Shown: positions 1 to 64,000 of the stretch, piece after piece
Position numbering within the stretch: the stretch's first letter is position 1
Layout of the letters: each line of letters begins with the position of its first letter
Source: Actinomycetota bacterium
GTDB taxonomy: Bacteria; Actinomycetota; Geothermincolia; Geothermincolales; RBG-13-55-18
Assembly: GCA_014360645.1 (NCBI GenBank)
Contig: JACIXD010000012.1
Location: 1 to 64,000, forward strand
Reading direction: 5' to 3'
DNA length: 64,000 nt
The notes under the pieces: generated by a model
What the model was told of the DNA's origin: nothing
The model's input: only the letters and a program-made list of their open reading frames with translations
Database searches by the model: none
Position numbers and translations under genes: made by a program

Positions 1-168
1 GATGTCATGGATGACATGCTTCATCTCCATTCCGTGCTCTCCATCGCCGACAGGGGAAGGGCGCCAGTCCGCAAGCTGGAGATGCCCACGAAGACCCAGG
101 CCGAAGTCCTAAAGGCCCTGGGATACCAGGTGGACAAGCGTGGGGTCTTACAGCCTCTGAGCCGCTGA
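1..168 (+). CDS. Transposase C-terminal end (IS1634-like), partial
   Basis: The frame is open from the first base of the window to the TGA at 166-168, giving the last 55 residues of a protein whose start lies outside. The end contains AEVLKALGY and GVLQPL. I recall this as similar to the tail of IS1634-family DDE transposases, which finish with a short 'alpha-helix, ALG, VLQ' segment. No terminal inverted repeat could be identified between here and the CRISPR array. The assignment rests on a short tail and is tentative. Confidence 0.45.
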   Translation, partial: DVMDDMLHLHSVLSIADRGRAPVRKLEMPTKTQAEVLKALGYQVDKRGVLQPLSR

Positions 169-251
169 TCACTATCCTATGCAGGCGTTTTACCGAGAGG
201 AAACGGTTTATCTCTTAAATTCCTGTTGCAGTTTCAATTAATCGACGAAAT

Positions 252-2475
252 GTTTCAATCTCCTGAACGGAGATTTTTCTTTTTCTACATTGCAATTGCA
301 GGATGGGCGCCACATCATAATCTAGTTTCAATCTCCTGAACGGAGATTTTTCTTTTTCTACGCGGTAGTTGAGGCGGTCTACCACCCAGATATACGTACC
401 GGTTTCAATCTCCTGAACGGAGATTTTTCTTTTTCTACTATTCTAGAAAGGTCTTCATGTTTACCACGCAAGCGCCCGTTTCAATCTCCTGAACGGAGAT
501 TTTTCTTTTTCTACTAGTATTAGAAACGCCGCGGCATTGTTAAGAGATGAGGTTTCAATCTCCTGAACGGAGATTTTTCTTTTTCTACTATCTATATCCT
601 GGCCTCGGAGCGCATCGCTCCGGGCTGTTTCAATCTCCTGAACGGAGATTTTTCTTTTTCTACCAATAACTGCGCTAATTCGGCGGCAGTCAATAGTTTT
701 TGTTTCAATCTCCTGAACGGAGATTTTTCTTTTTCTACCAACAAAAAACCTCCAGGCCGGGTCATGGCCTGGAAAGTTTCAATCTCCTGAACGGAGATTT
801 TTCTTTTTCTACGAGGAAGAGATAGAACGCATCCTTGAGGATATGAGCATCGTTTCAATCTCCTGAACGGAGATTTTTCTTTTTCTACAACGGGTATGCC
901 GTCAGGGCGACATCTATTTCCGCCCGTTTCAATCTCCTGAACGGAGATTTTTCTTTTTCTACTCCAGAACATCGCGGTGGCGCGGGAAGAGGAAGAGGAT
1001 GTTTCAATCTCCTGAACGGAGATTTTTCTTTTTCTACCTCGATATTACGAGGATGGATCGATTGGTTGGGGAGAGAGTTTCAATCTCCTGAACGGAGATT
1101 TTTCTTTTTCTACACGTAAGGAAGCCCGCTATCTGTCCCGCCTACACCATCGGTTTCAATCTCCTGAACGGAGATTTTTCTTTTTCTACCAGGGTAACCA
1201 GGACCGCTCCCCGCGGTCCAGCGAGGTTTCAATCTCCTGAACGGAGATTTTTCTTTTTCTACCGCCATCATCCGCGTCCACCTACTCTCGGAGACTGCCG
1301 CCGTTTCAATCTCCTGAACGGAGATTTTTCTTTTTCTACGGAGGAATTCTTGCGCGGGGATGAATTGATCGGGATATGTTTCAATCTCCTGAACGGAGAT
1401 TTTTCTTTTTCTACACGGTTCCCCTGCCGGAGCGGTGGCCACCTTCGACCCCCGGTTTCAATCTCCTGAACGGAGATTTTTCTTTTTCTACATTGATATC
1501 AATGACAAACTCCAGGCGGAAAAACTGTACCGCGTTTCAATCTCCTGAACGGAGATTTTTCTTTTTCTACCTGAGGGATGCGAGTATGGGGAGGTGCATA
1601 GTAAGTGTCGTTTCAATCTCCTGAACGGAGATTTTTCTTTTTCTACGAGAAAAAAATGATTTATGTCGATTTTGTCACGATAAAGTTTCAATCTCCTGAA
1701 CGGAGATTTTTCTTTTTCTACCCTAGAAGGTGGTTATGGGAGGAAGGAAGGAGGACGGGGAGTTTCAATCTCCTGAACGGAGATTTTTCTTTTTCTACTG
1801 ACTGAAAGGGTGCTCCAAATAAAACACGAATACGTGGTTTCAATCTCCTGAACGGAGATTTTTCTTTTTCTACCCGGCAAGAGGATTTATCGGCAGGGCG
1901 ATATCTATTTCCGGTTTCAATCTCCTGAACGGAGATTTTTCTTTTTCTACATGGTGTCCCAATGTTGGCCCGTGCTAGGTTGGAGGTGGTTTCAATCTCC
2001 TGAACGGAGATTTTTCTTTTTCTACTCGCAGATATGCACGTAAGTATGCATGAGCTTGTCAGGTTTCAATCTCCTGAACGGAGATTTTTCTTTTTCTACC
2101 CGGATATGACCTTCATTGTGCCACGCCTCACAATCTGGTTTCAATCTCCTGAACGGAGATTTTTCTTTTTCTACCTGGTATTGAGCCGGAGGTTCTCAAC
2201 GAGCTCCTCGATTGGTTTCAATCTCCTGAACGGAGATTTTTCTTTTTCTACAAGATTTCTGGACAGAGTAAATAGCAAAACTAGGAAGGTTTCAATCTCC
2301 TGAACGGAGATTTTTCTTTTTCTACTTGGAGGCTCTCCTGAAGAAGCGTGCATGATTAGCATGGTTTCAATCTCCTGAACGGAGATTTTTCTTTTTCTAC
2401 CTGGGTAATGGTGGAATAATTAAAGAGAGGTTGTGATGGTTTCAATCTCCTGAACGGAGATTTTTCTTTTTCTAC
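252..2475 (-). CRISPR. CRISPR array, 30 repeats / 29 spacers, type III-A associated
   Basis: There are thirty copies of a 37-nt repeat that starts GTTTCAATCTCC and ends TTTTTCTAC on the plus strand; I saw no variant copy, even at the far end. Spacers are 36-42 nt. Read on the minus strand, the repeat ends in ATTGAAAC, the usual 8-nt 5' handle of crRNAs in type I-B/III systems. It also contains a 6-bp hairpin (ATCTCC, loop GTTCA, GGAGAT) just before the handle, which Cas6 would use. The array is therefore transcribed leftward, downstream of cas1-cas2, with the leader at about 2476 and the trailer near 250. A GTTTCAAT at 231-238, only 21 nt from the terminal repeat, may be a decayed repeat remnant. 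Confidence 0.99.
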
Positions 2476-2596
2476 GCTTCACGAATTTTACCTCATTTTA
2501 AAAGGTACTTTGTGCGAAATCGCGACGATCCAAGATCAATGCCCATGATCGTATCTCCATTTCCCCGCTGTAATGACCTTCAGATGACTTTAACTG
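2476..2596 (-). promoter_or_regulatory. CRISPR leader (putative)
   Basis: This AT-richer stretch abuts the repeat at 2439-2475, which is the leader side given the ATTGAAAC handle orientation. On the minus strand it contains TTTTAAAATGAGG and TAAAAT close to the first repeat, but I could not find a convincing -35 element at the right distance. New spacers would be inserted here by Cas1-Cas2. The leader extent is a guess; the real boundary may lie nearer the hairpin at 2654. Confidence 0.6.
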
Positions 2597-2653
2597 ATGT
2601 CAGAAACATACCTTGAGCTGGATTTTTGCATCATCGCGGCCTGGAATAACAGC

Positions 2654-2701
2654 CTTGCGACGACCCCCGAGGTTTCCGGTCTCCTCGGAGGTCGTCGCAA
2701 G
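2654..2701. repeat. 19-nt near-perfect inverted repeat between cas2 and the leader
   Basis: Arms 2654-2672 and 2683-2701 pair at 18 of 19 positions (one C/A mismatch) around a 10-nt loop. The structure would be a very stable hairpin in transcripts of either strand. It lies 237 nt past the cas2 stop and before the array, so it could attenuate cas-operon read-through into the array. Neither side has a run of T, so it is not a textbook intrinsic terminator. The rest of 2597-2937 shows no convincing gene; the 102-codon plus-strand frame there spans the hairpin and resembles nothing I know. Confidence 0.7.
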
Positions 2702-2937
2702 CCCTCCACTTCAAATCCTACGCTTCAAGATGCATGGTGTGCCTCAGAGGTTGAGCAACAACATGTGATGGGTAGGGCTCAATACCTCGCAAATATAAAG
2801 GCGTCAGCCAGGCAAACGGCGGAATACACGCCCTCGAACGCTATTCGGCTTTCAAGGTACTCGCATGCAACGCTTACAAACGGCCGCATGAAAGGAGTGC
2901 TCTAGGCTCCTTTTAAACAGTATATCACGGCTTCCGG

Positions 2938-3225
2938 TCATGCCACGTAGATGTCCACGTCATGCGAGAAAACCCCTTCGCCCATGATCTCGCTTCTCTC
3001 CACGCATGACTGGCAGATCTTATAAAAGCGCACCAGGGCCTCGTTGTCCGAGATTATCTCCTCCAGCGCTTCCTTCATCTCATGGTATTTCCCCTCGCTG
3101 AGCACGCATTCGAACACGCTCAGCTGCACGTGGTCGCCGTAGTTCTTGAGCTCGTTACAGACCTTCGTCCGCACGCGGTCATTGGGGATATCGTAGACGA
3201 CGACCACGAAATGCCTGACCTGCAT
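2938..3225 (-). CDS. cas2: CRISPR-associated endoribonuclease/integrase subunit Cas2
   Basis: This 95-residue protein has the Cas2 size and ferredoxin-like pattern. It opens with a beta strand and the metal-site region VVVVYDIPND (Asp at about residue 12), and contains the NYGDHVQLSVFEC segment typical of the family. Cas2 dimers bridge two Cas1 dimers in the spacer-integration complex. The gene starts 9 nt after cas1 ends and is the last gene of the leftward cas operon before the leader and array. Nothing appears broken. Confidence 0.97.
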   Translation of the reverse strand: MQVRHFVVVVYDIPNDRVRTKVCNELKNYGDHVQLSVFECVLSEGKYHEMKEALEEIISDNEALVRFYKICQSCVERSEIMGEGVFSHDVDIYVA

Positions 3226-3234
3226 GGGTCGCTC

Positions 3235-4227
3235 CTAACGGGATAGGTAGGGGCGGTAGGGTTTGCGGCCCTGCAGGTCCGCCACCAGCCTGCGAGCCTG
3301 CAGTTGGAAGGCCACCAGGTGATTCACCGGGTTGTCGCGGTCCGGGTGCTTGAACTCCCCGTAGAGCCTCTGGTTGTATTGGGCCACGAACTCCTTTAGG
3401 GCCTTCTCGCTCAGGAAGACCGAACCGTCCTTCTCACGGAAGTCGCCACTATTCAGTATCCCTTTGTTTACACAGGTCAGGGCGAGCGAGTCCACCAGCT
3501 CGGGCCGCCATTCCTCCATAAGGTCCAGGGCGAGAGAAGGCCTGCCGTAGCGGTCGCCGTGGAGGAAGCCCTGGTAAGGGTCCAGGCCTGCCGATTCCAG
3601 GGCAGACCATATGTTGCTCAGCAGTAGGGAATAGCCGAAGCTCAGGAGGGCGTTGAAGGCGTCACGGGGCGGCCTGCGAGTCCTGCAAGGGAAGGCGAAC
3701 TCCTCGGGCAGCAGTTCCCGCAGGGCGGAGAAATATACCGCTGAAGCGCGACCCTCCAGGCCTCGCACCTCATTCAGCGTATCCGCGCCGTGCAGTTCCG
3801 CGAGGCAATGCTTGAGCGCGTTTATGGGTTCCTCCATGCCAGTAAGCCCCCTGCGTCGGCGCTGGCGCTGGAGAATTATCCTTTGGTTGTGCACCTTGCC
3901 GTGCACGAAGCTCTTGGCAAGGTCGAGGCACCTGCACGCGTCTTCCGTGGCCAGGAACTGCAGGCGCCGCAGGGTACCGTGATTGGTGAAGCCCGGCCAG
4001 AGGTGGCCTTTCAGCCTCCCGCGCATGCTGAGGAAGGACACCCCGACGTTCGCCTTGAGCAGGTAGTCAAGGATGGGAACGGTGAAGGACACGTTCCCGT
4101 AGATGATAATCTGGTCCAGCTTGAAGCCGGGGATGTCCGAGATCACCTTGTCGTCTTTCTCGACGATGATCCGGGCACCCTTGCGCCTCAGTTTTGCTCC
4201 TTGTTCAAGTACATAAAGTATCGCCAT
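3235..4227 (-). CDS. cas1: CRISPR-associated integrase Cas1
   Basis: Cas1 is the metal-dependent integrase that inserts new spacers at the leader. The start ATG at 4227 is preceded by GAGGAGG at 6-8 nt and gives 330 residues; an open frame continues 26 codons upstream but lacks family similarity. The N-terminal beta domain (MAILYVLEQGAKL) is followed by the alpha domain with the catalytic residues: Glu in GLEGRASAVYF, His in QGFLHGDRYGRPS, and the acidic LALDLMEEWRP helix. It lies between cas6 (180 nt away) and cas2 (9 nt away). There is no reverse-transcriptase fusion. Confidence 0.97.
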   Translation of the reverse strand: MAILYVLEQGAKLRRKGARIIVEKDDKVISDIPGFKLDQIIIYGNVSFTVPILDYLLKANVGVSFLSMRGRLKGHLWPGFTNHGTLRRLQFLATEDACRCLDLAKSFVHGKVHNQRIILQRQRRRRGLTGMEEPINALKHCLAELHGADTLNEVRGLEGRASAVYFSALRELLPEEFAFPCRTRRPPRDAFNALLSFGYSLLLSNIWSALESAGLDPYQGFLHGDRYGRPSLALDLMEEWRPELVDSLALTCVNKGILNSGDFREKDGSVFLSEKALKEFVAQYNQRLYGEFKHPDRDNPVNHLVAFQLQARRLVADLQGRKPYRPYLSR

Positions 4228-4407
4228 CTTCAGTCCTCCTCGGGCAATCAATAATACGAACGTGGGAACGCCGTGTAACATGGGCCGGGGTGGATGCGCG
4301 GGCACCGCCGCAGGGACAGGGGGCCCCGGGCAGGGGCTGAGCGAGCGGGGGAGGGCAAGAAGAAGCAGGGAGCGCTCAATCGCGCATAGCCGGAATCCCG
4401 GGCACGG

Positions 4408-5229
4408 TCACGCCGCCGGTAACTCGGGCGTGGTGCCGAAGCGGACCTGCCCCATGCCCATGGTGGTCTTCATTCCCAGCCCGGAATACTCGCAGAAGCG
4501 CGCCAGGAGATGCATGGCCCGGCGCAGGTCCTCGTCCTCGGTGCCCAGGATATACTCACAGCGGCCCACCACGCCCACATGGCGGAAGCGGTCGAAATGC
4601 AGGATATGGGTGGAAAGGCTGAAGCGCGAGGGCTGCACGTATCTTTCGGCCAGCTCGTGCAGGTTCGTGCCGAGGTCGACGCGGGATATGGCCGACCATG
4701 CCCGGTTGGCGCTCTGCCACACCAGCCGGGGCAAGGGGAAGAGCATGTTGCGCCCGCCGCTCCGGAAAGCGGTCGGGGTCACGAACCTCAAGGTCAGCTT
4801 GCGCGGTGGCGGCTTCCTCTGCACTATGCACTCGCGGTAGAGGTCATCTGCGTCCACCGCGCCGGCTCGGGTTCCCGCCACGATGAGCTCGGCCTCGCCC
4901 AGCCGGAGGGGGCGCCCCTCCATCCCAGGGAGGATCTCCTCCACCCACAAGCGGGCTAAGCTCTCCTCGAGCATGGTGAAGCGCAGAGTGTAGCACTTTC
5001 CGGCGCCCAGCCTTAGCCTGCCCTGGCCGAGCGACTCCATCTCGCCCATGAGAGTGGAGACGGTGTACGGCTTGGGCGGCTTCATGTCGTGCAGGCGTGC
5101 GGACAACGCCTCGTCCGCCTCTCTCACCAGGTCAAGGAAAACGGCGTTCAAGCGCTGTCCGCCCCCCGCGGATATCTCCATCGTGTCCGGTGCCATCAGG
5201 TCAAGGCACGACTCCAAAAGCAGGCTCAA
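4408..5229 (-). CDS. cas6: CRISPR RNA-processing endoribonuclease Cas6
   Basis: This protein cuts the pre-crRNA at the repeat hairpin to leave the ATTGAAAC handle. It has 273 residues from a TTG start at 5229, chosen because AGGAGGG lies about 8 nt upstream. The C-terminus carries the Cas6/RAMP glycine-rich loop (GLGMKTTMGMGQVRFG, about residues 250-265). The middle RKLTLRFVTPTAFRS is a typical RAMP beta-strand followed by the 'TPT.F' motif of the pfam10040 Cas6 family. The likely catalytic His cannot be chosen with confidence. It lies between the CARF/HEPN gene (119 nt) and cas1 (180 nt) on the same strand, so co-transcription is likely. Confidence 0.92.
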   Translation of the reverse strand: MSLLLESCLDLMAPDTMEISAGGGQRLNAVFLDLVREADEALSARLHDMKPPKPYTVSTLMGEMESLGQGRLRLGAGKCYTLRFTMLEESLARLWVEEILPGMEGRPLRLGEAELIVAGTRAGAVDADDLYRECIVQRKPPPRKLTLRFVTPTAFRSGGRNMLFPLPRLVWQSANRAWSAISRVDLGTNLHELAERYVQPSRFSLSTHILHFDRFRHVGVVGRCEYILGTEDEDLRRAMHLLARFCEYSGLGMKTTMGMGQVRFGTTPELPAA

Positions 5230-5348
5230 TGCCAGATCCCTCCTGAGCCATGGTTATCGCCGGTGACGGAGCCGAAAGCGCGGCAGAAGAGTCGGACCTG
5301 CCTAAATCCGGCCAGGACGCAGCCATTTATGCTCATGATCACTTCAGC

Positions 5349-6812
5349 TCACAGCCTTATGAAGTTGTGACGGTCCACGAGGTCGTCGAGGTCCTCGCCC
5401 ATGATGTTGGCGAGGCGCCCGAGTACAAGGTACGCCTGCTGAGTGAACTCTTCCACGTTGCCGTCGGTGGCGCGCTTGTTGCCATGGATGAGGATCAGCT
5501 CGTTTCTCTTATCTACCGTCTTATGAAATCTCTTCAAACCATCGACGCCTTCTCTTCGCCAGAGTGGATCATCAAAGGCGGCGAGCAGGATGTGCCCGTG
5601 CATCATGCCCAGATCACGCGGCATCCTCACATAGTCGTTTCCGTAAACCTGCCGTGCAAAGTGCTCGTACCTGGCCTTTACCGCTTCAGGAACTAGTTCC
5701 CACCTGAGATTGTCGGTATCGAAGCCTTCCACGCCCTCCGATTCTATCTGTGCCAACCGCAGCTGCGAGACCAGCTCCAGGCAGCGGTAGATCCTCACCA
5801 CCGCGTCGTCGGGCGCTCCCGCTAGCTCTCTCCGCGCCGCGTTGCAGTAGAGGTCGACCGCCAGGTGCAGCCCGAACTCGGGAGACCTCCTTAAGACCTT
5901 GAACAGGCTCTCTCCCCTTGCCTCTCGCGAGAGCGTCTCGAGGACCATCAGGTTGCTGTCCAACCCGTCCAGGTCCACCTCAAGCTCGAACCTTTTGGCG
6001 GATTCCCTTGCTTTTCGAAGCTCTTCGCATGCCCGCCTGAAGTGGAACCTGTCCCAGAGGGAATACCCACGGACGATCCTTTCGAGAGTCTCCACCCGCG
6101 TCGCCACGGAAAGCGCCCTCTTGCCCTGGATCTCTCCCCTGACCTCTCTCAACTTCTCCGCAGCCGCCTCGAAGCTCCCGGCGTTGAACAGGTCCAGGCA
6201 CTGCCGGATCTTCAGCTCCCCCAGGGTGATGTAGGGGTTGGGCAGCTGGGTGAGGTATTCCGTGCCCGGCATGGGGGTCCTCAGCTCCGCGAGGTATTTC
6301 TCGTGGTCGACGTACAGGATGTCTATACCCAGGAAATTCGCCGCCGCCGCGGCCGCACTGACCATCGATTTCTTTCCCCCGGTATTGTCCAGGGCACAGC
6401 GCATCTCGCCCTCCCGCGACCACTCCTCCCAGCGCCTGCCGATCTTCTCGTATATATCCACCGGGTCGTCGGGATTCACCTTCTCGCGATCGTAGTGCAC
6501 CTCGTGCCGGCGGAGAAAATCAACCTCCTGGATCACCCTGGACAGGTGCGCTTCCGTGTCGGCAGTGTAGATGAAGAACACCCTGGAAGGCCTGACCGCG
6601 TCAAGGGTGAGGATGAGGGGCTGGGGAGTCGTGCCCACGGTCATGATCAGGGCGTCGTACCTGTTCTTGAACTCGGTGCACTTGCGCCGGAATTCCCCGC
6701 GGATGAGCGGGAACAACTCATCCCAGTAGAGCTTATCGGCCTCTTCCTTGCGTCCTGATTCGTGCAGCTCCAACCACTTCTCGCGCAGAGCGTCTATCCT
6801 CTTTCCCCCCAT
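5349..6812 (-). CDS. CARF-HEPN ribonuclease, TIGR02710/Csm6-like, cOA-activated effector
   Basis: This 487-residue ancillary effector of type III CRISPR. The CARF (ligand-binding) domain shows the TVGTT motif at residues 58-62 and DNTGGKKS at 142-149, matching the TIGR02710 branch of CARF proteins. The C-terminal domain has an HEPN ribonuclease motif, R436-(6 residues)-H443 (RNELILIH). In this family, binding of cyclic oligoadenylate made by Cas10 switches on non-specific RNA cleavage. The start at 6812 follows GAGGAGGAGGG. It lies 62 nt downstream of the sigma-factor gene and upstream of cas6. CARF assignment is strong; nuclease activity is inferred from the motif. Confidence 0.9.
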   Translation of the reverse strand: MGGKRIDALREKWLELHESGRKEEADKLYWDELFPLIRGEFRRKCTEFKNRYDALIMTVGTTPQPLILTLDAVRPSRVFFIYTADTEAHLSRVIQEVDFLRRHEVHYDREKVNPDDPVDIYEKIGRRWEEWSREGEMRCALDNTGGKKSMVSAAAAAANFLGIDILYVDHEKYLAELRTPMPGTEYLTQLPNPYITLGELKIRQCLDLFNAGSFEAAAEKLREVRGEIQGKRALSVATRVETLERIVRGYSLWDRFHFRRACEELRKARESAKRFELEVDLDGLDSNLMVLETLSREARGESLFKVLRRSPEFGLHLAVDLYCNAARRELAGAPDDAVVRIYRCLELVSQLRLAQIESEGVEGFDTDNLRWELVPEAVKARYEHFARQVYGNDYVRMPRDLGMMHGHILLAAFDDPLWRREGVDGLKRFHKTVDKRNELILIHGNKRATDGNVEEFTQQAYLVLGRLANIMGEDLDDLVDRHNFIRL

Positions 6813-6874
6813 TCAGCCGCCCTCCTCCTCAAAAGCACCTTCGCTCGTTCCATGCGATGCCCGCCATGCCCGCA

Positions 6875-7528
6875 TTATAAACCAACCTTCTTCCGGCAGG
6901 CACGGCGCAGCCTCGCTTTGAGGCGGGAATAGCGCATGCGCAGGCTCTCCTCGCTTTGCCCCATCAGGCCGGCGATCTCGCTCCACGCCAAGCGTTGCTC
7001 TTCGCGCATGACGATCAGCCGCATCTCGTCGTCTTCGAGCGAGGCGAGCAGGCTGCGTGCGCACGCGTGCTCCTCCTCCCGCAGGCAGCACTCCTCCGGG
7101 CCCTCGTTCATGCCGGCGGCGTCGGCCAGTAGCTCATAGGCCAAGCTCCCATCCGCGCCCGCTTCCGCATCAGCGCCGTGGGGGTGGAGCTCCGCCTCGT
7201 GAAGGTAAAGCCTTTTCCTGCGCGCTTCCTTGCGGTGGTGGTCGATGGCCAGGTTCCTGGCTGTGGCCAGAAGGGAGTTACGGCAGTGGGCGCGGTCTTC
7301 CCAGCGAGGACCGGAGCTTTCCGCCCTGGAGAGCATCCTTTCCACCGCCCCGTGAAGGAGGTCTTCCTCCATGCCCTCGAGGGTGTAGGGGCTGTTCCTG
7401 ATGATGCGCAGCAGGAAGAGTCGCTCCTCCCGGTAGACGGAAAAGAGCATCTCCAATCCGTCGTCGGGAAGGTCGCGGTCCTTCCAGGCCTTGCCGACCC
7501 CGGCCGGCGAGCTTTTCCTCTCGCGCAT
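6875..7528 (-). CDS. ECF-type RNA polymerase sigma-70 family factor at the head of the cas operon
   Basis: This 217-residue protein resembles ECF sigma factors. The sigma-2 region ends with LLATARNLAIDHHRKEARR (about residues 86-105), equivalent to the -10 binding helix. Sigma-4 (about 160-215) contains a helix-turn-helix, LAWSEIAGLMGQSEESLRMR, followed by a basic tail. An insert of about 40 residues separates the two regions. It is the first gene of the leftward operon, 62 nt before the CARF/HEPN gene, with its own sigma-70 promoter and an SD-sequestering hairpin upstream. No anti-sigma gene is adjacent. A role in controlling the CRISPR locus is inference; alternatively it is an unrelated island regulator. 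Confidence 0.88.
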   Translation of the reverse strand: MRERKSSPAGVGKAWKDRDLPDDGLEMLFSVYREERLFLLRIIRNSPYTLEGMEEDLLHGAVERMLSRAESSGPRWEDRAHCRNSLLATARNLAIDHHRKEARRKRLYLHEAELHPHGADAEAGADGSLAYELLADAAGMNEGPEECCLREEEHACARSLLASLEDDEMRLIVMREEQRLAWSEIAGLMGQSEESLRMRYSRLKARLRRACRKKVGL

Positions 7529-7535
7529 GCGATTA

Positions 7536-7567
7536 CCTCCTTCTCAAGGAGGCACAAGGGCGCCTCC
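7536..7567 (-). promoter_or_regulatory. Shine-Dalgarno hairpin with alternative pairing (RNA switch candidate)
   Basis: On the minus strand the SD AAGGAGG (7542-7536), 7 nt before the sigma-factor ATG, pairs perfectly with CCTCCTT (7552-7546) across a 3-nt GAG loop. The same middle segment, GCCTCC (7553-7548), can instead pair with GGAGGC (7567-7562) across an 8-nt loop, which would free the SD. Two mutually exclusive stems around a start codon are the layout of a translational switch such as a thermosensor, leader-controlled or protein-bound element. The pairing is read directly from sequence; its function is inferred. Confidence 0.6.
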
Positions 7568-7724
7568 ACTCGCCGCTTTCTCGCGGTAACCGCATGCTCT
7601 TCCCGCCCGCCGAGGGCGGTTTTCAAGGTCCAAGACGCAAACACGCCACTGTATCCGCAAAGGCGCCTCAATGGAGACGCCACTCGATACAGCGGCTCGT
7701 CAACGCCCGTATAAGAGCATTTCT

Positions 7725-7753
7725 TATATACCATGGTACAGGCAAAGCGTCAA
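7725..7753 (-). promoter_or_regulatory. Sigma-70 promoter for the sigma-factor/cas operon
   Basis: On the minus strand TTGACG (7753-7748) and TATATA (7730-7725) are separated by exactly 17 nt. Transcription would start near 7717, giving a leader of roughly 190 nt that ends in the SD hairpin before the sigma-factor gene. The long leader contains further GC-rich inverted segments (e.g. CCGCCCTCGGCGGGCGG near 7600). Confidence 0.6.
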
Positions 7754-8485
7754 AGGAGCATGCCGCTTTCCCGGGGCAGGCCGATGGCGCCTGACCGTGG
7801 CATCCCGGTGGGGTTTACGAGCTACTCTGCTGCGAGCCCCGTTGCCGTCGTCGCCACCCGTGATGGAATGCCAGTGCGGGAGATCGGCCAGAACCCGACG
7901 GTATACGCCCCAAGAATTTATTTACGGACACTTAACCTATATCACCCCCTTCCTTGATCGGCGCATCATTCTTCTTCCCCTGCCTCGTGACTCGCATGGA
8001 TGGACAGCGTTCATCCGCAGCCGGCATTGGGTTCCCGGGTCGATGCGGCAGACGCCCTCGATGGAGGGAAGGGCTACATGGGCTTCGCGCCTTCATCGGG
8101 CCCACGTTCGGGCACCTCTTCCCTCCCTTCCGCTCGCCCAATAAATACCGATCCTGCACGAGTGGGCGCATATACGTCTCACGGAGGGACCGCTGCCCCG
8201 GCGCTATCAACACCTGCGTCCGCGGAAATAGGTCGCCCACAAAGATTACGATTCCATAGCGCAGATGTAACGGAAGATTATAAAGGTTCGCCGCGAGGCG
8301 GGCCCGTCACGGAAAGTCGTCACTTCCGACTACTTTCCTCGGTTGCGGGAAGACGCGCGTTACGTATTGCGGATATGGGCGTAAGTAAGGTTGGGAAGGC
8401 CTGATAGTTGGTGTCTCGGCCGGATATCCCAAGGCTGGACGAAGAGGCAGGCGGGATGGCCGGCCGCATTGGTATGCATGCAGGG
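7754..8485. other. Unassigned ~730-nt stretch between the divergent CRISPR operons
   Basis: No frame here has a credible start, ribosome site and protein-like composition together. Several GC-rich inverted segments are visible, for example CCCTC-GATG-GAGGG near 8060 and GGGCCCACGTTCGGGC near 8097. It is unusually long for a divergent promoter region. It may hold a noncoding RNA, a decayed gene or a regulatory region; I cannot tell which. Confidence 0.4.
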
Positions 8486-8537
8486 TTGACAAATTTGGTT
8501 ATAATATCGGTGACAAAATTCCAGGGTATGATATACA
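8486..8537 (+). promoter_or_regulatory. Putative promoter region of the csm operon with twin TGACAAA motifs
   Basis: A sharply AT-rich segment contains TGACAAA twice (8487-8493 and 8511-8517), each followed by AATTT or AATT. TATAAT occurs at 8500-8505 but only 8 nt after the first TTGACA. The best conventional pairing is GTGACA (8510-8515) with TATACA (8532-8537), 16 nt apart. The cas10 start follows about 50 nt later. The duplicated motif 24 nt apart might be an operator or an ECF-type -35 site. Confidence 0.4.
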
Positions 8538-8588
8538 GCTTTTCAGCAGAGGCCTACCTGATCGAGGCTATGTTTGGGGGAGGATGAA

Positions 8589-11057
8589 TTGTCACAATTC
8601 AAGGACTTGGTCATCGGTTCTTTACTGCACGACATTGGCAAACTCGTTCAGAGAGCCGATCCTAACCCGAGTTCCAAAACACACCAGCAATTCGGAGCCG
8701 ATTGGCTTGAGGAGTTCGATTTTCTAAAAAAGTACAGCGCATATTCTCTTTGGCATCATACAAGGGAAGCTCGGCAAGAAAAGGTGCCACTTCTTATGGT
8801 TGTGAATGCCGCGGATATGTTAGCTGCAGGAGAGAGGACAAAACACGAGGAGGATGCCAAGACATCCTGGGAGAGAGAGATACCGTTGCTCTCCATATTC
8901 TCGAAGATACGGGTTGATGACGGTGACTCAGACCCCGGAGAAGCGTCTGTTTCCTCGCCGCGTTACTACCCCTTGAAACAGGCAGACACGGTGTTTTTCC
9001 CATGTCATCTGCATGACGAGATAAAAGGAACCCGCGAAGCCTATGCGGCCCTGTTGTCAGGCCTCGAAACGGATATCAGGGCTATCGAGCGCGCTTTTGG
9101 TGTCAATACCCTACTTGTTCTGCTCGAGAAATATCTGAGTTACGTACCCGGTGATACTAGGGTCGAGGGGGGAGCCCCGGAAAGAGACCCCGACATCAGC
9201 CTGTTCGACCACCTGAAGCTCACGGCGGCAATCTCTTCTTGCCTTTATGGATACATGATCGAAAAGCAGCCGGACGTGGACGGTTGGGACGAGGAATTCA
9301 TCTATGATGCCGCGGAGAAACGTTATATTGTTCTCGACGCTGACCTTTCCGGTATCCAGCCCTTCATCTACAACATCTCCTCAAAAGGAGCCCTGAGGTC
9401 ACTGCGGGCACGGTCGTTCTATCTCGAGATGGTGTGCGAGAACATCGCGAACAGGATACTGCACACATGCGGACTCGAAAGGGTGAACTTGATCTTCAGC
9501 GGTGGAGGCAGGCTGCGGTTGCTCATGCCCAACACCGAGAAAGCGAGAGAGGCGGCAAGGGAAACCGAGAAGGCAGCCAACGCGTTTTTCCGGGACGAGC
9601 TTTCGGGAAGTATCGGACTGAACGTAGCCTGGGAGGAGTTCGCCGGATTGGAGATGATGAGGAGCTCCGAGCAGGGTGGCGAAAGCCAGAGATCCTACAA
9701 GAAAGTGCTCGAGGACCTGCGCGTCAAGCTTGAGACGCGAAAGAAGGATAGGATCATTGATGAGCTGATCGAGCGCAGATTCGAGATGCTCGGGCCCTTC
9801 GAGCCCGGGGAAGACGAGTGCAGGATATGCCATTGCGAGAGCGACGAACTAGAGCCTTTGCGAGAGCATGCGGAGGGCGAAGAGCCGGTGCTTTCCTGCC
9901 CATTGTGCAGGGACCTATACGTTCTTGGCGGTAGCTTGAGGGGGCTTGAGAGGCTGTGGATGTCCGAGGACGAGGTGTCCGGCTATCACTCCTTGCGGCT
10001 GCCGTTCGGCCATCTTCTCTGGCCCAAAGATGAAGAAGCGAGTGAGCCCGAGGGAGGGTGGGGCATAGTTCTCGACAAAAGGTGGGATGCCGACTCATAC
10101 CACTCACCAAATGATTATGGGTTGAGCTATCCCCACTACCGTGAGGGGGAAGATTTCGAGGACCTTGCGGAGAAATCCTGCGGAGCCCACTGGCTCGGCA
10201 TACTGCGGATGGATGTCGACGACCTGGGAAGGATATTCGGCGGCGGTATTCCCGAGCAAGAGATGAGCTTCACCCGCATATCCGTGCTGTCTCGGCTGAT
10301 GAACAACTATTTTAGGGAGGTCCTGCCCAGCGTCCTCAGAGGCGGCGCGGAGGGTTATGAAAACTTCACCGTCCTGGAAGACACGCGTTTCCCACGCCCG
10401 CTCGAAATAGTGTATGCGGGAGGCGACGATCTCTTCATCGTGGGTGCGTGGAACCATATAATCGAGGCGGCCTTCGACATCAGGGAGACGTTCGCGCTTT
10501 ATACCTGTGAAAACCAGGGCATCCATATAAGCGGTGGCATCGTAATAAGCAGGCACGACCATCCCCTTTACGACCTGGCGCGTATCGCGGAGATCGCGGA
10601 GAACAACGCGAAAAGCGTTGATCGCTCAAAAGACCGCATCGAGATCTTCGGGCGGACAGGCAAGTGGCAGAAGTACAGCCGAGCGGTTGAGCAACTGCTC
10701 CTGCCATTTCTGAACCTCGGAGAGGGCAAGGGGGTAGTGAAAAAGACCGAGAACGGGAATAAACACGCCGAACTGGCTCTTTCTCGCGCGTTCTTGCGCA
10801 ACGTGATGGCGATCGCGCGCAGATATGAAAGCCTTCAGCGCAGCGGTGAATCAGGCAAGCTGGCCTTTCCCTATCTTGCATATACGGTTGCGCGAGCGCG
10901 GGAAACGATCAAGAAGGATGGGCACAATGGGGGAGAGCTTCCTGAGAGGTGGATGACCCTCGAGAGAGCGCTCTTCGATATAGGCAATTACGACATCCTT
11001 TATTCGCTTGCATCATGGGCAGACTTACTGTCAAGAGGAGGTAGAACAGATGAATAG
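8589..11057 (+). CDS. cas10: Cas10/Csm1, type III-A cyclic oligoadenylate synthase and DNase subunit
   Basis: This is the large subunit of the Csm interference complex. I chose the TTG at 8589 because GGAGG ends 5 nt upstream (822 residues); a TTG at 8574 would add five residues. The N-terminal HD nuclease motif LLHDIGK (His14-Asp15) is intact, as is the cyclase motif AGGDDLF (GGDD about 611-614). Both ssDNA cleavage and cOA synthesis are therefore predicted. A zinc-finger-like insert (CRICHC ... CPLCRD, about 410-445) and the first palm domain (DADLSGIQPFIYNISS) are present. Its stop overlaps the csm2 start. It is first in the rightward operon, whose two CARF partners would be triggered by its product. 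Confidence 0.97.
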   Translation: MSQFKDLVIGSLLHDIGKLVQRADPNPSSKTHQQFGADWLEEFDFLKKYSAYSLWHHTREARQEKVPLLMVVNAADMLAAGERTKHEEDAKTSWEREIPLLSIFSKIRVDDGDSDPGEASVSSPRYYPLKQADTVFFPCHLHDEIKGTREAYAALLSGLETDIRAIERAFGVNTLLVLLEKYLSYVPGDTRVEGGAPERDPDISLFDHLKLTAAISSCLYGYMIEKQPDVDGWDEEFIYDAAEKRYIVLDADLSGIQPFIYNISSKGALRSLRARSFYLEMVCENIANRILHTCGLERVNLIFSGGGRLRLLMPNTEKAREAARETEKAANAFFRDELSGSIGLNVAWEEFAGLEMMRSSEQGGESQRSYKKVLEDLRVKLETRKKDRIIDELIERRFEMLGPFEPGEDECRICHCESDELEPLREHAEGEEPVLSCPLCRDLYVLGGSLRGLERLWMSEDEVSGYHSLRLPFGHLLWPKDEEASEPEGGWGIVLDKRWDADSYHSPNDYGLSYPHYREGEDFEDLAEKSCGAHWLGILRMDVDDLGRIFGGGIPEQEMSFTRISVLSRLMNNYFREVLPSVLRGGAEGYENFTVLEDTRFPRPLEIVYAGGDDLFIVGAWNHIIEAAFDIRETFALYTCENQGIHISGGIVISRHDHPLYDLARIAEIAENNAKSVDRSKDRIEIFGRTGKWQKYSRAVEQLLLPFLNLGEGKGVVKKTENGNKHAELALSRAFLRNVMAIARRYESLQRSGESGKLAFPYLAYTVARARETIKKDGHNGGELPERWMTLERALFDIGNYDILYSLASWADLLSRGGRTDE

Positions 11058-11481
11058 AGAAAGAGCCGAGAGCCATACTGCGAATGTCGCTGGGAAGATC
11101 AAATCGCTGAGAAAGATGTCCGAGTTGGAAGTTGAGGATATGATCACCTTGGCAGAAGAGATGGGGAGGCGTTTAAGCTCGAGAGAGGTTGATCTTAAGC
11201 GAAGTCAGATCAGGAGATTCTTGGACGCCGTAAAAAAGATAGAGGCCCAGGTCAAAAGAAATCCAGAGCAGTTCAGCCGCGAGTCGCTCCTGCTCTTGAA
11301 ACCTAAACTCGCCTATGCCACGGGAAGGCTGAGGGAAGGCAAGAATAATCCGCTCGGGCCGTTTCAGGAAGTGATCGATCCTGCCATCGACAGGGTTAAA
11401 GACTACGCCGATTTCATGAGGTTTGCGAATTTTATGGAATCGATAATAGCGTACCACCGATTCCACGGCGGAAAAGAATAG
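11050..11481 (+). CDS. csm2: Csm2, small subunit of the type III-A complex
   Basis: This all-helical, 143-residue protein is of the size of Csm2 (Cas11). It contains the conserved ending LRFANFMESIIAYHRFHGGKE-like segment (FMRFANFMESIIAYH), which is characteristic of the family. The ATG at 11050 overlaps the cas10 stop and is preceded by AGGAGG inside cas10; an open frame extends 14 codons upstream but without a ribosome site. Csm2 lines the groove between Cas10 and Csm5 and contacts target RNA. Confidence 0.92.
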   Translation: MNRERAESHTANVAGKIKSLRKMSELEVEDMITLAEEMGRRLSSREVDLKRSQIRRFLDAVKKIEAQVKRNPEQFSRESLLLLKPKLAYATGRLREGKNNPLGPFQEVIDPAIDRVKDYADFMRFANFMESIIAYHRFHGGKE

Positions 11482-11499
11482 GATTAAGGGGGTTCAAAA

Positions 11500-12279
11500 A
11501 TGAGCGAGATATCGCAGCTTCCATTGCTCGGAAAGGTCTTTATCTCAGGAAAACTGATATGCTGTACCGGTCTCCATATCGGCGCATCGAAGGAGACCCT
11601 GGAGATCGGTGGGATTGACTCGGCCGTGGTGAGGGACCCCCTGACCCGCCAACCATATATTCCCGGGAGTTCGCTCAAAGGAAAACTGCGCTACCTCATG
11701 GAGAGAAGCGAGAAGGTGCTGTTCAACCGGTCAACCGGACAGGGCAAAAGACACGAGTGCCCGGAACGGGGATGCCCGGTTTGCAGGCTGTTCGGAAGCA
11801 CGGGGGCAAGGGAGGGGGACAACATCCCGTCCCCGCTGCGCGTCAGGGACCTGTTCTTGACCGAAGAATCCAGAGATTTGCTGGAAAAGATGGAAACCCC
11901 CCTTCAGTATACGGAGTGGAAGTTCGAGAACGCGCTGGATCGCGTGACCGCGGCGGCTAACCCGCGCAACCTAGAGAGGGTGCCCGCGGGGGCTGAGTTT
12001 CAGTACGAGATAGTCTATGATGTCCTCGACTTCGATCAGGCCAGGGAGGACCTGGCCAATCTCCTGCGCATGATGCAGCTTCTGGAGGACGACGCCTTGG
12101 GGGGGCACGGCTCTCGCGGCTACGGGAAAGTGGCATTCGCGGCGAATCGCATGGAAGTTCGCACCATCGATCAGTACAAGGGCGAAGCGGGCGAGGCTGT
12201 TGCGGTTGAGGCTGATAAGCTGGACGGGCTGGCCGCAAAGCTAGAAGAGTTGTTCAAAGCACTAGCCAACGGAGGTTAA
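11500..12279 (+). CDS. csm3: Csm3 (Cas7-type) RNase backbone subunit
   Basis: This 259-residue RAMP protein forms the repeated backbone of the complex. GGIDSAVVRDP places the catalytic Asp at residue 40, equivalent to Asp33 of Streptococcus thermophilus Csm3, which cleaves target RNA every 6 nt. IPGSSLKGKLRYL is the Csm3 signature, and GGHGSRGYGKVAF is the glycine-rich loop. A CPERGCPVC pair of cysteines (about 88-96) suggests a zinc site. It lies 18 nt after csm2. Confidence 0.97.
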   Translation: MSEISQLPLLGKVFISGKLICCTGLHIGASKETLEIGGIDSAVVRDPLTRQPYIPGSSLKGKLRYLMERSEKVLFNRSTGQGKRHECPERGCPVCRLFGSTGAREGDNIPSPLRVRDLFLTEESRDLLEKMETPLQYTEWKFENALDRVTAAANPRNLERVPAGAEFQYEIVYDVLDFDQAREDLANLLRMMQLLEDDALGGHGSRGYGKVAFAANRMEVRTIDQYKGEAGEAVAVEADKLDGLAAKLEELFKALANGG

Positions 12280-12280
12280 G

Positions 12281-13258
12281 GTGGGTGTCGTCCTTATCAA
12301 GCCCAGGACGCCTCTGCATCTCGGAGAGGCGACCGGCGCTCTTGAGAGGATAAGCGGTGTCATCCACACCGACACCTTATTCAGTGCCCTGTGCCATGCA
12401 TGGGGATACCTTTTTGGAAAAGACGGAGTGGATGGACTGCTTGCGGCATACGCCAATGGAGGGCACCCGATACGCATCTCATCCGCCTTTCCCTACACGG
12501 AGACCAACGGTGAATGTGGACCCCACAGGGCATATTACTTGCCGGCTCCGCCCAACCTGGGCTCGGCCTTCGGCCCCCAGACAGGAAAAGAGGCAAAGAA
12601 GCTGCGCTACATCACAGCGACGATGTACGGAAAATGGCTCGATAATGGATTGGCAGAGGAAGACCTCGAAGATATGGTACGGGCACAGCAGTCAGTGGAC
12701 GAAGCTTTCGAGATCAGAGCCGATGTGCACGTAGCCCTGGACAGGCCTACGCTCAAGGGACTTCCCTACTACGTATCGCGCCTGCACTGCCGGCAGGGCG
12801 GAGGCTTCTATTTCCTATACGAATGTGATCCAGCAGTGGAGAAGGATTTCAGGAGTGCCATGAGATTCCTCGGAGAACTAGGGATCGGAGGGGAGCGGAG
12901 CACCGGGAGCGGCGCATTCGAGCCGGAGTTCCTCGACTCAGAGCTGCTTCCCAGCCCTGGATATGCGGATTCAGGCGCATGGCTTTGCCTGAGCCTTGCT
13001 TTCCCCAGAGAAGATGAGCTGGACAAGCTCAAAGGTTCGCAAATCGCTCTCCTGGAAAGAAAAGGATGGATAAGTTCCCCCTTTACGCCTGATTCGTTTC
13101 GGAGAAAGAGGCTCCTCATGATCGCGGAAGGGTCCTTCCTGTCTGATAAAATGGAAGGTTGTATTGTTGACGTCACTCCATCCATCTGGAAGAAGGAGCT
13201 GCATCCCGTTTACCGTTATGGGCTTGCTTGGCTGATACCTGCCAGGAGTGTGGCTTGA
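12281..13258 (+). CDS. csm4: Csm4 (Cas5-type) crRNA-handle-binding subunit
   Basis: This 325-residue protein starts at GTG 12281, one base after the csm3 stop, with GGAGG 5 nt upstream. LKPRTPLHLGE-like N-terminus (IKPRTPLHLGEATG), HTDTLFSALCHAWG and the glycine-rich GIGGERSTGSGAF loop are Csm4 hallmarks. Csm4 caps the complex beside Cas10 and holds the 5' handle of the crRNA. Its stop overlaps the csm5 start (TGATG). Confidence 0.95.
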   Translation: MGVVLIKPRTPLHLGEATGALERISGVIHTDTLFSALCHAWGYLFGKDGVDGLLAAYANGGHPIRISSAFPYTETNGECGPHRAYYLPAPPNLGSAFGPQTGKEAKKLRYITATMYGKWLDNGLAEEDLEDMVRAQQSVDEAFEIRADVHVALDRPTLKGLPYYVSRLHCRQGGGFYFLYECDPAVEKDFRSAMRFLGELGIGGERSTGSGAFEPEFLDSELLPSPGYADSGAWLCLSLAFPREDELDKLKGSQIALLERKGWISSPFTPDSFRRKRLLMIAEGSFLSDKMEGCIVDVTPSIWKKELHPVYRYGLAWLIPARSVA

Positions 13259-14439
13259 TGGAAACGTTGAACCTGCGGTTGGAAGCGTTGACACCGGTAA
13301 GAATAGGTTCGTATGTGGGTCAGATAACACCTTACGACTATGTGATCTCCGGCGGCAACTGCTACGTGATCAGTGACGATAAGCTTTCTGCGTTTCTTGG
13401 AGAGAAAGGCCTCATCGAGGATTTCTCAGAAGCGATCAGAAGGAAAGGCCAAGCCTTCAACATCGGGGATTATCTCGCTTCGAATGGGGTCAGCGACGAA
13501 GCTGGGCTAAAAAGCCTGTCGCGTTATGTAGTGCAGGTCCACGGTAATGCGCGCCCACTGCAGATGATGCCTCTCATACGGGACGTAGGAAATAAACCCT
13601 ACGTGCCAGGCTCCTCCATAAAGGGCGCCATAAGAACAGCGGTCATCTACAACTACCTGAAGGGCTTGAAGAGCTCGGACCAAAGACGCTTCGAGCAGGA
13701 CTTCATAAGAAAAATAGAAAGAAGGATCACAGATATCGAACAAAGGGAAAGGCGCAGGCCTGCCAGAGGGAGCAAGGGGTTCGCCAAAAGAATAGTCGAG
13801 GAAGGCATAGCGCAGTACTTCGATCTCGAAAGATATACCAGGAGGGACGGCTCGTATCTCCACGACCCTCATACCGATATCTTCCGCTGCCTGAAGGTAA
13901 CGGATGCTCTTCCATCAAAACCGCATAACCGCATATACGATTTCAGGGTTCTGGACAAACAGAACAACGGCAGCCTCTCGTTCGAGTCCCCTATCTTCGC
14001 AGAGGCCCTCTCCCCGGGTGCCGCCTTTGAGTTCACCCTGTCTTGGGACGCATGGCTTGCTGAGCGGTTCAAGGAAAGAAACGAGCTTTTAGTTGACGGC
14101 CTGGAGCAAATACTCCAGGCCTGCAGGGTGTTCGTCTCAGACCAGATCGAGTGGGAGCGCGAGTTCTTCGAATCCTGCGGGAAGGGCGACAGGGATCCAG
14201 GGAAGATAATCGATTCGCTTTCTACCATGGAGGCCGATATTCGTTTGGGATGGGGTTCGGGCCTGGTGGGAGCGAGCCTGTCGATGCTGCTTCCCGAACC
14301 AACAAGGAAGAGGCTGCGCGATCTATTCTACCGCCGGGGCTCATCGGCAGTCAGGGATTTTCCCAAGTCGCGCCGAGTCATGGTGGAGAACGAAAAGCCT
14401 GTATCGCTTCTCGGTTTTTGTAAGCTGATAGTTCTTTAG
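13258..14439 (+). CDS. csm5: Csm5 (Cas7-type) terminal subunit
   Basis: This 393-residue RAMP protein starts at the ATG overlapping the csm4 stop; an open frame reaches 13228 but lacks a ribosome site. LEALTPVRIGSYVG and YVPGSSIKGAIRTAVIYNYL are the Csm5 signatures, with MEADIRLGWGSGLVG as the glycine-rich loop near the end. Csm5 sits at the 3' end of the crRNA and helps its maturation. The CARF gene follows after 15 nt. Confidence 0.95.
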   Translation: METLNLRLEALTPVRIGSYVGQITPYDYVISGGNCYVISDDKLSAFLGEKGLIEDFSEAIRRKGQAFNIGDYLASNGVSDEAGLKSLSRYVVQVHGNARPLQMMPLIRDVGNKPYVPGSSIKGAIRTAVIYNYLKGLKSSDQRRFEQDFIRKIERRITDIEQRERRRPARGSKGFAKRIVEEGIAQYFDLERYTRRDGSYLHDPHTDIFRCLKVTDALPSKPHNRIYDFRVLDKQNNGSLSFESPIFAEALSPGAAFEFTLSWDAWLAERFKERNELLVDGLEQILQACRVFVSDQIEWEREFFESCGKGDRDPGKIIDSLSTMEADIRLGWGSGLVGASLSMLLPEPTRKRLRDLFYRRGSSAVRDFPKSRRVMVENEKPVSLLGFCKLIVL

Positions 14440-14454
14440 GGTGCGCATAAAGCC

Positions 14455-15591
14455 ATGAGGAAGATCGTTATCTGCACACTTGGGACGAGCCTCTTCTACC
14501 CCAACCTGTCCTCGATACCGGAGAACAACGAAGAGCTTGCCGGGTTGCGCAGGGCTTATCTGGAGCGGAACTGGGAGGCGCTCGCCGAGGAGCTCTACTG
14601 CCGAGACCCGAAAGACCGCATCTGCGGGGCCGAGATCAACAGCATGGCCAGCTTGCTCGAGGAAGGGTTGATCTCCGAAAGAGGCTCTCTTTACCTCTGC
14701 CATAGCGACACGCAGGACGGTCATGATGTTGCCGAAGTATTGAAGAATTATTACCGTCGCAGTGAATGGCAAGTCACGACCGAGCAGATTGAGGGACTGC
14801 ACGACGAAAACCCAAAGAGTTTCCGAACCCGGGGATTAAGAAACCTTGCCAAGACCATATCCCGCATAGTCAGGGAGTCCGGTTCCCCGGAGCTGTGCGC
14901 TATAAACGCCACCGGGGGCTATAAGGCGCAGATTGCCATCGCCGTTATGCTTGGCCAGGTCTTTGACATCCCAGTATATTACAAGCACGAGCGCTTCCCT
15001 ATGATCATCTCCCTGCCGCCCCTTCCGATCTCCCTCGACTTCCGCTACTGGGTGAAAAAATGCGGGGTCCTGCTTTCCCTGGACAAGGAGGATATCCTGC
15101 CATCCAGCGCTCTGGAGGAGGACTGGGATGAAAAGATGGAGGCCCTGGTCGAACGCGAGAAGATCGACGGTGTCCAGTATGTGGAGCTCTCTCCCTTAGG
15201 GGCGATCTTCCTTGAGGCCTTCAAAAGTTATTTCGAGCGCCAGTCGACCTCTCTACTCCCGATTGCCGTCGACCCTGCTGCGAAGAAAGCTGTCCGGCTA
15301 TCCGACCACTCATGGGGTGGGGCGCATACCAAAGTCAAGGCCTTCTTGCAGAAGATCGTCGACTTGGTCCCTTACGTCAAGGAAGTCAAAACGGATTATT
15401 TAAATCCCGACCTGCCGAAAGCAAGCTATTTCCGTCTGCGTGGCTCGGATAAGATCGAGGGCGTCCTGTCCAATGGCACATGGACCGTGAAATTCATCGT
15501 TTTTACTAGTGCCTCCAACCCATCTCAACTCGAGTCGGCGGTTGCCGACCTCAACATCAGGCTCAATCGTGGTGATTTTGGAAGTGTATGA
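14455..15591 (+). CDS. CARF protein of the APE2256/TIGR02619 family, probable CARF-RelE (Cami1-like) effector
   Basis: This 378-residue protein ends the csm operon, 15 nt after csm5. The N-terminal CARF domain shows ICTLGTSLF (residues 6-14) and NATGGYKAQI (151-160), the signature of the APE2256 group. A middle linker (about 200-280) is followed by a small alpha/beta domain (about 285-378: HTKVKAFLQKIV ... VKFIVFTSAS). In this family that position is occupied by a RelE-like mRNA interferase (Cami1, a ribosome-dependent nuclease activated by cOA). The CARF call is firm. The RelE call rests on family architecture and length; I could not identify catalytic residues with certainty. Confidence 0.85.
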   Translation: MRKIVICTLGTSLFYPNLSSIPENNEELAGLRRAYLERNWEALAEELYCRDPKDRICGAEINSMASLLEEGLISERGSLYLCHSDTQDGHDVAEVLKNYYRRSEWQVTTEQIEGLHDENPKSFRTRGLRNLAKTISRIVRESGSPELCAINATGGYKAQIAIAVMLGQVFDIPVYYKHERFPMIISLPPLPISLDFRYWVKKCGVLLSLDKEDILPSSALEEDWDEKMEALVEREKIDGVQYVELSPLGAIFLEAFKSYFERQSTSLLPIAVDPAAKKAVRLSDHSWGGAHTKVKAFLQKIVDLVPYVKEVKTDYLNPDLPKASYFRLRGSDKIEGVLSNGTWTVKFIVFTSASNPSQLESAVADLNIRLNRGDFGSV

Positions 15592-15739
15592 TATCTAGGC
15601 AATTAACGGACACCCCCCAAATCCACCACGCGATAACTCTATTCTACCTAAATGCAGGTAGACTAAAACGCCAAATAAATGCAATGCCGAGGAAGGTTTA
15701 TAGCACTTTACAGGTGGCCTCTCCCTTTGCGGCTTCAAC

Positions 15740-16810
15740 TTAACTGTGTCTCGCCTTACTCAAAGCCTGGCAAAACCAGGGTCCGGAGAGCTTCCAGAAG
15801 GCCTGTTCCTTTCGGGGGAAGTGTTTTTGGTTCTTCTCCATAAAGTATGTGAGAAACAAGGACCATCGCCCACCATCTGCGAAGGTTTTTGCGGAAGTAA
15901 AGCAAGCGCAGAAGGGAGCGACGACGGTCAGGAAAAAGGATATCGATCAGCCGGTGGGCATTCAGGGATAACGGGTGGTAGCCCTTGACTTCGGAGAGGG
16001 AAAGGACAGCGGGGAGAAGGGGCTGGTGGTGGAGATCGCAAGGGCCGAGGAGAAAAGCGATCGACGCCGAGGAGCGGGCGGTGTTCTGGGTGGGCAAAGA
16101 CCGCGGGCAGGGGACTCCGGAGGATTTCTTCTCCCTCTTCAGGGAGGAGAGCTGCTCGGGCGTCCTCGCCTGCTGTATGGACATGCGGGACCCTTTCGAG
16201 GCGGCGTTGAGGAAGTGGTGCCCGCAGGCGGAGATCGTCTGCCACCCCTTTCACATCATCTCCTCCTACGGGCGGGAGGTGGTGGAAAAGGTACGGGCGG
16301 CCGAGGCCAAGAGGGGGCAGGGCAAGCATAAGGACGCATACAAGGGCACCCCTGCGTCCCGCTCTCCGGCCCGGAGGATCTTCTTGGCCGGCAGCACGAG
16401 AAGCTCCGAACCGCTTTCCATGGGCAAGAGGCTGTTCGCCTTCTATCCGCTGAAGGACGGCTTAAAGCGCCTCCGGCGATGCCGCAGCCCCCATTGGGCG
16501 GAGCGTTTCCTCCGGGCTGGCACCTGAGGGCCGCCTACACCGAGATCGAGCCCCTGAAGAAGTTCGCCGGGATGCTCAAAAGAAGGCTAGCCGGCATCCT
16601 GGCCCACTGCCGCTATCCTATTCATGCCGGCGTGCTCGAGGGTATCGACAACAGATACCCACCATGCGCTTCAGGCCCCGCAACAAAAGCATCTTTTCCC
16701 CGGAGCTGTACAGAGCCGCCGCCAACTTTTTGTTCTCACACCAAGAAATGCCCAACACCGCCGGCACCCCCAAGAAAGCTCTCTTCCGGCTCCCTTCGTG
16801 GATCTTTTAA
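15740..16810 (+). pseudogene. Degenerate ISL3-family transposase
   Basis: Pieces of an ISL3 transposase occur in order but in different frames. VVALDFGEGK (near 15975) is the first catalytic-Asp region. FWVGKDRGQGTPEDFF (near 16085) and ACCMDMRDPF ... CPQAEIVCHPFHII (16170-16260) correspond to the second Asp region. AYTEIEPLKKF ... HAGVLEGID (16530-16650) is the C-terminal Glu region. At least two frameshifts and internal losses separate them, so it is inactive. I did not find clear terminal inverted repeats. It sits just after the csm operon inside the presumed island. Confidence 0.8.
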
Positions 16811-16952
16811 CCCTTAAATTAAGCGCAATAGACATATGCACGATCTCATACAGGCCACAACGAAGATGACACTACCTTATGCTACATTAATATCAAGAAA
16901 TCGAGGAAAGGAGCTTACAATGGAAAAAATGGGGTGAAAGCCCACGGTTTTC

Positions 16953-17267
16953 ATGCATCGAGAGTACAAAGAAAAGAGCGCGCCCCTAACTAACCGTTAT
17001 GGGGTTGTAGTCGATGGGGAGTGGACGTACCAGTCGGACGCTCTTGAGGACATCATGGACTTCATCATCAACCTCGAACGCTTCACAGACCCAGAGCCGA
17101 CGCTGGAGAAAACCATGCACCGTTGGGCGAAATTGGCCAAGGAACACTTTGGCATGGATGTCCCTACAACGTCCGTCCGGGAATTCCTTGAGGCTATGCC
17201 GAAGGAATGCATAGCCTTTTATGAGGACCCCTCTTACCCCATCAGTCCCCACTCTAAGCTGGTCTGA
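16953..17267 (+). CDS. Hypothetical protein, possibly decayed
   Basis: A 104-residue acidic, helical protein with no family I recognise (LEDIMDFIINLERF, LEKTMHRWAKLAKEHFGMD). The best ribosome site in the area, AGGAAAGGAG at 16903-16913, precedes an ATG at 16920 that is in the same frame but runs into a TGA at 16935 before reaching this ORF. The functional start may therefore be 16953 with a poor ribosome site, or the gene may have been broken by a nonsense change. It lies 175 nt before a frameshifted thymidylate-synthase-like gene. Confidence 0.45.
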   Translation: MHREYKEKSAPLTNRYGVVVDGEWTYQSDALEDIMDFIINLERFTDPEPTLEKTMHRWAKLAKEHFGMDVPTTSVREFLEAMPKECIAFYEDPSYPISPHSKLV

Positions 17268-17442
17268 TGGGAGAGCGTGTGTTTCGTCGTATACCTTCTG
17301 TCGGCAATGTCGGAAGCAAGACAGAGAGGGTTTGCGCAGTAGGCAGTTTTTAAAGTCTAGTCATGAAGTTATCAGATTGGGAACGGCTACAACCACTGCC
17401 GAAAAAAGCCCTCCTTCCCGCCGAAGGGGGCCGAGGCTTGAA

Positions 17443-18130
17443 ATGAAGCCGACTTTCATCGAGGCGCGCGACCTGCCCGACGCCTGGTTTTTGGCGTTGT
17501 ACGGCCTCTTTGGGAAAGGAGACGCCCTCCCCGACGGAGTGCGTGAATACCGAGTGGAAAGAGGGAGCTATGCCGAGAGCCGCCGCAGAGAATACGAATT
17601 CGCCATCATTCACATACGCCACCCGGAGACACGGCCCCTAATTCCCGACATCCCCCCGGGAATGGGGCTCCCCCCTCCCACCGATATGGAGTACGTGTGC
17701 AATTACCCGGAAAAGCTATGTTCCAAACACTCGCGCGCGGAGAACGAGGACTACACTTACGGCGAATATCTTGAGGACCAGATAGCCGAAGTCGTCCGTA
17801 TATACCGTGAGGAAGGCTTTGGCACCAACCAGGCGTGCATGGCTGTATGTGACCCGCAGGCCATCTACCTCGAGGACCCGCCATGCCTACGCCAGATAGA
17901 CACCCGCATCTACCCTGAGGAAAGAAAACTCCACTTCACCGTTATATTTCCGCTCCTGGGACCTCTGGGGCGGCTTCCCGGCCAACTTGGCCGGCATCCA
18001 GCTCCTCAAGGAATACAAGGCATCCGAGATAGGTGTCCTGCCAGGCGAAACCCTGGCCCTCTCCAAGGGCCTTCATCTCTACGAGTTCGCTTGGAGCGTG
18101 GCCAAGCTGCGCCTAGGGAAAGACTGCTGA
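17443..18130 (+). pseudogene. Thymidylate-synthase-like protein, frameshifted
   Basis: From ATG 17443 the frame reads a TS-like protein (MKPTFIEARDLPDAW; NQACMAVCDP; DPPCLRQIDTRI, equivalent to the active-site Cys loop). It breaks at about 17950, where one extra C puts it out of frame. The continuation in the next frame is unmistakable (RSWDLWGGFPANLAGIQLL ... SKGLHLYEFAW) and stops at 18128-18130. The total length of 688 nt is 3n+1, consistent with a single inserted base. Corrected, it would be 229 residues, shorter than canonical ThyA and like TS-related proteins of unknown substrate. It may be a real pseudogene or an assembly error. Confidence 0.8.
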
Positions 18131-18228
18131 GCGCTACGGGGGCCTGGCAGCGCCTCATGCTATGGTTAATGTGGTGTGCCGCCGTGGAAACCGGCGACGG
18201 GAGCGGCTGGAACGCCGGGACGTGAACG

Positions 18229-20376
18229 ATGACAAACAACGCGAGTTACATATTGGGGTTTGCCCTGACCGTAGCGGGCGCGTGCCTGCTTTGGTTTTTG
18301 GGGGCCTCTGCCTACAAACGGCATCAAAAGCGCGCCTCCAACCGCATGCTGGCCCTGAGCTTCCTTTTCACCGGCCTTTGGCTGCTCTGCGGCTTCGTAG
18401 ACAAATTGTTCGACCCCCCCAACATCAATGTCACTCTGTGGTCTTTCCGGCTAGCGTACCTTTTCGGAAACACGGGGTTGCTATTCTCCTTCCTTTTCGT
18501 TTATACCCTGTCGCCGGAGGCCACGGTACGCCCCCGCATTCGCAACGTCTGCGTAACCCTTGGGGCGTTGAACGCGGTAACCGCCGTTTCCCCTTTGGGA
18601 GTTGCGGGCGTGGATGTCTCCGGTCCCAACTTGACCATGCTGCCAGGAAAGCTATTCCCCGTCATCGCCATGACCTTCCTGCTTTCCTCCGTTGCATGCG
18701 TAATAGAGGCGCACAGAAAAGCGCGCGCATATAGGGGCATCGACCGCGCCCGGGCCGAGGCGCTTCGCTGGTTCCTGTTCTTGATTCTCCTCATCATCGC
18801 CGTGTTTACATACTTGCTGCCCGCACTTACCGGCAACGGCGATTTCGTGTACGTCACTTTTTTCGCTGGGGCGTTCGTGCCCGTGTTCTTCTTTTACATC
18901 ATAGTTCGTTACCACCTATTGGAAATGCGGATAATCATTAGGAAAACGGGGCTTGGGCTGATTGCTGCGCTCCTCTTTTCTCTCCCAATCGCGGCTCTAT
19001 TCGCTCTTTTTCACTATCTACAGCCGAGCATCCCTATGATGGCCTTGACCACAACCGTCGTTTTGATGCCGCTGTTCACATTGGCGCCGCGCATCTGGGA
19101 GTGGCTGCGCACGCTTTCGGCGCGGCTGTTCTTCTCTGGATTGTATGACGCCGCCAAGCTGGAAAGCGAGGCGTCCAACGAATGGTTCAGAAAAAAAGAC
19201 CACGCTGAAGGCATACTTTCCGGGTTGGAGCGCGTGGTAGCCGCCCTGGGTTTGCGGTCAATAGAAGTGCGCACTTACCCGCAAGTGGTGGGTGAGAAAT
19301 CCTTGCGGCTCGGAGTCTTTCGAGATGACGCGCTCGAGATGAGGTATCGCAATGAATACTCGGATGCTGCGTTGGAATGGCTGGGCGAAGCAGAGCGCAT
19401 AGCTCACCTCACGGAAAAGCTGTGCAGAGAGGCGTCCTCAACAGAATCGAAAGAACTAGGCAAACAGCTGCGCGCAATGGGCGTTGCTGCGATTATCCCT
19501 TGTGATACGCCCAACCTCGCGGTGGGGTGGTTGCTCGTGGGGGAAAAAATCTCCGGGGAAGCGCTGAGCACCACCGACATGCGTTTCCTGGAACGGCTGT
19601 CCCAACGGCTTGCCCTGTACCTTGGCGACTACGCGATGTCCCTTGCCCTGCGTGCCAAGGTAGCGGAGCTAAAAGCGGCCAATATGTACAAGCAAGAAAT
19701 AATCATGCTCATGGCGCACGAATTCTGCACGCCCATCACCGTGGCCAACGGAATGACTCAGTTGCTGATGGGGGATGCTGCCCTCACAGAAGAAGACTGG
19801 CAAGCATGCCTTTCATGGCTGCAAGGGGCAGTGCAGCGACTCCAAGAGCTTGTCGACCAAGCGTTCCGAATCTCTGCCCACCAAGAAGGAGCACTGCATC
19901 CCACTAAACGGAGAATGGAGCTGCCGGCGCTGCTGAACCGCCTCTACGAGGCTTACCCGAAAAAGCAGAAACAACGGCTTAAATTCGATTTTCCTCCCGA
20001 TGGCAGTCCCGTGCTCACCGACGCAGAATACCTGTTCATCATCCTGAAGGCGGTCATCGACAACGCGCTCAACTTCAGCCAAAACGGCTCTCCTGTGAAC
20101 GTGCACGCCGCAGAAAAGGTCGGGGGCTTGGTCTTCACCGTGCAGGATTTCGGGGAAGGCATCCCCTCGGAGAAGCTCCCGACCATCTTTGACCCTTTTA
20201 CGCGGGCGCGGGAGCTTGACCATCACTCTAAAGGCGCGGGGCTCGGATTGTACATAGCGAAGCTGTATGCGGACCAACTCAACATAGACATACGCGTGGA
20301 ATCGCAGGTCGGGGAGGGCACAACCGTCACCGTATGGGTACCCTGCGCTCCAGCCGTTAAAAACTCTAACCGCTAA
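18229..20376 (+). CDS. Membrane sensor histidine kinase with 7TM-type input domain
   Basis: This 715-residue protein begins with about seven hydrophobic segments (residues ~5-260), a long 7TM-histidine-kinase-type sensor. A weakly conserved GAF-like middle (about 310-470) and then HisKA follow: LMAHEFCTPITVANG with the phospho-accepting His at about 497. The ATPase domain has DNALNFSQNG (N box), DFGEGIP (G1) and KGAGLGLYIAKLY (G2). It is complete and predicted active. No response regulator lies next to it, so it is an orphan. It overlaps the convergent downstream gene by 4 nt. The ligand is unknown. Confidence 0.9.
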   Translation: MTNNASYILGFALTVAGACLLWFLGASAYKRHQKRASNRMLALSFLFTGLWLLCGFVDKLFDPPNINVTLWSFRLAYLFGNTGLLFSFLFVYTLSPEATVRPRIRNVCVTLGALNAVTAVSPLGVAGVDVSGPNLTMLPGKLFPVIAMTFLLSSVACVIEAHRKARAYRGIDRARAEALRWFLFLILLIIAVFTYLLPALTGNGDFVYVTFFAGAFVPVFFFYIIVRYHLLEMRIIIRKTGLGLIAALLFSLPIAALFALFHYLQPSIPMMALTTTVVLMPLFTLAPRIWEWLRTLSARLFFSGLYDAAKLESEASNEWFRKKDHAEGILSGLERVVAALGLRSIEVRTYPQVVGEKSLRLGVFRDDALEMRYRNEYSDAALEWLGEAERIAHLTEKLCREASSTESKELGKQLRAMGVAAIIPCDTPNLAVGWLLVGEKISGEALSTTDMRFLERLSQRLALYLGDYAMSLALRAKVAELKAANMYKQEIIMLMAHEFCTPITVANGMTQLLMGDAALTEEDWQACLSWLQGAVQRLQELVDQAFRISAHQEGALHPTKRRMELPALLNRLYEAYPKKQKQRLKFDFPPDGSPVLTDAEYLFIILKAVIDNALNFSQNGSPVNVHAAEKVGGLVFTVQDFGEGIPSEKLPTIFDPFTRARELDHHSKGAGLGLYIAKLYADQLNIDIRVESQVGEGTTVTVWVPCAPAVKNSNR

Positions 20377-20948
20377 AACTCCCGTATAAGCGCGTAATAG
20401 TCCTGCGTGCCGACCACCTCCGGACGGAAGGGGGCTCCCATCTCCGCGGCGCAGCTGAAGACGTAATCCTTGAGCGCCTCCCTGGCGTCGGATACGTCTG
20501 ATACGTACACGTCGCAGAGGTCGGCAAGGGTCAGCAGAACCAGAGGGACGAACCACTTAAAGAACCCCATGCCACGAATCTCCGGGGAAAAATACGCCAC
20601 GGTGAGATAGAAAAGCCTTCCCGCGGCCGCGGCCTCCGGAAACCGACCGCAAAGAAAATCGGGGTTCACGTAGTTCACGCGCATCTTCTCCAGGCTATGC
20701 GTTCCCAACATCAACCCTATGGGACGGCCGTCCATTAGGGGAAGGATTTTAACGTGCTCCGGGTCAATCATGGCCTCGAAAAACTGCTGTAAGGTGTACA
20801 CGCGCTGCTCTTGGACGGCCTCTTTCATATCCAGGGCGGTCTCGTACATCTCCCATAAGGTAAGCCGGCACCGGTTGGGCACCTTGCTGAGCTCCGGATA
20901 GACTTCGTACCTATGACCGTCGATGTCTGCCACGAACTTCTTCCCCAA
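20373..20948 (-). CDS. Unknown protein, possibly GNAT-like acyltransferase
   Basis: This 191-residue protein is of unclear family. The centre reads like a GNAT core (KILPLMDGRPIGLMLG, a beta strand with bulge, then FYLTVAYFSPEIRGMGFFKWF, where RGMGFF could be the acetyl-CoA loop). It lies 13 nt downstream of the remains of an ornithine/diaminopimelate-type decarboxylase on the same strand, so the two probably formed a small amine or amino-acid operon. Its promoter and upstream partner are damaged, so expression is doubtful. Confidence 0.5.
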   Translation of the reverse strand: MGKKFVADIDGHRYEVYPELSKVPNRCRLTLWEMYETALDMKEAVQEQRVYTLQQFFEAMIDPEHVKILPLMDGRPIGLMLGTHSLEKMRVNYVNPDFLCGRFPEAAAAGRLFYLTVAYFSPEIRGMGFFKWFVPLVLLTLADLCDVYVSDVSDAREALKDYVFSCAAEMGAPFRPEVVGTQDYYALIREF

Positions 20949-20961
20949 TTCGTCCCGTTCT

Positions 20962-21720
20962 TCACGCGGTCTCTCTTCCGCTGCCCACGCATTCCTGCCA
21001 AAACCCAGGTTCGTCTCCTACTTTCGCCGTGACATAGAAGTTTGGTCGGGAAAATCCCATGAACTCCGTGGCGTAGACATCGGTGTACGCCCCGGTGGGG
21101 GAGAATATCAAGCGGTCCCAAACTCGGGTGTCGCCAAGCCTCGCTCCCTTTTGGATGGTATCGTCGGGGTCACAGGTCGGCCCGGCCAACACGTATTCCC
21201 TGACCGGCCCGGCTTCCCCCCGCGTGATGTTGCGCACGCGGTAGGACATGGTCAGCCCCGATTGAAAACCCTCAAATAATCCGTGCAGCGCCCCCACGTC
21301 CAGGTACAGCCCCCCGCGGGAAGCTCTACCGATGACCGACGCCACCAGGATTCCGGCATCCGCCACCAGAGCCTCCCCGGCTCCGCCATCAACTCCGTCC
21401 CCGGGGGGAACGCCTCCAGACAGCGCAAGACGTCCGCGCCGATGGCGTCTATGGCGGGCACCGGGCAATTATACGCTACCGGAAAGCCCCCGCCGATTTT
21501 AAGGCGGCGCAGCGGCAGCTCCTTCGCCTCGCCCCACACGCGCAACGTCAGTTCCAATGCACGAGCCCAGCGGTCCCATCCAGGCGCTGCGAACCGACAT
21601 GAAAGGCCGTCCCGCAAGGGTACAGCCCCAAGCGCTCCGCCGCGCGTAGGAGGTCCACCGCCTCATCGGGGGTCGCCCCAAACTTCTGGTTGAGAGAAAA
21701 CACGCTGTCCTCCCCAGGGA
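20962..21720 (-). pseudogene. Fold-type III PLP decarboxylase (ornithine/DAP type), truncated and frameshifted
   Basis: Three frames on the minus strand carry consecutive parts of an alanine-racemase-fold decarboxylase. KFGATPDEAVDLL ... FHVGSQ lies near 21690-21590, LKIGGGFPVAYN ... MAEPGR at 21510-21390, and LYLDVGALH ... VLAGPTCDPDDT ... FSPTGAYT (the C-terminal substrate-cysteine region) at 21315-21080. Two frameshifts (about 21575 and 21385) break it. The N-terminal third, with the PLP lysine, is absent because the gene ends abruptly at the tRNA fragment at 21721. Confidence 0.8.
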
Positions 21721-21765
21721 CTTACAAGCAGGAGGTCGTGGGTTCAAATCCCGCAACGCCCACCA
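21721..21765 (+). other. tRNA-Val(TAC) 3' fragment: probable island attachment site
   Basis: The 45 nt begin exactly at a tRNA anticodon loop (CTTACAA, anticodon TAC) and continue through the 3' anticodon stem (GCAGG), variable loop, T arm (GTGGGTTCAAATCCCGC) and acceptor end with CCA. The expected 5' half (CCTGC stem and earlier) is missing: the bases to the left belong to the broken decarboxylase. Identity starting in an anticodon loop is typical of tyrosine-integrase attachment sites. The intact tRNA would be at the other end of the island, to the left of the window. No integrase is seen here. Confidence 0.8.
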
Positions 21766-21773
21766 GATAACGC

Positions 21774-21795
21774 GGGGCCGCTTCGGCCCCTTTTT
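21774..21795 (+). terminator. Intrinsic terminator of the original tRNA-Val gene
   Basis: A 7-bp perfect stem, GGGGCCG (21774-21780) with CGGCCCC (21784-21790), a 3-nt loop and TTTTT immediately after. It lies 9 nt beyond the CCA of the tRNA fragment, so it is the native tRNA terminator on the chromosomal side of the junction. From here to the next gene at 22033 nothing else is evident. Confidence 0.85.
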
Positions 21796-22032
21796 ATATC
21801 GCCCCCTCGAGGACGACAAGCGGGGATAGGCCTTACGGATTCCTACGCTCTTTGGCCAGTAGGCCCAGGCCGGAGCGCGTTTCCTCCGCCCGGGTTTAAA
21901 TCGGGGGTTCATGGCGCGGTGATGCGCGCACGGCAGGAGGCCGTAAGGCCTATGCCCCGCATTGACCGGCCGGAAAAGGTCACCCTATGATGTTCTTGCA
22001 GGCAAAGAAGGTGATGTAAGGAGGCCGGAAGC

Positions 22033-22821
22033 ATGGACCAGTCCCCGGAGGAAAAAGCCGAGCTGCTCATGGGAAAGGCGGAGGCGCCGGAAACGCGCCT
22101 GGAGGCGGAGCTGGCCTTCCGCTACCTTTCCAGGTACCTGGAGCAGGAGATAAGGCGGACGGGGGAGCTCAACGTGCTCGACGTGGGGAGCGGGCTGGGT
22201 GAGGTGGCCCTGCGCTTCGCCGCCCTGGGACACAAGGTGACCATGCTGGAGCCGCAGGCGTGCCTGCTGCAGACGGCGGAGGAGAGGGCGCGGCTGCAGC
22301 TCCCCGACCGCGCCAGCTACATGCGCTTCCTCAACGAGCGCGTGGAGAACCTGGAGGGGTGCATCGAGGAGGATTTCGACCTCGTCATCTGCCACGAGAC
22401 CATCGAGTACGTCGACGACCCGCTGCGCGCCTTCAACGTCATCACCCGCGTGCTGCGCCCCCGGGGTACCCTCTCCCTGGTCTTCCTCAACCGTTACGGC
22501 CTGGTGATGCGCAAGGTCATCGCCGAGGGGAACATCCGGGAGGCCATGGACGCTTTCGACATCGACGAGTTCCCCACCCCCCTACACAGCGGGCGCGGAC
22601 ACCTCTACTCGGACGCCGAGCTCATCGCCCTCCTGGAACCGCTGGGATATGACATCGTGGAGCAGTACGGGCTTCTGGTCTTCTCGGAGTTCATCGATTG
22701 CTCGCTCTTCGAGGACGGCCAGTGTTTCAAGGGAATGTTGGAGCTGGAAGAGCGGGCGGGACAGGAGCCCCATCTCAAGGGCGTGGGCAAGTTCGTCCAG
22801 CTCATCTGCTCCAAATCCTGA
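22033..22821 (+). CDS. Class I SAM-dependent methyltransferase
   Basis: This 262-residue protein has motif I LNVLDVGSGLGEVALRFA (about residues 47-64) and the post-I acidic residue in VTMLEP, followed by DLVICHETIEYV (motif IV) and VLRPRGTLSLVF (motif VI). The overall pattern, including LHSGRGHLYSDAELIALLE, resembles CmoM-type tRNA wobble-uridine methyltransferases, but the substrate cannot be fixed. ATG 22033 follows AAGGAGGCCGGAAGC. It converges with the phosphoesterase gene, 8 nt apart. Confidence 0.85.
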   Translation: MDQSPEEKAELLMGKAEAPETRLEAELAFRYLSRYLEQEIRRTGELNVLDVGSGLGEVALRFAALGHKVTMLEPQACLLQTAEERARLQLPDRASYMRFLNERVENLEGCIEEDFDLVICHETIEYVDDPLRAFNVITRVLRPRGTLSLVFLNRYGLVMRKVIAEGNIREAMDAFDIDEFPTPLHSGRGHLYSDAELIALLEPLGYDIVEQYGLLVFSEFIDCSLFEDGQCFKGMLELEERAGQEPHLKGVGKFVQLICSKS

Positions 22822-22829
22822 AGGGCAGC

Positions 22830-24137
22830 TCAGCCCGTCTCCGGCGCATCGCCGCCCGCGGCGTCGCCGTCCCGCCGGACCCGGTCGATACGGCGCAGCG
22901 AGGCGTGGTATCCCCCCAGCCCACGGCGCACCACGGCATAGGTGAGGAGCTGCTGGTAGAGGCTCTCGTCCCTGAGGTCGCGCCAGCGCAGCTGCCGCCT
23001 GGTGCGGGTGAGGAAGAGCATGGGTATCCAGGTGCCGGTGTTCACGTAGTACTTCCCCTTTTTTCCTCCCAGCACCGGCTGCAGCTCGTTGGAGTAGTAG
23101 CGGTGGTCGTGCCCGAAGACCACCACGTCTATACCCTGATCGGAGAGGAGGAGGTCGCGCGCCGCCACCGAGAGGGCGTCCTCGCGCGTGGCCAGAGAAT
23201 CCAGCAGCAGCCCCTCCTGCTCGCGTGCCGGCTCCTCGTGCTCCTCCTCGGGGGGGAACTCCGCGCTCAGGCCCTCGGCGTCGTCGATGCCCATCAGCTC
23301 CACCTTACCGCGGCCGGAGAGCAGGTCCAGGAAACGCTTGCGCGTATATCCCCAGCTGTCCAGGCGCCCCTCGCGCTTGCGGCGCAGGAGCTCGCGGCTC
23401 TCGCGGAAGGGCGGGAAGCCTACCCGGGACATGAACCGCATGAGCTTGTAGCCGTAGGCGAGCTTGAACCACCAGCTCTCGTCCTGGATGCCCATGAAGA
23501 CCATGTTGGGGATGGGACGCACGTTGTTGATGAAGGGGTTGCGCTCGCTCATCATCCCGTTAGAAAAATATTCCAGGAAACAGTTTCCCCAGCTGCGCTC
23601 GAGGCGCAGCTCCCCCGTCTTGGGGTCGCGAAGGAAGGGGTGGGTGAAATGCTCGAAGACGCTGTCGGCATAGTACTGGTTGCCGTGCTCCACGTGCACG
23701 CTGCCGAAACGGTACACCCCGCTGGCCTCGAAATGAAAATGGTCGGAATCCGGACCGCCCAACACCTCCAGCAGACGGTCCCGCACCCGTGGCCAGAAGA
23801 GGTCGACGTCGTGGTTCCCGGGTACCACCACCACGCGGTGTCCCTTCTCCATGAAGCGCCGCAGGGCTTCGAAGCAGTGAGCGTGCGCCTCCAGCACGCG
23901 CTCCAGTTTGGAGAGGGACTCCCCCTCGGTGCACCCCATGCGCGAGAAAGGCCGGTGAGAGGGTTTTTCCAGGTTCACGGCCACGAAATCGATCCAGTCG
24001 CCGTTCAGGATCAGCTCGGCGCCGCGGCGCTTCGCCGCCGTGGTGAGGAAGGCGACGAAGGCCTCGTCCTGGTCGAAATCGTCCAGGTAATCGCCCGCTC
24101 CCAGGTGCAGGTCGCTGACTATGAACCTCGTCCTCAC
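22830..24137 (-). CDS. Metallophosphoesterase (calcineurin-like)
   Basis: This 435-residue protein has all the metal motifs in order: SDLHLG (residues ~8-13), NGDWIDF (~45), GNHDVDLF (~108), a central HVEHGN, and GHDHRYY (~345). A long insert of charged residues (EEEHEEPAREQEG) separates the core halves. The family includes UDP-2,3-diacylglucosamine hydrolase-like and other phosphodiesterases; the substrate is not deducible. There is no signal peptide. Confidence 0.88.
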   Translation of the reverse strand: MRTRFIVSDLHLGAGDYLDDFDQDEAFVAFLTTAAKRRGAELILNGDWIDFVAVNLEKPSHRPFSRMGCTEGESLSKLERVLEAHAHCFEALRRFMEKGHRVVVVPGNHDVDLFWPRVRDRLLEVLGGPDSDHFHFEASGVYRFGSVHVEHGNQYYADSVFEHFTHPFLRDPKTGELRLERSWGNCFLEYFSNGMMSERNPFINNVRPIPNMVFMGIQDESWWFKLAYGYKLMRFMSRVGFPPFRESRELLRRKREGRLDSWGYTRKRFLDLLSGRGKVELMGIDDAEGLSAEFPPEEEHEEPAREQEGLLLDSLATREDALSVAARDLLLSDQGIDVVVFGHDHRYYSNELQPVLGGKKGKYYVNTGTWIPMLFLTRTRRQLRWRDLRDESLYQQLLTYAVVRRGLGGYHASLRRIDRVRRDGDAAGGDAPETG

Positions 24138-24439
24138 CGCATCCCTCCGACTTTCCGTCTCCGCACCTGCCGCTCCCGGCGGTAAGACGGGCCGCCGGGA
24201 ACGCTTCGCGGCCGGTGGTTTGTTTCCCGCTCGTGTTTACCGGCCCAGACAATTATAACCGCACGCCGAGGGCATGGGCGGCCCCTCGCCGCGGCCAGCA
24301 AGTTGCGCGCGGACGCGCGGCGTCTCGCGGACGGCGCTTCGACCATGGCCTCTCTCAGGGGCACCTCGGCCAGCGGTATCCTTGCGATTCTTGTCGTCAA
24401 GACGTAAGTGTATCCACTCACCCGCCGAAGAGAAGGGCC
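24138..24439. other. 302-nt gap without a recognised feature
   Basis: This is the region between the ends of two minus-strand genes, upstream of the phosphoesterase start. The minus-strand frames here are GC-biased and have no ribosome site. I see no terminator or clear promoter. Confidence 0.5.
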
Positions 24440-25960
24440 TCAATCCGCGAGGTCCGCGTAGATCTCCGCGAAGCGCCTGTGGTGGGAGCGGAAGATGGAG
24501 AGAAGGCTGGGGTCGAAATGCTCCGGGACACTTCGCCCGTCTCCCTCCAGGATGATCTCCACCGCCCGCTCGTGGGGCAACCCTTCCTTGTAGGACCGCC
24601 GGCTGCGCAGGGCGTCGTACACGTCGCAGATGGCCACGATGCGCCCGGGGAGCGGGATCTCCTCGCCCTTCAGGCCGCGGGGATAGCCGGAGCCGTCCCA
24701 TTTCTCGTGATGTGTAAGGGCGATCTCCGACGCCACCGCCAGGCGCGGGTGGGTGCCGAGGATATGGGCGCCCGCCTCACAGTGGGTCTTCATGACCTCC
24801 CATTCCTCCGGCGTGAGCGCCCCGGGCTTGCGGATGATGTCGGGGTGGACATGGATCTTGCCCACGTCGTGCATCTGGGCGGAGTAACCGATGACCTCCG
24901 CCTCGCGGGACGGCAGTCCGAGCTCCGTGGCCAGGAAGGCCGCGTAGAGGTTGATGCGCAGGATGTGTTCCCCCGTGAGCTCGTCGTTGACCTCGGAGGC
25001 GCGAGCGAGGGCCTGGATGGTGTAGCGGAAGGCCTCCTCCGTCTCCTGCATGCGCAGGGAGAGCTCCTGGAAAAAAGAGGCATCGAGGAAGAAGGTCTTG
25101 AGCGCCTCGAGGTCGAAGTGGCTCACGGGTCCCGGATAGGCGGATGCCACCACCAGGCGACGCCCGTCGCTCACCCAGGCGGCGTCCCCACCCCCGCCTT
25201 CCGGCCTGTAGATGCCGCCCGCGAGGCCTTCCGCAAGCAGCGCGTCTCCCTCCGGGATACCCATGGCCTTGAGCACCGCGCTGGAATAGATGCGGTCCTG
25301 CTCCTCGAGGGTGTCCCCCTTGCTGGTGAAAAGGGTTCCCGTTATCCCCTGCGGGGGCGTGTTGAGGCCCAGGAAGATGCGTCTCGGACCGCGCTGATCC
25401 CCGGAGGTGGCCAGGAACGCCTGGGCCAGTTCGCGGTCGGTCTCCACGAAAAAGGGCTCGTATTCCTCGCTCCCCTTCAATAGGTTGGCGCTGAGGGCGG
25501 TGACGAAGGTCATGGAGCGATAGGCGCCCTCCAGGCCGTCGTGCATGGACTTGAGGCGCAGCAGGGAACGTACGCGCGCCAGCAGCTCCTGCCGGTCCAC
25601 CGGCTTGGTGAGGAAGTCGTCGGCTCCCGCCTCCAGGGCCTTTACGCGGTCGGCGGTGGAATCGAGGGCGGTGACCATGACCACGGGCACGAAGGCGGTG
25701 CGGGGATCCCCCTTGATGCGCCGGCACACCTCCACCCCGTCCACGTCCGGCATGAGGATGTCCAGCAGGACCAGGTCGACGGAGTGCTCCTCCATGGCGC
25801 GAAGCGCCGCCTTCCCGCCGTCCGCCCGCAGCACACGCCATCCCTCAGGCTCCAGCACCGCCTGCAGGAAATCGAGGTTGACCGGCTCGTCGTCCACGGC
25901 CAGCACCAGGGCTTCGCCCGGCCCCATGTCCCGCGGTCCGTCTTCATTCCGTTCTTTCAC
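24440..25960 (-). CDS. Response regulator with HD-GYP cyclic-di-GMP phosphodiesterase domain
   Basis: In this 506-residue protein the receiver domain (residues ~18-135) has AVDDEP, phospho-acceptor Asp67 in VLLDILMPD, and TKP at the end. Residues ~150-300 form an insert of unclear type, possibly related to the domain that often precedes HD-GYP in regulators. The HD-GYP domain (~330-500) carries MHDVGKI and HHEKWDGSGYP, both intact, so c-di-GMP hydrolysis is predicted. Its start overlaps the upstream histidine-kinase gene by 17 nt, so the two are translationally coupled and form a cognate pair. Confidence 0.93.
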   Translation of the reverse strand: MKERNEDGPRDMGPGEALVLAVDDEPVNLDFLQAVLEPEGWRVLRADGGKAALRAMEEHSVDLVLLDILMPDVDGVEVCRRIKGDPRTAFVPVVMVTALDSTADRVKALEAGADDFLTKPVDRQELLARVRSLLRLKSMHDGLEGAYRSMTFVTALSANLLKGSEEYEPFFVETDRELAQAFLATSGDQRGPRRIFLGLNTPPQGITGTLFTSKGDTLEEQDRIYSSAVLKAMGIPEGDALLAEGLAGGIYRPEGGGGDAAWVSDGRRLVVASAYPGPVSHFDLEALKTFFLDASFFQELSLRMQETEEAFRYTIQALARASEVNDELTGEHILRINLYAAFLATELGLPSREAEVIGYSAQMHDVGKIHVHPDIIRKPGALTPEEWEVMKTHCEAGAHILGTHPRLAVASEIALTHHEKWDGSGYPRGLKGEEIPLPGRIVAICDVYDALRSRRSYKEGLPHERAVEIILEGDGRSVPEHFDPSLLSIFRSHHRRFAEIYADLAD

Positions 25961-27911
25961 CCGCTCCTACCTCCTCGGCGCTCTCGCGGCCCGGCGAGAA
26001 GGGAAGGAGGAAGGAGAACGTGCTTCCCTTGCCGGGCTCGCTTTCGACCCATATTTTACCACCATGCAGCTCCACCAGTTTTCTGCTCAAAGCCAGGCCT
26101 AGGCCGGTGCCTCCGCCTCTGCGTTCCCCCTCTCCCACCTGGGTGAATTCCATGAAGAGGCGCTTCTGGTCCTCGCTCGAGATGCCCACGCCGGTGTCCT
26201 CCACCTCCATGACCACCCCGTCGTGGCGGGCGAAGGCGCGCAGGGTCACCCGCCCGCCCGGGGGGGTGAACTTGATGGCGTTGGAGAGGAGGTTGAAGAG
26301 CACCTGGGTGATCCTGCGCCGGTCGGCATGCACGTGGTGGCCTCCGCTCGCCGCCTCCACGCTCAGCTCTATGCCTCCGCGCGCGGCCTCCTGGCGCATG
26401 ATGTCGGCGACGTTGCGAAGCAGTCCCCCCGCGTCCAGTTCCTCCAGGTTCAGGGTGAGGCTCTCCGCCTGCGCCCGCATATACTCCAGGATCTCGTTGA
26501 TGAGCTCCAGGAGGTGCCTGCCCCCGGCGAGGATGTTCTCGAGGTAGCGGCGCTGCCTCTCCTCCAGGTCCCCGTAGGTCCCCGAGAGAAGCAGCTCCGA
26601 GAATCCGATGATGGCGTTGAGGGGCGTCTTGAGCTCATGGGTGACCGAGGCCAGGAGGCGGTTCTTGAGGCGGTCGAGCTCTTGGAGCTGACGCTTTTCC
26701 TCCTCCAGGCGCGCCAGCGCCTTTTCCTCCGTGATATCGCTCACCAGGTGGACGGTCCCCGCCACCTCGCCCGCCGTGTTGAGGTAGGGGGTGATGAGCA
26801 CGCGGTATTCCCTGCCCCGGTCGTCCACCATCTCATAGCCCTCCGCGCCTCGCTCCAGAGCGGTGTCGATATGCGGACAGCCCGTGTAACCGCGCCCACA
26901 GATAAGGATCTCCGAGCATTCCCTGCCCACGATCTCCTTTTCAGACATGCCGGAATAGCGCGCCAGGGCGCGGTTGGCGCGCATGATCTTCCCGTCCAGG
27001 CCGACCATGAAGACCATGTCGCGCAGGGAGTCCACGGTGGCCTCCCATTCCCGGCGTGCCGCCTGCACCACCTCGAAGAGCTGGGTGTTCTCCAACACCA
27101 GCCCCAGCTGCTGACCGATGAGAGAGAGGGCCTCCTTCTCCCGGGTGCTCAAGGCGCGCGGCCGCTCGAAGTCCATGGAGACCATGCCCACGGGGCGGCG
27201 GTTGCTCTTGAGGGTGAAGAGGAGAAGGCTGGGTGCTTGCCCGCCTTCCCCCTCGATGAAGCTCAGCCACTCCACGGCCCGCGGCTCGATGCGCAGGAGC
27301 GTCTCCCCGTCGATGACGTCGACCACGGAGAGGATGGAATAGAAGAGGTGGCGCAGGGCGGCCCTTCCCTTCACGCTCTTCAGGTTCACCAGGAGTTCCA
27401 CCGGCAGGCCGTGAAAACAGCGTATCTGCGGGTCGGCTCCCGGTTCGACGGCGTGGAAGAGGGCATAGCGAGCGCAGCCGAAATGGTGCGCGAGCTCGCG
27501 CAGGGCGGAGGGCAGGGCCTCTTCGTCGCTCAGGGGGCGGTTGAGCGCCCGCACCACGTCGTTGAGGGCCAGCAGCGAGGAACGGTACTGGTGGAGGTCC
27601 GCGCGCAGCCCGCGGTGCAGCCGGCAGCGAAGCACCGCGAGCCCCACGCTCGAGGGGTCCGGATCCCGGAGGATCTCGATATCGATCCTCCCCTCGCGCA
27701 GCACGCGTATGGCGTCCTGCAGGAAGCGGTCCGCGTGGGGGTGGTCGCCATCCACGATCAGCAGGCCTTCCAGGCCCGCGAGACCGCGGGGAGCCTCTTC
27801 CAGCGCTCTCCCCTCGAGACCCATATCACGCAGGAGGGACAGGACGCAAGAGGTGTATTCCCTTCGCAGCGAGATCACCGAGACCTCGAGCGCTTCGCCC
27901 GGTATCTGCAA
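25944..27911 (-). CDS. Hybrid-input sensor histidine kinase (GAF-PAS-HisKA-HATPase)
   Basis: I chose the TTG at 27911 because GGGAGG lies 6 nt upstream; a GTG at 27947 would add 12 residues. The N-terminal ~120 residues resemble a degenerate regulator-like or MEDS-like domain. A GAF-like segment (~130-290) and a PAS domain (DMVFMVGLDGKIMRANRAL) come next, with a cysteine-containing CSEILICGRGYTGCPH loop. HisKA has LASVTHELKTPLNAIIGF, His at about 425. HATPase motifs NLLSNAIKFTP, DTGVGI and GGTGLGLALS are complete. There are no transmembrane segments, so it is a cytosolic sensor. Confidence 0.92.
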   Translation of the reverse strand: MQIPGEALEVSVISLRREYTSCVLSLLRDMGLEGRALEEAPRGLAGLEGLLIVDGDHPHADRFLQDAIRVLREGRIDIEILRDPDPSSVGLAVLRCRLHRGLRADLHQYRSSLLALNDVVRALNRPLSDEEALPSALRELAHHFGCARYALFHAVEPGADPQIRCFHGLPVELLVNLKSVKGRAALRHLFYSILSVVDVIDGETLLRIEPRAVEWLSFIEGEGGQAPSLLLFTLKSNRRPVGMVSMDFERPRALSTREKEALSLIGQQLGLVLENTQLFEVVQAARREWEATVDSLRDMVFMVGLDGKIMRANRALARYSGMSEKEIVGRECSEILICGRGYTGCPHIDTALERGAEGYEMVDDRGREYRVLITPYLNTAGEVAGTVHLVSDITEEKALARLEEEKRQLQELDRLKNRLLASVTHELKTPLNAIIGFSELLLSGTYGDLEERQRRYLENILAGGRHLLELINEILEYMRAQAESLTLNLEELDAGGLLRNVADIMRQEAARGGIELSVEAASGGHHVHADRRRITQVLFNLLSNAIKFTPPGGRVTLRAFARHDGVVMEVEDTGVGISSEDQKRLFMEFTQVGEGERRGGGTGLGLALSRKLVELHGGKIWVESEPGKGSTFSFLLPFSPGRESAEEVGAGERTE

Positions 27912-28430
27912 GACCACCCTCCCTTTCGCAGGCAGTATATGCCGCACGCCCCACCACTATTTTATTACGCGGCACCAATCCGCGCGCCCGCGGCCGCTCG
28001 CGGGCCGAACCGCGTCCCGCTCGGAGTCCATAATAGGTCCACATATATTTTTAGTCGATCCATGCGCCCGTCTGCACCCCCCTTTCCGGTGATTCGGGCC
28101 GGGCGGTTTTTCGGAGTGGCGGAGGCGGCTTCCCCGGCTGCGGCGGACGCTGCTCTGGTGTTCATGCCGAGCCGTTTTATCCGGAGAGTCTATTCGGAAG
28201 GGGGGCCGAGAGGTCGAGATGAGCCCCGGGGAGCGCGAGGCGATGCATCCCTGGACGAGGCGGAAGAGGGCACATCCCGACGTCAAACCCGTTCCCCGTC
28301 CTCGCCATGATACGCGGGTTCATTTCGGCCGCGGGGGCGCATGGCCTGCCCGGGAGGGGAGGAGCTCTCTATCAACCCGGCCCTCCAGTCCATATAATGG
28401 TGATAACCCGTGCTCGGTAAGGAGGAAGGG
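27912..28430. other. ~520-nt divergent intergenic region
   Basis: The region separates the leftward kinase operon from the rightward nif3 cluster. It is less GC-rich around 28030-28060 (TAATAGGTCCACATATATTTTTAG), where promoters probably lie, but I could not assign -35/-10 pairs with confidence. No credible gene is present. Confidence 0.5.
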
Positions 28431-29558
28431 ATGAGCTGTCCGGCGGGGGAGATCATAGCCCTGCTCGAAGAGATGGCGCCGCCAGCGTGGGCGGAGGAAT
28501 GGGACAACGTGGGATTGCAGGCGGGCTCGCCGCGAACCCCGGTGGATGCCGTCCTGGTGTGTCTGGACCTGACGGCGGAGACGCTGGAGGAAGCGCGGGA
28601 ACGGGGAGCCGGGCTGGCGATAACCCACCACCCCCTCATCTTCCGGCCCCTGCGCTCGTTGGCCGAGGGACGTATAGAGGCGGACCTGCTACGGGAGGTG
28701 CTCTCGAGCGGGATCTGCGTCTATGCCGCCCATACCAACCTCGACGTCTCGCCGCTGGGAGTCAGCGCCGCCCTGGCGGAAAGGCTGGGGCTGCCCGAAC
28801 ACCGTCCCCTGTCGCCACCGCCCCACGGCCTCCATTACAAGCTGGTCACCTTTCTCCCTCCCGGCGAGGTGGCGGCGGTGAGCGAGGCCCTCTTCGCCGC
28901 CGGCGCCGGGGTGATAGGCGACTACACCGGGTGTTCCTTCCGCCTGGAGGGCACGGGCACCTTCACCCCAAGCCCGGGGGCGCATCCGGCGTACGGGGAG
29001 GCGGGACGCCCCAACGAGGTCGCAGAGGTGAGGCTCGAGGTGAAGGTGGAGGGGGACAGGCTGGAGGCGGCCCTCGGAGCCCTGCTCTCCTCCCACCCTT
29101 ACGAGGAGCCGGCATACGATGTATATCCCCTGCGGGAGGTGGCGGTGGGGGCGGGCCTGGGAAGGATGGGCGAGCTGCGCGAAAGGATGCGCCTGGCGGA
29201 GCTGGCGGAGAGGTGTTCCCGAGAGCTGGGAAACCCCGCCGTGCGCCTGGCGGGCGACCCCGATCGGAAGGTGAGCCGCGTGGCGGTCTGCGGCGGGAGC
29301 GGGGGAGACCTCGTGCCCGTGGCCGCGAGGGCGGGCGCGGAGGTGCTGGTGACGGGAGACGTGTCTTATCACGCGGCCCGCGACGCCCTCGCCCTCGGGA
29401 TGGCGGTCATCGACGCCGGGCATTTCCATACCGAGCGGCCGGTGGTCGGACACCTGGCGTCCCTGCTCGCGCAGAGGACGGAGGAAACGGGTCTGGAGGT
29501 CGAGGTGCTGGCGTCTGAGAGCGATACCTGTCCCTGGAGCGACGGAGGTGTGGATTGA
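28431..29558 (+). CDS. Nif3-like dinuclear metal center protein
   Basis: This 375-residue protein is of the Nif3/YbgI/YqfO family. N-terminal EEWDNVGLQAGSP, the metal ligands in ITHHPLIF and AHTNLDVSPLGV, and C-terminal GDVSYHAARDA ... DAGHFHTERP are all present. The ~100-residue middle insert (LHYKLVTFLPPGE ... YEEPAYDVYPL) is the PII-like domain of the long family members. ATG 28431 is chosen over the GTG at 28410 because AAGGAGG lies 5-8 nt upstream. The biochemical role is debated. It overlaps the zinc-ribbon gene by 4 nt. Confidence 0.93.
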   Translation: MSCPAGEIIALLEEMAPPAWAEEWDNVGLQAGSPRTPVDAVLVCLDLTAETLEEARERGAGLAITHHPLIFRPLRSLAEGRIEADLLREVLSSGICVYAAHTNLDVSPLGVSAALAERLGLPEHRPLSPPPHGLHYKLVTFLPPGEVAAVSEALFAAGAGVIGDYTGCSFRLEGTGTFTPSPGAHPAYGEAGRPNEVAEVRLEVKVEGDRLEAALGALLSSHPYEEPAYDVYPLREVAVGAGLGRMGELRERMRLAELAERCSRELGNPAVRLAGDPDRKVSRVAVCGGSGGDLVPVAARAGAEVLVTGDVSYHAARDALALGMAVIDAGHFHTERPVVGHLASLLAQRTEETGLEVEVLASESDTCPWSDGGVD

Positions 29559-30262
29559 GCGGTCTGGAAGCCCTTTACGAGGTACAGGAGTTGGACACCC
29601 GCATCTTCGAGCTGCGCGAGCGGGAGGACAAACATCCCCTAAAAGCCGAGCTGGAGGAGCTGGGTTCGCGGGAGGAGGAGCTGGCCGGCGAGCTGGAAGG
29701 TCTCCAGGAAGAGCTGGAGAAATGGCGCGGGAGACTTCAGTCCTCAGAGGAGGAAGTGCAGCGCATCGAGGAAAAGCTCCAGCGCGAAGAGGAAAAGCTC
29801 TACGGAGGCAAGGTGAGCAACCCCAAGGAGCTGCGGGGTCTGCAGGCGGAGGTGCGCTCCCTTAAGCGGCTGATGGACGAGCTGGAGACGGGAGCCCTCG
29901 AGGCCATGGAGGCCCAGGAAGAGCTGACAAGGAAGGTGGAAGGCCTGCGTTCGGAACTGGGGTCCCTGCGGGCGGAGCTGGAAGGCAAGAGGAAAGCGCT
30001 GGAAGACGAGGTACGGAGGCTGCGGGCGGAACTCGCGGACCTGGAGGAACGGAAGAAAGGGCTGGAGGAAGGCATCGACGGGGAGGTCCTGGACCTCTAC
30101 CGCCGCCTGCTCGGGAGCAAGAACAACCTGGCCGTGGTGAAGGTCGAGGAGGGGGTATGCCTGGGATGCCGGGTGGAGCTCCCCGGCAAGGAGTATGACC
30201 GTTTCCTCAAGTCCGAGGCGGTTTTCCGCTGCCCCAACTGCGGACGTATCCTGGTGAAGTGA
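29555..30262 (+). CDS. Coiled-coil zinc-ribbon protein (CT398/CdsZ-like, zf-RING_7)
   Basis: This 235-residue protein starts at a TTG whose last bases overlap the nif3 stop (TTGA), with GGAGG upstream. Residues ~5-180 are an almost continuous charged antiparallel coiled coil. The C-terminus has a four-cysteine zinc ribbon, CLGC ... CPNC (about 205-230). The family is widespread and sits next to nif3 and RNase H genes in Actinobacteria. The function is not established; a nucleic-acid or scaffold role is suspected. Confidence 0.9.
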   Translation: MSGLEALYEVQELDTRIFELREREDKHPLKAELEELGSREEELAGELEGLQEELEKWRGRLQSSEEEVQRIEEKLQREEEKLYGGKVSNPKELRGLQAEVRSLKRLMDELETGALEAMEAQEELTRKVEGLRSELGSLRAELEGKRKALEDEVRRLRAELADLEERKKGLEEGIDGEVLDLYRRLLGSKNNLAVVKVEEGVCLGCRVELPGKEYDRFLKSEAVFRCPNCGRILVK

Positions 30263-30301
30263 GGTAGGGGGCGGAGAGCGGGAAGAGGAGGAGGCGGCGA
30301 T

Positions 30302-30871
30302 ATGCCTTCGACCAGGAGGAGCAAGAGGAGCGTGGTGGACCCCTTTTTCCAAGGGGCCAAACGTTTCGAGGAACTGCACGTCCATGTGGACGGCGCCGCG
30401 CGGGGAAACCCGGGGCCCGCGGCCATCGGGGTGGTGGTGAAGACCCGGCAGGGCAGGAAGGTGGCGGCCTTCGGCGAGGCCATAGGCGAGACCACCAACA
30501 ACTACGCGGAGTACACCGCGCTGGTGCATGCCCTGCGCCTGCTCTCCGTCTTCGAGGTGGACCGCCTGCGCATCCACACCGACAGCGAGCTGGTGGCCAG
30601 GCAGATAAGGGGGGAGTACCGGGTCAGGGACAAGAACCTGCGCAGCCTGTATGCGCAGGTGATGTCCATGCTGGGCCGTTACCGCGACTGGGAGGTCCTC
30701 CACGTCCCTAGGGAGGAGAACGCGGAGGCGGATGACCTCGCCAACCTGGCGCTGGACGAGGCGGGGTTCGCGGGGACGCGGGCGGGGCGGCGCGCGGCCG
30801 AGCCTCCCTCCGGGCAGGAGAGCCTGTTCGCGGGCGAAGGCGCGGAAGAGGAAGAGAAGGAGCAGGAATAG
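30302..30871 (+). CDS. RNase HI family protein
   Basis: This 189-residue protein has a full RNase H active site: Asp30 in HVDGAARGNPGPA, Glu70 in NNYAEYTAL, Asp94 in IHTDSEL, and Asp144 in EADDLANLAL. It should cleave the RNA strand of RNA-DNA hybrids. It has a basic N-terminal extension (PSTRRSKRS) and an acidic low-complexity C-terminal tail (EGAEEEEKEQE). In many actinobacteria the equivalent gene is fused to a phosphatase; here the phosphatase-family gene is separate, at 31596. Confidence 0.92.
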   Translation: MPSTRRSKRSVVDPFFQGAKRFEELHVHVDGAARGNPGPAAIGVVVKTRQGRKVAAFGEAIGETTNNYAEYTALVHALRLLSVFEVDRLRIHTDSELVARQIRGEYRVRDKNLRSLYAQVMSMLGRYRDWEVLHVPREENAEADDLANLALDEAGFAGTRAGRRAAEPPSGQESLFAGEGAEEEEKEQE

Positions 30872-30873
30872 AG

Positions 30874-31455
30874 GTGTTCTTCCTCGCGCACCTGGGCTAC
30901 GCCGCCGCCCCCGCGTCCCTGGCCGCGAGGGAGTGGGGAGAGCGGCGCGGGTTCTCCTACGGGGCTCCGGACATGCGGTGGCTGCTGGCCGGCGCCGTGC
31001 TCCCGGACGTGATAGACAAGACGGTCGGCCAGGTCCTCTTACGCCCCTATTTCCAGAACGGCCGCATCTTCACCCACACCGTGGCCCTTACCCTCGCCGC
31101 GCTGCTGGCGGGAGCGTGGTCGTGGAGGCGGCGCGGCGACGGACGCCTGCTTCTTCTGGCCTGCGGCATGGCGAGCCACCTGTTGCTGGACCGCATATGG
31201 ATGGAGCCCACCACCGCCTTCTGGCCCTCCCTGGGTCCCTTCCTGCGCCACCCTTCACTGGGGACCATCATGGAGCAGATAAGGGAACACCTCACGGATC
31301 CCTTTTTCTGGGCCGGCGAGGTCTCCGGCGGCGTCCTCCTGGTGCTTTCGCTGCGCGTGCTGGGGGTGAGCGACCGCCGTGCCCTGGGAGATTTTATCTT
31401 CCGCGGGAACTCCCCCGCGCTGGCGGAGATGGCGGTGGCGGAGCGCCGCATGTGA
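30874..31455 (+). CDS. YdjM/LexA-binding-type membrane metal-dependent hydrolase family protein
   Basis: This 193-residue protein starts at GTG 30874, two bases after the RNase H stop. It has about four hydrophobic segments, with conserved polar residues between them: LPDVIDK, RIFTHTVALTL and ASHLLLDRIW. These form the His/Asp pattern of the pfam04307 'YdjM' family of predicted inner-membrane hydrolases. The substrate is unknown. It is probably part of the nif3 operon. Confidence 0.8.
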   Translation: MFFLAHLGYAAAPASLAAREWGERRGFSYGAPDMRWLLAGAVLPDVIDKTVGQVLLRPYFQNGRIFTHTVALTLAALLAGAWSWRRRGDGRLLLLACGMASHLLLDRIWMEPTTAFWPSLGPFLRHPSLGTIMEQIREHLTDPFFWAGEVSGGVLLVLSLRVLGVSDRRALGDFIFRGNSPALAEMAVAERRM

Positions 31456-31595
31456 GTTGACCTTCGGGGAAGGCGCCTCTTCGCGGAGGCTTTCGGGGGC
31501 GCGCCGCGCGTGAGGGAGGGCCACGCCCTGTATTCACCGGCGCCGCCGCGGGCGTCATTGCGCCCCCGCCCGGGGGCAAATAAAATGATGGGGTC

Positions 31596-32216
31596 ATGGG
31601 AACCGCGTATATCGTCAGGCACGGAGAGACCGAATACCATGCCCAGCACCGCCTGCTGGGACGCCTGGACATCGGATTGAACAATACAGGGCGGGAGCAG
31701 GCGCGCCGCGTGGCGGCTTTTTTCGCAGGTATGGAGATCGCCGCCATATATTCCAGTCCCCTCCGCCGCTGCTTGGAGACGGTAAAGCCGCTGGCCGAGA
31801 GCAGGGGCCTCGAGGTGGTGGTCATGCCGGGGCTGATGGAGGTGGACATGGGAGAGTGGGACGGACAGCCCATCGCCGAGCTCTTCGCGGAGGACAACGA
31901 GACCGCGAGCAGATGGATGCGCAACCCCTCCTCGGTGACCATCCCCGGGGGAGAGGACTTCGCCTCCGTGAAAAAGAGGGTGATGGAGGCCGTGCGGGAG
32001 ATCACCTCCCGCCATCCCGGAGACGAGCGGGTGGTGGTGGCCACCCACGGCGGTCCCGTGAGGGGGATCCTCTGCGAGGCCCTGCGCATGGACCTGGACG
32101 ACATGTTCCGCCTCCAGATAGACCTGGCTTCCATCTCCGCCGTCAGGTACTTCGACGGCGGCATACCGGAAACGGCCATGGTGATCCTGGTCAACGAGAC
32201 CCTGCATCTCCGGTGA
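31596..32216 (+). CDS. Histidine phosphatase (phosphoglycerate-mutase-like)
   Basis: In this 206-residue protein the catalytic His9 lies in YIVRHGETEY. Supporting residues include SSPLRRCLET, MEVDMGEWDG and the second His in VATHGGPVRG. Members with this layout are small-molecule phosphatases (such as CobC- or GpmB-like); the substrate cannot be assigned. The preceding gap (31456-31595) has no clear feature. Confidence 0.92.
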   Translation: MGTAYIVRHGETEYHAQHRLLGRLDIGLNNTGREQARRVAAFFAGMEIAAIYSSPLRRCLETVKPLAESRGLEVVVMPGLMEVDMGEWDGQPIAELFAEDNETASRWMRNPSSVTIPGGEDFASVKKRVMEAVREITSRHPGDERVVVATHGGPVRGILCEALRMDLDDMFRLQIDLASISAVRYFDGGIPETAMVILVNETLHLR

Positions 32217-32380
32217 GCGGCTCCGGGCCTCGACCGCGGCCGGCGAGACCGCTCTCTCACCTGTCGGGAAAGCCTCGCGCCTGCACCCCGCGGAAAGGGC
32301 GTGACATGCGGCGTTCGGGAAGCCTGCGGGATGTCAAATAATGCCAGTCTAGCGGCGGGAAAACGCGGAGAGGGGAGGAC

Positions 32381-33073
32381 ATGTCGGGGAACGTTCCTGA
32401 GGCATCGCCGGGAAGGGTCAGGGCCATCCTCTTCGACTGGGACGGCACCCTCGCCGACACCATCGAGCTCATCCTCTTCACCTTCGCAGAGACCTTCCGC
32501 GTGCTGGGCATCCCCCCGCGGAGCAGGGAAGAGGTGCTCTCCCAAGTGGGAAGGCCGCTCATGGAACAGGCCATGGACATCGACCCCGCCCGCGCGGAAG
32601 AGATATTCTCCACCTACCAGCGCATCTACGAGGAGAACCACCGTCGCCTGGTGAGGGAGTTCCCCGGGGTCAGGCAGGCCTTGGAGAGCCTGCGGGAAAG
32701 GGGGTATCTCATGGCGCTGGTGACCAGCAAGCGAGCCGACGGCGCCTTTCACGACCTGCGCCATTTCGGCTACGGGGGCTATTTCGACGCCGTGATCACC
32801 GCCGACGACACGGTGATGCACAAGCCGCACCCCGAGCCTGCCCTGGAGGCGCTGCGCCGTCTGGAGGCCGCGCCGGAGGAGGCGACCTTCATCGGGGACA
32901 GCCCCTTCGACATACGTTGCGCACACGCCGCCGGCATCACCGCGGGGGCGGTGGAATGGGGCCCCTTTCCACGCCGGGTACTGGAGGCGGAGAAGCCGGA
33001 CTACTGGGTGCCCGAGCCCGCCGCCCTGAATAAAATATTATGGGGTCAGCCCCGGACATGGGACAAACCATAA
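32381..33073 (+). CDS. HAD-superfamily phosphatase (PpaX/Gph-like) with repeat-derived tail
   Basis: In this 230-residue protein the nucleophile region FDWDGTLADT (Asp19, Asp21), motif II VTSKR, motif III HKPHPEPALEAL and motif IV GDSPFDI are all complete. It resembles pyrophosphatase PpaX and phosphoglycolate phosphatases. The natural end is probably near PEPAALNKIL: the last nine residues (WGQPRTWDKP) are encoded by a copy of the dispersed 25-nt repeat at 33041, which has overrun the original stop. The same WGQPRTWDK tail occurs at the end of the 48721 oxidoreductase. Confidence 0.92.
   Translation: MSGNVPEASPGRVRAILFDWDGTLADTIELILFTFAETFRVLGIPPRSREEVLSQVGRPLMEQAMDIDPARAEEIFSTYQRIYEENHRRLVREFPGVRQALESLRERGYLMALVTSKRADGAFHDLRHFGYGGYFDAVITADDTVMHKPHPEPALEALRRLEAAPEEATFIGDSPFDIRCAHAAGITAGAVEWGPFPRRVLEAEKPDYWVPEPAALNKILWGQPRTWDKP
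33041..33065 (+). repeat. Dispersed 25-nt repeat, copy A
   Basis: First of six identical 25-nt copies in the window (core GGGGTCAGCCCC, end GGGACA). The plus orientation reads into the end of the HAD phosphatase gene. It faces copy B across 364 nt, forming a terminal inverted pair. Similar GGGGTCAG-type termini are associated with REP-associated Y1 transposases, but no transposase is present here. Confidence 0.95.
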
Positions 33074-33173
33074 CCCGAAAAGACGAATCGCTCTTCCCCC
33101 CGGCGCCATCATCCAACTTCGCCGCCGTTACGGCCACAAAGCATAACCCAAAAAGACGAATCGCTCTTCCCCC
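33069..33173 (+). repeat. 32-nt direct repeat, two copies
   Basis: 33069-33100 and 33142-33173 match in 31 of 32 positions (both contain AAAGACGAATCGCTCTTCC), with a period of 73 nt. They lie inside the unit bounded by repeat copies A and B. The remainder of 33074-33807 has no credible gene. Confidence 0.9.
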
Positions 33174-33429
33174 AGGAGGCGAGACAGAACCCGTTCCTGA
33201 TGGAAAGGCGCCTGGAGGAGAGTAAACAGGTGCGTGAAGCCGCGGGTGTTGACCGGCGGTTTGCGTAAGGCATGACGGTTGGTAAAAAGAAAAAACACAT
33301 TAATCCATTAGCTCAGGAAGGGATGGCGCCGGCACAAAATGAGGTTGCGCCATGGGCTTAAAGCTCCTACATTTAGCGTGTTCCTGAGCAGATGTCATAA
33401 TCGAAGATGTCATAATCGATAAAGAAAAA

Positions 33430-33454
33430 TGTCCCATGTCCGGGGCTGACCCCA
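33430..33454 (-). repeat. Dispersed 25-nt repeat, copy B
   Basis: Identical to copy A but inverted. With A it bounds a 414-nt noncoding unit (33041-33454) that contains the 32-nt direct repeats. It is followed by ATGAT, a flank shared with copy E. Confidence 0.95.
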
Positions 33455-33630
33455 TGATAGACAACTCTTGACGGCTGTGGTATAGTCTCATATGTCCGCG
33501 CACCGCACACGTGTTCCATTTACGCCTTTTCGATATTTCCCGTTTCCTTCCCGCGGCCGGCTGATGTCGGTGACAAGCCACGTTACCGCCATGGCTGGGC
33601 GCAAGGAGGTTCGGAAGAGGATTCAGGTTT

Positions 33631-33715
33631 GGTGAAGGGCCTTCCGGGATAAAAAAATAAAGGTCCATAAAACCCCTCCTAGGACGAAAGAGAAGCATCG
33701 GAGGGCCCTTTCACC
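33631..33715. repeat. Imperfect inverted repeat, possible transposon-end pair
   Basis: GGTGAAGGGCC (from 33631) and GGGCCCTTTCACC (ending 33715) form ~17-nt arms with small gaps, separated by about 52 nt of AT-richer sequence. The outer GGTGAA / TTCACC edges resemble ISL3-family terminal repeats, so this may be a very small deletion derivative or just a stable hairpin upstream of the SCP2-like gene. Confidence 0.55.
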
Positions 33716-33807
33716 AATCATCATCCGCCCCCGGCGCGGCGGGAAAGACGGTCACACGGGGGGGCAAGGAGGACAAAGGAGCGAGGCGCTAGGGAGAGGA
33801 GGAAGCG

Positions 33808-34242
33808 ATGCCGTACTTCGACGACGTAAAGGTGTTCTATGACCTGCTGGTGGGGGTGTTCGACGCCCTGATGAAGGACCCGGCCATCCGCCAGAAAGCC
33901 CTGGATTCGAACCTGCTGGTGAGGTTCGTGTACCGCAATCCCGAGGGAGAATACTGGATCGACTGCCGGGGCGACGAGGTGAAGGTCTATCCGGGCGAAT
34001 TCACCGGCGAGGGAGAGCCGGACGCCACCCTGTCCATGGAGCTGGACACCGCGCACGCCTTCTGGTGCGGGCAGTTGAACCTGCTGGGAGCCCTTTCCAG
34101 CGGGGAGATAGAGGCAGAGGGCTCCGTCCCGCGCCTGCTCAAGATGCTCCCGGTGATCAAGCCCGCTTACGATGTATATGTAGGGCTGCTGAGGGAGAAA
34201 GGGCTCGATGACCTGATCATCGAGGAAGAAGAGGAGGACTAG
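33808..34242 (+). CDS. SCP2 sterol-binding-domain protein
   Basis: In this 144-residue protein the hydrophobic-pocket fold of SCP2 is suggested by LVRFVYRNPEGEYWIDCRGDEVKVYPGE, then PDATLSMELDTAHAFWCGQLNLLGALSSGEIEAEGS. That last segment is the typical 'limit on copies per ligand' turn. It ends with an acidic tail. Such proteins bind lipids or acyl-CoA. ATG 33808 follows AGGAGGAAGCG. The methyltransferase gene begins 8 nt after its stop, so the two are probably co-transcribed. Confidence 0.85.
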   Translation: MPYFDDVKVFYDLLVGVFDALMKDPAIRQKALDSNLLVRFVYRNPEGEYWIDCRGDEVKVYPGEFTGEGEPDATLSMELDTAHAFWCGQLNLLGALSSGEIEAEGSVPRLLKMLPVIKPAYDVYVGLLREKGLDDLIIEEEEED

Positions 34243-34250
34243 GACTCCCT

Positions 34251-35090
34251 TTGCCCGGAGATATCTGGGCCAGGTGGCTCGATGACGCTGAGCGCGAGGT
34301 CTCCGCGGACCGGCAGGTAAGGCTCCTGCGCTCCCAGGTGCGGGACCGCGTGCTCCACAGGGCGTCGCTCAGACCCGGTGCCGTGGTCCTCGACCTGGGG
34401 TGCGGCACCGGTTTTCTTTCCCTGGAGGCGGCGCGCGTGGTCGGTCGGGGAGGCATGGTGATAGCGGCGGACAGCAGCGAAGGAGCGCTGCGCACCCTTT
34501 CCCGCAGAGCGGAGGAAAGGGGCCTCGAGAACCTGCGCCCGCTGCATGCCGACGTCGGCCGATTGCCCGTCGAGGACCGCGCGGTGGACGCGGTGGTGTC
34601 GCGTTCCGTGCTCTGCTATGTGCGGGACCGCGCGGCGGTGTTGAGGGAGGCGCTGCGCGTGCTCAAGCCGGGAGGGTTTCTCTCCATCTTCGAGCCGGTG
34701 CTCGCCGAGGAGGAGATATCCATGGACTGGGGAGAGGAGAGATTCCTCTGGGAGAAGGCGACGGGGATCCTGAAGACAGCGCATCCCTCCTACGCTTTCC
34801 GGCGTTCGGACCTGGTGCGCGAGGTGAAGGAGGCGGGTTTCCAGGAGGTGGAAAGCTTCACCTGGCATGCCGAGGTCACACGTCCTTACTCGGGGACGGA
34901 CGAGGCATTGCGTGAACTGCGGGACTGCCTTCCAGGGGAGCTCTCCCCGGTGTCGGTGTGGCTCAGGGAGGGAATGTCCGAGGGGGAAGTGAGGGCGCTG
35001 GCCGCTCGACTGGCGGCGGAATCCGCGAAACCGTCCTACCGCGACGTGCTCCCTTGCATATACATCTGGGGCAGGAGTCCGGTCGGTTGA
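34251..35090 (+). CDS. Class I SAM-dependent methyltransferase (UbiE/ArsM-like)
   Basis: In this 279-residue protein from a TTG start, motif I is VVLDLGCGTGFLSLEAA (about 45-61), with MVIAADSSE, then RLPVEDRAVDAVVSRSVLCYV and VLKPGGFLSIFEP. The layout resembles methyltransferases that act on quinones, lipids or small molecules. The C-terminal third is unassigned. It is close behind the SCP2 gene, suggesting a lipid-like substrate (inference). Confidence 0.85.
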   Translation: MPGDIWARWLDDAEREVSADRQVRLLRSQVRDRVLHRASLRPGAVVLDLGCGTGFLSLEAARVVGRGGMVIAADSSEGALRTLSRRAEERGLENLRPLHADVGRLPVEDRAVDAVVSRSVLCYVRDRAAVLREALRVLKPGGFLSIFEPVLAEEEISMDWGEERFLWEKATGILKTAHPSYAFRRSDLVREVKEAGFQEVESFTWHAEVTRPYSGTDEALRELRDCLPGELSPVSVWLREGMSEGEVRALAARLAAESAKPSYRDVLPCIYIWGRSPVG

Positions 35091-35197
35091 GGCGGAGACG
35101 GAGGGGCGCGAGGGCGGCGGGGAAGCGATCTCGGCGGAAGGAAGAGAGGCGATGACGCCGCCGGTGTCGGTCCGGCGGAGAGAGGAAGGAGAGGAGC

Positions 35198-37021
35198 ATG
35201 AGAGGTTTCTGCGGGAGGATATTGGAGGTGGACCTGGGAAAGGGAACCATTGCCGAGAAGGCGCTCTCGGAGGAGGTCTTCAGGTCCTATATCGGAGGCA
35301 CCGGCCTGGGCGCTTACCTGCTGCTTAAGGAGATGGATCCCCTGGCCGACCCTCTCTCGCCGGAGAACCCCCTCATGTTCCTCGACGGGCCCCTCACCGG
35401 GAGCAACTTCCCGGGGAGCGGCAGGTCGTCGGTGGTCGCCCTGTCGCCGCTCACCGGCCTCTGGGGCGAATGCAACGTGGGGGGTTCCTTCGGGGCCGCG
35501 GTCAAGCTGGCGGGCTTCGACGGCATCGTGTTCCGGGGCAGGGCGCAGAAGCCCGTGTTCCTGTGGCTCGAGGGAGGGAAGGCGGAGCTGCGCGACGCCT
35601 CTCACCTCTGGGGCCTGGACGCCTATCAGACCAACGACCGCCTGCAGGAAGAGCTCAAGGGAGATGGCGGGCCCGTGCGCACCATGCAGATAGGTCCGGC
35701 GGGGGAGAACGGGGTGCGCTTCGCGGCCATCGTGAACGAGATAGGCAGCGTGGCGGGGCGATGCGGCCTCGGGGCGGTCATGGGTTCGAAGAACCTCAAG
35801 GCATTGGCGGTGCGGGGCGGCGGCAAGATGGGTTACGCCGACCCCGAGAAGGCCAAAGAAGTGCGCAAGGCGGTGGCGGAGAAACTGGAGAACGGCCTCC
35901 TGGCGGGAACGCTGCACGAGATGGGGACCAACGGGGCCCTGGACACCGGCATGCTCTCGGGGGACGTGCCGGTGAAGAACTGGCGCCTGGGGGAGTGGAT
36001 GGAGGCCTTGGATACCCTGAACTCCTTCTATTACAACGATCATCTTCTGGTGAAGATCGTCGGTTGCTACGCGTGCACGGTGCGCTGCAAGCGGGTGGTC
36101 AGGGTGGAGGGCGGCCCCTTCGCCATGGAGGAGCACGCCGGCCCGGAGTACGAGACGGTGTGCATGATGGGCACCAACCTCATGAACCCCAGCCTGGAGG
36201 CGGTGGCCAAGGCCAACGACCTCTGCAACCGCCTGGGCATGGATACCATCGCCATGGGCGCGGTGCTCGCCGGGCTCATGGAGGCGCAGGAGAGGGGGAT
36301 CATCGGCGTAAAAGAAACCGGGCTCGACCTCAGCTGGGGGAACATGGAGGCCGCCCTGGAGGCTATCCGCATGACCGCGGCGCGAGAGGGCTTCGGGGAG
36401 CGCATGGCCGCGGGCTCGCGAGCTCTGGCGGAGGAGCTGGGCGCGCCCGAGCTGGCGGTGACGGTGCGCGGGCTGGATTTCCCTGCCCACGACCCGCGCG
36501 GTTTCCACGGCTACGGGCTGGCCTACGTCGTGGGCGCCCGGGGCGCCTGCCACCTGAACTCCACCAACCTGCTCATAGAGGGCGGCATGGGATCCTGGCC
36601 CGAGATCGGGCTCAAGGGGCCCTATAAAGGGATGACCAGCAAGGGCAAGGCCGAGCTGACCTGGAAGTGCCTGTCGGTGGGCCAGCTCTTCAACTCCCTG
36701 TGCATGTGCGAGTTCATCGGGGCTTTCCTGTCCCTCAACGACCAGGTGGAGATGATGCGCGCGGCGACGGGCTTCGACTGGACCCTGGACGAGCTCTTGC
36801 AGTGCGGGTGGAGGATCTGGTACCTGAAGAGACACATCCTCAACCTGCGCGGCTCGGGCAGGAACGACGACGTGCTTCCCCCGCGCGCCCTAACCCCCAC
36901 CGAGGAGGGAGCCAACGCGGGATCCGTCCCCGACATGGAACGCATGCTCGCCGAGTTCTACGAGCTGGCCGGCCTGGACGAGGACGGAAAGGTGCCTTCG
37001 GAAAAAGTGGAGATCATCTGA
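35198..37021 (+). CDS. Aldehyde:ferredoxin oxidoreductase (tungsten AOR family)
   Basis: This full-length 607-residue enzyme would oxidise an aldehyde to an acid with ferredoxin. MRGFCGRILEVDLGKG and IGGTGLGAYLLLKE form the pterin-binding N-terminal domain. ARVGRCGLGAVMGSKNLKA-like sequence is present as AGRCGLGAVMGSKNLKAL. The [4Fe-4S] ligands are CYACTVRC (about 290-297) plus a later Cys in FNSLCMCEF. Family members differ in substrate (acetaldehyde-type, formaldehyde, crotonate-derived), which is unresolved. ATG 35198 follows GGAGAGGAGC. A terminator lies at 37276. Confidence 0.95.
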   Translation: MRGFCGRILEVDLGKGTIAEKALSEEVFRSYIGGTGLGAYLLLKEMDPLADPLSPENPLMFLDGPLTGSNFPGSGRSSVVALSPLTGLWGECNVGGSFGAAVKLAGFDGIVFRGRAQKPVFLWLEGGKAELRDASHLWGLDAYQTNDRLQEELKGDGGPVRTMQIGPAGENGVRFAAIVNEIGSVAGRCGLGAVMGSKNLKALAVRGGGKMGYADPEKAKEVRKAVAEKLENGLLAGTLHEMGTNGALDTGMLSGDVPVKNWRLGEWMEALDTLNSFYYNDHLLVKIVGCYACTVRCKRVVRVEGGPFAMEEHAGPEYETVCMMGTNLMNPSLEAVAKANDLCNRLGMDTIAMGAVLAGLMEAQERGIIGVKETGLDLSWGNMEAALEAIRMTAAREGFGERMAAGSRALAEELGAPELAVTVRGLDFPAHDPRGFHGYGLAYVVGARGACHLNSTNLLIEGGMGSWPEIGLKGPYKGMTSKGKAELTWKCLSVGQLFNSLCMCEFIGAFLSLNDQVEMMRAATGFDWTLDELLQCGWRIWYLKRHILNLRGSGRNDDVLPPRALTPTEEGANAGSVPDMERMLAEFYELAGLDEDGKVPSEKVEII

Positions 37022-37093
37022 GGGCCCGGGAGCCGGGAAGGGATTAAAGGGCGCGCACAGGGAGTTTCCTGCCGTACGCGGAGAGGTTGTCGG

Positions 37094-37174
37094 CCGAGTT
37101 CCACGACCTGGTTCTACGAGCCGGCCGGCCCGGACGAGGACGGGCGCGTGCCTCTCGAGAAGCTGGAGATATGA
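37094..37174 (+). pseudogene. Remnant of a second AOR C-terminus
   Basis: The stretch encodes AEF, then after a frameshift FYEPAGPDEDGRVP and EKLEI followed by a stop. This is a diverged copy of the last ~22 codons of the complete AOR gene 73 nt upstream (EFYELAGLDEDGKVP, EKVEI). It is most simply the scar of a tandem AOR duplication whose other parts were deleted. Confidence 0.75.
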
Positions 37175-37275
37175 GAGGTCCTGGAGGCCGGGCCTCCGAG
37201 GGGGAAGAGCAAGGGTCGATGCCGCCGGGATCCCGTTGCCTGCGCCGACGCGGTACCGGTTTTACGGGAGGACAT

Positions 37276-37310
37276 GGGAGCCGGACGCCCGGCTCCCGTT
37301 CTTCTTTTCT
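37276..37310 (+). terminator. Intrinsic terminator after the AOR gene
   Basis: GGGAGCCGG (37276-37284) pairs perfectly with CCGGCTCCC (37289-37297) over an ACGC loop and is followed by GTTCTTCTTTTCT. It lies between the AOR gene and the convergent oxidoreductase gene. Apart from the AOR remnant, 37022-37461 holds nothing else that I recognise. Confidence 0.75.
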
Positions 37311-37461
37311 GGCCCGCGGAATCGGGGTTGGGGGCACGGCCGCAGTGGCCGACCTTGTTTCGAGTCCCGCAACTCCTGCCGCCGGTGACCGCGGCTTGCA
37401 TCCCGTCTTCGCAGGTCCTTCGCCTGTTCGGGAAGCCGCGTCTCCTCCCTTTATAAGCCGC

Positions 37462-38967
37462 TCAGCCCAGCAGGTTGGCGACATAGAGCGCGCTTCCCGA
37501 GGCCTGTTCCGTGCCCACGCCGCGGGCGCCCGCGTCCGCGCCCACCAGCCACAGGTCCTTCACCGGCGTCCAGGGCGCCGGCTTGTGCACGCCCGTTTGC
37601 CCCACGCACTGCGCCAGGCCGATGCATTCCCCCGTGGGCTTCCCGGTGATGGAGGCGGTGTGGGCGATGTGGGTGCGCATCTTCCACTCGATGTGCGATT
37701 CCATGCGCGGAAAGATCTCGAAGAGCCTCTTCTCGGCGCGGTCCAGGATGCGCTCGCACTGCTCCACGTTCTCCTTCGTCACCTCTATGGGTCCAGGCAC
37801 GCCGCAGATCACCAGCTGCTTTCCCGGGGGCGCGGCGTAGGGGTCCCATTCCGAGGGCATGGGGGTGAACAGGAAGGGGTCTTCGGGCACGCCGCCCTCG
37901 TCGATGTAGTCGAACATGTGGTCCGGGTCCACGTTGGGGATGTTGAAGAAACTGGGGGCAGGAAGGTCGATCACCCTGCGGTCGAGCCCGTACTTTATGG
38001 TGATGAAGGAGTAGGAGTAACGCAGGCCCCGGACGTAGGAGACGTATTCGGACGGGAAGTTCTCCTCGCCCGCCATCTCCAGGGTGCGCTTGATCCCCGC
38101 GTTGGAGATGACCACGTCCGCCTCGATGACCTCGCCTTCCCCCGTCTCCACGCCCCGCGCCTTGCCGTCGCGCACCACGATGCGCTTCACCTCGCACCCC
38201 AGGCGCAGCGTGCCTCCGTCACGCCGGAAAGCGCGCAGGAAGGCGCCGGGTATCTCGCGCGAACCTCCCCGGGGCACCCCCAGGGTCTTCTTGCGGAAGG
38301 CGTTGGCGAAGCACCACAGGAACTCGCCCGCGCTCACCTGCTCATAGGGCACCACGGTGAGGAGCATAGAGAGGGCGGCCATCCCCTGCAGGGGAGCCCA
38401 GTCGTCGGTTATGCGGTGCAGGAACTCCTGCATGGTTATCTCGTCCAGCTCCGCGAGGTAGGAGGGGTTCAGGCGCGCGATCTTCACCACCGCCATCAAC
38501 GTCTCGAGGGGAGAATTTTTGCGCGAGGCGCGATAGATCTCGCGCTCCAGCTCCCTGCTCATGCGCCCGCGCCCCAACATCTTCAAGGCCATGTCCCTCG
38601 CCATGGCGAGGTTGGCGCGGAGGTTGGTTATAGGCATGCGGGGATCGGTGAGGCTCTGGTAGAGGTTCATGAAATTGCGTCCGCCCAGCAGCAGATGCTC
38701 GCCGGGGTTGGCAGTGAGCCACTCCAGGTCTCCCCGGACCATGCGGTTGATGTCCCCGTGCTGCCCGGAGTCGCCCATGGAGAACATGTGCACGCCCGAG
38801 TCCACCACGAACCCGTCCCGGGTGAAGGACCAGCATTTTCCACCGTAGAACGGGTTGCGTTCCAGCAGGGTCACCTGGTGCCCGCGCGCCTGTAGGAGCG
38901 CGGCAACCCCCGCTCCGCCGGGCCCGGATCCGATGACCACGATCTTTCTTCTCCTGTCCGTGTACAT
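37462..38967 (-). CDS. CrtI/phytoene-desaturase-like FAD-dependent oxidoreductase
   Basis: In this 501-residue protein the FAD-binding N-terminus is IVVIGSGPGGAGVAALLQARGH (residues ~9-30), followed by NPFYGGKCWSF, as in CrtI and related NAD(P)/FAD isomerases and desaturases. VISNAGIKRTLEMAG marks the central fold, and LWLVGADAGARGVGTEQASG is the C-terminal FAD motif. No carotenoid genes are nearby, so carotenoid desaturation is unlikely. It is encoded 35 nt downstream of the 39003-40061 oxidoreductase, in one operon. Confidence 0.88.
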   Translation of the reverse strand: MYTDRRRKIVVIGSGPGGAGVAALLQARGHQVTLLERNPFYGGKCWSFTRDGFVVDSGVHMFSMGDSGQHGDINRMVRGDLEWLTANPGEHLLLGGRNFMNLYQSLTDPRMPITNLRANLAMARDMALKMLGRGRMSRELEREIYRASRKNSPLETLMAVVKIARLNPSYLAELDEITMQEFLHRITDDWAPLQGMAALSMLLTVVPYEQVSAGEFLWCFANAFRKKTLGVPRGGSREIPGAFLRAFRRDGGTLRLGCEVKRIVVRDGKARGVETGEGEVIEADVVISNAGIKRTLEMAGEENFPSEYVSYVRGLRYSYSFITIKYGLDRRVIDLPAPSFFNIPNVDPDHMFDYIDEGGVPEDPFLFTPMPSEWDPYAAPPGKQLVICGVPGPIEVTKENVEQCERILDRAEKRLFEIFPRMESHIEWKMRTHIAHTASITGKPTGECIGLAQCVGQTGVHKPAPWTPVKDLWLVGADAGARGVGTEQASGSALYVANLLG

Positions 38968-39002
38968 ATCCTATTACCTCGCTTTCCTCGTCGTACGGAC
39001 CT

Positions 39003-40061
39003 TCATCCCGCCACGTTCGCGTAGCCGGGCATGCCCTGCTGCATGATGCGGTGCACGAACTTGAGGCGGTCGAATCCCATGAAAGCCAGCCGGAAGCCCA
39101 ACACCGTGAGCGGGGTAGGCTGCAGCTCCATCATCCGGGCCAGGGTATAGGCCGTGGTGAAGACGCGCGTGCAGCGCCTGAACTCGCGCCATGCCCTTTC
39201 CCCATCCTCGACAGCCATGGCGGCGATCCTGCCGGAGACCAGGGCGCCGTGCAATCCGAAGAAGGCCACCGGGTCCATGGCCCCGGCGAGGGTGCCGGCC
39301 AGGATCTTGCTGCCCGCGAAGATCCTGGGGGTGCGGATGCTGGCGGCGGGGACGGGGAAGGTGAAGGAGCTCCATCGCGGCACCTCGAAGCCGGAGTACT
39401 TTTTCACCTGCTCGGCGAAGCGGTCGCGCCCGGCCAGGGAGATGGGCTTGCGGCGGTTGAAGAGGTGGGCGTAGAGGATGCCTCGGAAGGCCGAGGTGTA
39501 GCCGTAATCGCTGGTGTAGGTGTCGTGGTACATGTGCACGAAATTGAGGTCGGGGTCGCAGGTGCCCTTGTAGGTGAAATGATGCGAGGTGAGGTAGGGG
39601 ATGCCGAAGGAGTCGAAACCCTCGAAGTGCAGGCCGGTGGCCACGATGGTGTTAGGGGGCAGCTGGGCGAAATCCTCCTGTGAGAGGACAGGGGTGGCGA
39701 AACGGAATTCCACCCCCGCTTCCAAGGCCAGGCGATAGAGATGTGAATCCAGGCTGCTCTCCCGGGGGCCGCGCTCGAAGAAATAGGCGTTGATGAGTGA
39801 AGGGTCGATCTTCATCGCCTTGCCCCCGGCGATCTCCACCATCTCCCGGATGGGCTCGATCCCCGGCCGGATATCGAAGCCCACGTATCTGCAGATCCCC
39901 TCTAGGTCCAACGGGCTTCCCTGGCCCGAGGGATGGTAGAGCGGGGAACCCCCGATGCGTTCCTCCCGCTCCAGGACCACCACGTGGTGGCCGCGCCGCG
40001 CCAGGTTGACGGCGGCGGTGAGTCCGGCCAGGCCGGCGCCGACGATGGTCACCTCTGACAT
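39003..40061 (-). CDS. FAD-dependent oxidoreductase, family of four paralogs (copy 1)
   Basis: This 352-residue protein starts at ATG 40061, preceded by GGGAGGGTG; an upstream in-frame extension lacks coding character. VTIVGAGLAGLTAAVNLARRG is the FAD/NAD Rossmann motif. LPPNTIVATGL is a mid-protein signature. FAGSKILAGTLAGAMDP ... FGLHGALVSGRIAA is the C-terminal FAD site. The same three blocks recur at 45102, 46391 and 47525. The substrate is unknown; the overall type is similar to geranylgeranyl-reductase or amine-oxidase-like flavoproteins. It is first in the leftward operon of the divergent pair. Confidence 0.88.
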   Translation of the reverse strand: MSEVTIVGAGLAGLTAAVNLARRGHHVVVLEREERIGGSPLYHPSGQGSPLDLEGICRYVGFDIRPGIEPIREMVEIAGGKAMKIDPSLINAYFFERGPRESSLDSHLYRLALEAGVEFRFATPVLSQEDFAQLPPNTIVATGLHFEGFDSFGIPYLTSHHFTYKGTCDPDLNFVHMYHDTYTSDYGYTSAFRGILYAHLFNRRKPISLAGRDRFAEQVKKYSGFEVPRWSSFTFPVPAASIRTPRIFAGSKILAGTLAGAMDPVAFFGLHGALVSGRIAAMAVEDGERAWREFRRCTRVFTTAYTLARMMELQPTPLTVLGFRLAFMGFDRLKFVHRIMQQGMPGYANVAG

Positions 40062-40170
40062 AACATCACCCTCCCTTGCTGAACAGGTAAAACCCCGCCT
40101 GGACATAGATGCTCCATGACCCGGTCTCCGGTCTCGCGGCGCATGTACGCCGCCGCGCTGCCCCCCGCCC

Positions 40171-40200
40171 ATAAAATCGACTTTATATCGATTTTGTCAA
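40171..40200 (-). promoter_or_regulatory. Putative leftward promoter overlapped by a perfect inverted repeat
   Basis: On the minus strand TTGACA (40200-40195) and TTTTAT (40176-40171) lie 18 nt apart. The spacer and -10 overlap AAAATCGA (40173-40180) and TCGATTTT (40188-40195), a perfect 8-bp inverted repeat with a 7-nt centre. This would suit a repressor site for the oxidoreductase operon starting at 40061. Confidence 0.5.
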
Positions 40201-40250
40201 ATATGGCCGTTTAGCTGGTAAAACACACAGGATTCCCGCCTCTTGCCGCC

Positions 40251-40279
40251 TTGACAGGTCGCCCGTACGTACCTATAAT
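40251..40279 (+). promoter_or_regulatory. Consensus sigma-70 promoter for the 40431-44702 operon
   Basis: TTGACA (40251-40256) and TATAAT (40274-40279) are both exact consensus hexamers separated by 17 nt. Transcription would begin near 40286, inside or just before the palindrome at 40291, about 145 nt upstream of the first gene. Confidence 0.85.
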
Positions 40280-40290
40280 AAACCTCGCTG

Positions 40291-40310
40291 GAATGACTGA
40301 CCAGTCGTTC
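40291..40310. promoter_or_regulatory. TetR-type operator palindrome
   Basis: GAATGACTGACCAGTCGTTC is symmetric at 16 of 20 positions, and its TGACTGACCAGTC core is like operators of TetR-family repressors of fatty-acid and acyl-CoA genes. It lies directly over the predicted start of transcription of the consensus promoter, so bound repressor would block it. No TetR gene is present in the window. Confidence 0.6.
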
Positions 40311-40430
40311 ACACGAATATATATAACACAAAGTTAATGTATGTAAACCAGGGGACACGCAAGGGGGTCCGCCAGGGCCCTTTTCCGGCAAGCAGGCAGG
40401 CATGGGCGGCAGGGATAAGGAGGTAAGCCG

Positions 40431-41831
40431 ATGGTGGCGGCGGATGTCATCCGTGAACTGGAGGAGATAGTCGGAAAGGCCAACGTGGCGCGCGGCGCAT
40501 CGGCGCTGGCGGGTTATTTCGAGGATGCACCCGGAGATACCAGACTGGTCCTGGTGAAACCGGCGGACGAGTACGAACTGAGCGAGGTGGCGGAGCTCGC
40601 CTCCAAGGCCAGGGTGCCCATGTATTCGGTGCGAAGGGAAAAGATGGAAAACTCGCTGGCCGCCGGCGAGGGCTTGCTCATCGACCTGGGGCGCATGGAC
40701 GGCATCAAGGAGATCGACCGCCGCAACCTCATGGCCCATATCTACGCCGGCGTCACCTACGAACGCCTGCAGGAGGAGTGCCTGAAGAAGGACTGCAAGC
40801 TCCTCCTCCCGGCGGCGGCGCGGTCGCGCTCGGTGCTGCGCTCCTATATCGACCGCGATGTGCTCAACGGCAACGCGGTCTACAGGTTCCCCAACCTCTC
40901 CATCTTCCATGCCGTTCTGGCGGACGGGCGCATCTGGGTGTCCGGCTCGCAGCAGATGACCTCGGAGGGCATCGCCGACTTCAGGGAGGACCAGGGACCC
41001 CAGTTCTCCCTCTTCTTCGGGGCTTCCGAGGACATCTTCGGCATCCCCTTCTACGGCATCGTCTATACCTATCCGCTGCGCGAGACGCGCCGCATGCTTC
41101 TCTTCGGCTTCGACCAGGCGGAGCCCGCGGCACGGCTCGCCTACAAGGTGAACCGGGACGAGCACTGCTTCGAGTGCGTGACCGCCAACGCCCGCTATCT
41201 CTCAGCCCTGCTGGCGAAGAGCGCTGGCGAGGCGGAGGAGCTGCGCGCGAAGCTGCCGCCCTGGGTGACGGCCATCAGCCTCGAGCACCACGTGGAGCTG
41301 GTGGACCTCTGGGAGAGGTACGTGCGCCAGGACGCGGAGGCGCTGGGAGCAAGGCCGCTGGACGGCGAGCTGGTGGAGAAGATGGACCGGAAGTTCCAGG
41401 AGCCCTGGTACATCTTCGACCGCGATTACCTGCGCGGCCGCACCGGCGTCATCGACCACTACGACTTCTACGGACGGGCCCCGGGCCTGCTGGCGCGGGT
41501 GAGGGATATCGCGCAGGCCAGAGGATACGCGGGTGACGAGGTCGGACAGGTGATGATCCCCGTCTATTTCGGCGCCTCCTGCTACTGCGAGAGCGACATC
41601 TATTACGATCCCAGGGATGAAGGCGAGGCCGGGAAGGCGGCGGCGGTGAGGTCCGAGGCCTACCGCATGCTCCTGGACGAGGGCTCCTTCGTGGACCGCC
41701 CCCGCGGGGAGGTCGCCAAGATGGTGTACGACCGCGTCCAGGAGGGCTTCCTCAAGGTCCTCAAGACCTTCAAGAACATCGTGGACCCGGAGGGTATCTT
41801 GAACCCCGAGCAGTTGCTGGAGGGGGTGTAG
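40431..41831 (+). CDS. FAD-binding oxidase-like protein (GlcD/PCMH type), degenerate FAD site
   Basis: This 466-residue protein resembles the vanillyl-alcohol-oxidase/GlcD superfamily in its overall run. LVLVKPADEYELSEVAELASK replaces the usual entry into the FAD domain, and the C-terminus has KNIVDPEGILNPEQLLEG, which is diagnostic. The glycine-rich FAD loop, normally 'P.G.GT', is not visible; the equivalent position reads VPMYSVRREKM. It is encoded 3 nt before the Fe-S subunit gene, with a second, intact GlcD homolog after that. It may be a structural partner or bind flavin differently. Confidence 0.8.
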   Translation: MVAADVIRELEEIVGKANVARGASALAGYFEDAPGDTRLVLVKPADEYELSEVAELASKARVPMYSVRREKMENSLAAGEGLLIDLGRMDGIKEIDRRNLMAHIYAGVTYERLQEECLKKDCKLLLPAAARSRSVLRSYIDRDVLNGNAVYRFPNLSIFHAVLADGRIWVSGSQQMTSEGIADFREDQGPQFSLFFGASEDIFGIPFYGIVYTYPLRETRRMLLFGFDQAEPAARLAYKVNRDEHCFECVTANARYLSALLAKSAGEAEELRAKLPPWVTAISLEHHVELVDLWERYVRQDAEALGARPLDGELVEKMDRKFQEPWYIFDRDYLRGRTGVIDHYDFYGRAPGLLARVRDIAQARGYAGDEVGQVMIPVYFGASCYCESDIYYDPRDEGEAGKAAAVRSEAYRMLLDEGSFVDRPRGEVAKMVYDRVQEGFLKVLKTFKNIVDPEGILNPEQLLEGV

Positions 41832-41834
41832 AGG

Positions 41835-43055
41835 ATGAAGAAGAGGATCACCGCGCCCAGGGAGGTGCTGCACGAGCTGCAGCAAGATTACTTCATCTGC
41901 ACCAAGTGCAAGGTATGCCAGGCGGTGCACGTGCAGTTCTGCCCGGAGTCCCGTTTCTGGCGCAACTGCCCCTCCGGCACCCGCTTCCGCTGGGACGCCT
42001 ATTACGCCTCGGGGAAGATGGAGATCGCGCGCGGGCTGCACATCAACGAGATCGAGCCCACGGAGTCCATGCGCCACATCCTGTACACGTGCATGCTCTG
42101 CTCCTCCTGCCAGGAACAGTGCTACGAGGTCAAGCAGCTCCATCCCACGCGCGTCTTCGAGCTCATGCGCGAGAAGGCGGTGCGCGAGGGGTGGGGACCC
42201 ATGCCGGAGCACGCCGCGCTGGCGGAGAGCCTGGAGAAGAACGACAACCCCTTCGGGGCGGACAAGAAGAAGCGCGGCGACTGGGCCAAGGGGCTGGCCT
42301 TGAAGAACCTCCCCAAGGAGCAGGCGGAGGTGCTCTGCTACGCCGGGGACGCCTACACCAGCGACCCGGCCCTGAAGCACGCCGTGCGGGCGGCCGCTCA
42401 GGTGCTCCTGGAGGCGGGGCTGGACGTGGGCACGCTGGGAGCCAAAGAGATAAGCGACGGCTCCCTCATGCTCCTGCTCGGGGACCGCGATTTCTTCGAG
42501 ACCTACGCGGCCGAGAACATCGAGACCTTCAACTCCCTGGGAGTGAAGACCATCGTCACCCCCGACACCCATGCGGCATGGGTGTTCAAGGAGGAGTACG
42601 CCCGGGAGCTGGACCCGAACATAAAGGTCCTGCACATAAGCCAGCTCTTCTCGCGCCTCCTGAAGAAGGGACAGCTCTCCCCGCAGAAGGAGGTGCCCCT
42701 CAAGGCCGTCTATCACGATCCCTGCAAGCTGGGGAGACGCTTCGACATCTACGAGGCTCCGCGCAAGGTCCTGCGCGCCATCCCCGGCCTGGAGCTGCTG
42801 GAGTTCCCCCGCGCCACCTTCAACTCCCTGTGCTGCGGCGGCGGCGGGGGAGTGCGCTACGCCTTCCCGGATTATGCCCTGTGGACGGCGAAGGAACGCC
42901 TCTTCGAGGCGGAATGGACGGGAGCGGAGGCGGTGGTCACCAGCTGCCCCTACTGCGTACAGATGTTCAACCAGGCCGTGGAGGCCACCGGCAGCGGCAT
43001 GAAGGTGTACGACCTTGCGGAAGTGCTCCTGGAGTCGCTGGGGAAGGAGGTGTAG
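41835..43055 (+). CDS. Fe-S electron-transfer subunit (HdrD/GlcF-like, CCG domains)
   Basis: This 406-residue protein has an N-terminal ferredoxin-like region with two cysteine groups (CTKCKVCQAVHVQFC and CMLCSSCQEQC, residues ~22-96). The CCG region is in YHDPCKLGRR and LCCGGGGGVRYA (~295-340), with the last Cys set in TSCPYCVQMF. This layout is that of heterodisulfide reductase HdrD, lactate/glycolate oxidase Fe-S subunits and their relatives. The first cluster lacks the usual CxxCxxCxxxCP spacing, so its cluster type is uncertain. It is flanked by two GlcD homologs 3 nt either side. Confidence 0.9.
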   Translation: MKKRITAPREVLHELQQDYFICTKCKVCQAVHVQFCPESRFWRNCPSGTRFRWDAYYASGKMEIARGLHINEIEPTESMRHILYTCMLCSSCQEQCYEVKQLHPTRVFELMREKAVREGWGPMPEHAALAESLEKNDNPFGADKKKRGDWAKGLALKNLPKEQAEVLCYAGDAYTSDPALKHAVRAAAQVLLEAGLDVGTLGAKEISDGSLMLLLGDRDFFETYAAENIETFNSLGVKTIVTPDTHAAWVFKEEYARELDPNIKVLHISQLFSRLLKKGQLSPQKEVPLKAVYHDPCKLGRRFDIYEAPRKVLRAIPGLELLEFPRATFNSLCCGGGGGVRYAFPDYALWTAKERLFEAEWTGAEAVVTSCPYCVQMFNQAVEATGSGMKVYDLAEVLLESLGKEV

Positions 43056-43058
43056 GCC

Positions 43059-44702
43059 ATGTGGGTCAGGGATATCGCCAAGGACATCAAGGAACGCCGC
43101 ATATCGGGTATCATCTTCCAGCACGAAGCAGATCCAAAGCATAACCGTCCCGAGGACCTGGCGCGGGCCAAGGAGATGCTCGCCGAAGCGCTGGGCGAGG
43201 AGTGGGTGACCGACGACCCGGTGATCCTCATCGGTTATTCCCGCGACCAGGGCCCGCTGCCCGCGCAGTACCCGCACCTGGTGGTCATGCCCTCCTCCAC
43301 CGAGGAGGTGGCGGAGGTCTACCGCGTGGCCAACGAGTGCAAGGTGGACGTCATCCCCATGGGCACGGGCCTCACCACCATGGGCCTGCACATCCCCCTC
43401 TACGGGGGCATCATCATGGACCTCAGGCGCATGGACAAGATCCTCGAGGTGGATGGGGAGAACATGTACATGGTCATCCAGCCCGGGGTCAACTACCTCA
43501 TGGCCCAGATCGAGGCCCAGAAGGCGAAGTGCCGGGTGCTCAACCCCTCCACCGCCGCCACCGCGGGGGTGATCTCCAACCACGCCTTCTGTAACATCAA
43601 CACCCTGGCTTCCAAGTACGGGTTCGGCATCGACAACATCATCGACATGACCATGGTGCTGCCCGACGGGACCATCCTCAAGACCGGGCCTTCCGCTTAC
43701 GGCGCGGTGAAGGCGCACGTCCCCGGCCCGGGGCCGGACATGGCCTCGCTCTTCCGCTACGCCTTTGGGCAGTATGGGACGGTGACCGAGATGACCCTAC
43801 GCCTCTATCCGGAAGCGGAGCATATTTACCAGATTTTCCCAGCATACGAGAAGGACGACCTGGAGTGCGTCATCGACGTGCTCTACAAGGTGGCCAACGA
43901 GAACCTCACCCTGGAGCTGGCCCATATGCAGAACTCCTTTTTCGGCATCTTCGTGGGGGCGACCAACGCCATGGCCTCCTCCATCGCCGGGACCTTCCCG
44001 CGCAACAACCTCTTCACCATCTTCTCCGGCACTACCGAGGAGGAGGCGAAGCTCAAGGCGGAGATCATCCAGCGGGTGATCACGGAGATCGACCCGGAGT
44101 GGGAGTTCATGCCGGTAGATGCGGTGCAGGACCTGGTGGGTGAGCTGCGCAGCGTCAACCTCGACCGCTGGCAGAAGTACTTCAACGTCACCGTGCGCGT
44201 GATGCGGGTGCGGGGCTCCTTCCTCATCGGCGCCCTCATAGGCCACCTGGACAACTTCCTGGAGGCGGAGCGGCGCATGCGCGTGGAGACCACCAACCAG
44301 GCGGGCCATACCGACGATGCGCTTCCTCCCGATGACGCCTCCACTTACCTGCAGCCCTATCACATGGGCCGTTCCGCCTACATGGAATACGACCTCTATT
44401 CAAACCAGGGCGACAAGGACGACAACATGCGCATGTTCATGACCTACATGCGCGCCATGATGGCCGGCATACTGGGCGAGGGCCTGGTGCTGGCCTGCGG
44501 GGCCATCCCCCTCAACAAGGGCATGCCCGTGCCCCTGCCCGAGGGGATGCCCAGCCTCGATGACGTCCTGCCCCTGGTGATGCCCAACTCGGCGGCCTTC
44601 ACCGACGCCTACGTGGCCTTCAAGAAGGCGGTAGACCCCAACAACATCGCCGCCCGCAGGTGGGATTACGAGACGGGGCTCTGCAAGAAGATGTCGCTCT
44701 GA
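43059..44702 (+). CDS. FAD-binding oxidase (GlcD-like), intact FAD domain
   Basis: This 547-residue protein has a canonical type-4 FAD domain: PHLVVMPSSTEEVAEVYRVA, then VIPMGTGLTTMGLHIPLYGG, the FAD loop, and VIQPGVNYLMAQIE, IIDMTMVLPDGTIL and FGQYGTVTEMTLRL. The C-terminus, FKKAVDPNNIAARR, is the terminal motif of the family. It should oxidise a hydroxy-acid or alcohol-like substrate and pass electrons to the adjacent Fe-S protein. The acceptor and substrate are unknown. It is last in the operon starting at 40431. Confidence 0.9.
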   Translation: MWVRDIAKDIKERRISGIIFQHEADPKHNRPEDLARAKEMLAEALGEEWVTDDPVILIGYSRDQGPLPAQYPHLVVMPSSTEEVAEVYRVANECKVDVIPMGTGLTTMGLHIPLYGGIIMDLRRMDKILEVDGENMYMVIQPGVNYLMAQIEAQKAKCRVLNPSTAATAGVISNHAFCNINTLASKYGFGIDNIIDMTMVLPDGTILKTGPSAYGAVKAHVPGPGPDMASLFRYAFGQYGTVTEMTLRLYPEAEHIYQIFPAYEKDDLECVIDVLYKVANENLTLELAHMQNSFFGIFVGATNAMASSIAGTFPRNNLFTIFSGTTEEEAKLKAEIIQRVITEIDPEWEFMPVDAVQDLVGELRSVNLDRWQKYFNVTVRVMRVRGSFLIGALIGHLDNFLEAERRMRVETTNQAGHTDDALPPDDASTYLQPYHMGRSAYMEYDLYSNQGDKDDNMRMFMTYMRAMMAGILGEGLVLACGAIPLNKGMPVPLPEGMPSLDDVLPLVMPNSAAFTDAYVAFKKAVDPNNIAARRWDYETGLCKKMSL

Positions 44703-45101
44703 GCACGCGGCCGCCGGCGCGGGCGTGAAGCGGGGAGAAAGGCGCGGAACGTCCGGAGCGGCGGCAGCGGCGGTATGTCCGGACGGGCATGAGCCCGCAG
44801 ACCCGGCCAGGCGGCCGGGAACAGCAGGGAGGGGGTGATAGAGGAGGTAATGACCTCGGCCGGGAAACGGGGCGAGCGGAATGCAGCGGCGCGCGGACAC
44901 GTCGCTTGACGGGAACCCCATCCCGGCACAGCCGGAAAACGGCGATTCTGGGTTCAAAGCGCCGCCCGCCGGCAAGCGCGTCGGTGGGCGGCACCCCGGC
45001 CCGGCAGGAAAGCGGCGTGGGGAGTGTGGGGGCTCCGGAAGCTGTGGCATGAAGCGACGGTGATACAGAGGGAACCGGGAAGAGAAGGCGCGGGGGGTGT
45101 C
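44703..45101. other. 399-nt gap with no recognised gene
   Basis: GC-rich spacer between the GlcD-type operon and the next oxidoreductase. GAGGAGG at 44841-44847 is followed two bases later by an 18-codon frame, too close to the start for good translation. No terminator with a T-run was found. Confidence 0.45.
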
Positions 45102-46163
45102 ATGGCTGAGGTCACGGTAGTAGGGGCGGGGTTGGCCGGCCTGGTGGCGGCTATCAACTGCACGCGTAACGGACACCGTGTACGCGTGCTGGAGAGGTTT
45201 GAACATGTGGGGGGCGATCCCTATATACGGCCCGCGGTGGACGTCACCCCCATGGATCCCGAGCGGCTGGGGGACTTCATCGGAGTGGAGTTGGAGCCGC
45301 CTTATGTGACCCCCACGGGCGAGTTCGCCGTCTATGTTTACGGGAAGCGGCACTTGATCCCCGGAAGCAGGCTGTACCTGCATTCCGTGGAGAGAGGCTC
45401 GCGGTCCACCGCGATCGATATCTACCTTTACGAGAAGGCGCGCGAGCTGGGTGTGGAGTTCGAGATGGGGGTGGATCTTAACTCGCAGAAGGATTTCGCG
45501 GAGCTCCCCCCTAATACCATCGTGGCCACCGGCCTGGAGGTGGAGCCCTTCCTGGCCTTGAGACGCCCATACCAGGAGGTCTACGGTTTCATCGGAAAGA
45601 CGCGGCACGAGGGCCCGCCTCGGATCATGGGTTTCTTCGACCGCTACACCAGTTACTACAACTACTGCGCCAACGTCAACGGAGTGGCCTTCGCGCTGGC
45701 CTTCGACTCCAGGCCGGTGACGGGATCGCTGCGGGACGAGTGGGATTGGCAGTTGCGGGAATGGGAGGGCATGGAATTCGAGTCCTGGCTGCCCCACGAG
45801 GGAGTGGTGGCGACCAGGAAGATCACCTCTCCATGCCTCTTCGCGGGCAACAAGATCCTGGCCGGGACCCTGGCCGGGATGCAGGACCCCTTCTTCCTCT
45901 TCGGGGTGCAGAGCTCCCTGGTGTCGGGGAAGATAGCGGCCGTGGCGGTGGAGGACAGGGAGCGGGCCTGGAGGCTGTTCAAGAGCTTCACCTCCGCCTA
46001 TCGGTATTCCTGGCTCTACAAGCGCTTCTTCGATGCCCAGCCCCATCTTCTGCGCAACCTGGGGCTGAGGGCGGCATTCGGGTTGTACTTGGCACGTCCG
46101 GCGCTACTGCAGCCGGCGATAGACATCGCCCTGCGGTCGCTCCCCGGCTTCGGCCGCTATTAG
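45102..46163 (+). CDS. FAD-dependent oxidoreductase paralog (copy 2)
   Basis: This 353-residue protein starts at ATG 45102; the open frame upstream (45024) has no flavoprotein sequence. VTVVGAGLAGLVAAINCTRNG, LPPNTIVATGLEV and FAGNKILAGTLAGMQDPFF are the three family blocks. Compared with copy 1 it is diverged in the middle (YVYGKRHLIPGSRLYL). A 227-nt spacer separates it from copy 3, so it may have its own promoter, not visible to me. Confidence 0.87.
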   Translation: MAEVTVVGAGLAGLVAAINCTRNGHRVRVLERFEHVGGDPYIRPAVDVTPMDPERLGDFIGVELEPPYVTPTGEFAVYVYGKRHLIPGSRLYLHSVERGSRSTAIDIYLYEKARELGVEFEMGVDLNSQKDFAELPPNTIVATGLEVEPFLALRRPYQEVYGFIGKTRHEGPPRIMGFFDRYTSYYNYCANVNGVAFALAFDSRPVTGSLRDEWDWQLREWEGMEFESWLPHEGVVATRKITSPCLFAGNKILAGTLAGMQDPFFLFGVQSSLVSGKIAAVAVEDRERAWRLFKSFTSAYRYSWLYKRFFDAQPHLLRNLGLRAAFGLYLARPALLQPAIDIALRSLPGFGRY

Positions 46164-46390
46164 CCTCGCCTGAAGGGGCTCATATGGAGGGATGGATCTC
46201 GAAAGCAATCGCTCCGGACTCGGGGAGGCGCAACGGTGCCTATGCCCGGAAGGATGCGGCGCGAGCCGCGGGCTGACGCAGCGGTAGCCCTAAGCCCAGA
46301 CGGAGAGGAGACAGTGGGGCAGGCGAAGCGAGGCGGGACTCCGGCGCGGGAGCGCGAAGGTCGGGAAGAGGAAAGTCTTAGGGGGAGAGG

Positions 46391-47515
46391 ATGGCCGAGA
46401 AAAAGGTCTTCATCGTGGGAGCGGGGCTGGCCGGCCTGTGCGCGGCCATAACCGCGCGCAAGCTGGGGTACGAGGTCCACTGCGTGGACAAGTACAACCG
46501 GGTGGGGGGGATGCCGGGCGCACATCCCTTCGTGGACTCGACTCCTTTCGATACCGGGCTGATGTCGCGCTTCCTCGGCGTTCCCATCGGGGAGCCGCAG
46601 GTGCGGCCGTGCGAGAACTTCGATGTCTATGCCTTCGGGAAGCTGTGCAGGCTCAACCCCGCCTATTCCATGCTATGCAACGTGGAGCGGGGACCCCGCC
46701 GCACCGCCATCGACCGCTACCTGCACGACATCGCGGTGGAGATGGGGGTCACCTTCGAATGGGGAAACCCCGTACGGTCGCAGAAGGACCTGGCGCAGTT
46801 CCCGCCCAATACCATCGTGGCCACGGGCCCGTACCGGGAGTCCTTCGATGCCCTGGGCATCCCGCACGAGACCGCCTACGGTTACGTGCTGAGCTCCAGG
46901 TACCGACCCCGCGGGGCGCCCTCGGACGCCTCGCGCGTGGCCATATACTTCGACCACTACACCAAGGATTACTGCTACCTGCCCTCCTCCAACGGGATCG
47001 TGGCGGGGCTCTTCTTCGCCCGCCGCCCGGTGGGCAAGAAACACCGCGACGTCTGGGAGAGGCAGTTGCTGGAGACGGAGGGGGTGGAGTTCAAGACCTG
47101 GCACGAGGAGAGGGGTTACTTCGCCTCGCGTTATCCGGGCCAGCCGCGCCTTTTCGCCGGCAACAAGATCCTCGCCGGCACCCTGGCGGGCGCCCAGGAT
47201 CCGGGGACCTACTTCGGCTGCCACGGGGCCATGGTCTCGGGTAAGATCGCCGCCATAGCCCTGGAGGACAAGGCCACCGCCCAGGAGATGTTCGACCTCT
47301 GCAACAGGAGCTTCAACCGCATGTGGTTCCTGCGGCGCGTGGCCATCAACTATGCCCCGGAGGCGACCCGCGGCGTGGCCCTCACCACCGCCATCGGGGC
47401 GGTGGCGCGGTCGGACCTGCTGGGGAGGATGCAGGGGCTGAGCCTGAGGCGCATGATACCCGGTTTCCTCTTGCTGGAGAGGATGGATAGATATGCCAGG
47501 TACATAGACATCTAG
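46391..47515 (+). CDS. FAD-dependent oxidoreductase paralog (copy 3)
   Basis: This 374-residue protein starts at ATG 46391 after GGGGGAGAGG. It has VFIVGAGLAGLCAAITARKLG, FPPNTIVATGPYR and FAGNKILAGTLAGAQDPGTYFG. The nucleotide-binding and C-terminal blocks are almost those of copy 2, and residues ~70-130 (LCRLNPAYSMLCNVERGPRR) define a variable substrate side. It lies 9 nt before copy 4, in one transcription unit. Confidence 0.87.
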   Translation: MAEKKVFIVGAGLAGLCAAITARKLGYEVHCVDKYNRVGGMPGAHPFVDSTPFDTGLMSRFLGVPIGEPQVRPCENFDVYAFGKLCRLNPAYSMLCNVERGPRRTAIDRYLHDIAVEMGVTFEWGNPVRSQKDLAQFPPNTIVATGPYRESFDALGIPHETAYGYVLSSRYRPRGAPSDASRVAIYFDHYTKDYCYLPSSNGIVAGLFFARRPVGKKHRDVWERQLLETEGVEFKTWHEERGYFASRYPGQPRLFAGNKILAGTLAGAQDPGTYFGCHGAMVSGKIAAIALEDKATAQEMFDLCNRSFNRMWFLRRVAINYAPEATRGVALTTAIGAVARSDLLGRMQGLSLRRMIPGFLLLERMDRYARYIDI

Positions 47516-47524
47516 GAGGAAGCG

Positions 47525-48622
47525 ATGGGAAAGAAGGAGGGTCCGGTTTATATCGTGGGCGCCGGGCTTGCGGGGCTCGTGGCCGCGATAAACCTCGCAC
47601 GCGAGGGCCGGGAGGTGACCGTGCTCGAGAAGGGGAAGCGGGTGGGAGGTCTCGCCATCTACAACCCCTCGCCGCACGGCACCCCCATGGACGCCGCGGC
47701 CATGTCGCGCTATACCGGCATCGACCTCGAACCGGCCATGGTGCGCATGACCGAGGGGATGCTGGTGGTGTGGGGCAAGCGTTTCAAGCTGAAGTTCCCT
47801 CCCAACGTGCAGTCCTGGATGATAGAGCGGGGGCCTAGGAAGTCCTCCATGGACCATTATCTGTACCGCATCGCCACCGAGCACGGGGTGAAGTTCGAGT
47901 TCGATCAGGCGGTGGTCACCGACCGGCAGGTGAGCGAGCTTCCCCGCGGGAGCATCATGGCCACCGGCCTGCACGGCGACGGTTTTGAGGCGGCGGGGGT
48001 GCCCTATCAGCCCCTCTACGGGTATTTCGCCAAGTGCCGCGTGCCCTGGCAGGAGGCGCGGGTGTCCTTTTATTTCGACGACTACACCCCCGACTACGCC
48101 TTCACCTGCTCCGTGAACGGCATCGCCTTCGCCCTCATCTTCAACCGCCACCGTCCCGTGGCGAGATGGGAGATGGAGAAGTTCGCCGAGCAGGCCACCC
48201 TGGAGGACGGGTACCCCTTCAAGGAGTTCCTGCCCCTGGGAGGGGGGGCGAAGGGAGGGGCAGCTGCGGCCCCCACGCGGCATCTCTCCAATCCCAGGCT
48301 TTTCCATGGCGACCTCATCCTCGCCGGCACCTTGGCGGGGGTGATGGACCCCCTGCTCTTCTTCGGCATGCACGGGGCCTTCGCGTCAGGGAAGGTCGCC
48401 GCGCGCGCCTTGAGCGACCCCGCCGGAGCCTACGACGAGTTCCGCCGCCTCAACTGGACCTTTTATCCGCTGCTGGTGGCCAAGCGCATAATCGACCGCA
48501 GCCCCAGAGACCTGGTGCTCAAGTACCCCATGCAGGCGGCGCTGCCCTTCATGCCCCTGTTTCACCGCTTCTTCCTGCGCTATGCCTTCATGGTCAACGT
48601 GACCGGCTACGGACGCATCTGA
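47525..48622 (+). CDS. FAD-dependent oxidoreductase paralog (copy 4)
   Basis: This 365-residue protein is the most divergent copy: VYIVGAGLAGLVAAINLAREG at the start, LPRGSIMATGLHG replacing LPPNTIVATG, and HGDLILAGTLAGVMDPLLFFG at the C-terminal FAD site. It has a glycine/alanine-rich insert (GGGAKGGAAAAP, about 240-252). ATG 47525 follows AGGAGGAAGCG. It is the last of three tandem copies before the repeat-flanked oxidoreductase. Confidence 0.85.
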   Translation: MGKKEGPVYIVGAGLAGLVAAINLAREGREVTVLEKGKRVGGLAIYNPSPHGTPMDAAAMSRYTGIDLEPAMVRMTEGMLVVWGKRFKLKFPPNVQSWMIERGPRKSSMDHYLYRIATEHGVKFEFDQAVVTDRQVSELPRGSIMATGLHGDGFEAAGVPYQPLYGYFAKCRVPWQEARVSFYFDDYTPDYAFTCSVNGIAFALIFNRHRPVARWEMEKFAEQATLEDGYPFKEFLPLGGGAKGGAAAAPTRHLSNPRLFHGDLILAGTLAGVMDPLLFFGMHGAFASGKVAARALSDPAGAYDEFRRLNWTFYPLLVAKRIIDRSPRDLVLKYPMQAALPFMPLFHRFFLRYAFMVNVTGYGRI

Positions 48623-48714
48623 CCACGAAGATCCCGAAGACCTATACCGATTGGGCGGCGGCTTATAAGGTATGCAGACAATGTTTTTAAGGACGGCGAG
48701 AACGGAAAGGAGAA

Positions 48715-48739
48715 TGTCCCATGTCCGGGGCTGACCCCA
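48715..48739 (-). repeat. Dispersed 25-nt repeat, copy C
   Basis: An inverted copy spanning the start of the 48721 gene: it supplies the ATG and the codons for MSGADP, while the ribosome site AAAGGAG (48705-48711) lies just outside it. It is identical to the other copies. Confidence 0.95.
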
Positions 48740-50109
48740 TAGTCGTCATCGGGGCGGGGCCGGCAGGACTCGCGGCCACCTACGAGCTCCGCAAGAAGGG
48801 CGTGGATGTCATCTGCCTGGAGGAGAAGGACGTGGCGGGAGGACGCGCCCGGGGCTACAACAAGGAGGGCTACCAGTTCGACCTCGGCGCGCAGTTCTCC
48901 GCCGACCTCTGCACCACCACTTTCCGGCTCTGCGAGGAGCTGGGGATGAAAGACGCCATCCAGGATTTCAATTTCATGGGGGCGATGTGGCGGAACGGAA
49001 AACTCTATCCCATACCCGCCACCATCAATCCCCGGGAGGCGCTGAAGCACTGGCGCGAGATCGTGAGGTTCCGCGGTCTTCCCTGGAGGGGATACCCCCA
49101 GATGGCCAGGGCGGCCTTCCACATGCTCAGGCGCCGCCGCGACTTCGACTTCGAGACCATGGACCCCGAGCCGGTGCTCGACCTCTCGGACATCAGCATC
49201 GAGGAATACGCCCTGCGCTATGGCGGACAGGTAGCCTTGGACTACGTCTTCCAGCCGCTGACCGCGTCCCTGACCCTGGGCGAACCCGACCAGGTGGGGG
49301 CGGCCCATATCCTGGGCCTGCTCATGGGACTCATGCCCGGCCTCAAGTTCTTGAAACGGGGCATCGGTTCCCTGCCCGCCGCCCTCTACGAGGAGTGCAA
49401 GGACTCCATACGGCTCTCCACCCCCGTGAACCGGGTGGTGCTGGAGGGCTCGAAGGTGAAGGGGGTGGAGACCCCGGAGGGATTCATGGACGCCGACGCG
49501 GTCATCTGCACCACCACCGCCACCACCGCCCTGCGGCTCATCCCCGACCTGCCGGACACTCTCCGCAAGCCCCTGGAGACGGTGACCTACAGCTCCTGCA
49601 TCCACTTCATCTTCGCCCTCAAGGAAAGACTCCTTCCCGAGGGGTGGTACGCGGTCACCTTCTCCCGCAACGAGGGCTCCATCCAGCCCGGTTTCGCCGA
49701 CGCCGGCGGCAAGTCACCCTACTTTGCGCCCCCCGGCGCGGGCCTGGTGCACTGCCTGACCTGGGGCAGGCGGGCGAAAGAACTCAACGAGCTGCCCCTT
49801 GAGGAGTTGAAGCGCATGATGATCAAGGACCTGCAGATGATCGTGCCCACCATGCCGGACGAGCCCTACATGACCGTGGCGGTGCGCTGGGATGAGGCCA
49901 TATGCCTCGACCCTCCTGGCCAGGCGCGGGCCATCCACCACATGCGCAAGAACAACTACCGGGACGTGGAAGGGCTGTACTTGGCCGGGGAGTACATGTA
50001 CCTCATCTCCTGCGTTGAGGGGGCGCTGCGCAGCGGCGTAGAGGCGGCCGCCGAGGTCTGGGGTCAGCCCCGGACATGGGACAAAATGGCGTTCCGGGAG
50101 AACGGCTGA
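48721..50109 (+). CDS. FAD-dependent amine-oxidase/desaturase-like oxidoreductase, ends supplied by dispersed repeats
   Basis: In this 462-residue protein IVVIGAGPAGLAATYELRKKG is the FAD motif, GGRARGYNKEGYQFDLGAQF the protoporphyrinogen-oxidase/amine-oxidase signature, and YLAGEYMYLISCVEGALRSG the C-terminal FAD site. The first six codons derive from repeat copy C. The last residues WGQPRTWDKMAFRENG come from copy D, after the natural end near AAAEV. It differs from the four paralogs before it and resembles the CrtI-like protein at 37462 in type, but the substrate is unknown. Confidence 0.87.
   Translation: MSGADPIVVIGAGPAGLAATYELRKKGVDVICLEEKDVAGGRARGYNKEGYQFDLGAQFSADLCTTTFRLCEELGMKDAIQDFNFMGAMWRNGKLYPIPATINPREALKHWREIVRFRGLPWRGYPQMARAAFHMLRRRRDFDFETMDPEPVLDLSDISIEEYALRYGGQVALDYVFQPLTASLTLGEPDQVGAAHILGLLMGLMPGLKFLKRGIGSLPAALYEECKDSIRLSTPVNRVVLEGSKVKGVETPEGFMDADAVICTTTATTALRLIPDLPDTLRKPLETVTYSSCIHFIFALKERLLPEGWYAVTFSRNEGSIQPGFADAGGKSPYFAPPGAGLVHCLTWGRRAKELNELPLEELKRMMIKDLQMIVPTMPDEPYMTVAVRWDEAICLDPPGQARAIHHMRKNNYRDVEGLYLAGEYMYLISCVEGALRSGVEAAAEVWGQPRTWDKMAFRENG
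50059..50083 (+). repeat. Dispersed 25-nt repeat, copy D
   Basis: Plus-oriented copy inside the 3' end of the 48721 gene, encoding WGQPRTWDK. With copy C it brackets the gene in inverted orientation; with copy E it bounds a 439-nt unit. Confidence 0.95.
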
Positions 50110-50214
50110 CCCAAAGTACGCTCGGCTGTCCTCACGAAGATGTTGGCGCAGATGGTTGCCTGAGCTTGAAGCGCCCGATTAAGAGGAAGAGTTCGGGAGA
50201 CCGCTGATTCAGGT

Positions 50215-50352
50215 AAAGCGGCGCCTGAAGAGCTTGCAATAGATCCACGGTGCTACCGAAGCCCGCTCTTCCAGCAAACCCACTCTTCCAGCAAACCCAT
50301 CCCTGGGCGGAAAGCGGCGCCTGAAGAGCTTGCAGTAGATCCACGCTGCTAC
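50215..50352 (+). repeat. 42-nt direct repeat, two copies
   Basis: 50215-50256 and 50311-50352 match at 40 of 42 positions, with a period of 96 nt. A shorter repeat, CTCTTCCAGCAAACCCA, occurs twice between them (near 50265 and 50283). They lie within the 50059-50497 unit, paralleling the direct repeats in the A-B unit. Confidence 0.9.
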
Positions 50353-50472
50353 ACCGGGGGTCCGGCTCGTCTCTAGGGAGGGCAGAAGGACGCAAGCGCG
50401 CTGGACAATCGAAATCCTGGTTAGAGGATGTTCATGGGAATGTTTCAGAGGATGGAAAAATGGAGATCAGAA

Positions 50473-50497
50473 TGTCCCATGTCCGGGGCTGACCCCA
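50473..50497 (-). repeat. Dispersed 25-nt repeat, copy E
   Basis: Inverted copy 62 nt upstream of the DUF362 start, followed by ATGAT like copy B. It closes the unit opened by copy D. Confidence 0.95.
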
Positions 50498-50559
50498 TGA
50501 TGGTGGTCAGGGTTGCCGTGGCGGGCGGGTGAGATAATGTTCCCTGAGGAGGTAAAGAA

Positions 50560-51552
50560 TTGCGGGAACTGGAGCGGAGGAGGTTTCTCGGCCAGGCCGG
50601 CAGGGTGGCGGCGGGGCTGGGCGCGCTGTACCTGGCCACAGCCATACCGGGATGCGGCGGCAATAGCGACACCTGCCCGGTGGAAGTGGGGCCGCAGGCC
50701 GCGCCTGACGAGATCCCTACGCCGCCAGGACCGAAAGAGATACCTTCCGGTCTGGTGGTGGTGAAGGGATCTGACTCCGCGGCCATGCTGCGCAGGGGCC
50801 TGGAGGCCTGGGGAGGGCTCGGGGCCCTGGGCGTCGCGGGCAGGAAGGTGCTCATCAAGGTGAACGCCGCCTTCGCGCGGCCGCCGCAGGACGCCACCAC
50901 CACCCATCCCGAGCTGGTGGCCGAGGCGGTGCGCTTGTTCCTGGCGGCGGGGGCCTCCGGGGTGACCGTCTTCGACCATATCCTGCAGGACCTGGTGGAC
51001 CAGACGCTGGAGAGGAACGGCATCGGTCCGGCGGCGAAGGCGGCGGGCGCCGAGCTGGCGTTCCACGCGGTGAAGAAGCCGGGGCCTTCACGCACGGTCG
51101 CGATACCCGGCGCCACCGCCCTGCCCTCGACGGGCATCCTGGAGGAGATCTTCCAGGCCGATATCATCGTGAGCATGCCCAAGGCGAAGCACCACAGCGG
51201 CGCCGGCCTGTCCATGGCCATGAAGAACTTCATCGGCATCACCCGGGATATGGGGAATTTCCACCACATCGACCTGCACCGGGCCATCGCGGAGATCTAC
51301 ACCGTGGTCAGGCCGGCACTGGTGATCACCGATGCAACCACCATCCTCCTGGACCACGGCCCCGGCGGACCCGGCACGGTGGCCGCGCCGGGAAAGGTGA
51401 TCATCGGCACCGACCCCGTGGCCGTCGATTCCTACACCTGCGGGCTTTTCGGCGTGGCTCCATCCAGCATCAGGTACATAACCCTCGGCGAGCAACTGGG
51501 GGTGGGGACGAGCGACTTCGCATCCCTGGGCGTGAGGGAGGTGGATGCATGA
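50560..51552 (+). CDS. Tat-exported DUF362 domain protein
   Basis: This 330-residue protein starts at TTG 50560, with GAGGAGG 8 nt upstream. The N-terminus has a twin-arginine signal (RRRFLGQAG, residues 6-14), a hydrophobic stretch and a possible lipobox ending at Cys32 (IPGC). The DUF362 core follows: KVLIKVNAAFARPP, SMPKAKHHSGAGLSMAMKNFIG, and HRAIAEIYTVVRPALVITDAT. DUF362 proteins often accompany ferredoxins. It overlaps the NapH-like gene by 4 nt. Confidence 0.9.
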   Translation: MRELERRRFLGQAGRVAAGLGALYLATAIPGCGGNSDTCPVEVGPQAAPDEIPTPPGPKEIPSGLVVVKGSDSAAMLRRGLEAWGGLGALGVAGRKVLIKVNAAFARPPQDATTTHPELVAEAVRLFLAAGASGVTVFDHILQDLVDQTLERNGIGPAAKAAGAELAFHAVKKPGPSRTVAIPGATALPSTGILEEIFQADIIVSMPKAKHHSGAGLSMAMKNFIGITRDMGNFHHIDLHRAIAEIYTVVRPALVITDATTILLDHGPGGPGTVAAPGKVIIGTDPVAVDSYTCGLFGVAPSSIRYITLGEQLGVGTSDFASLGVREVDA

Positions 51553-52676
51553 GGACGGGCAGACGCCGCGCCGTCCACTGGACGCGCAGAACGGTGCAGG
51601 CGCTCTTCCTCGCGCTCTTCGTGCTGGCGGCTTGGGCGGCTTCCTACCCGCCGGCCGGGACGATGAGCGAGAACCTCTTCCTGCGCGTGGATCCCCTGGC
51701 CGCCTTCGTTGCGGCGCGGGCGAGCAGCCTCTGGTTGTATCTGCTGCCCGCATGGATATTGCTGGGTCTCACCGTCTTCAGCGGGCGCTTCTTCTGCGGG
51801 TGGATCTGTCCTCTGGGCTCGTTCCTGGAGATGCTCCCCTCGCTGGAGAGAAGGCGTGCCGCAAGCCTCGCGCGCCTACGGCCCCGCGACCTCTCCGGCA
51901 AGCCCATCGGCGAGGGAAACCTCAGGCTGCGCATAAAATATCCCTTCCTGACGGCACTGCTCATACTCTTTCTCCTGGGCGTCAACGCGCTGTGGATCTT
52001 CGACCCCCTGGTCATCGCCAACCGAGCGGTCGTCTTCGTCCTCGCGGGTGGCGTGCCCATCGTGTTCATAGCCCTGGCGGTGCTCGCGGTGGTGGCCGGG
52101 CCGCGCTTCTGGTGTCAGGAGATGTGCCCCCTGGGAGCCTGCCTATCCGCGGCGAGCATGGCGGGGTCCCGCCTTCCCGCCAAAGCTAGTCCGCTGGCGC
52201 TGGTGAAGGACGAGGAGGCATGCATCCACTGCGGGAGGTGCTCGTTGGTCTGCCCCTTCGGCATCGTGGAGGTGGCGGACAGCGCGAAGACGGGCCGCGT
52301 TGCCATCGCCGACTGCGCCCTGTGCGGGGAGTGCGTGGCCGCGTGTCCGGTGGAGGGAGCGCTGTCCCTGTGCTCTTTCGGCGCCCCCCTGCAGCGTTCC
52401 GGCAAAAAGAGACGATCAAGGAGTAGGGGAACAGGCATTCCGACGCAGGGCGCAGATCACGCCGGTGATGGGCACGACCGCGAGGAGGAGACGCGAGGCG
52501 CTCAGGAACGGCGAGAGAGAACGATGGCTCCCGTGAGCCGCAGGTCACCTCTTTCCCGGACGTCCCGACGCCCGGGGACGGAACCTAAAGCATCAGGGAA
52601 CCCTGTTTCGGGGGAAGACGAGGATACGTCCGCCCCGCATACGGCGCGGGTATCGGGGAGAGGCGGTGCGCCATGA
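51549..52676 (+). CDS. NapH-like membrane polyferredoxin
   Basis: This 375-residue protein has an N-terminal membrane part with about five hydrophobic segments and CGWICPLGSF and CQEMCPLGAC cytoplasmic motifs. Two [4Fe-4S] motifs follow, CIHCGRCSLVCPFG and CALCGECVAACPVEG (residues ~225-275). The last ~100 residues are a low-complexity charged tail of doubtful function. It is predicted to move electrons between the quinone pool or membrane and ferredoxin. ATGA overlaps link it on both sides to DUF362 and the ferredoxin gene. Confidence 0.88.
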   Translation: MRTGRRRAVHWTRRTVQALFLALFVLAAWAASYPPAGTMSENLFLRVDPLAAFVAARASSLWLYLLPAWILLGLTVFSGRFFCGWICPLGSFLEMLPSLERRRAASLARLRPRDLSGKPIGEGNLRLRIKYPFLTALLILFLLGVNALWIFDPLVIANRAVVFVLAGGVPIVFIALAVLAVVAGPRFWCQEMCPLGACLSAASMAGSRLPAKASPLALVKDEEACIHCGRCSLVCPFGIVEVADSAKTGRVAIADCALCGECVAACPVEGALSLCSFGAPLQRSGKKRRSRSRGTGIPTQGADHAGDGHDREEETRGAQERRERTMAPVSRRSPLSRTSRRPGTEPKASGNPVSGEDEDTSAPHTARVSGRGGAP

Positions 52677-53305
52677 GAAAACTGAAGGTGGGACGGCGCG
52701 ACTTCCTGGCCTTGGGCATGGCCGGCGCCGGTGCCGTGCTGGCCCACGCCGCCTGGCGCGATACCGCGGCGGGCTCGGAGCCGCTGCTCAGGCCGCCCGG
52801 GGCCCAGGACGAAGAGGCCTTCGTGACCCGGTGCATGCGTTGCCAGGAGTGCGTACGCTCCTGCATGACCGGGTGTCTGGAACCCGCGGGGCGGGAGTTC
52901 GGGACCTTGAGGTTGTGGACTCCCCGTCTCAATCCCGCCCTGGCCAAGTGCGAGTTCGAGCTCTGCGGCCGCGCCTGCGCGCGGGCCTGCCCCGTGGGGG
53001 CCATCAGGCGCCCCGCCGACGGCGAGGTGCGCATCGGCACCGCGGCGGTGGACAGGTCTAAGTGCATCGCCTGGAATGAGGGCAAGGACTGCCTGGTCTG
53101 CTATGAGCGCTGCTCCTACGCGGCCATCGAGGCCGATTCCCGCGGCAGGCCGCGGGTGGTCGCCGAGAGGTGCGTGGGGTGCGGGGCCTGCCAGAACACC
53201 TGCGTGACCTGCCCCGATCCCGCCATCGTGGTCTATCCCCCCGATGAAGCCCCTCCCGCGGGCGGCGGAGGAGGCGGAAAGGGCGAGCGCGGCAGCAGGG
53301 GCTGA
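52673..53305 (+). CDS. Tat-exported ferredoxin-type protein (NapG-like)
   Basis: In this 210-residue protein the twin-arginine signal GRRDFLALGMAGAGAVLA (residues ~8-25) is followed by several Fe-S cluster motifs: CMRCQECVRSCMTGC, CEFELCGRACARACPVG, CLVCYERC and CVGCGACQNTCVTCP. It ends in a glycine-rich tail. It resembles NapG, the periplasmic-side electron-transfer ferredoxin. It starts 4 nt inside the NapH-like gene, and the three-gene set is tightly coupled. Confidence 0.9.
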   Translation: MRKLKVGRRDFLALGMAGAGAVLAHAAWRDTAAGSEPLLRPPGAQDEEAFVTRCMRCQECVRSCMTGCLEPAGREFGTLRLWTPRLNPALAKCEFELCGRACARACPVGAIRRPADGEVRIGTAAVDRSKCIAWNEGKDCLVCYERCSYAAIEADSRGRPRVVAERCVGCGACQNTCVTCPDPAIVVYPPDEAPPAGGGGGGKGERGSRG

Positions 53306-53690
53306 CAGCGGCTCGGACCGTCTCCGTCTTACCCTGCATACCGGGACCATGAGACAGACTGGGTTCTGCCGTAACCGACCCTCTTGACCAACGGAAGACT
53401 ACCTGTCCGCTGATGAGCCCTTGTTTGTGTGCAATGACAGACATAGGGTTGAGCCGGATATCAACCTTGCCTTCGCTCTTCGATGATGACCGCCGGGGAG
53501 GCGGAGAAGAGCGCCTTCTCCGTACCGGCGCATCGATAACGGGACGGGGCCCAGCCTTCGCTTTGCTGGTAGAATAGACGTGGCATTCGCTGAGAGATCA
53601 GGTGCTACCGAGAAGGATGCGGAGGTTCTGCGCGAGGTCCGGAGTATGCATGAGCGGGGAAGGGAAAAGGCCGCGGGGGAAAGGAGGGCC
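53306..53690. other. 385-nt gap upstream of the dehydratase genes
   Basis: No gene is evident. The region is less GC-rich than its surroundings and includes TTGACC (53380-53385), but I could not pair it with a -10 box. An open frame to 53580 continues upstream of the dehydratase start without a ribosome site. Confidence 0.45.
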
Positions 53691-54827
53691 ATGGAAGTGA
53701 GGACCATCGTCGAGGAATGCCTGGAGCTGTGGAGGGACCCCTATCCCCGGCTCGCACGGCTCGGGGAGGAGGGGGAGAGGCCGGTAGGCGTCTTCTGCTC
53801 CTATACCCCTGAGGAGATCCTCCATGCGGCGGGGCTCACGCCGGTACGCCTCATGGGGGCGGTGCGCGCCATAACCCACGCCGACGCCCACCTGCAGGCC
53901 TACTGCTGCTCCCTGGCCCGCACCGACCTGGACATGGCCCTGGCGGGCGAGCTCTCTTTTCTCGAGGGCGCGGTGTTCGTGCAGACCTGCGACACCATGA
54001 TGCGCCTCTCGGACATCTGGCGCCGCAACACCGGCTTCTCCTACCACGGCGACCTGGTGCTGCCCATCCGCATGGGGGAGGAGGTATCCCTTCCCTTCCT
54101 GATCGAGGAGGTGAAGAGGTTCCGCCGCGGCGTGGAGGGGTTCCTCGGCCGGGAGATAGGGGACGACGCCCTCGAGGAGAGCATCCGCGTTTACAACCGC
54201 AACCGCAGGTTGGCGGACCGCCTCTACCGGCTGCGCGCCTCCAGGCCCGGAGCCATCGACGGCCTGTCCGCCACCGCCTGCCTGGTGGCCGGGTTCTGGA
54301 TGCGGCGCGAGAAGCACAACGAGTTGCTGCACGGACTCCTGGAGGACCTGGAGGGAAGCGAGCCGATCGGGGGAGACGGAAAGCTGCCTCTGCTGGTGAG
54401 CGGCAGCGTCTGCACCACACCGGATCTCTTCGAGCTGTTGCTGGAGCTGGGCGCCGACGTGGTGGACGACGACCTGTGCTGCGGACACCGCTACTTCGAC
54501 GCCTTCGTGGACGAGTCCGCTCCGCCGGAGGAGGCCCTGGCGAAACGCATGTGGGAGCGGGTCAACTGCCCCGCCAAGCACCAGTGCATCGAGGACCGCT
54601 TCCAGCGCCTGGTGCGGCAGGTCGGGGACAGCGGGGCCAAGGGAGTGGTCTTCTACCTCCAGAGTTTCTGCGAGCCTCACCTCTTCGACATCCCCTACCT
54701 GAGGCAGTGCCTCCAGGAGGAGCTGGAGGTGCCCTCGCTGGTGCTGGAGAGCGAGCTGCAGTCCTTTTCCCGCGGCCAGCTCCGCACCCGCCTGCAGGCC
54801 TTCATCGAGACCATCTCGGGAGTATGA
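53691..54827 (+). CDS. 2-hydroxyacyl-CoA dehydratase family subunit (HgdB/BcrC-like)
   Basis: This 378-residue protein starts at ATG 53691, with AAAGGAGG 4-8 nt upstream. FCSYTPEEILHAAGLTPVRL gives the first cluster-ligand Cys. QTCDTMMRLSDIW and YLQSFCEPHLFDIPYL are the other characteristic cysteine sites. EEALAKRMWERVNCPA precedes the last region. These subunits bind a [4Fe-4S] cluster and perform radical dehydration or ring reduction, with an ATP-driven activator that is not seen in the window. Its partner subunit is at 55107. Confidence 0.9.
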   Translation: MEVRTIVEECLELWRDPYPRLARLGEEGERPVGVFCSYTPEEILHAAGLTPVRLMGAVRAITHADAHLQAYCCSLARTDLDMALAGELSFLEGAVFVQTCDTMMRLSDIWRRNTGFSYHGDLVLPIRMGEEVSLPFLIEEVKRFRRGVEGFLGREIGDDALEESIRVYNRNRRLADRLYRLRASRPGAIDGLSATACLVAGFWMRREKHNELLHGLLEDLEGSEPIGGDGKLPLLVSGSVCTTPDLFELLLELGADVVDDDLCCGHRYFDAFVDESAPPEEALAKRMWERVNCPAKHQCIEDRFQRLVRQVGDSGAKGVVFYLQSFCEPHLFDIPYLRQCLQEELEVPSLVLESELQSFSRGQLRTRLQAFIETISGV

Positions 54828-55106
54828 GCGGGGACGGGGCTCGTCGCGGCGAGGCGGAAGAGGTTCGAAGCCGTCATGCGGCGCGAACAGGCGGAAGAAG
54901 AGTGCGAGCGGGTTCCGGGCATCACGCGCAGCGGGAAGGTTACATGGTATATATTACCAGAACTGCCCGGTCTCCCGGTGGCGGGAACGCGGGGGAACGG
55001 CCCCGGACCGCCGTGAAGGGTGGGATCGCGAGGCAAGCGGGAACGCATGGACGGCATTGCCGGCGAGTATCGGGTTGCCGTCGGCGGCGAACAAGGAGGG
55101 CATGAG

Positions 55107-56360
55107 ATGAGCGAGGACGTGAGGGAGCTCACGGAAGAGGAGAAGGCGGACAAAGAGCGCCGCAAGATAAAGTCGGCGGGCGCCATGCGCGAGCTCATGA
55201 CCAAGTATTATATTGAGGCCAAGGGAGCGGAGGGCACGAAAAGGCACATCGCCTGGATAACCAGCGGGGCCCCCGTGGAGCCCCTCATCGCCTTCGACGT
55301 CATCCCCGTCTATCCCGAAAACCACGGGGCGATGTGCGGGGCGGCGCACATGAACGTGGAGCTGTGCGAGGTGGCGGAGGGGCGGGGCTTCTCCCGCGAC
55401 CTCTGCTCCTACGCCCGAGGCGACATCGGCAGCGCCATCACCAGGGGCGGGCCTATAGGGGGGCTGCCGAGGCCCACCTTCCTGGTGGCCTGCAACAACA
55501 TCTGCAACACCGTGTTCAAGTGGTACGAGGAGCTGGCGCGCTTCTTCGACGTGCCCCTCTTCATCTTCGACACCCCCTTCGTGCGCGGCGAGCTGCCCGA
55601 GCACCTCGCCGCATATTCCGTGCGCCAGATGCATGAATACGTCTCCTTCCTGGAGAAGATGACGAGAAAGGAATACGACGACGCGCGTTTCGTGGACGTC
55701 GCCGCCAAGTCCCTCTTCGCCTCCGCGCTGTGGAAGGAGGTGCTGGCCTGCAACGAGCACCGTCCCGCCCCCATGACCTGCTTCGACGCCTTCATCCTCA
55801 TGGCCCCCATCGTCACCCTGCGGGGGACCCAGGAGGTGGTGGACTTCTACCAGGGGGTCCTGGAGGAGATGAAGCGGCGCATCGAGGAGGGCATCGGCAT
55901 CCTGCCCTCCGAGAGATACCGCCTGCTGTGGGACAACATCCCGGTGTGGTACGAGATGCGCAATCTCGGCAGGCTGTTCATGGAGCTGGAGACCTGCCTG
56001 GTGGCGGATACCTACACCAGCGCCTGGACCTTCGAGGGGGTGGACGCGGAGAAGCCCCTGGAGAGCATGGCCAGGATCTACACCGAGGTGTACCTGAACA
56101 TCAACCTGGAGAGGATGGCGGACAAGATAGAGTCCCTGGCCACGCGCTTCGGGGTGGACGGCATGATCATGCACTCCAACCGCAGCTGCAAGCCCTACTC
56201 CCTCGGCCAGTACGACTTGGCGAAGGAGTTCACGCGGCGCACCGGCAAGCCGGCGCTGATCATCGAGGCCGACCACACCGACTCCCGCTGGTACGACCGC
56301 GCCCAGGTGGAGACGCGCATCCGCGACTTCGTGGAGAACCTCCTGGGTTCAGGCCTTTGA
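55107..56360 (+). CDS. 2-hydroxyacyl-CoA dehydratase family subunit (HgdA/BcrB-like)
   Basis: This 417-residue protein starts at ATG 55107, behind AAGGAGGG. WITSGAPVEPLIAFDVIPVYPEN is the family opening, CSYARGDIGSAI and NNICNTVFKWYEELA give cysteines, and HSNRSCKPYSLGQYDLAKEF gives the last cluster Cys region. It pairs with the shorter subunit 280 nt upstream to form the alpha/beta heterodimer. Substrate classes (2-hydroxyglutaryl-, lactoyl-, phenyllactyl-, benzoyl-CoA) cannot be separated by eye. Confidence 0.92.
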   Translation: MSEDVRELTEEEKADKERRKIKSAGAMRELMTKYYIEAKGAEGTKRHIAWITSGAPVEPLIAFDVIPVYPENHGAMCGAAHMNVELCEVAEGRGFSRDLCSYARGDIGSAITRGGPIGGLPRPTFLVACNNICNTVFKWYEELARFFDVPLFIFDTPFVRGELPEHLAAYSVRQMHEYVSFLEKMTRKEYDDARFVDVAAKSLFASALWKEVLACNEHRPAPMTCFDAFILMAPIVTLRGTQEVVDFYQGVLEEMKRRIEEGIGILPSERYRLLWDNIPVWYEMRNLGRLFMELETCLVADTYTSAWTFEGVDAEKPLESMARIYTEVYLNINLERMADKIESLATRFGVDGMIMHSNRSCKPYSLGQYDLAKEFTRRTGKPALIIEADHTDSRWYDRAQVETRIRDFVENLLGSGL

Positions 56361-56694
56361 GCGTGGCGTGAATGGCAGAATAAGGAAAGGCCGGGCAAAG
56401 GTGCCGCAGAGGGCAATAACGGCAAGAGCCCCGCACCGGTATCTCCTCCGGCCAGGTATCCGGGTGTGGTTCGAGGGGCAACGGGGTTTGGCGGCCGGGG
56501 GGGACCGCAGGGCAGGACCGAGGGGGTAAGGCACGACCCGGTCACCGGCGTGCCACCCGAGGGGTCAAGGCCTCCGCCGAGAAGTATTTCGAACCTGAGC
56601 CGGGTGGTGGTCATTGATGGTCGCCGTCTTCCGGCAGGTGGGCTTCCAGAGGTTCTCGGTTGCCTCGCCGCGCGGGCACGGACGGGAGCAGTGA
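56361..56694. other. 334-nt gap with no recognised feature
   Basis: GC-rich sequence between the dehydratase and ATPase genes. Frames in both directions have no ribosome site or protein-like composition, and no hairpin-plus-T terminator was seen. Confidence 0.45.
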
Positions 56695-59253
56695 ATGACG
56701 GAGGAGTTCGATCTCACGGGCCTGGACGGCCTCGCCGAGGAGGAAGCCGCCCGCAGGCTTGCGGAAGACGGTCCGAACAGCATGCCCTCCGCCGAGAAAC
56801 GCACCCCTTTCCGCATCGCCCTGGACGTCCTGAGAGAGCCCATGTTCCTGCTCCTGGTGGGGGCGGGCGCCATCTATCTCGCGCTGGGCAGCCTGCAGGA
56901 GGCCATGGTGCTCATGAGCTTCGTGCTCCTCATCATGGGCATCACCTTTTTCCAGGAGCAGAGGACGGAGAGGGCGCTGGAGGCGCTGCGAGACCTCTCC
57001 AGTCCCCGTGCCCTGGTGATCCGCGGCGGGAGGCAGGTGCGCATCGCCGGGGTGGAGGTGGTGCGCGGCGATCTCATGCTGCTGGCGGAGGGGGACCGCG
57101 TGCCCGCGGACGGCGTGCTCCTGGCCTGCTCCAACCTCATGGTCGACGAATCCCTGCTCACGGGGGAGTCGGCGCCGGTGCGCAAGCTCCCCTGTGAGGG
57201 GACACCGTCCGCGGGCCGTCCCGGCGGCGACGACCTTCCCTACGTCTTCGCCGGCACCCTGGTGGTGAAGGGGCACGGGGTGGCGCGGGTCATGGCCACG
57301 GGAAGCGCCACGGAGATGGGGAAGATCGGGCGCGCCCTGGGAGAGATCACGCCCGAACCCACCCTGCTGCAGAGGGAGACCAGGCGGGTGGTGGTGGGTA
57401 TAGCCCTGCTGGGACTGGCCCTTTGCGCCCTCGTCTTCCTGCTCTACGGCGCGACGCGCGGAGACTGGCTGCAGGGGCTGTTGGTGGGCATCGCTCTGGC
57501 CATGGCCATGCTCCCGGAGGAGTTCCCGGTGGTGCTCACCGTGTTCCTCACCCTGGGTGCCTGGCGCATGTCCAAGAGACAGGTACTCACGCGCAGCATG
57601 CCCGCGGTGGAGTCCCTGGGAGCGGCAAGCGTGCTGTGCGTGGACAAGACGGGCACCATCACCGTGAACCGCATGAGAGTGGCGAAGATCATAGCCGGAG
57701 AGCGGTACCACGAGATCGGCGACGGCGCCCGCGGCGAACTGCCGGAGGAGTTCCACGAGCTGGTGGAGTTCAGCGTGCTGGCCTCCCAGAGGGATCCGCT
57801 GGACCCGGTTGAGACGGCCATCGCGCGGCTCGGGGAGGAGGCGCTGAACAACACCGAGCACCTGCACGCGGACTGGCGGCTGGAGCGAGAATACCCGCTC
57901 TCGCCCGAGCTCCTCGCCCTTTCCCATGTCTGGAGGTCGCCGGACGGCCAGGAATACGTCATCGCGGCCAAGGGGGCTCCGGAGGCCGTGGCCGACCTCT
58001 GCCATCTCGGGGAGGCGGAGAGGGAGGCGCTACGCTGCCGGGTGGAGGAACTGGCGGGAGAAGGCCTCCGGGTGCTGGGTGTCGCCGGGGCTTCCTTCTC
58101 CATGCAGGAACTGCCGGGCGACCAGCACGACTTCTCCTTCCGCTTCCTCGGCCTGGTGGGCCTGGAGGACCCGGTGCGCCCCACCGTGAGGGCCTCCATA
58201 TGCGAGTGCCGCGAGGCGGGGATCAGGGTGATCATGATCACCGGCGACCACCCGGCCACCGCGCGGCACGTGGCGCGGGAGATAGGGCTGGAGGAGGGGG
58301 AGGGGATCGTCACCGGCCCGGAGCTGGAGGCCATGGACGACCGCGAGTTGAAGGAGATCATCCGCGGGGTGAACATATTCGCCCGCGCCGTCCCGGCGCA
58401 CAAGCTGCGCATCGTGAGGGCGCTGAAGGCGGGCGGCGAGGTGGTGGCCATGACCGGCGACGGGGTGAACGACGCGCCGGCGCTGCGGGCGGCGGACATC
58501 GGGGTGGCCATGGGCGCGAGGGGCACCGACGTGGCCCGAGAGTCCGCCGACATGGTCCTGCTGGACGACGATTTCTCCTCCATCGTCTCCGCCGTGAGGT
58601 CCGGAAGGCGCGTCTATGACAACCTGAAAAAGGCCATGTCCTACATCATCGCCGTCCATGTGCCCATCGCCGGCATGTCCGTCATCCCCGTGCTCTTCAA
58701 GATGCCCCTGGTATTCTCTCCCATGCTCATCGCCTTCCTGGAGATCATCATAGATCCCGCCTGCTCCCTGGCCTTCGAGGCGGAGCCCGAGGAGGGAGAT
58801 ATCATGCGGAGGCCGCCGCGCCGTCCCGGGGAGCGCATCTTCAACCGCGGCAACGTCTCCGTCAGCCTGCTGCAGGGGTTGAGCGTGCTGGGCTTCGTGG
58901 CCCTCATGTTCTCCCTCGCCCACCTGAGGGGCATGGGGGAGATGGAGGTGAGGGCGCTCACCTTCCTCACCCTGGTGACGGCGAACCTGGGGCTGATCCT
59001 CGCCAACCGCTCCTGGGAACATACCTTCTGGCACGTGAGGAGGCGCCCCAATCCGGCGTTATGGTGGGTGGTGCTGGGGGCGGCGGCGCTCACGGCCTTC
59101 GTGCTCTACGCGCCCTTCATGCGCCGGCTCTTCGATCTGGCCTACCTGAGTGCCCTGGACGTCGCGATATGCGTGGGGGCGGGCGTCCTCTCCGTGATGT
59201 GGTTCGAGACCCTGAAGCTCGTGACCCACCTCAGGGACCATCCCCATACCTGA
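56695..59253 (+). CDS. P-type cation-transporting ATPase
   Basis: In this 852-residue protein the actuator domain is LMVDESLLTGESAPV (~145-160). The transmembrane ion site AMLPEEFPVVLTVFL has PEEFP in place of the common PEGL. The phosphorylated Asp317 is in CVDKTGTITV. The nucleotide domain shows AAKGAPEAV, and the hinge shows ITGDHPATA and TGDGVNDAPALRAADIGVAMG. There are about eight to ten transmembrane segments. The PEEFP variant is known in a group of bacterial P2-type ATPases related to Ca2+ pumps; the actual ion is not decided by sequence. Confidence 0.93.
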   Translation: MTEEFDLTGLDGLAEEEAARRLAEDGPNSMPSAEKRTPFRIALDVLREPMFLLLVGAGAIYLALGSLQEAMVLMSFVLLIMGITFFQEQRTERALEALRDLSSPRALVIRGGRQVRIAGVEVVRGDLMLLAEGDRVPADGVLLACSNLMVDESLLTGESAPVRKLPCEGTPSAGRPGGDDLPYVFAGTLVVKGHGVARVMATGSATEMGKIGRALGEITPEPTLLQRETRRVVVGIALLGLALCALVFLLYGATRGDWLQGLLVGIALAMAMLPEEFPVVLTVFLTLGAWRMSKRQVLTRSMPAVESLGAASVLCVDKTGTITVNRMRVAKIIAGERYHEIGDGARGELPEEFHELVEFSVLASQRDPLDPVETAIARLGEEALNNTEHLHADWRLEREYPLSPELLALSHVWRSPDGQEYVIAAKGAPEAVADLCHLGEAEREALRCRVEELAGEGLRVLGVAGASFSMQELPGDQHDFSFRFLGLVGLEDPVRPTVRASICECREAGIRVIMITGDHPATARHVAREIGLEEGEGIVTGPELEAMDDRELKEIIRGVNIFARAVPAHKLRIVRALKAGGEVVAMTGDGVNDAPALRAADIGVAMGARGTDVARESADMVLLDDDFSSIVSAVRSGRRVYDNLKKAMSYIIAVHVPIAGMSVIPVLFKMPLVFSPMLIAFLEIIIDPACSLAFEAEPEEGDIMRRPPRRPGERIFNRGNVSVSLLQGLSVLGFVALMFSLAHLRGMGEMEVRALTFLTLVTANLGLILANRSWEHTFWHVRRRPNPALWWVVLGAAALTAFVLYAPFMRRLFDLAYLSALDVAICVGAGVLSVMWFETLKLVTHLRDHPHT

Positions 59254-59318
59254 ACCCGTCCTCGCCTCTCCGGCCCTTGCGACCGCTCAAGGTCATGGGC
59301 AAAAGGCCCGGCAACCCC

Positions 59319-60659
59319 TCACCCCAGGGGGTCGTGCTCGGGCAGGATGAAGTACCTGACCTCTTTGGCGTAGTTGCTGAGCTCGCGGCGGAAATCGGGA
59401 TGGGCGATGCCGATGAGCGCCCGTGCTCTTTCCCGCAGGCTCTTGCCGCGCAGGTTCACCACCCCGTATTCGGTGGCCACGTACATGACGTCGGTGCGGG
59501 TGAGGGTGACCACCGCCCCCGGGCGAAGCTGGGGCACGATCTTGGAGACCAGCTCTCCCGTCTCCTTGTCCTCCACCGCGCTGTGGGTGACGATGAAGGC
59601 CTTGCCGCCCCGGGAGATCCAGGCCCCGCGCGTGAAGTCCACCTGTCCCCCGGTGGCGGTGTACTGGATGGGCCCGAAGGACTCCGAGGCGCACTGCCCG
59701 GTGATGTCCACTTCCAGGGTGGTGTTTATGGACACCAGGTCGTCGTTCCTGCCGATGATCCAGGGGTCGTTGTTGTAGCTGATGGGGGAGAGGTAGATCA
59801 TGGGGTTGTCGTTCACCCAGTCGTAGAGGTCCTGGGAGCCAAGCACGAAGTGGCAGAGCATCTGGTGGGGATGGAAGTTCTTCCTGGTGTTGTCCAGCAC
59901 CCCTTCCTCGAAGAGCTTCATGTAGGCGTCCCCGATCATCTCCGTGTGGCATCCCAGGTGCTTCTTGCGCGTGAGCAGCTCGCCGATGGCGTTGGTGGTC
60001 CCCCCGATGCCCAGCTGGATGGTGGAGCCATCCTCGATGAGGTCGATGATGTTCTCCGCGATGGCCCGGTCCTTGTCGGTGATGGGGTCGGGGGGCAGCG
60101 CGAACACGGGATGGCTGTTCTCCGTCAACTTGTCCACCTGGGAGATGTGCACCCAGTTGGGGCCGTGCACGATGGGCTGCTGGTGGTTCACCTCTACGTA
60201 CAGCGCGTCAAGCTCGTCCACCACGTCGATATAATTGGCAAACAACCCCAGATTGAGGTAACCCTGCCTGTCCATGGGCCCCGCCTGCACGATGAGCTTG
60301 CGGTACCCTGAGTCGTCCACCGCCTGGCGGGTGACGCGGTGGAAGTGGTAGGGGGTATGGGTCATGAGGCCGTCCGCCAGGGCCTTGCGGTCCAGGGGGG
60401 AGGCGTAGTAGTTGTCGATGAGGATGTTGCGCTGCAGCTCGGGACGGAGCACCTTGAAGACGTTGGCGAGCATGATGAAGCTCCCCAGCTGCACGTCCTC
60501 GATCTCCCCCGCCACCGCGCGGTCGAAGAGGGCGTCCAGGATGGCCACCGGCGTGGACGAGGCGCCGCTGGCGAAGACGTGATCGCCGCTCCTTATCTCC
60601 CCGGCGATGTCCTCGGGGGTGGTGAGCTTGGCCTTGTACATGTCCTCCCACTTGCTCAT
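59319..60659 (-). CDS. Acetyl-CoA hydrolase/transferase family CoA-transferase
   Basis: This 446-residue protein is of the Cat1/4-hydroxybutyrate CoA-transferase type. EIRSGDHVFASGASSTPVA is the N-terminal CoA-binding fold, STIQLGIGGTTNAIGE the mid-domain glycine motif. TEYGVVNLRGKSLRERA ... LIGIAHPDFR is the C-terminal signature, and ASESFGPIQYTATGGQVDF contains the likely catalytic Glu. It moves CoA between acids such as acetate, butyrate or hydroxybutyrate. The start is ATG 60659 after GGGAGGTAAGA. Confidence 0.93.
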   Translation of the reverse strand: MSKWEDMYKAKLTTPEDIAGEIRSGDHVFASGASSTPVAILDALFDRAVAGEIEDVQLGSFIMLANVFKVLRPELQRNILIDNYYASPLDRKALADGLMTHTPYHFHRVTRQAVDDSGYRKLIVQAGPMDRQGYLNLGLFANYIDVVDELDALYVEVNHQQPIVHGPNWVHISQVDKLTENSHPVFALPPDPITDKDRAIAENIIDLIEDGSTIQLGIGGTTNAIGELLTRKKHLGCHTEMIGDAYMKLFEEGVLDNTRKNFHPHQMLCHFVLGSQDLYDWVNDNPMIYLSPISYNNDPWIIGRNDDLVSINTTLEVDITGQCASESFGPIQYTATGGQVDFTRGAWISRGGKAFIVTHSAVEDKETGELVSKIVPQLRPGAVVTLTRTDVMYVATEYGVVNLRGKSLRERARALIGIAHPDFRRELSNYAKEVRYFILPEHDPLG

Positions 60660-61261
60660 CTCTTACCTCCCTCGTCGATGCCGCCGCGCTCTCACGCCGG
60701 CGCGTTCCCTCTCCCGGCCTCTCTCCTTCCCCCTGTCCCCTACCTTATCACCACTTAACGCCGTTAGTCATATGCGGGGTGACCGCAGTGTTCGATATCC
60801 GGAACGGGGTTGCAGGTGCCTGGAGGCTCAAGCCTGCTTTATGGCCTGGAAACGGTGGTTCATCTCCCAGGAGTGTGGGTAGCGATGGAGCAACGACACA
60901 AGCCCGATACCCATAACGGCAGCTAAAAGGGGATTGATCGCTATGGACTAATTCATGGCCTGCAGGTTACCCATATTTGTTGGAGATGAGCGGAAAAGGC
61001 TCAAGTCCCGGGATGTCCGCAAAAATGCTCCGGTCGATCCCTTGTCGAATATAGGCCATAACCGATGCGCATAGATCCAGGGGAGTGTTCCCGTTCATGA
61101 TTATGGAAAAATATGGCTAAATACACAACATGGCGACCTTTAAGCATGATCTCCGTGTGTTTGAAAAAGCCGGGGTGCCGACTGCGCGACTCGCCCCCCT
61201 TGCGCGGCATATGTTATATTTGTAGCAAGGTCGTTTGAGGTTTGCACGAGGAAACAACGCG
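60660..61261. other. ~600-nt intergenic region, no gene recognised
   Basis: Lower-GC sequence between divergent genes (CoA-transferase leftward, FKBP rightward) from about 60880 to 61240. It must contain promoters for both, but none matched convincingly. TTATAT at 61213-61218 could be a -10 for the FKBP transcript. Confidence 0.45.
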
Positions 61262-61294
61262 AGGCCCAAGCCCGAAAGGCCTGGGCCTTTTGTT
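61262..61294 (+). terminator. Hairpin with T-rich tail in the FKBP leader (attenuator candidate)
   Basis: AGGCCCAAGCC and GGCCTGGGCCT pair (10 of 11 positions) around a CGAAA-type loop and are followed by TTTTGTTT. It stands 33 nt before the FKBP start on the same strand, so it would terminate or attenuate the leader rather than follow a gene. Confidence 0.6.
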
Positions 61295-61326
61295 TCTGCG
61301 GTTGGAGAGAGGAAAGGAGTCATGTC

Positions 61327-61752
61327 ATGCAGGTCGGTCTGGGAAGAACGGTGACCTTTCACTACCGGCTTTACGACGAGGCGGGCACGCTCATCGACGC
61401 CAGCGCGGAGAACGATCCCATGAGCTTCGTCTTCGGCGAAGGAAGCATCATCCCGGGACTGGAGCGGGAGATGGAGGGCATGGAGCCGGGGGAGAGCAAG
61501 GAAGTGCTGGTCAAGCCCGAGGACGCCTATGGATTGCGGGACCCCGGCCTGGTGCACAGCGTGCCGCGCGAGCGCTTCGAGGGCTCGGCCGACCTCGAGG
61601 TGGGCATGACCTACATGGGAAGGACGGACTCTGGGGGTCTCATCAACTTCAAGGTCCTCTCCATGGACAAGGACAACGTGGAGATCGACCTCAACCATCC
61701 CTTGGCGGGCGTAAACCTGCGCTTCGAGGTGACCATCCAGGACGTGACCTGA
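61327..61752 (+). CDS. FKBP-type peptidyl-prolyl isomerase (SlyD-like)
   Basis: In this 141-residue protein VTFHYRLYDEAGTLIDAS, FGEGSIIPGLEREMEGM and the final LNFEVTIQDV-type strand (LRFEVTIQDVT) are the FKBP core. KPEDAYGLRDPGLVHSVPRERF ... VGMTYMG is the insert-in-flap domain typical of SlyD chaperone-isomerases. It lacks the His-rich tail of enterobacterial SlyD. ATG 61327 follows AAAGGAG. Repeat copy F starts 7 nt after its stop. Confidence 0.93.
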   Translation: MQVGLGRTVTFHYRLYDEAGTLIDASAENDPMSFVFGEGSIIPGLEREMEGMEPGESKEVLVKPEDAYGLRDPGLVHSVPRERFEGSADLEVGMTYMGRTDSGGLINFKVLSMDKDNVEIDLNHPLAGVNLRFEVTIQDVT

Positions 61753-61759
61753 ACCACAA

Positions 61760-61784
61760 TGGGGTCAGCCCCGGACATGGGACA
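61760..61784 (+). repeat. Dispersed 25-nt repeat, copy F
   Basis: Plus-oriented copy directly after the FKBP gene. No inverted partner was found in the next 400 nt. The remaining sequence to the acyl-CoA ligase (61785-62196) holds no gene that I recognise. Confidence 0.95.
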
Positions 61785-62196
61785 ATAACCGCCTGCTGCC
61801 CTCGGGAGGCGATGGCGCAGGGCTTCCGCACCTTGCTCGATGCGCGCGAAAAGAAGCGCTCAAAACCACGTCGGCCATGGCCCACGCACGGGCCTTGAAC
61901 GCGCGCGCATCTCATCTCGTCCGATACGCCACGCGGTTTCCATCCACGAGGCCGCGCGCGGCCAGCAGTCGCGCCGGATGGATATCCATCCCGGGAGACC
62001 ACGGGTCTCATATCGCCCCTGCCCTTTTTCGCGAGTCCCACGGAGGACCAGGATGAGCCCTCGAGCCCCTGGCGGGCCACCGGGGCGGGAAAGATTCAAC
62101 TGGCATTAAGCGGCTTCCCCGTGGGACATTAATCCTGCCGGGATATTCAGATCGCCGCAGCTCTCTTCGCAGCCAGGTCCGCAAGGGAGGGGGAGG

Positions 62197-63920
62197 ATGG
62201 AGAAGAACTTCACGCGCTGGCCCAGGGGCGTCGCCCGCAACCTGGATTATCCGGAGGCTCCGGTCTTCCAGATCCTGCGTTCCGCGGCCCGGCAGTGGCC
62301 GGAGCGCAACGCCATCATCTTCGCCGGTATGGAGATGACCTACCGGGAGCTGGACCAGCTCTCCGACCGTTTCGCCGCCGCCCTGGCGGGCATGGGGGTC
62401 GGGAAAGGAGACCGGGTAGCCCTGCACCTCGCCAACTCACCCCAGTTCGCCATCGCCTATTATGGGCTGCTCAAGGCGGGCGCCGTCTTCGTGCCCGTGA
62501 GCCCCCTGCTCTCGGAACGGGAACTCGCCTTCCAGCTAAACGACGCGGGGGTGGAGACCTTCATCGGCCTCGACCTCTTCTGGGCCGTCTCCAACCGCGT
62601 GCTGCCGCAGACGGGGGTGAAGAGGGCGATAGAGGTAAGCCTGGCGGACTGCTATCCGACCCTGAGCGCCCCGGTCAAGCAGCTCTCCAAGGGCGCTTTC
62701 GGCGAGGGGGTCATGGACTTCACCGCCCTGGTCGCCGACCATCCCGCGGAGCCCCCGAGATCGCGTTCGAGGTGCGGGAAAACCTCGCCCACATCTCCTA
62801 CACCGGGGGCACCACCGGCACCCCCAAGGGCATCATGGTGACCCATTACAACGCCATGGTCAATTCCTGCCAGCTCTCCTACTGGTTCTCCGGGGGCCAG
62901 GTCTCCTACGAGGACGGCATAATAGGGCTTCGCCGCGCGGAGGGAGACCGCGACGAGGATCATCCCTTTCGTCGGGGCATGGAGATGTCCCTGGTGGTTC
63001 CGCCGTGGTTCCACGCCATGGGCGCCTTCGGGTATCTGAACATGCTACTCATGGCGGGCAACACCCTGGTGGTCTTCCCGCGCTTCGATCCCGAGGAGTT
63101 CCTGCGCGCCATCAACAAGTACCGCGTCACCCTCTTCGGGGGCGCCCCCCAGCTCTTCGTGCCCATGGTGGACCACCCCCTTTACGAGGGGACGGACATG
63201 TCCGAGATACGCCTGGTGGCCTCGGGCGGGGCGCCCATCCCCCTCAGCCTCATGCGCAGGTTGCTGGATAAATTTCCCGGTGTGGTATGCGAGGCCTACG
63301 GACTCTCGGAGGCCACGGCCATCGTCACCATCACCCCGCCCGAGAGAGAAGCCCTGAAGGTGGGGTCGGTGGGGCTGCCGGTGGCGGACACCAAGGTCAG
63401 GATCGTGGACCCCGAGGACCATCGGCGGGAGCTGGAGCTTGGGGAGGTGGGGGAGATCTGCGTGCGCGGGCCCCAGGTCACCAGGGGTTTCTGGAACCGG
63501 CCCGAGGAGACCGCCCTCATGTTCAAGGAGGACGGCTGGCTGCTCACGGGGGACATGGGAAGGATAGACGAGGACGGCTATCTCTACATCGTGGACCGCA
63601 AGAAGGACATGCTCATCTACAAGGGCTACAACGTCTATCCCCGCGACCTGGAGGAGGTCCTAAATTCCCATCCCGCGGTGGCCCAGTCGGCGGTGGTGGG
63701 AAAGAAGGACGACCGCTACGGGGAGCTCCCCGTGGCCTTCGTACAACTGGTGCCGGGCGCCGCGGTGAGCGAGGCGGAGCTGCTGGAGTACGCCAACGCC
63801 GAGCTGGCGGCGTACAAGAAGATAAGGGCGCTGCGTATCGTGGATGCGGTGCCGGCCAGCCAGGCCGGCAAGGTGCTCCGGCGCGAGCTGCGGGACCTGG
63901 CACAGGAGCTGGAGATCTGA
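62197..63920 (+). pseudogene. AMP-forming acyl-CoA ligase, single frameshift
   Basis: The gene reads MEKNFTRWPRGVARNL ... ALVADHPAE from 62197, then at the run of five C (62752-62756) shifts frame. It continues as PEIAFEVRENLAHISYTGGTTGTPKG to the stop at 63918-63920. One C lost from a six-C run explains it. The rest is complete: YTGGTTGTPKG (P-loop), CEAYGLSEATAI, TGDMGRIDEDGYLYIVDRKKD and GKVLRRELRDL. Restored, it would be about 575 residues, a fatty- or aromatic-acid CoA ligase. The frameshift may be natural or a homopolymer error. Confidence 0.88.
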
Positions 63921-63944
63921 GCGGCGTGAGGCGCCGGAGGCGTC

Positions 63945-64000
63945 TTATCCCGCCTTCAGCACCCTGCCGGCCAGTGCGTCGAGGCGGCAGGCCCCGTCCT
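63945..64000 (-). CDS. C-terminal end of a leftward gene, partial
   Basis: A minus-strand frame is open from the window edge to a TAA at 63945-63947, encoding DGACRLDALAGRVLKAG at its end. Codon composition is like that of neighbouring genes, and it converges with the ligase gene 24 nt away. Too little is visible to name it. Confidence 0.35.
   Translation of the reverse strand, partial: DGACRLDALAGRVLKAG

Follow-up and report, generated by a model that had tools for sequence, protein, structure and literature searches.

The window, the whole 64,000-nucleotide stretch analysed here, carries a sigma factor gene directly in front of a set of CRISPR genes, and this raises the question whether the sigma factor is a dedicated part of the CRISPR system or a casual neighbour, and how it would be controlled. 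A sequence-only reading of the stretch had placed an ECF-like sigma factor at the head of a leftward operon with a CARF/HEPN nuclease, cas6, cas1 and cas2, and family models agreed with this assignment. The locus is made up as follows.

6875-7528, minus strand: gene for an ECF-type sigma factor of 217 aa, sigma2-flexible linker-sigma4 (TIGR02937; AF2 with Foldseek; homologues at the same place in five other genomes)
5349-6812, minus strand: gene for a TIGR02710/Csm6-like CARF-HEPN ribonuclease, predicted to be cOA-activated (TIGR02710, 129 bits; Cas_Cas02710 HEPN; PADLOC CARF1_HEPN, 272 bits)
4408-5229, minus strand: cas6, the crRNA-processing endoribonuclease (TIGR01877, PF10040)
3235-4233, minus strand: cas1, the spacer integrase (PF01867, 325 bits)
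2938-3225, minus strand: cas2 (PF09827, TIGR01573)
250-2473, minus strand: CRISPR array of 30 repeats GTAGAAAAAGAAAAATCTCCGTTCAGGAGATTGAAAC (crRNA strand), in the same direction as the sigma operon
8574-11057, plus strand: cas10/csm1 with HD and GGDD (cyclase) motifs, heading a divergent III-A effector operon (TIGR02578, 560 bits)
11008-14439, plus strand: csm2, csm3, csm4 and csm5 (family models)
14455-15591, plus strand: second CARF protein, of the CARF7-DUF2103 type, TIGR02619 (PADLOC PDLC01930, 411 bits)

The first gene is an open reading frame with an ATG start and the Shine-Dalgarno (SD) sequence AAGGAGG, and its product is a two-domain ECF-type sigma factor by its predicted fold. It scored 51.4 bits against the NCBIfam sigma70-ECF model TIGR02937 (cut-off 42.9), and its Pfam region-4 matches fell just under the cut-off. 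The AlphaFold model showed a confident sigma2 (residues 22-114) and sigma4 (residues 151-215) joined by a disordered linker, and the best Foldseek matches were ECF sigma factors, SigL (6dv9) and RpoE (1or7); the global TM-scores against solved ECF structures were kept low by the flexible link between the two domains, and sigma4 alone superposed on region 4 of E. coli sigmaE at 2.4-2.5 Å. Sigma2 and sigma4 are its sole domains, with neither sigma1.1 nor sigma3, which is the composition of ECF (group IV) sigma factors. Clade 1 shows strong conservation of the DNA-binding sigma4 end (LRxRYxRLKxRLRR). The product of the second gene exceeded the TIGR02710 cut-off of 83.9 bits and contains CARF and HEPN domains with the RX4-6H motif (R436-x6-H443, both residues invariant in alignment A3), which places it among the TIGR02710/Csm6 effectors.

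The CARF/HEPN gene starts at 6812, leaving the 62-nt gap that had been noted downstream of the sigma gene, and no terminator was detected on the sigma strand; cotranscription of the two genes is plausible here. The description of the sigma gene as heading a type III-A cas operon stood in part: it does head a cas operon, but that leftward operon contains no csm gene, and csm1 to csm5 form a separate rightward operon from 8574. The gene set of type III-A (Csm), cas10/csm1 with csm2-5, was found complete in this divergent operon and not with the sigma module elsewhere.

The array leader, between cas2 and the array, carries CCTTGAAAGCCGAATAGCG (window 2857-2839, minus strand), and a site of this type was also seen at L013 (around 16525), L014 (around 330-350) and L026 (around 1230). 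All other close matches to CCTTGAAAGCCGAATAGCG in the same genome lie in one rrn region, including positions just before the 16S and 23S rRNA. The site therefore looks like an rrn antitermination (boxA-type) signal reused ahead of the array; enterobacterial CRISPR arrays are known to undergo antitermination. A half-site of this signal, ACCTTGAAA, is present in the sigma leaders of the window and of the relatives G006 and G017. Also between cas2 and the first repeat lies a long GC-rich hairpin, GCGACGACCTCCGAGG...CCTCGGGGGTCGTCGC (window 2698-2657, minus strand), and such an array-leader hairpin is kept in at least three loci, at the same place in L013, L014 and L026.

If the sigma gene belongs to the CRISPR module, it should accompany it in other genomes. 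We searched 99 relatives with the sigma protein and obtained two close homologues, in G006 and G017 (53% and 49% identity; range 46-53%), both directly before CARF/HEPN-cas6-cas1-cas2. A second search with the CARF/HEPN protein gave these two and three further genomes, G013, G004 and G026, where reading of the upstream sequence revealed a sigma-like gene in front of CARF/HEPN as well. These diverged sigma factors are 24-29% identical to that of the window and had been missed by the first search; they were recognized by sigma models and a family profile. All three score under the TIGR02937 cut-off. In this sample of six loci from one class, mostly metagenome-assembled genomes, the sigma gene stands directly before CARF/HEPN in 6/6 loci of this CARF/HEPN subgroup (the window and its class-level relatives), and cas6-cas1-cas2 follow in 5/5 complete loci; the CARF gene of G026 ends at a contig edge, which puts cas6-cas1-cas2 outside view there. 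The gap between sigma and CARF gene is about 220-460 bp in G026 and G013, and cotranscription is therefore not certain in every locus. Five Cas1 proteins showed at least 48% identity, and these are exactly the Cas1 proteins of the five sigma loci that have cas1, the next one being at 39%. Those relatives that bear names are metagenome assemblies of Actinomycetota, among them Candidatus Geothermincola secundus (L031, on one contig with G017) and Candidatus Geohydrothermomicrobium daggyaiense (L035). The sigma protein of G004 (L027 6636-7676) has an insertion of about 110 residues within sigma2, where it separates the region 2.1-2.2 helices from those of region 2.3.

No sigma gene was found before more distant CARF/HEPN homologues (L028 and L029, after csm5 in G013 and G004; L034; other families). 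The CARF/HEPN relative of Candidatus Hakubella thermalkaliphila (L034 343-1845, 42% identity) is an orphan without adjoining sigma, cas6, cas1 or cas2, followed by a reverse-transcriptase fragment and the rimP-nusA-infB region. Sigma homologues were absent from the phage and plasmid collections, and CARF/HEPN relatives from viral contigs. Four other matches of the sigma search (L007, L008, L009 and L011) were set aside as other ECF sigma factors with long C-terminal extensions and no cas genes nearby; these proteins of about 480-520 aa, encoded in several relatives, have a hydrophobic segment and a long low-complexity C-terminus, one is encoded beside a sortase-like gene, and they are possibly envelope-regulated. 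As the 3.4-Mb genome of the window has just 12 sigma-family matches over the cut-off, it is not credible that the two genes adjoin by chance in each locus. We are highly confident that the sigma factor is an integral part of a mobile module made up of sigma, CARF/HEPN RNase, cas6, cas1, cas2 and array.

The module also seems to be inherited as a whole. Identities of the sigma, CARF, Cas6 and Cas1 proteins all group the window with G006 and G017, apart from G013 and G004, whereas by taxonomy G017 belongs to a different family and G013 and G004 to that of the window. This contradiction suggests that the module, sigma included, moves between bacterial families as one unit. The effector beside it varies: III-A in the window, with a csm1 likewise placed in G017, III-B in G006 as a complete cmr operon, and no adjoining effector in G013 and G004, where a csm operon and a csm5-like gene, respectively, lie on other contigs. 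The effector being exchangeable, the sigma factor is better seen as an arm of the CARF/HEPN-processing-adaptation module, and the sequence-only proposal of a transcriptional arm of a Csm system was too narrow. In G017, two open reading frames (L014 5342-6423) lie between the sigma promoter and csm1; both look to us like DUF488-type proteins, and the first has no NCBIfam match.

Each of the six sigma genes is preceded by a structured leader, as judged by computed structures. In the window its parts are the following.

7725-7753, minus strand: sigma-70-type promoter TTGACG-17-TATATA of the sigma operon (PWM scan)
7645-7696, minus strand: leader RNA element P1/P2, with outer stem GCCGCUGUAUC/GAUACAGUGGC, an internal loop with invariant CGA and inner hairpin GGCGUCUC-CAUU-GAGGCGCC (covariation, covariance-model search)
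7585-7597, minus strand: anti-SD arm GCATGCGGTTACC, pairing with 7525-7537 (MFE folds)
7548-7567, minus strand: second leader hairpin GGAGGCGC-CCUU-GUGCCUCC, enclosed by the stem that sequesters the SD (same place and C(CNUU)G loop in G006, G017, G013 and G026)
7525-7537, minus strand: SD/start-codon arm GGTAATCGCATGC, with AUG at 7528-7526 (computed folds, opening energies)

The P1/P2 element is conserved and covarying. Its 14 base pairs are kept in the five complete loci, all 70 of 70 cells being standard pairs, and in six of the 14 pairs both partners have changed; the several G-U pairs favour an RNA over a DNA palindrome. The conserved unpaired letters are CGA in the internal loop and CNUU in the terminal loop, and the sixth locus, G026, retains the inner hairpin alone. 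Rfam gave no match for the window leader up to E=10 or for four relatives up to E=1. With a covariance model, matches at E<1e-7 among 31 class genomes occurred solely at five sigma leaders, and a model built from three loci alone recovered the two others (E 0.003 and 0.008). Neither these 31 genomes nor a phylum sample of 297 held a further convincing copy: the phylum-sample matches L066-L071 (E 0.002-0.009) are near chance for 297 genomes and share no common context. Both leader hairpins (window 7683-7664 and 7567-7548, minus strand) have the same loop type, C(CNUU)G, in most loci, and this common loop may point to a protein that recognizes it. Three other readings of the leader were discarded, namely a leader peptide after P2 (GTG GCG TGT ... 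TGA), whose frame is lost in G017, G013 and G004, a mimic of the CRISPR repeat, from which the hairpin differs in stem and register, and a pairing of the P2 loop with the sigma SD, for which complementarity is present in some loci only.

Downstream of P1/P2, the computed folds predict that the SD and the start codon of the sigma gene are buried in a long stem. The pairing of 7597-7585 with 7537-7525 is kept in G006 and G017, and in G013 and G026 unrelated letters give SD pairing as well; in G004 sequestration is weak, 31 of 100 shuffles being equally strong. Opening the start region would cost 13.2 kcal/mol on average for the six sigma genes, compared with 8.1 for 21 cas genes nearby (Mann-Whitney p 0.004), and the sigma values exceeded those of shuffled upstream sequence (combined p 0.001); these figures are to be read with the caveats that GC-rich leaders fold readily and that the control genes are few and mostly operon-internal. 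We consider it somewhat more probable than not that the leader gates sigma translation, and the earlier guess that control may lie in translation fits a conserved leader predicted to sequester the SD.

The promoter that had been suspected near 7700 was found as a near-consensus sigma-70 site at 7753-7725, matched in quality by 6 of 200 shuffles, and a stricter promoter scan did not list it. Relatives have a similar site upstream of the leader's CGA, at a distance of 36-38 nt in clade 1 and 11-13 nt in clade 2, the match alone being not clearly above chance in G004 and G026. The second proposed promoter, near 8500, is weak, with TTGACA and TATAAT only 8 nt apart. Some relatives have array and cas10 promoters that resemble sigma-70 sites. 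Across three loci we searched four intergenic regions for a target-promoter motif, both as shared 4+4 bipartite words and as ECF-like GAAC...GTC, and found none; the sole shared words reflected conserved coding sequence where the sigma gene ends and were rejected. As the promoter of the sigma operon resembles a sigma-70 site and the search gave no target motif in common, the earlier idea that the sigma factor raises cas expression is unproven.

Taken together, the best explanation in our view, to which we give a probability of roughly 50%, is an RNA-gated sigma factor that belongs, as a dedicated component, to a mobile CRISPR module. From its housekeeping-type promoter the sigma mRNA would be made constitutively, and the leader fold would bury the SD and start codon, so that little sigma factor is produced. 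A signal sensed via P1/P2, be it a ligand, a protein or RNA cleavage in the type III response, would open the leader, upon which the sigma factor would be translated, bind core RNA polymerase and direct transcription from its own promoters, most likely those of CRISPR-module or other defence genes. The trigger, the rise of the sigma factor on leader opening and the target promoters are inferred parts of this model. Candidate triggers are cOA, Cas6 and HEPN cleavage. The grouping of its gene with cas1, cas2 and cas6 suggests that the sigma factor controls adaptation and the supply of crRNA, and we propose tentatively, at somewhat less than even odds, that its targets include module or defence genes. 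The fullest form of the model, in which the leader acts as an RNA sensor for the CRISPR response (for example for cyclic oligoadenylate, free Cas6 or HEPN cleavage) that switches on sigma translation, and the sigma factor drives spacer acquisition and defence genes without anti-sigma or protease, is conceivable and rather doubtful.

The same leader would also suit autogenous control, in which a module protein, most simply Cas6, otherwise the sigma factor or the CARF/HEPN RNase, binds or cleaves the hairpins and couples sigma output to free Cas6 or crRNA load instead of an infection signal. Such control would agree with the finding that each of the five complete loci has cas6 in this operon, with the loop common to the two hairpins in most loci, as expected of a protein site, and with the confinement of the leader element to these operons; the hairpins are, however, not copies of the repeat hairpin AAUCUCC-GUUCA-GGAGAUU, the stem being different, and we consider this explanation unlikely. 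A smaller chance still is given to post-translational activation in the manner of CalpS and CASP-sigma, where an unlinked anti-sigma would hold the sigma factor, a protease would free it and the leader would merely tune its level. Both characterized CRISPR sigma factors work so (PMC11417357, PMC10028731), but the genome has no SAVED protein over the cut-off, the locus no gRAMP-, Csx29- or Csx30-like genes, and the conserved module no additional gene in the five complete loci. The sequence-only reading was also right that no anti-sigma is apparent beside the sigma gene: in the window and its relatives no gene, and hence no CalpT-type one, separates sigma from CARF/HEPN or the promoter from sigma.

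Two further explanations concern the protein itself. It may be a sigma-like non-initiator that competes with the housekeeping sigma for core RNA polymerase and shuts down transcription during infection, leading to dormancy or abortive infection. The sub-threshold Pfam matches, the low TIGR02937 scores of G013, G026 and G004, the large insertion in sigma2 of G004 and the failure to find a target motif would all be in line with this; yet the DNA-binding end of sigma4 so strongly conserved in clade 1 would be needless for a decoy, and the predicted fold is a complete sigma2-sigma4, which makes a decoy quite improbable. Or it may be an ordinary ECF sigma factor travelling with the locus and having no CRISPR role, as such loci are mobile and gather cargo and the closest genus-mates of the window genome lack the module. 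Against such a passenger, which we consider very improbable, stand the identical position of the gene in 6/6 loci despite 25-50% identity, its retention when the effector type changes and its own conserved leader; in related loci the sigma gene was linked throughout and never the unlinked island cargo that the sequence-only reading had allowed for.

How, then, does this sigma factor compare with known systems? The earlier statement on sigma links to CRISPR named type III-E loci and overlooked CalpL/T/S, in which Cas10-type systems encode a SAVED-Lon protease, an anti-sigma and an ECF sigma factor (PMC11229360, PMC11417357), CalpS being freed from CalpT by cA4-activated CalpL (PMC11417357). The present locus resembles the type III CalpL-CalpT-CalpS system of Sulfurihydrogenibium in that an ECF sigma factor is encoded with a Cas10-type locus and a transcriptional response to infection is expected; it differs in that CalpS depends on an anti-sigma that holds it and a SAVED-Lon protease that frees it, neither of which was found (a CalpL-type SAVED match over the cut-off is absent from the whole genome), and in that the sigma gene heads a CARF/HEPN-cas6-cas1-cas2 operon behind a structured leader. 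With CASP-sigma of type III-E (Csx30, Csx29-Cas7-11) it shares the link of an ECF sigma factor to CRISPR, and for that system a role in controlling adaptation is suggested by motif matches at the promoter of cas1 (PMC10028731); here, in contrast, Cas7-11, Csx29 and Csx30 are missing and Cas10, Csm and CARF proteins present, and the CASP sigma model NF041236 gave the window sigma 14 bits against a cut-off of 100. As there is no SAVED protein over the cut-off in the genome and no extra gene in the conserved module, we place the module with neither CalpS nor CASP-sigma and regard it as a distinct form of CRISPR-coupled sigma signalling.

Csa3 and other CARF-HTH regulators exert cOA-linked transcriptional control of cas genes (PMC8844856), whereas here the CARF sensor belongs to a nuclease and a sigma factor, encoded separately, is the regulator. 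The second gene of the module is a member of the TIGR02710/Csm6-Csx1 CARF-HEPN effectors, known members of which are not described with a sigma gene in front; no paper in the open-licence literature linked TIGR02710 with a sigma factor, and the 2025 CRISPR classification, in the same literature, does not mention sigma factors. Like SD-sequestering riboswitches and RNA thermometers, the leader is predicted to hide an SD and has a 5' element with conserved loop letters; unlike them, it matches no Rfam family and was seen only before these sigma genes. This compact RNA is a directly testable element, and the module would offer a small, testable system for how type III systems time the uptake of new spacers. 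The findings suggest that this group of type III systems is able to turn on a programme of gene expression along a previously undescribed route. CRISPR-coupled sigma factors have so far been shown in two settings, both released by anti-sigma proteolysis, and a third setting, with adaptation and crRNA-processing genes and an apparent RNA gate, would mean that the link between CRISPR detection and promoter choice has evolved repeatedly.

Follow-up and report, generated by a model that had tools for sequence, protein, structure and literature searches.

A tRNA-Val 3′ fragment at the right end of a probable genomic island carrying a type III-A CRISPR system

The window, meaning the whole 64,000-nt stretch analyzed here, comprises positions 1–64,000 of contig C12 in a genome (G000) of 3.38 Mb assembled into 34 contigs. 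It starts at C12 position 1, and there is no C12 sequence further left. The following features were located in it.

1–168, + strand: contig begins within an IS transposase, of which the C-terminal end is present (open frame up to a stop)
252–2475, + strand: CRISPR array with 30 identical repeats
2938–3225, − strand: cas2 (PF09827)
3235–4305, − strand: cas1 (PF01867 on 3235–4230)
4408–5229, − strand: cas6 (PF10040)
5349–6812, − strand: Csm6-type HEPN protein (PF09670, PF22205)
8574–14439, + strand: type III-A effector genes cas10/csm1, csm2, csm3, csm4 and csm5
14455–15591, + strand: Cas_APE2256-family protein (PF09651)
15985–16817, + strand: broken ISL3-family transposase (PF01610 in two frames)
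20962–21710, − strand: remnant of a PLP-dependent ornithine/DAP/arginine decarboxylase (PF00278, three-frame reading)
21721–21770, + strand: displaced tRNA-Val(TAC) 3′ half plus 5 nt, read as attR (50-nt identity to C16:85093–85167)
21774–21795, + strand: intrinsic-terminator-like hairpin with a T run, 3′ of the fragment (read from the sequence)
21796–21834, + strand: left part of a 47–61 nt cassette end ('B site'), broken off here
22033–22821, + strand: SAM methyltransferase, chromosomal flank, neighbor of tRNA-Val in relatives
22830–24137, − strand: calcineurin-like phosphoesterase, chromosomal flank

The CRISPR locus is of type III-A, with cas10/csm1 accompanied by csm2 and RAMP genes. Pfam matches to Csm1_B, the Cas10 palm, Csm2_III-A, RAMPs and Csm4_C underlie the effector assignments, the names csm3 and csm5 being inferred from gene order. 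The Cas_APE2256-family protein is presumably of the CARF type. A histidine kinase is also encoded in the stretch left of the tRNA fragment. On another contig, a lone CRISPR repeat with one mismatch to that of the window was seen (G000:C2:311736–311772). A preliminary description of this DNA had noted broken mobile genes on the left, and the two-frame ISL3-family transposase pieces bear this out. The decarboxylase remnant is broken across frames and is truncated some 10 nt short of the tRNA fragment.

Positions 21721–21765 are the 3′ half of a tRNA-Val(TAC), the first base being the first base of the anticodon loop. From CTTACAA (the anticodon loop, with TAC) the sequence proceeds through the 3′ anticodon stem, variable loop, T arm and acceptor strand to the CCA at 21763–21765. 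The abrupt start in the anticodon loop and the run to CCA and terminator are therefore as first described. ARAGORN called no tRNA in the window and no Rfam family reached its gathering score there, so the element is a fragment. Between it and the methyltransferase gene lies an inverted repeat (23 nt, 87%; 21822–21844 / 21935–21957), which overlaps the broken cassette end.

An intact tRNA-Val sharing this block, for which a search had been proposed, was found in the same genome at C16:85093–85167. A 31-nt core of the fragment occurs three times in the genome: in the window, at C16:85123 (exact) and at C24:1974 (one mismatch), the latter two being the intact tRNA-Val(TAC) genes. Against the C16 gene the fragment is identical at exactly 50 of 50 nt (21721–21770), with no further match leftward, and both lie on the + strand of their contigs in the same orientation. 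Sharing was thus confirmed; the block, put at 45 nt in the preliminary description, extends five bases past the CCA. Derivation from the C24 gene was considered and rejected, since its 3′ half differs from the fragment in the T arm. With 50-nt identity to one gene and a difference from the other, the fragment belongs to the C16 gene. Tandem 72-nt repeats were observed directly behind that gene (L005:15356–15533).

A decayed third tRNA-Val gene, its 5′ half deleted and no island involved, would account for a fragment of this kind, and the junction does adjoin a broken gene. Simple decay fits poorly, however, with a break precisely at the anticodon loop, where crossovers commonly fall (PMC4383910), and with an identity to the C16 copy that continues beyond the CCA. 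The surroundings of the two copies were compared in relatives. The methyltransferase gene was sought in 39 genomes, the own one included, and was found in 16 relatives (G001 and G003–G017) at E 3.6e-66 or better; 15 of these loci were taken at length and that of G017 over 2.8 kb only. A tRNA-Val(TAC) lies upstream of it, at a distance of 257–10612 nt, in 11 of the 16 (G001, G003, G004, G006, G008–G012, G015 and G016). None was seen in the stretches scanned around the methyltransferase in G005, G007, G014 and G017 (2.8 kb in the last).

Directly before the C16 tRNA are genes for a TPR protein, an ABC membrane protein and an ABC ATPase. In G001, of the same genus, and in G012, all five flank genes are arranged around one tRNA-Val(TAC) on a single contig: the C16-side genes (ABC, ABC membrane, TPR) precede it, and the methyltransferase and phosphoesterase genes come after, with a tRNA-to-methyltransferase gap of 10.6 kb in G001 and 4.7 kb in G012. 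G004 and G008 come close to an empty site: a different gene from the C16 side lies before the tRNA, and 257 and 287 nt, respectively, separate the tRNA from the methyltransferase gene. A comparison with strains lacking the island had been suggested at the outset; in these relatives, which lack it, the chromosome is contiguous around one tRNA gene. The window flanks and those of the C16 tRNA correspond in these relatives, which again argues against a gene that decayed in place.

Base composition changes close to the fragment, a further point against decay alone. The GC content is 55.9% for 1–21720 (57.4% without the CRISPR array) versus 65.5% for 21771–64000. The genes on the left had been called AT-richer, and this holds as a step; the best single change point, however, is at 21080–21160, about 0.6 kb left of the tRNA fragment, because the GC-rich decarboxylase remnant abuts the junction.

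A similar junction is present elsewhere. In G013 the tRNA-Val upstream of the methyltransferase was seen as a 3′ half only; this half gene starts at the anticodon loop, 8.8 kb upstream of the methyltransferase, and separates DNA of 41.4% GC from DNA of 64.4% GC. G010 contains a further tRNA-Val half with the same anticodon-loop break, inverted. Independent decay would have to account for like breaks in G013 and G010. The presence of an inverted copy among the G010 fragments is more in keeping with another explanation, in which the C16 tRNA-Val and the fragment were linked by a later rearrangement, either IS-mediated or through homologous recombination between tRNA-Val genes, rather than by an integrase. 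Two IS copies at the contig breaks also fit a rearrangement. Nevertheless, the direct orientation and the restriction of the fragment to the 3′ half fit integration, and the junction falls in the anticodon loop in three genomes; an origin by rearrangement is considered very improbable.

The identical block, the synteny of the flanks, the compositional step and a second genome with a like junction are direct observations. Together, the shared block, the GC step and the flank synteny in relatives indicate that the left part of the window is the right end of an island, and the fragment is very probably the attR of a genomic island inserted into tRNA-Val(TAC) by site-specific recombination in the anticodon loop. 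The element would have integrated there, its own matching 3′ half rebuilding the tRNA gene that is now on C16 and the original 3′ half being pushed to the far side, as window positions 21721–21770. A tyrosine integrase, now missing, presumably made the insertion.

The C16 side suggests how far the island extends. C16 continues 3.5 kb past the tRNA to the contig end, where an IS transposase runs off the contig, and both ends of C16 break inside the N-terminal part of a two-copy transposase. The start of C12 is presumed to be the C-terminal part of the same transposase; its first 175 nt also start contig C27. The assembly was apparently interrupted by two copies of a single IS. From the synteny and the contig breaks, we infer that the right end of C16 was joined to C12 through one IS copy. 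This joining agrees with the synteny, and the island would then measure 25.2 kb or more (3.5 kb on C16 and 21.7 kb on C12). The other pairing of the IS halves, C16 right with C27, is possible. C27 encodes a DNA methylase and a Bpu10I-type restriction gene. The 3.5 kb on C16 have 63.4% GC, close to the 66.0% of C16:70001–85092.

The proposal that positions 1–21765 are integrated DNA is supported by the block shared with C16 and by the flanks around a single tRNA-Val in relatives. Its left boundary has to be moved: this part of the window is the right end of the island, which takes in a further 3.5 kb or more on C16. The intact tRNA-Val expected to the left of the window does exist, on the separate contig C16, to which the window is probably linked.

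No integrase gene was found in the 3.5 kb on C16 or the 21.7 kb on C12, the middle of the IS being unassembled, and the suggestion that one lies nearby was not borne out. The own genome has two PF00589 (tyrosine recombinase) genes, on C3 and C2, both outside the island; by length and neighbors they read as housekeeping Xer-like recombinases. No PF07508 serine recombinase was detected in the genome. An integrase absent nearby is what a decayed gene would predict; given the evidence on the other side, decay is nonetheless thought most unlikely. Since no integrase was found in it, the integrated element is filed as the remains of a tRNA island and not as a complete autonomous element.

The locus is a well-supported case of a familiar type, the tRNA island with a displaced 3′ fragment. 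In the Islander catalogue, the ends of islands are marked by an intact tDNA and a displaced 3′ fragment of like orientation, and class 'A', with its crossover in the anticodon loop, is common (2083 islands, Table 1; PMC4383910). The window locus shares the intact tDNA and same-orientation 3′ fragment and corresponds to the A class. It differs in that the assembled island is without an integrase gene, and the Islander integrase filter would reject the candidate (PMC4383910).

The interval behind tRNA-Val was found to have a structure of its own in relatives. Repeated ends of about 47 nt, with the consensus AGGACGACAAGTGGGGTAAGGTCTTCCAAGGGCCTTAACGCCCACCA and closing like the tRNA-Val 3′ end (CCTTAACGCCCACCA), sit between tRNA-Val and the methyltransferase and also behind some tRNA-Val(CAC) genes. 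They are present in nine of 15 family genomes, mostly behind tRNA-Val, where they bound cassettes of 0.09–6.6 kb. A model, R1, was built from 15 such ends, and matches were counted at E 1e-3. This gave 39 matches in the nine genomes, including that of the window itself (21797–21834) and one at C4:285237. The remnant in the window matches R1 with E 3.4e-5 (nhmmer 1.5e-5, model positions 1–39), and the terminator-like hairpin before it aligns with the beginning of 90-nt units found in relatives. Outside the family, none of 16 further class genomes had a cassette end at E 1e-5, and an exact pattern of 24 fixed bases gave no match in viral contigs. Scored against the 47-nt end, the 20 nt left of the window fragment reached a mean attained by 2.5% and 3.3% of random left-side and right-side 20-mers, respectively, and no resemblance is claimed.

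Twenty-one of the 39 matches are on a contig with tRNA-Val, eight belong either to the tRNA–methyltransferase locus, truncated there by the end of a contig, or to the window, and ten are unlinked. Leaving G010 aside, all 16 linked ends lie downstream of the tRNA and point the same way as it does; of the five linked ends in G010, two share the tRNA orientation. The further end in the own genome (G000:C4:285237–285293; L112:17236–17293) is about 370 nt from a contig end, with no tRNA in the 17 kb upstream. The consensus end folds as an imperfect hairpin, one of whose 12 pairs is backed by a two-sided change.

Altogether 22 cassette units were defined, three of them minis of 89–92 nt; tandem cassettes occur at L038, L039, L043, L046, L048, L050, L105 and L107–L111. 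Most unrelated units are alike over the last 33–80 nt or so alone, typically 47, and a few pairs with different genes have 200–270 nt in common. A 2.19 kb AbiEi-type unit is the fourth unit at tRNA-Val(TAC) in G001 and the first in G003; it also occurs in G002 and, in G012, behind tRNA-Val(CAC), where it comes after a group II intron reverse transcriptase gene. The latter (RVT_1, GIIM; L108:8718–10127) lies just behind the tRNA. Other cargo comprises Fic proteins of two kinds, ParE with an RHH protein, an HTH gene, a Schlafen/AlbA_2 gene, a glycosyltransferase and an amidohydrolase. Two of ten cargo proteins searched, the AbiEi partner and one that is PIN-like by eye, had no Pfam match.

Integron cassette arrays and CALINs consist of small tandem cassettes with toxin/antitoxin-like cargo and a conserved end site, mostly in one orientation. 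The arrays in the relatives are like them in each of these respects; they differ in that the site ends as a tRNA-Val 3′ end with CCA and that an integron integrase was not identified. Nor is the match to the attC core consensus, GTTRRRY, more than a near one, the other strand of the site reading GTTAAGG. A likeness to Acinetobacter pdif modules may also be drawn: these are reported to be small, some with toxin–antitoxin genes, and to be moved without a recombinase of their own. The pdif modules, for their part, are bounded by XerCD dif-like sites. The Dehalococcoides ssrA islands resemble the arrays as tandem units downstream of one RNA gene, where direct repeats of its 3′ end separate them; some are without an integration module and are described as possible cis-mobilizable elements (PMC3146451). 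The anchor there is tmRNA and the enzyme the serine integrase DsiB, whereas the anchor here is tRNA-Val and units are as small as 89–92 nt (PMC3146451).

No PF00589 match of the 15 family genomes was on the tRNA-Val–methyltransferase contigs examined, and PF07508 detected a large serine recombinase in one of the 15. G000, G010 and G012 have 47-nt ends and just two tyrosine recombinases each; G001, G007 and G014 encode extra integrases. We tentatively suggest, with the odds rather against it, that tRNA-Val is a fixed entry point of integron-like cassette arrays in Geothermincolia-type Actinomycetota, with a recombinase acting in trans. Units of 0.09–6.6 kb that carry toxin, defence or other genes and close with the conserved 47-nt site would be added in tandem behind tRNA-Val by a recombinase encoded elsewhere. 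This is possibly the housekeeping Xer pair, given the three genomes that combine such ends with just two tyrosine recombinases. The CRISPR island of the window would sit at the same entry point but would have used the anticodon loop.

This compact, cassette-like arrangement behind tRNA-Val, in which no dedicated recombinase was seen, may be new; the mechanism proposed for it is putative. The integron-like layout in the relatives is more novel than the island of the window; the literature on Solincola and Geothermincolia, judged mainly by titles, held little, and nothing on this locus.

For the organism, the right end of a CRISPR-carrying island is fixed to the base, and an insertion at a tRNA gene most likely brought in its type III-A system. 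For the family, tRNA-Val is exposed as an insertion hotspot used by many relatives and, if a recombinase acting in trans is confirmed, would anchor a gene-capture platform that resembles an integron but rests on a tRNA gene.
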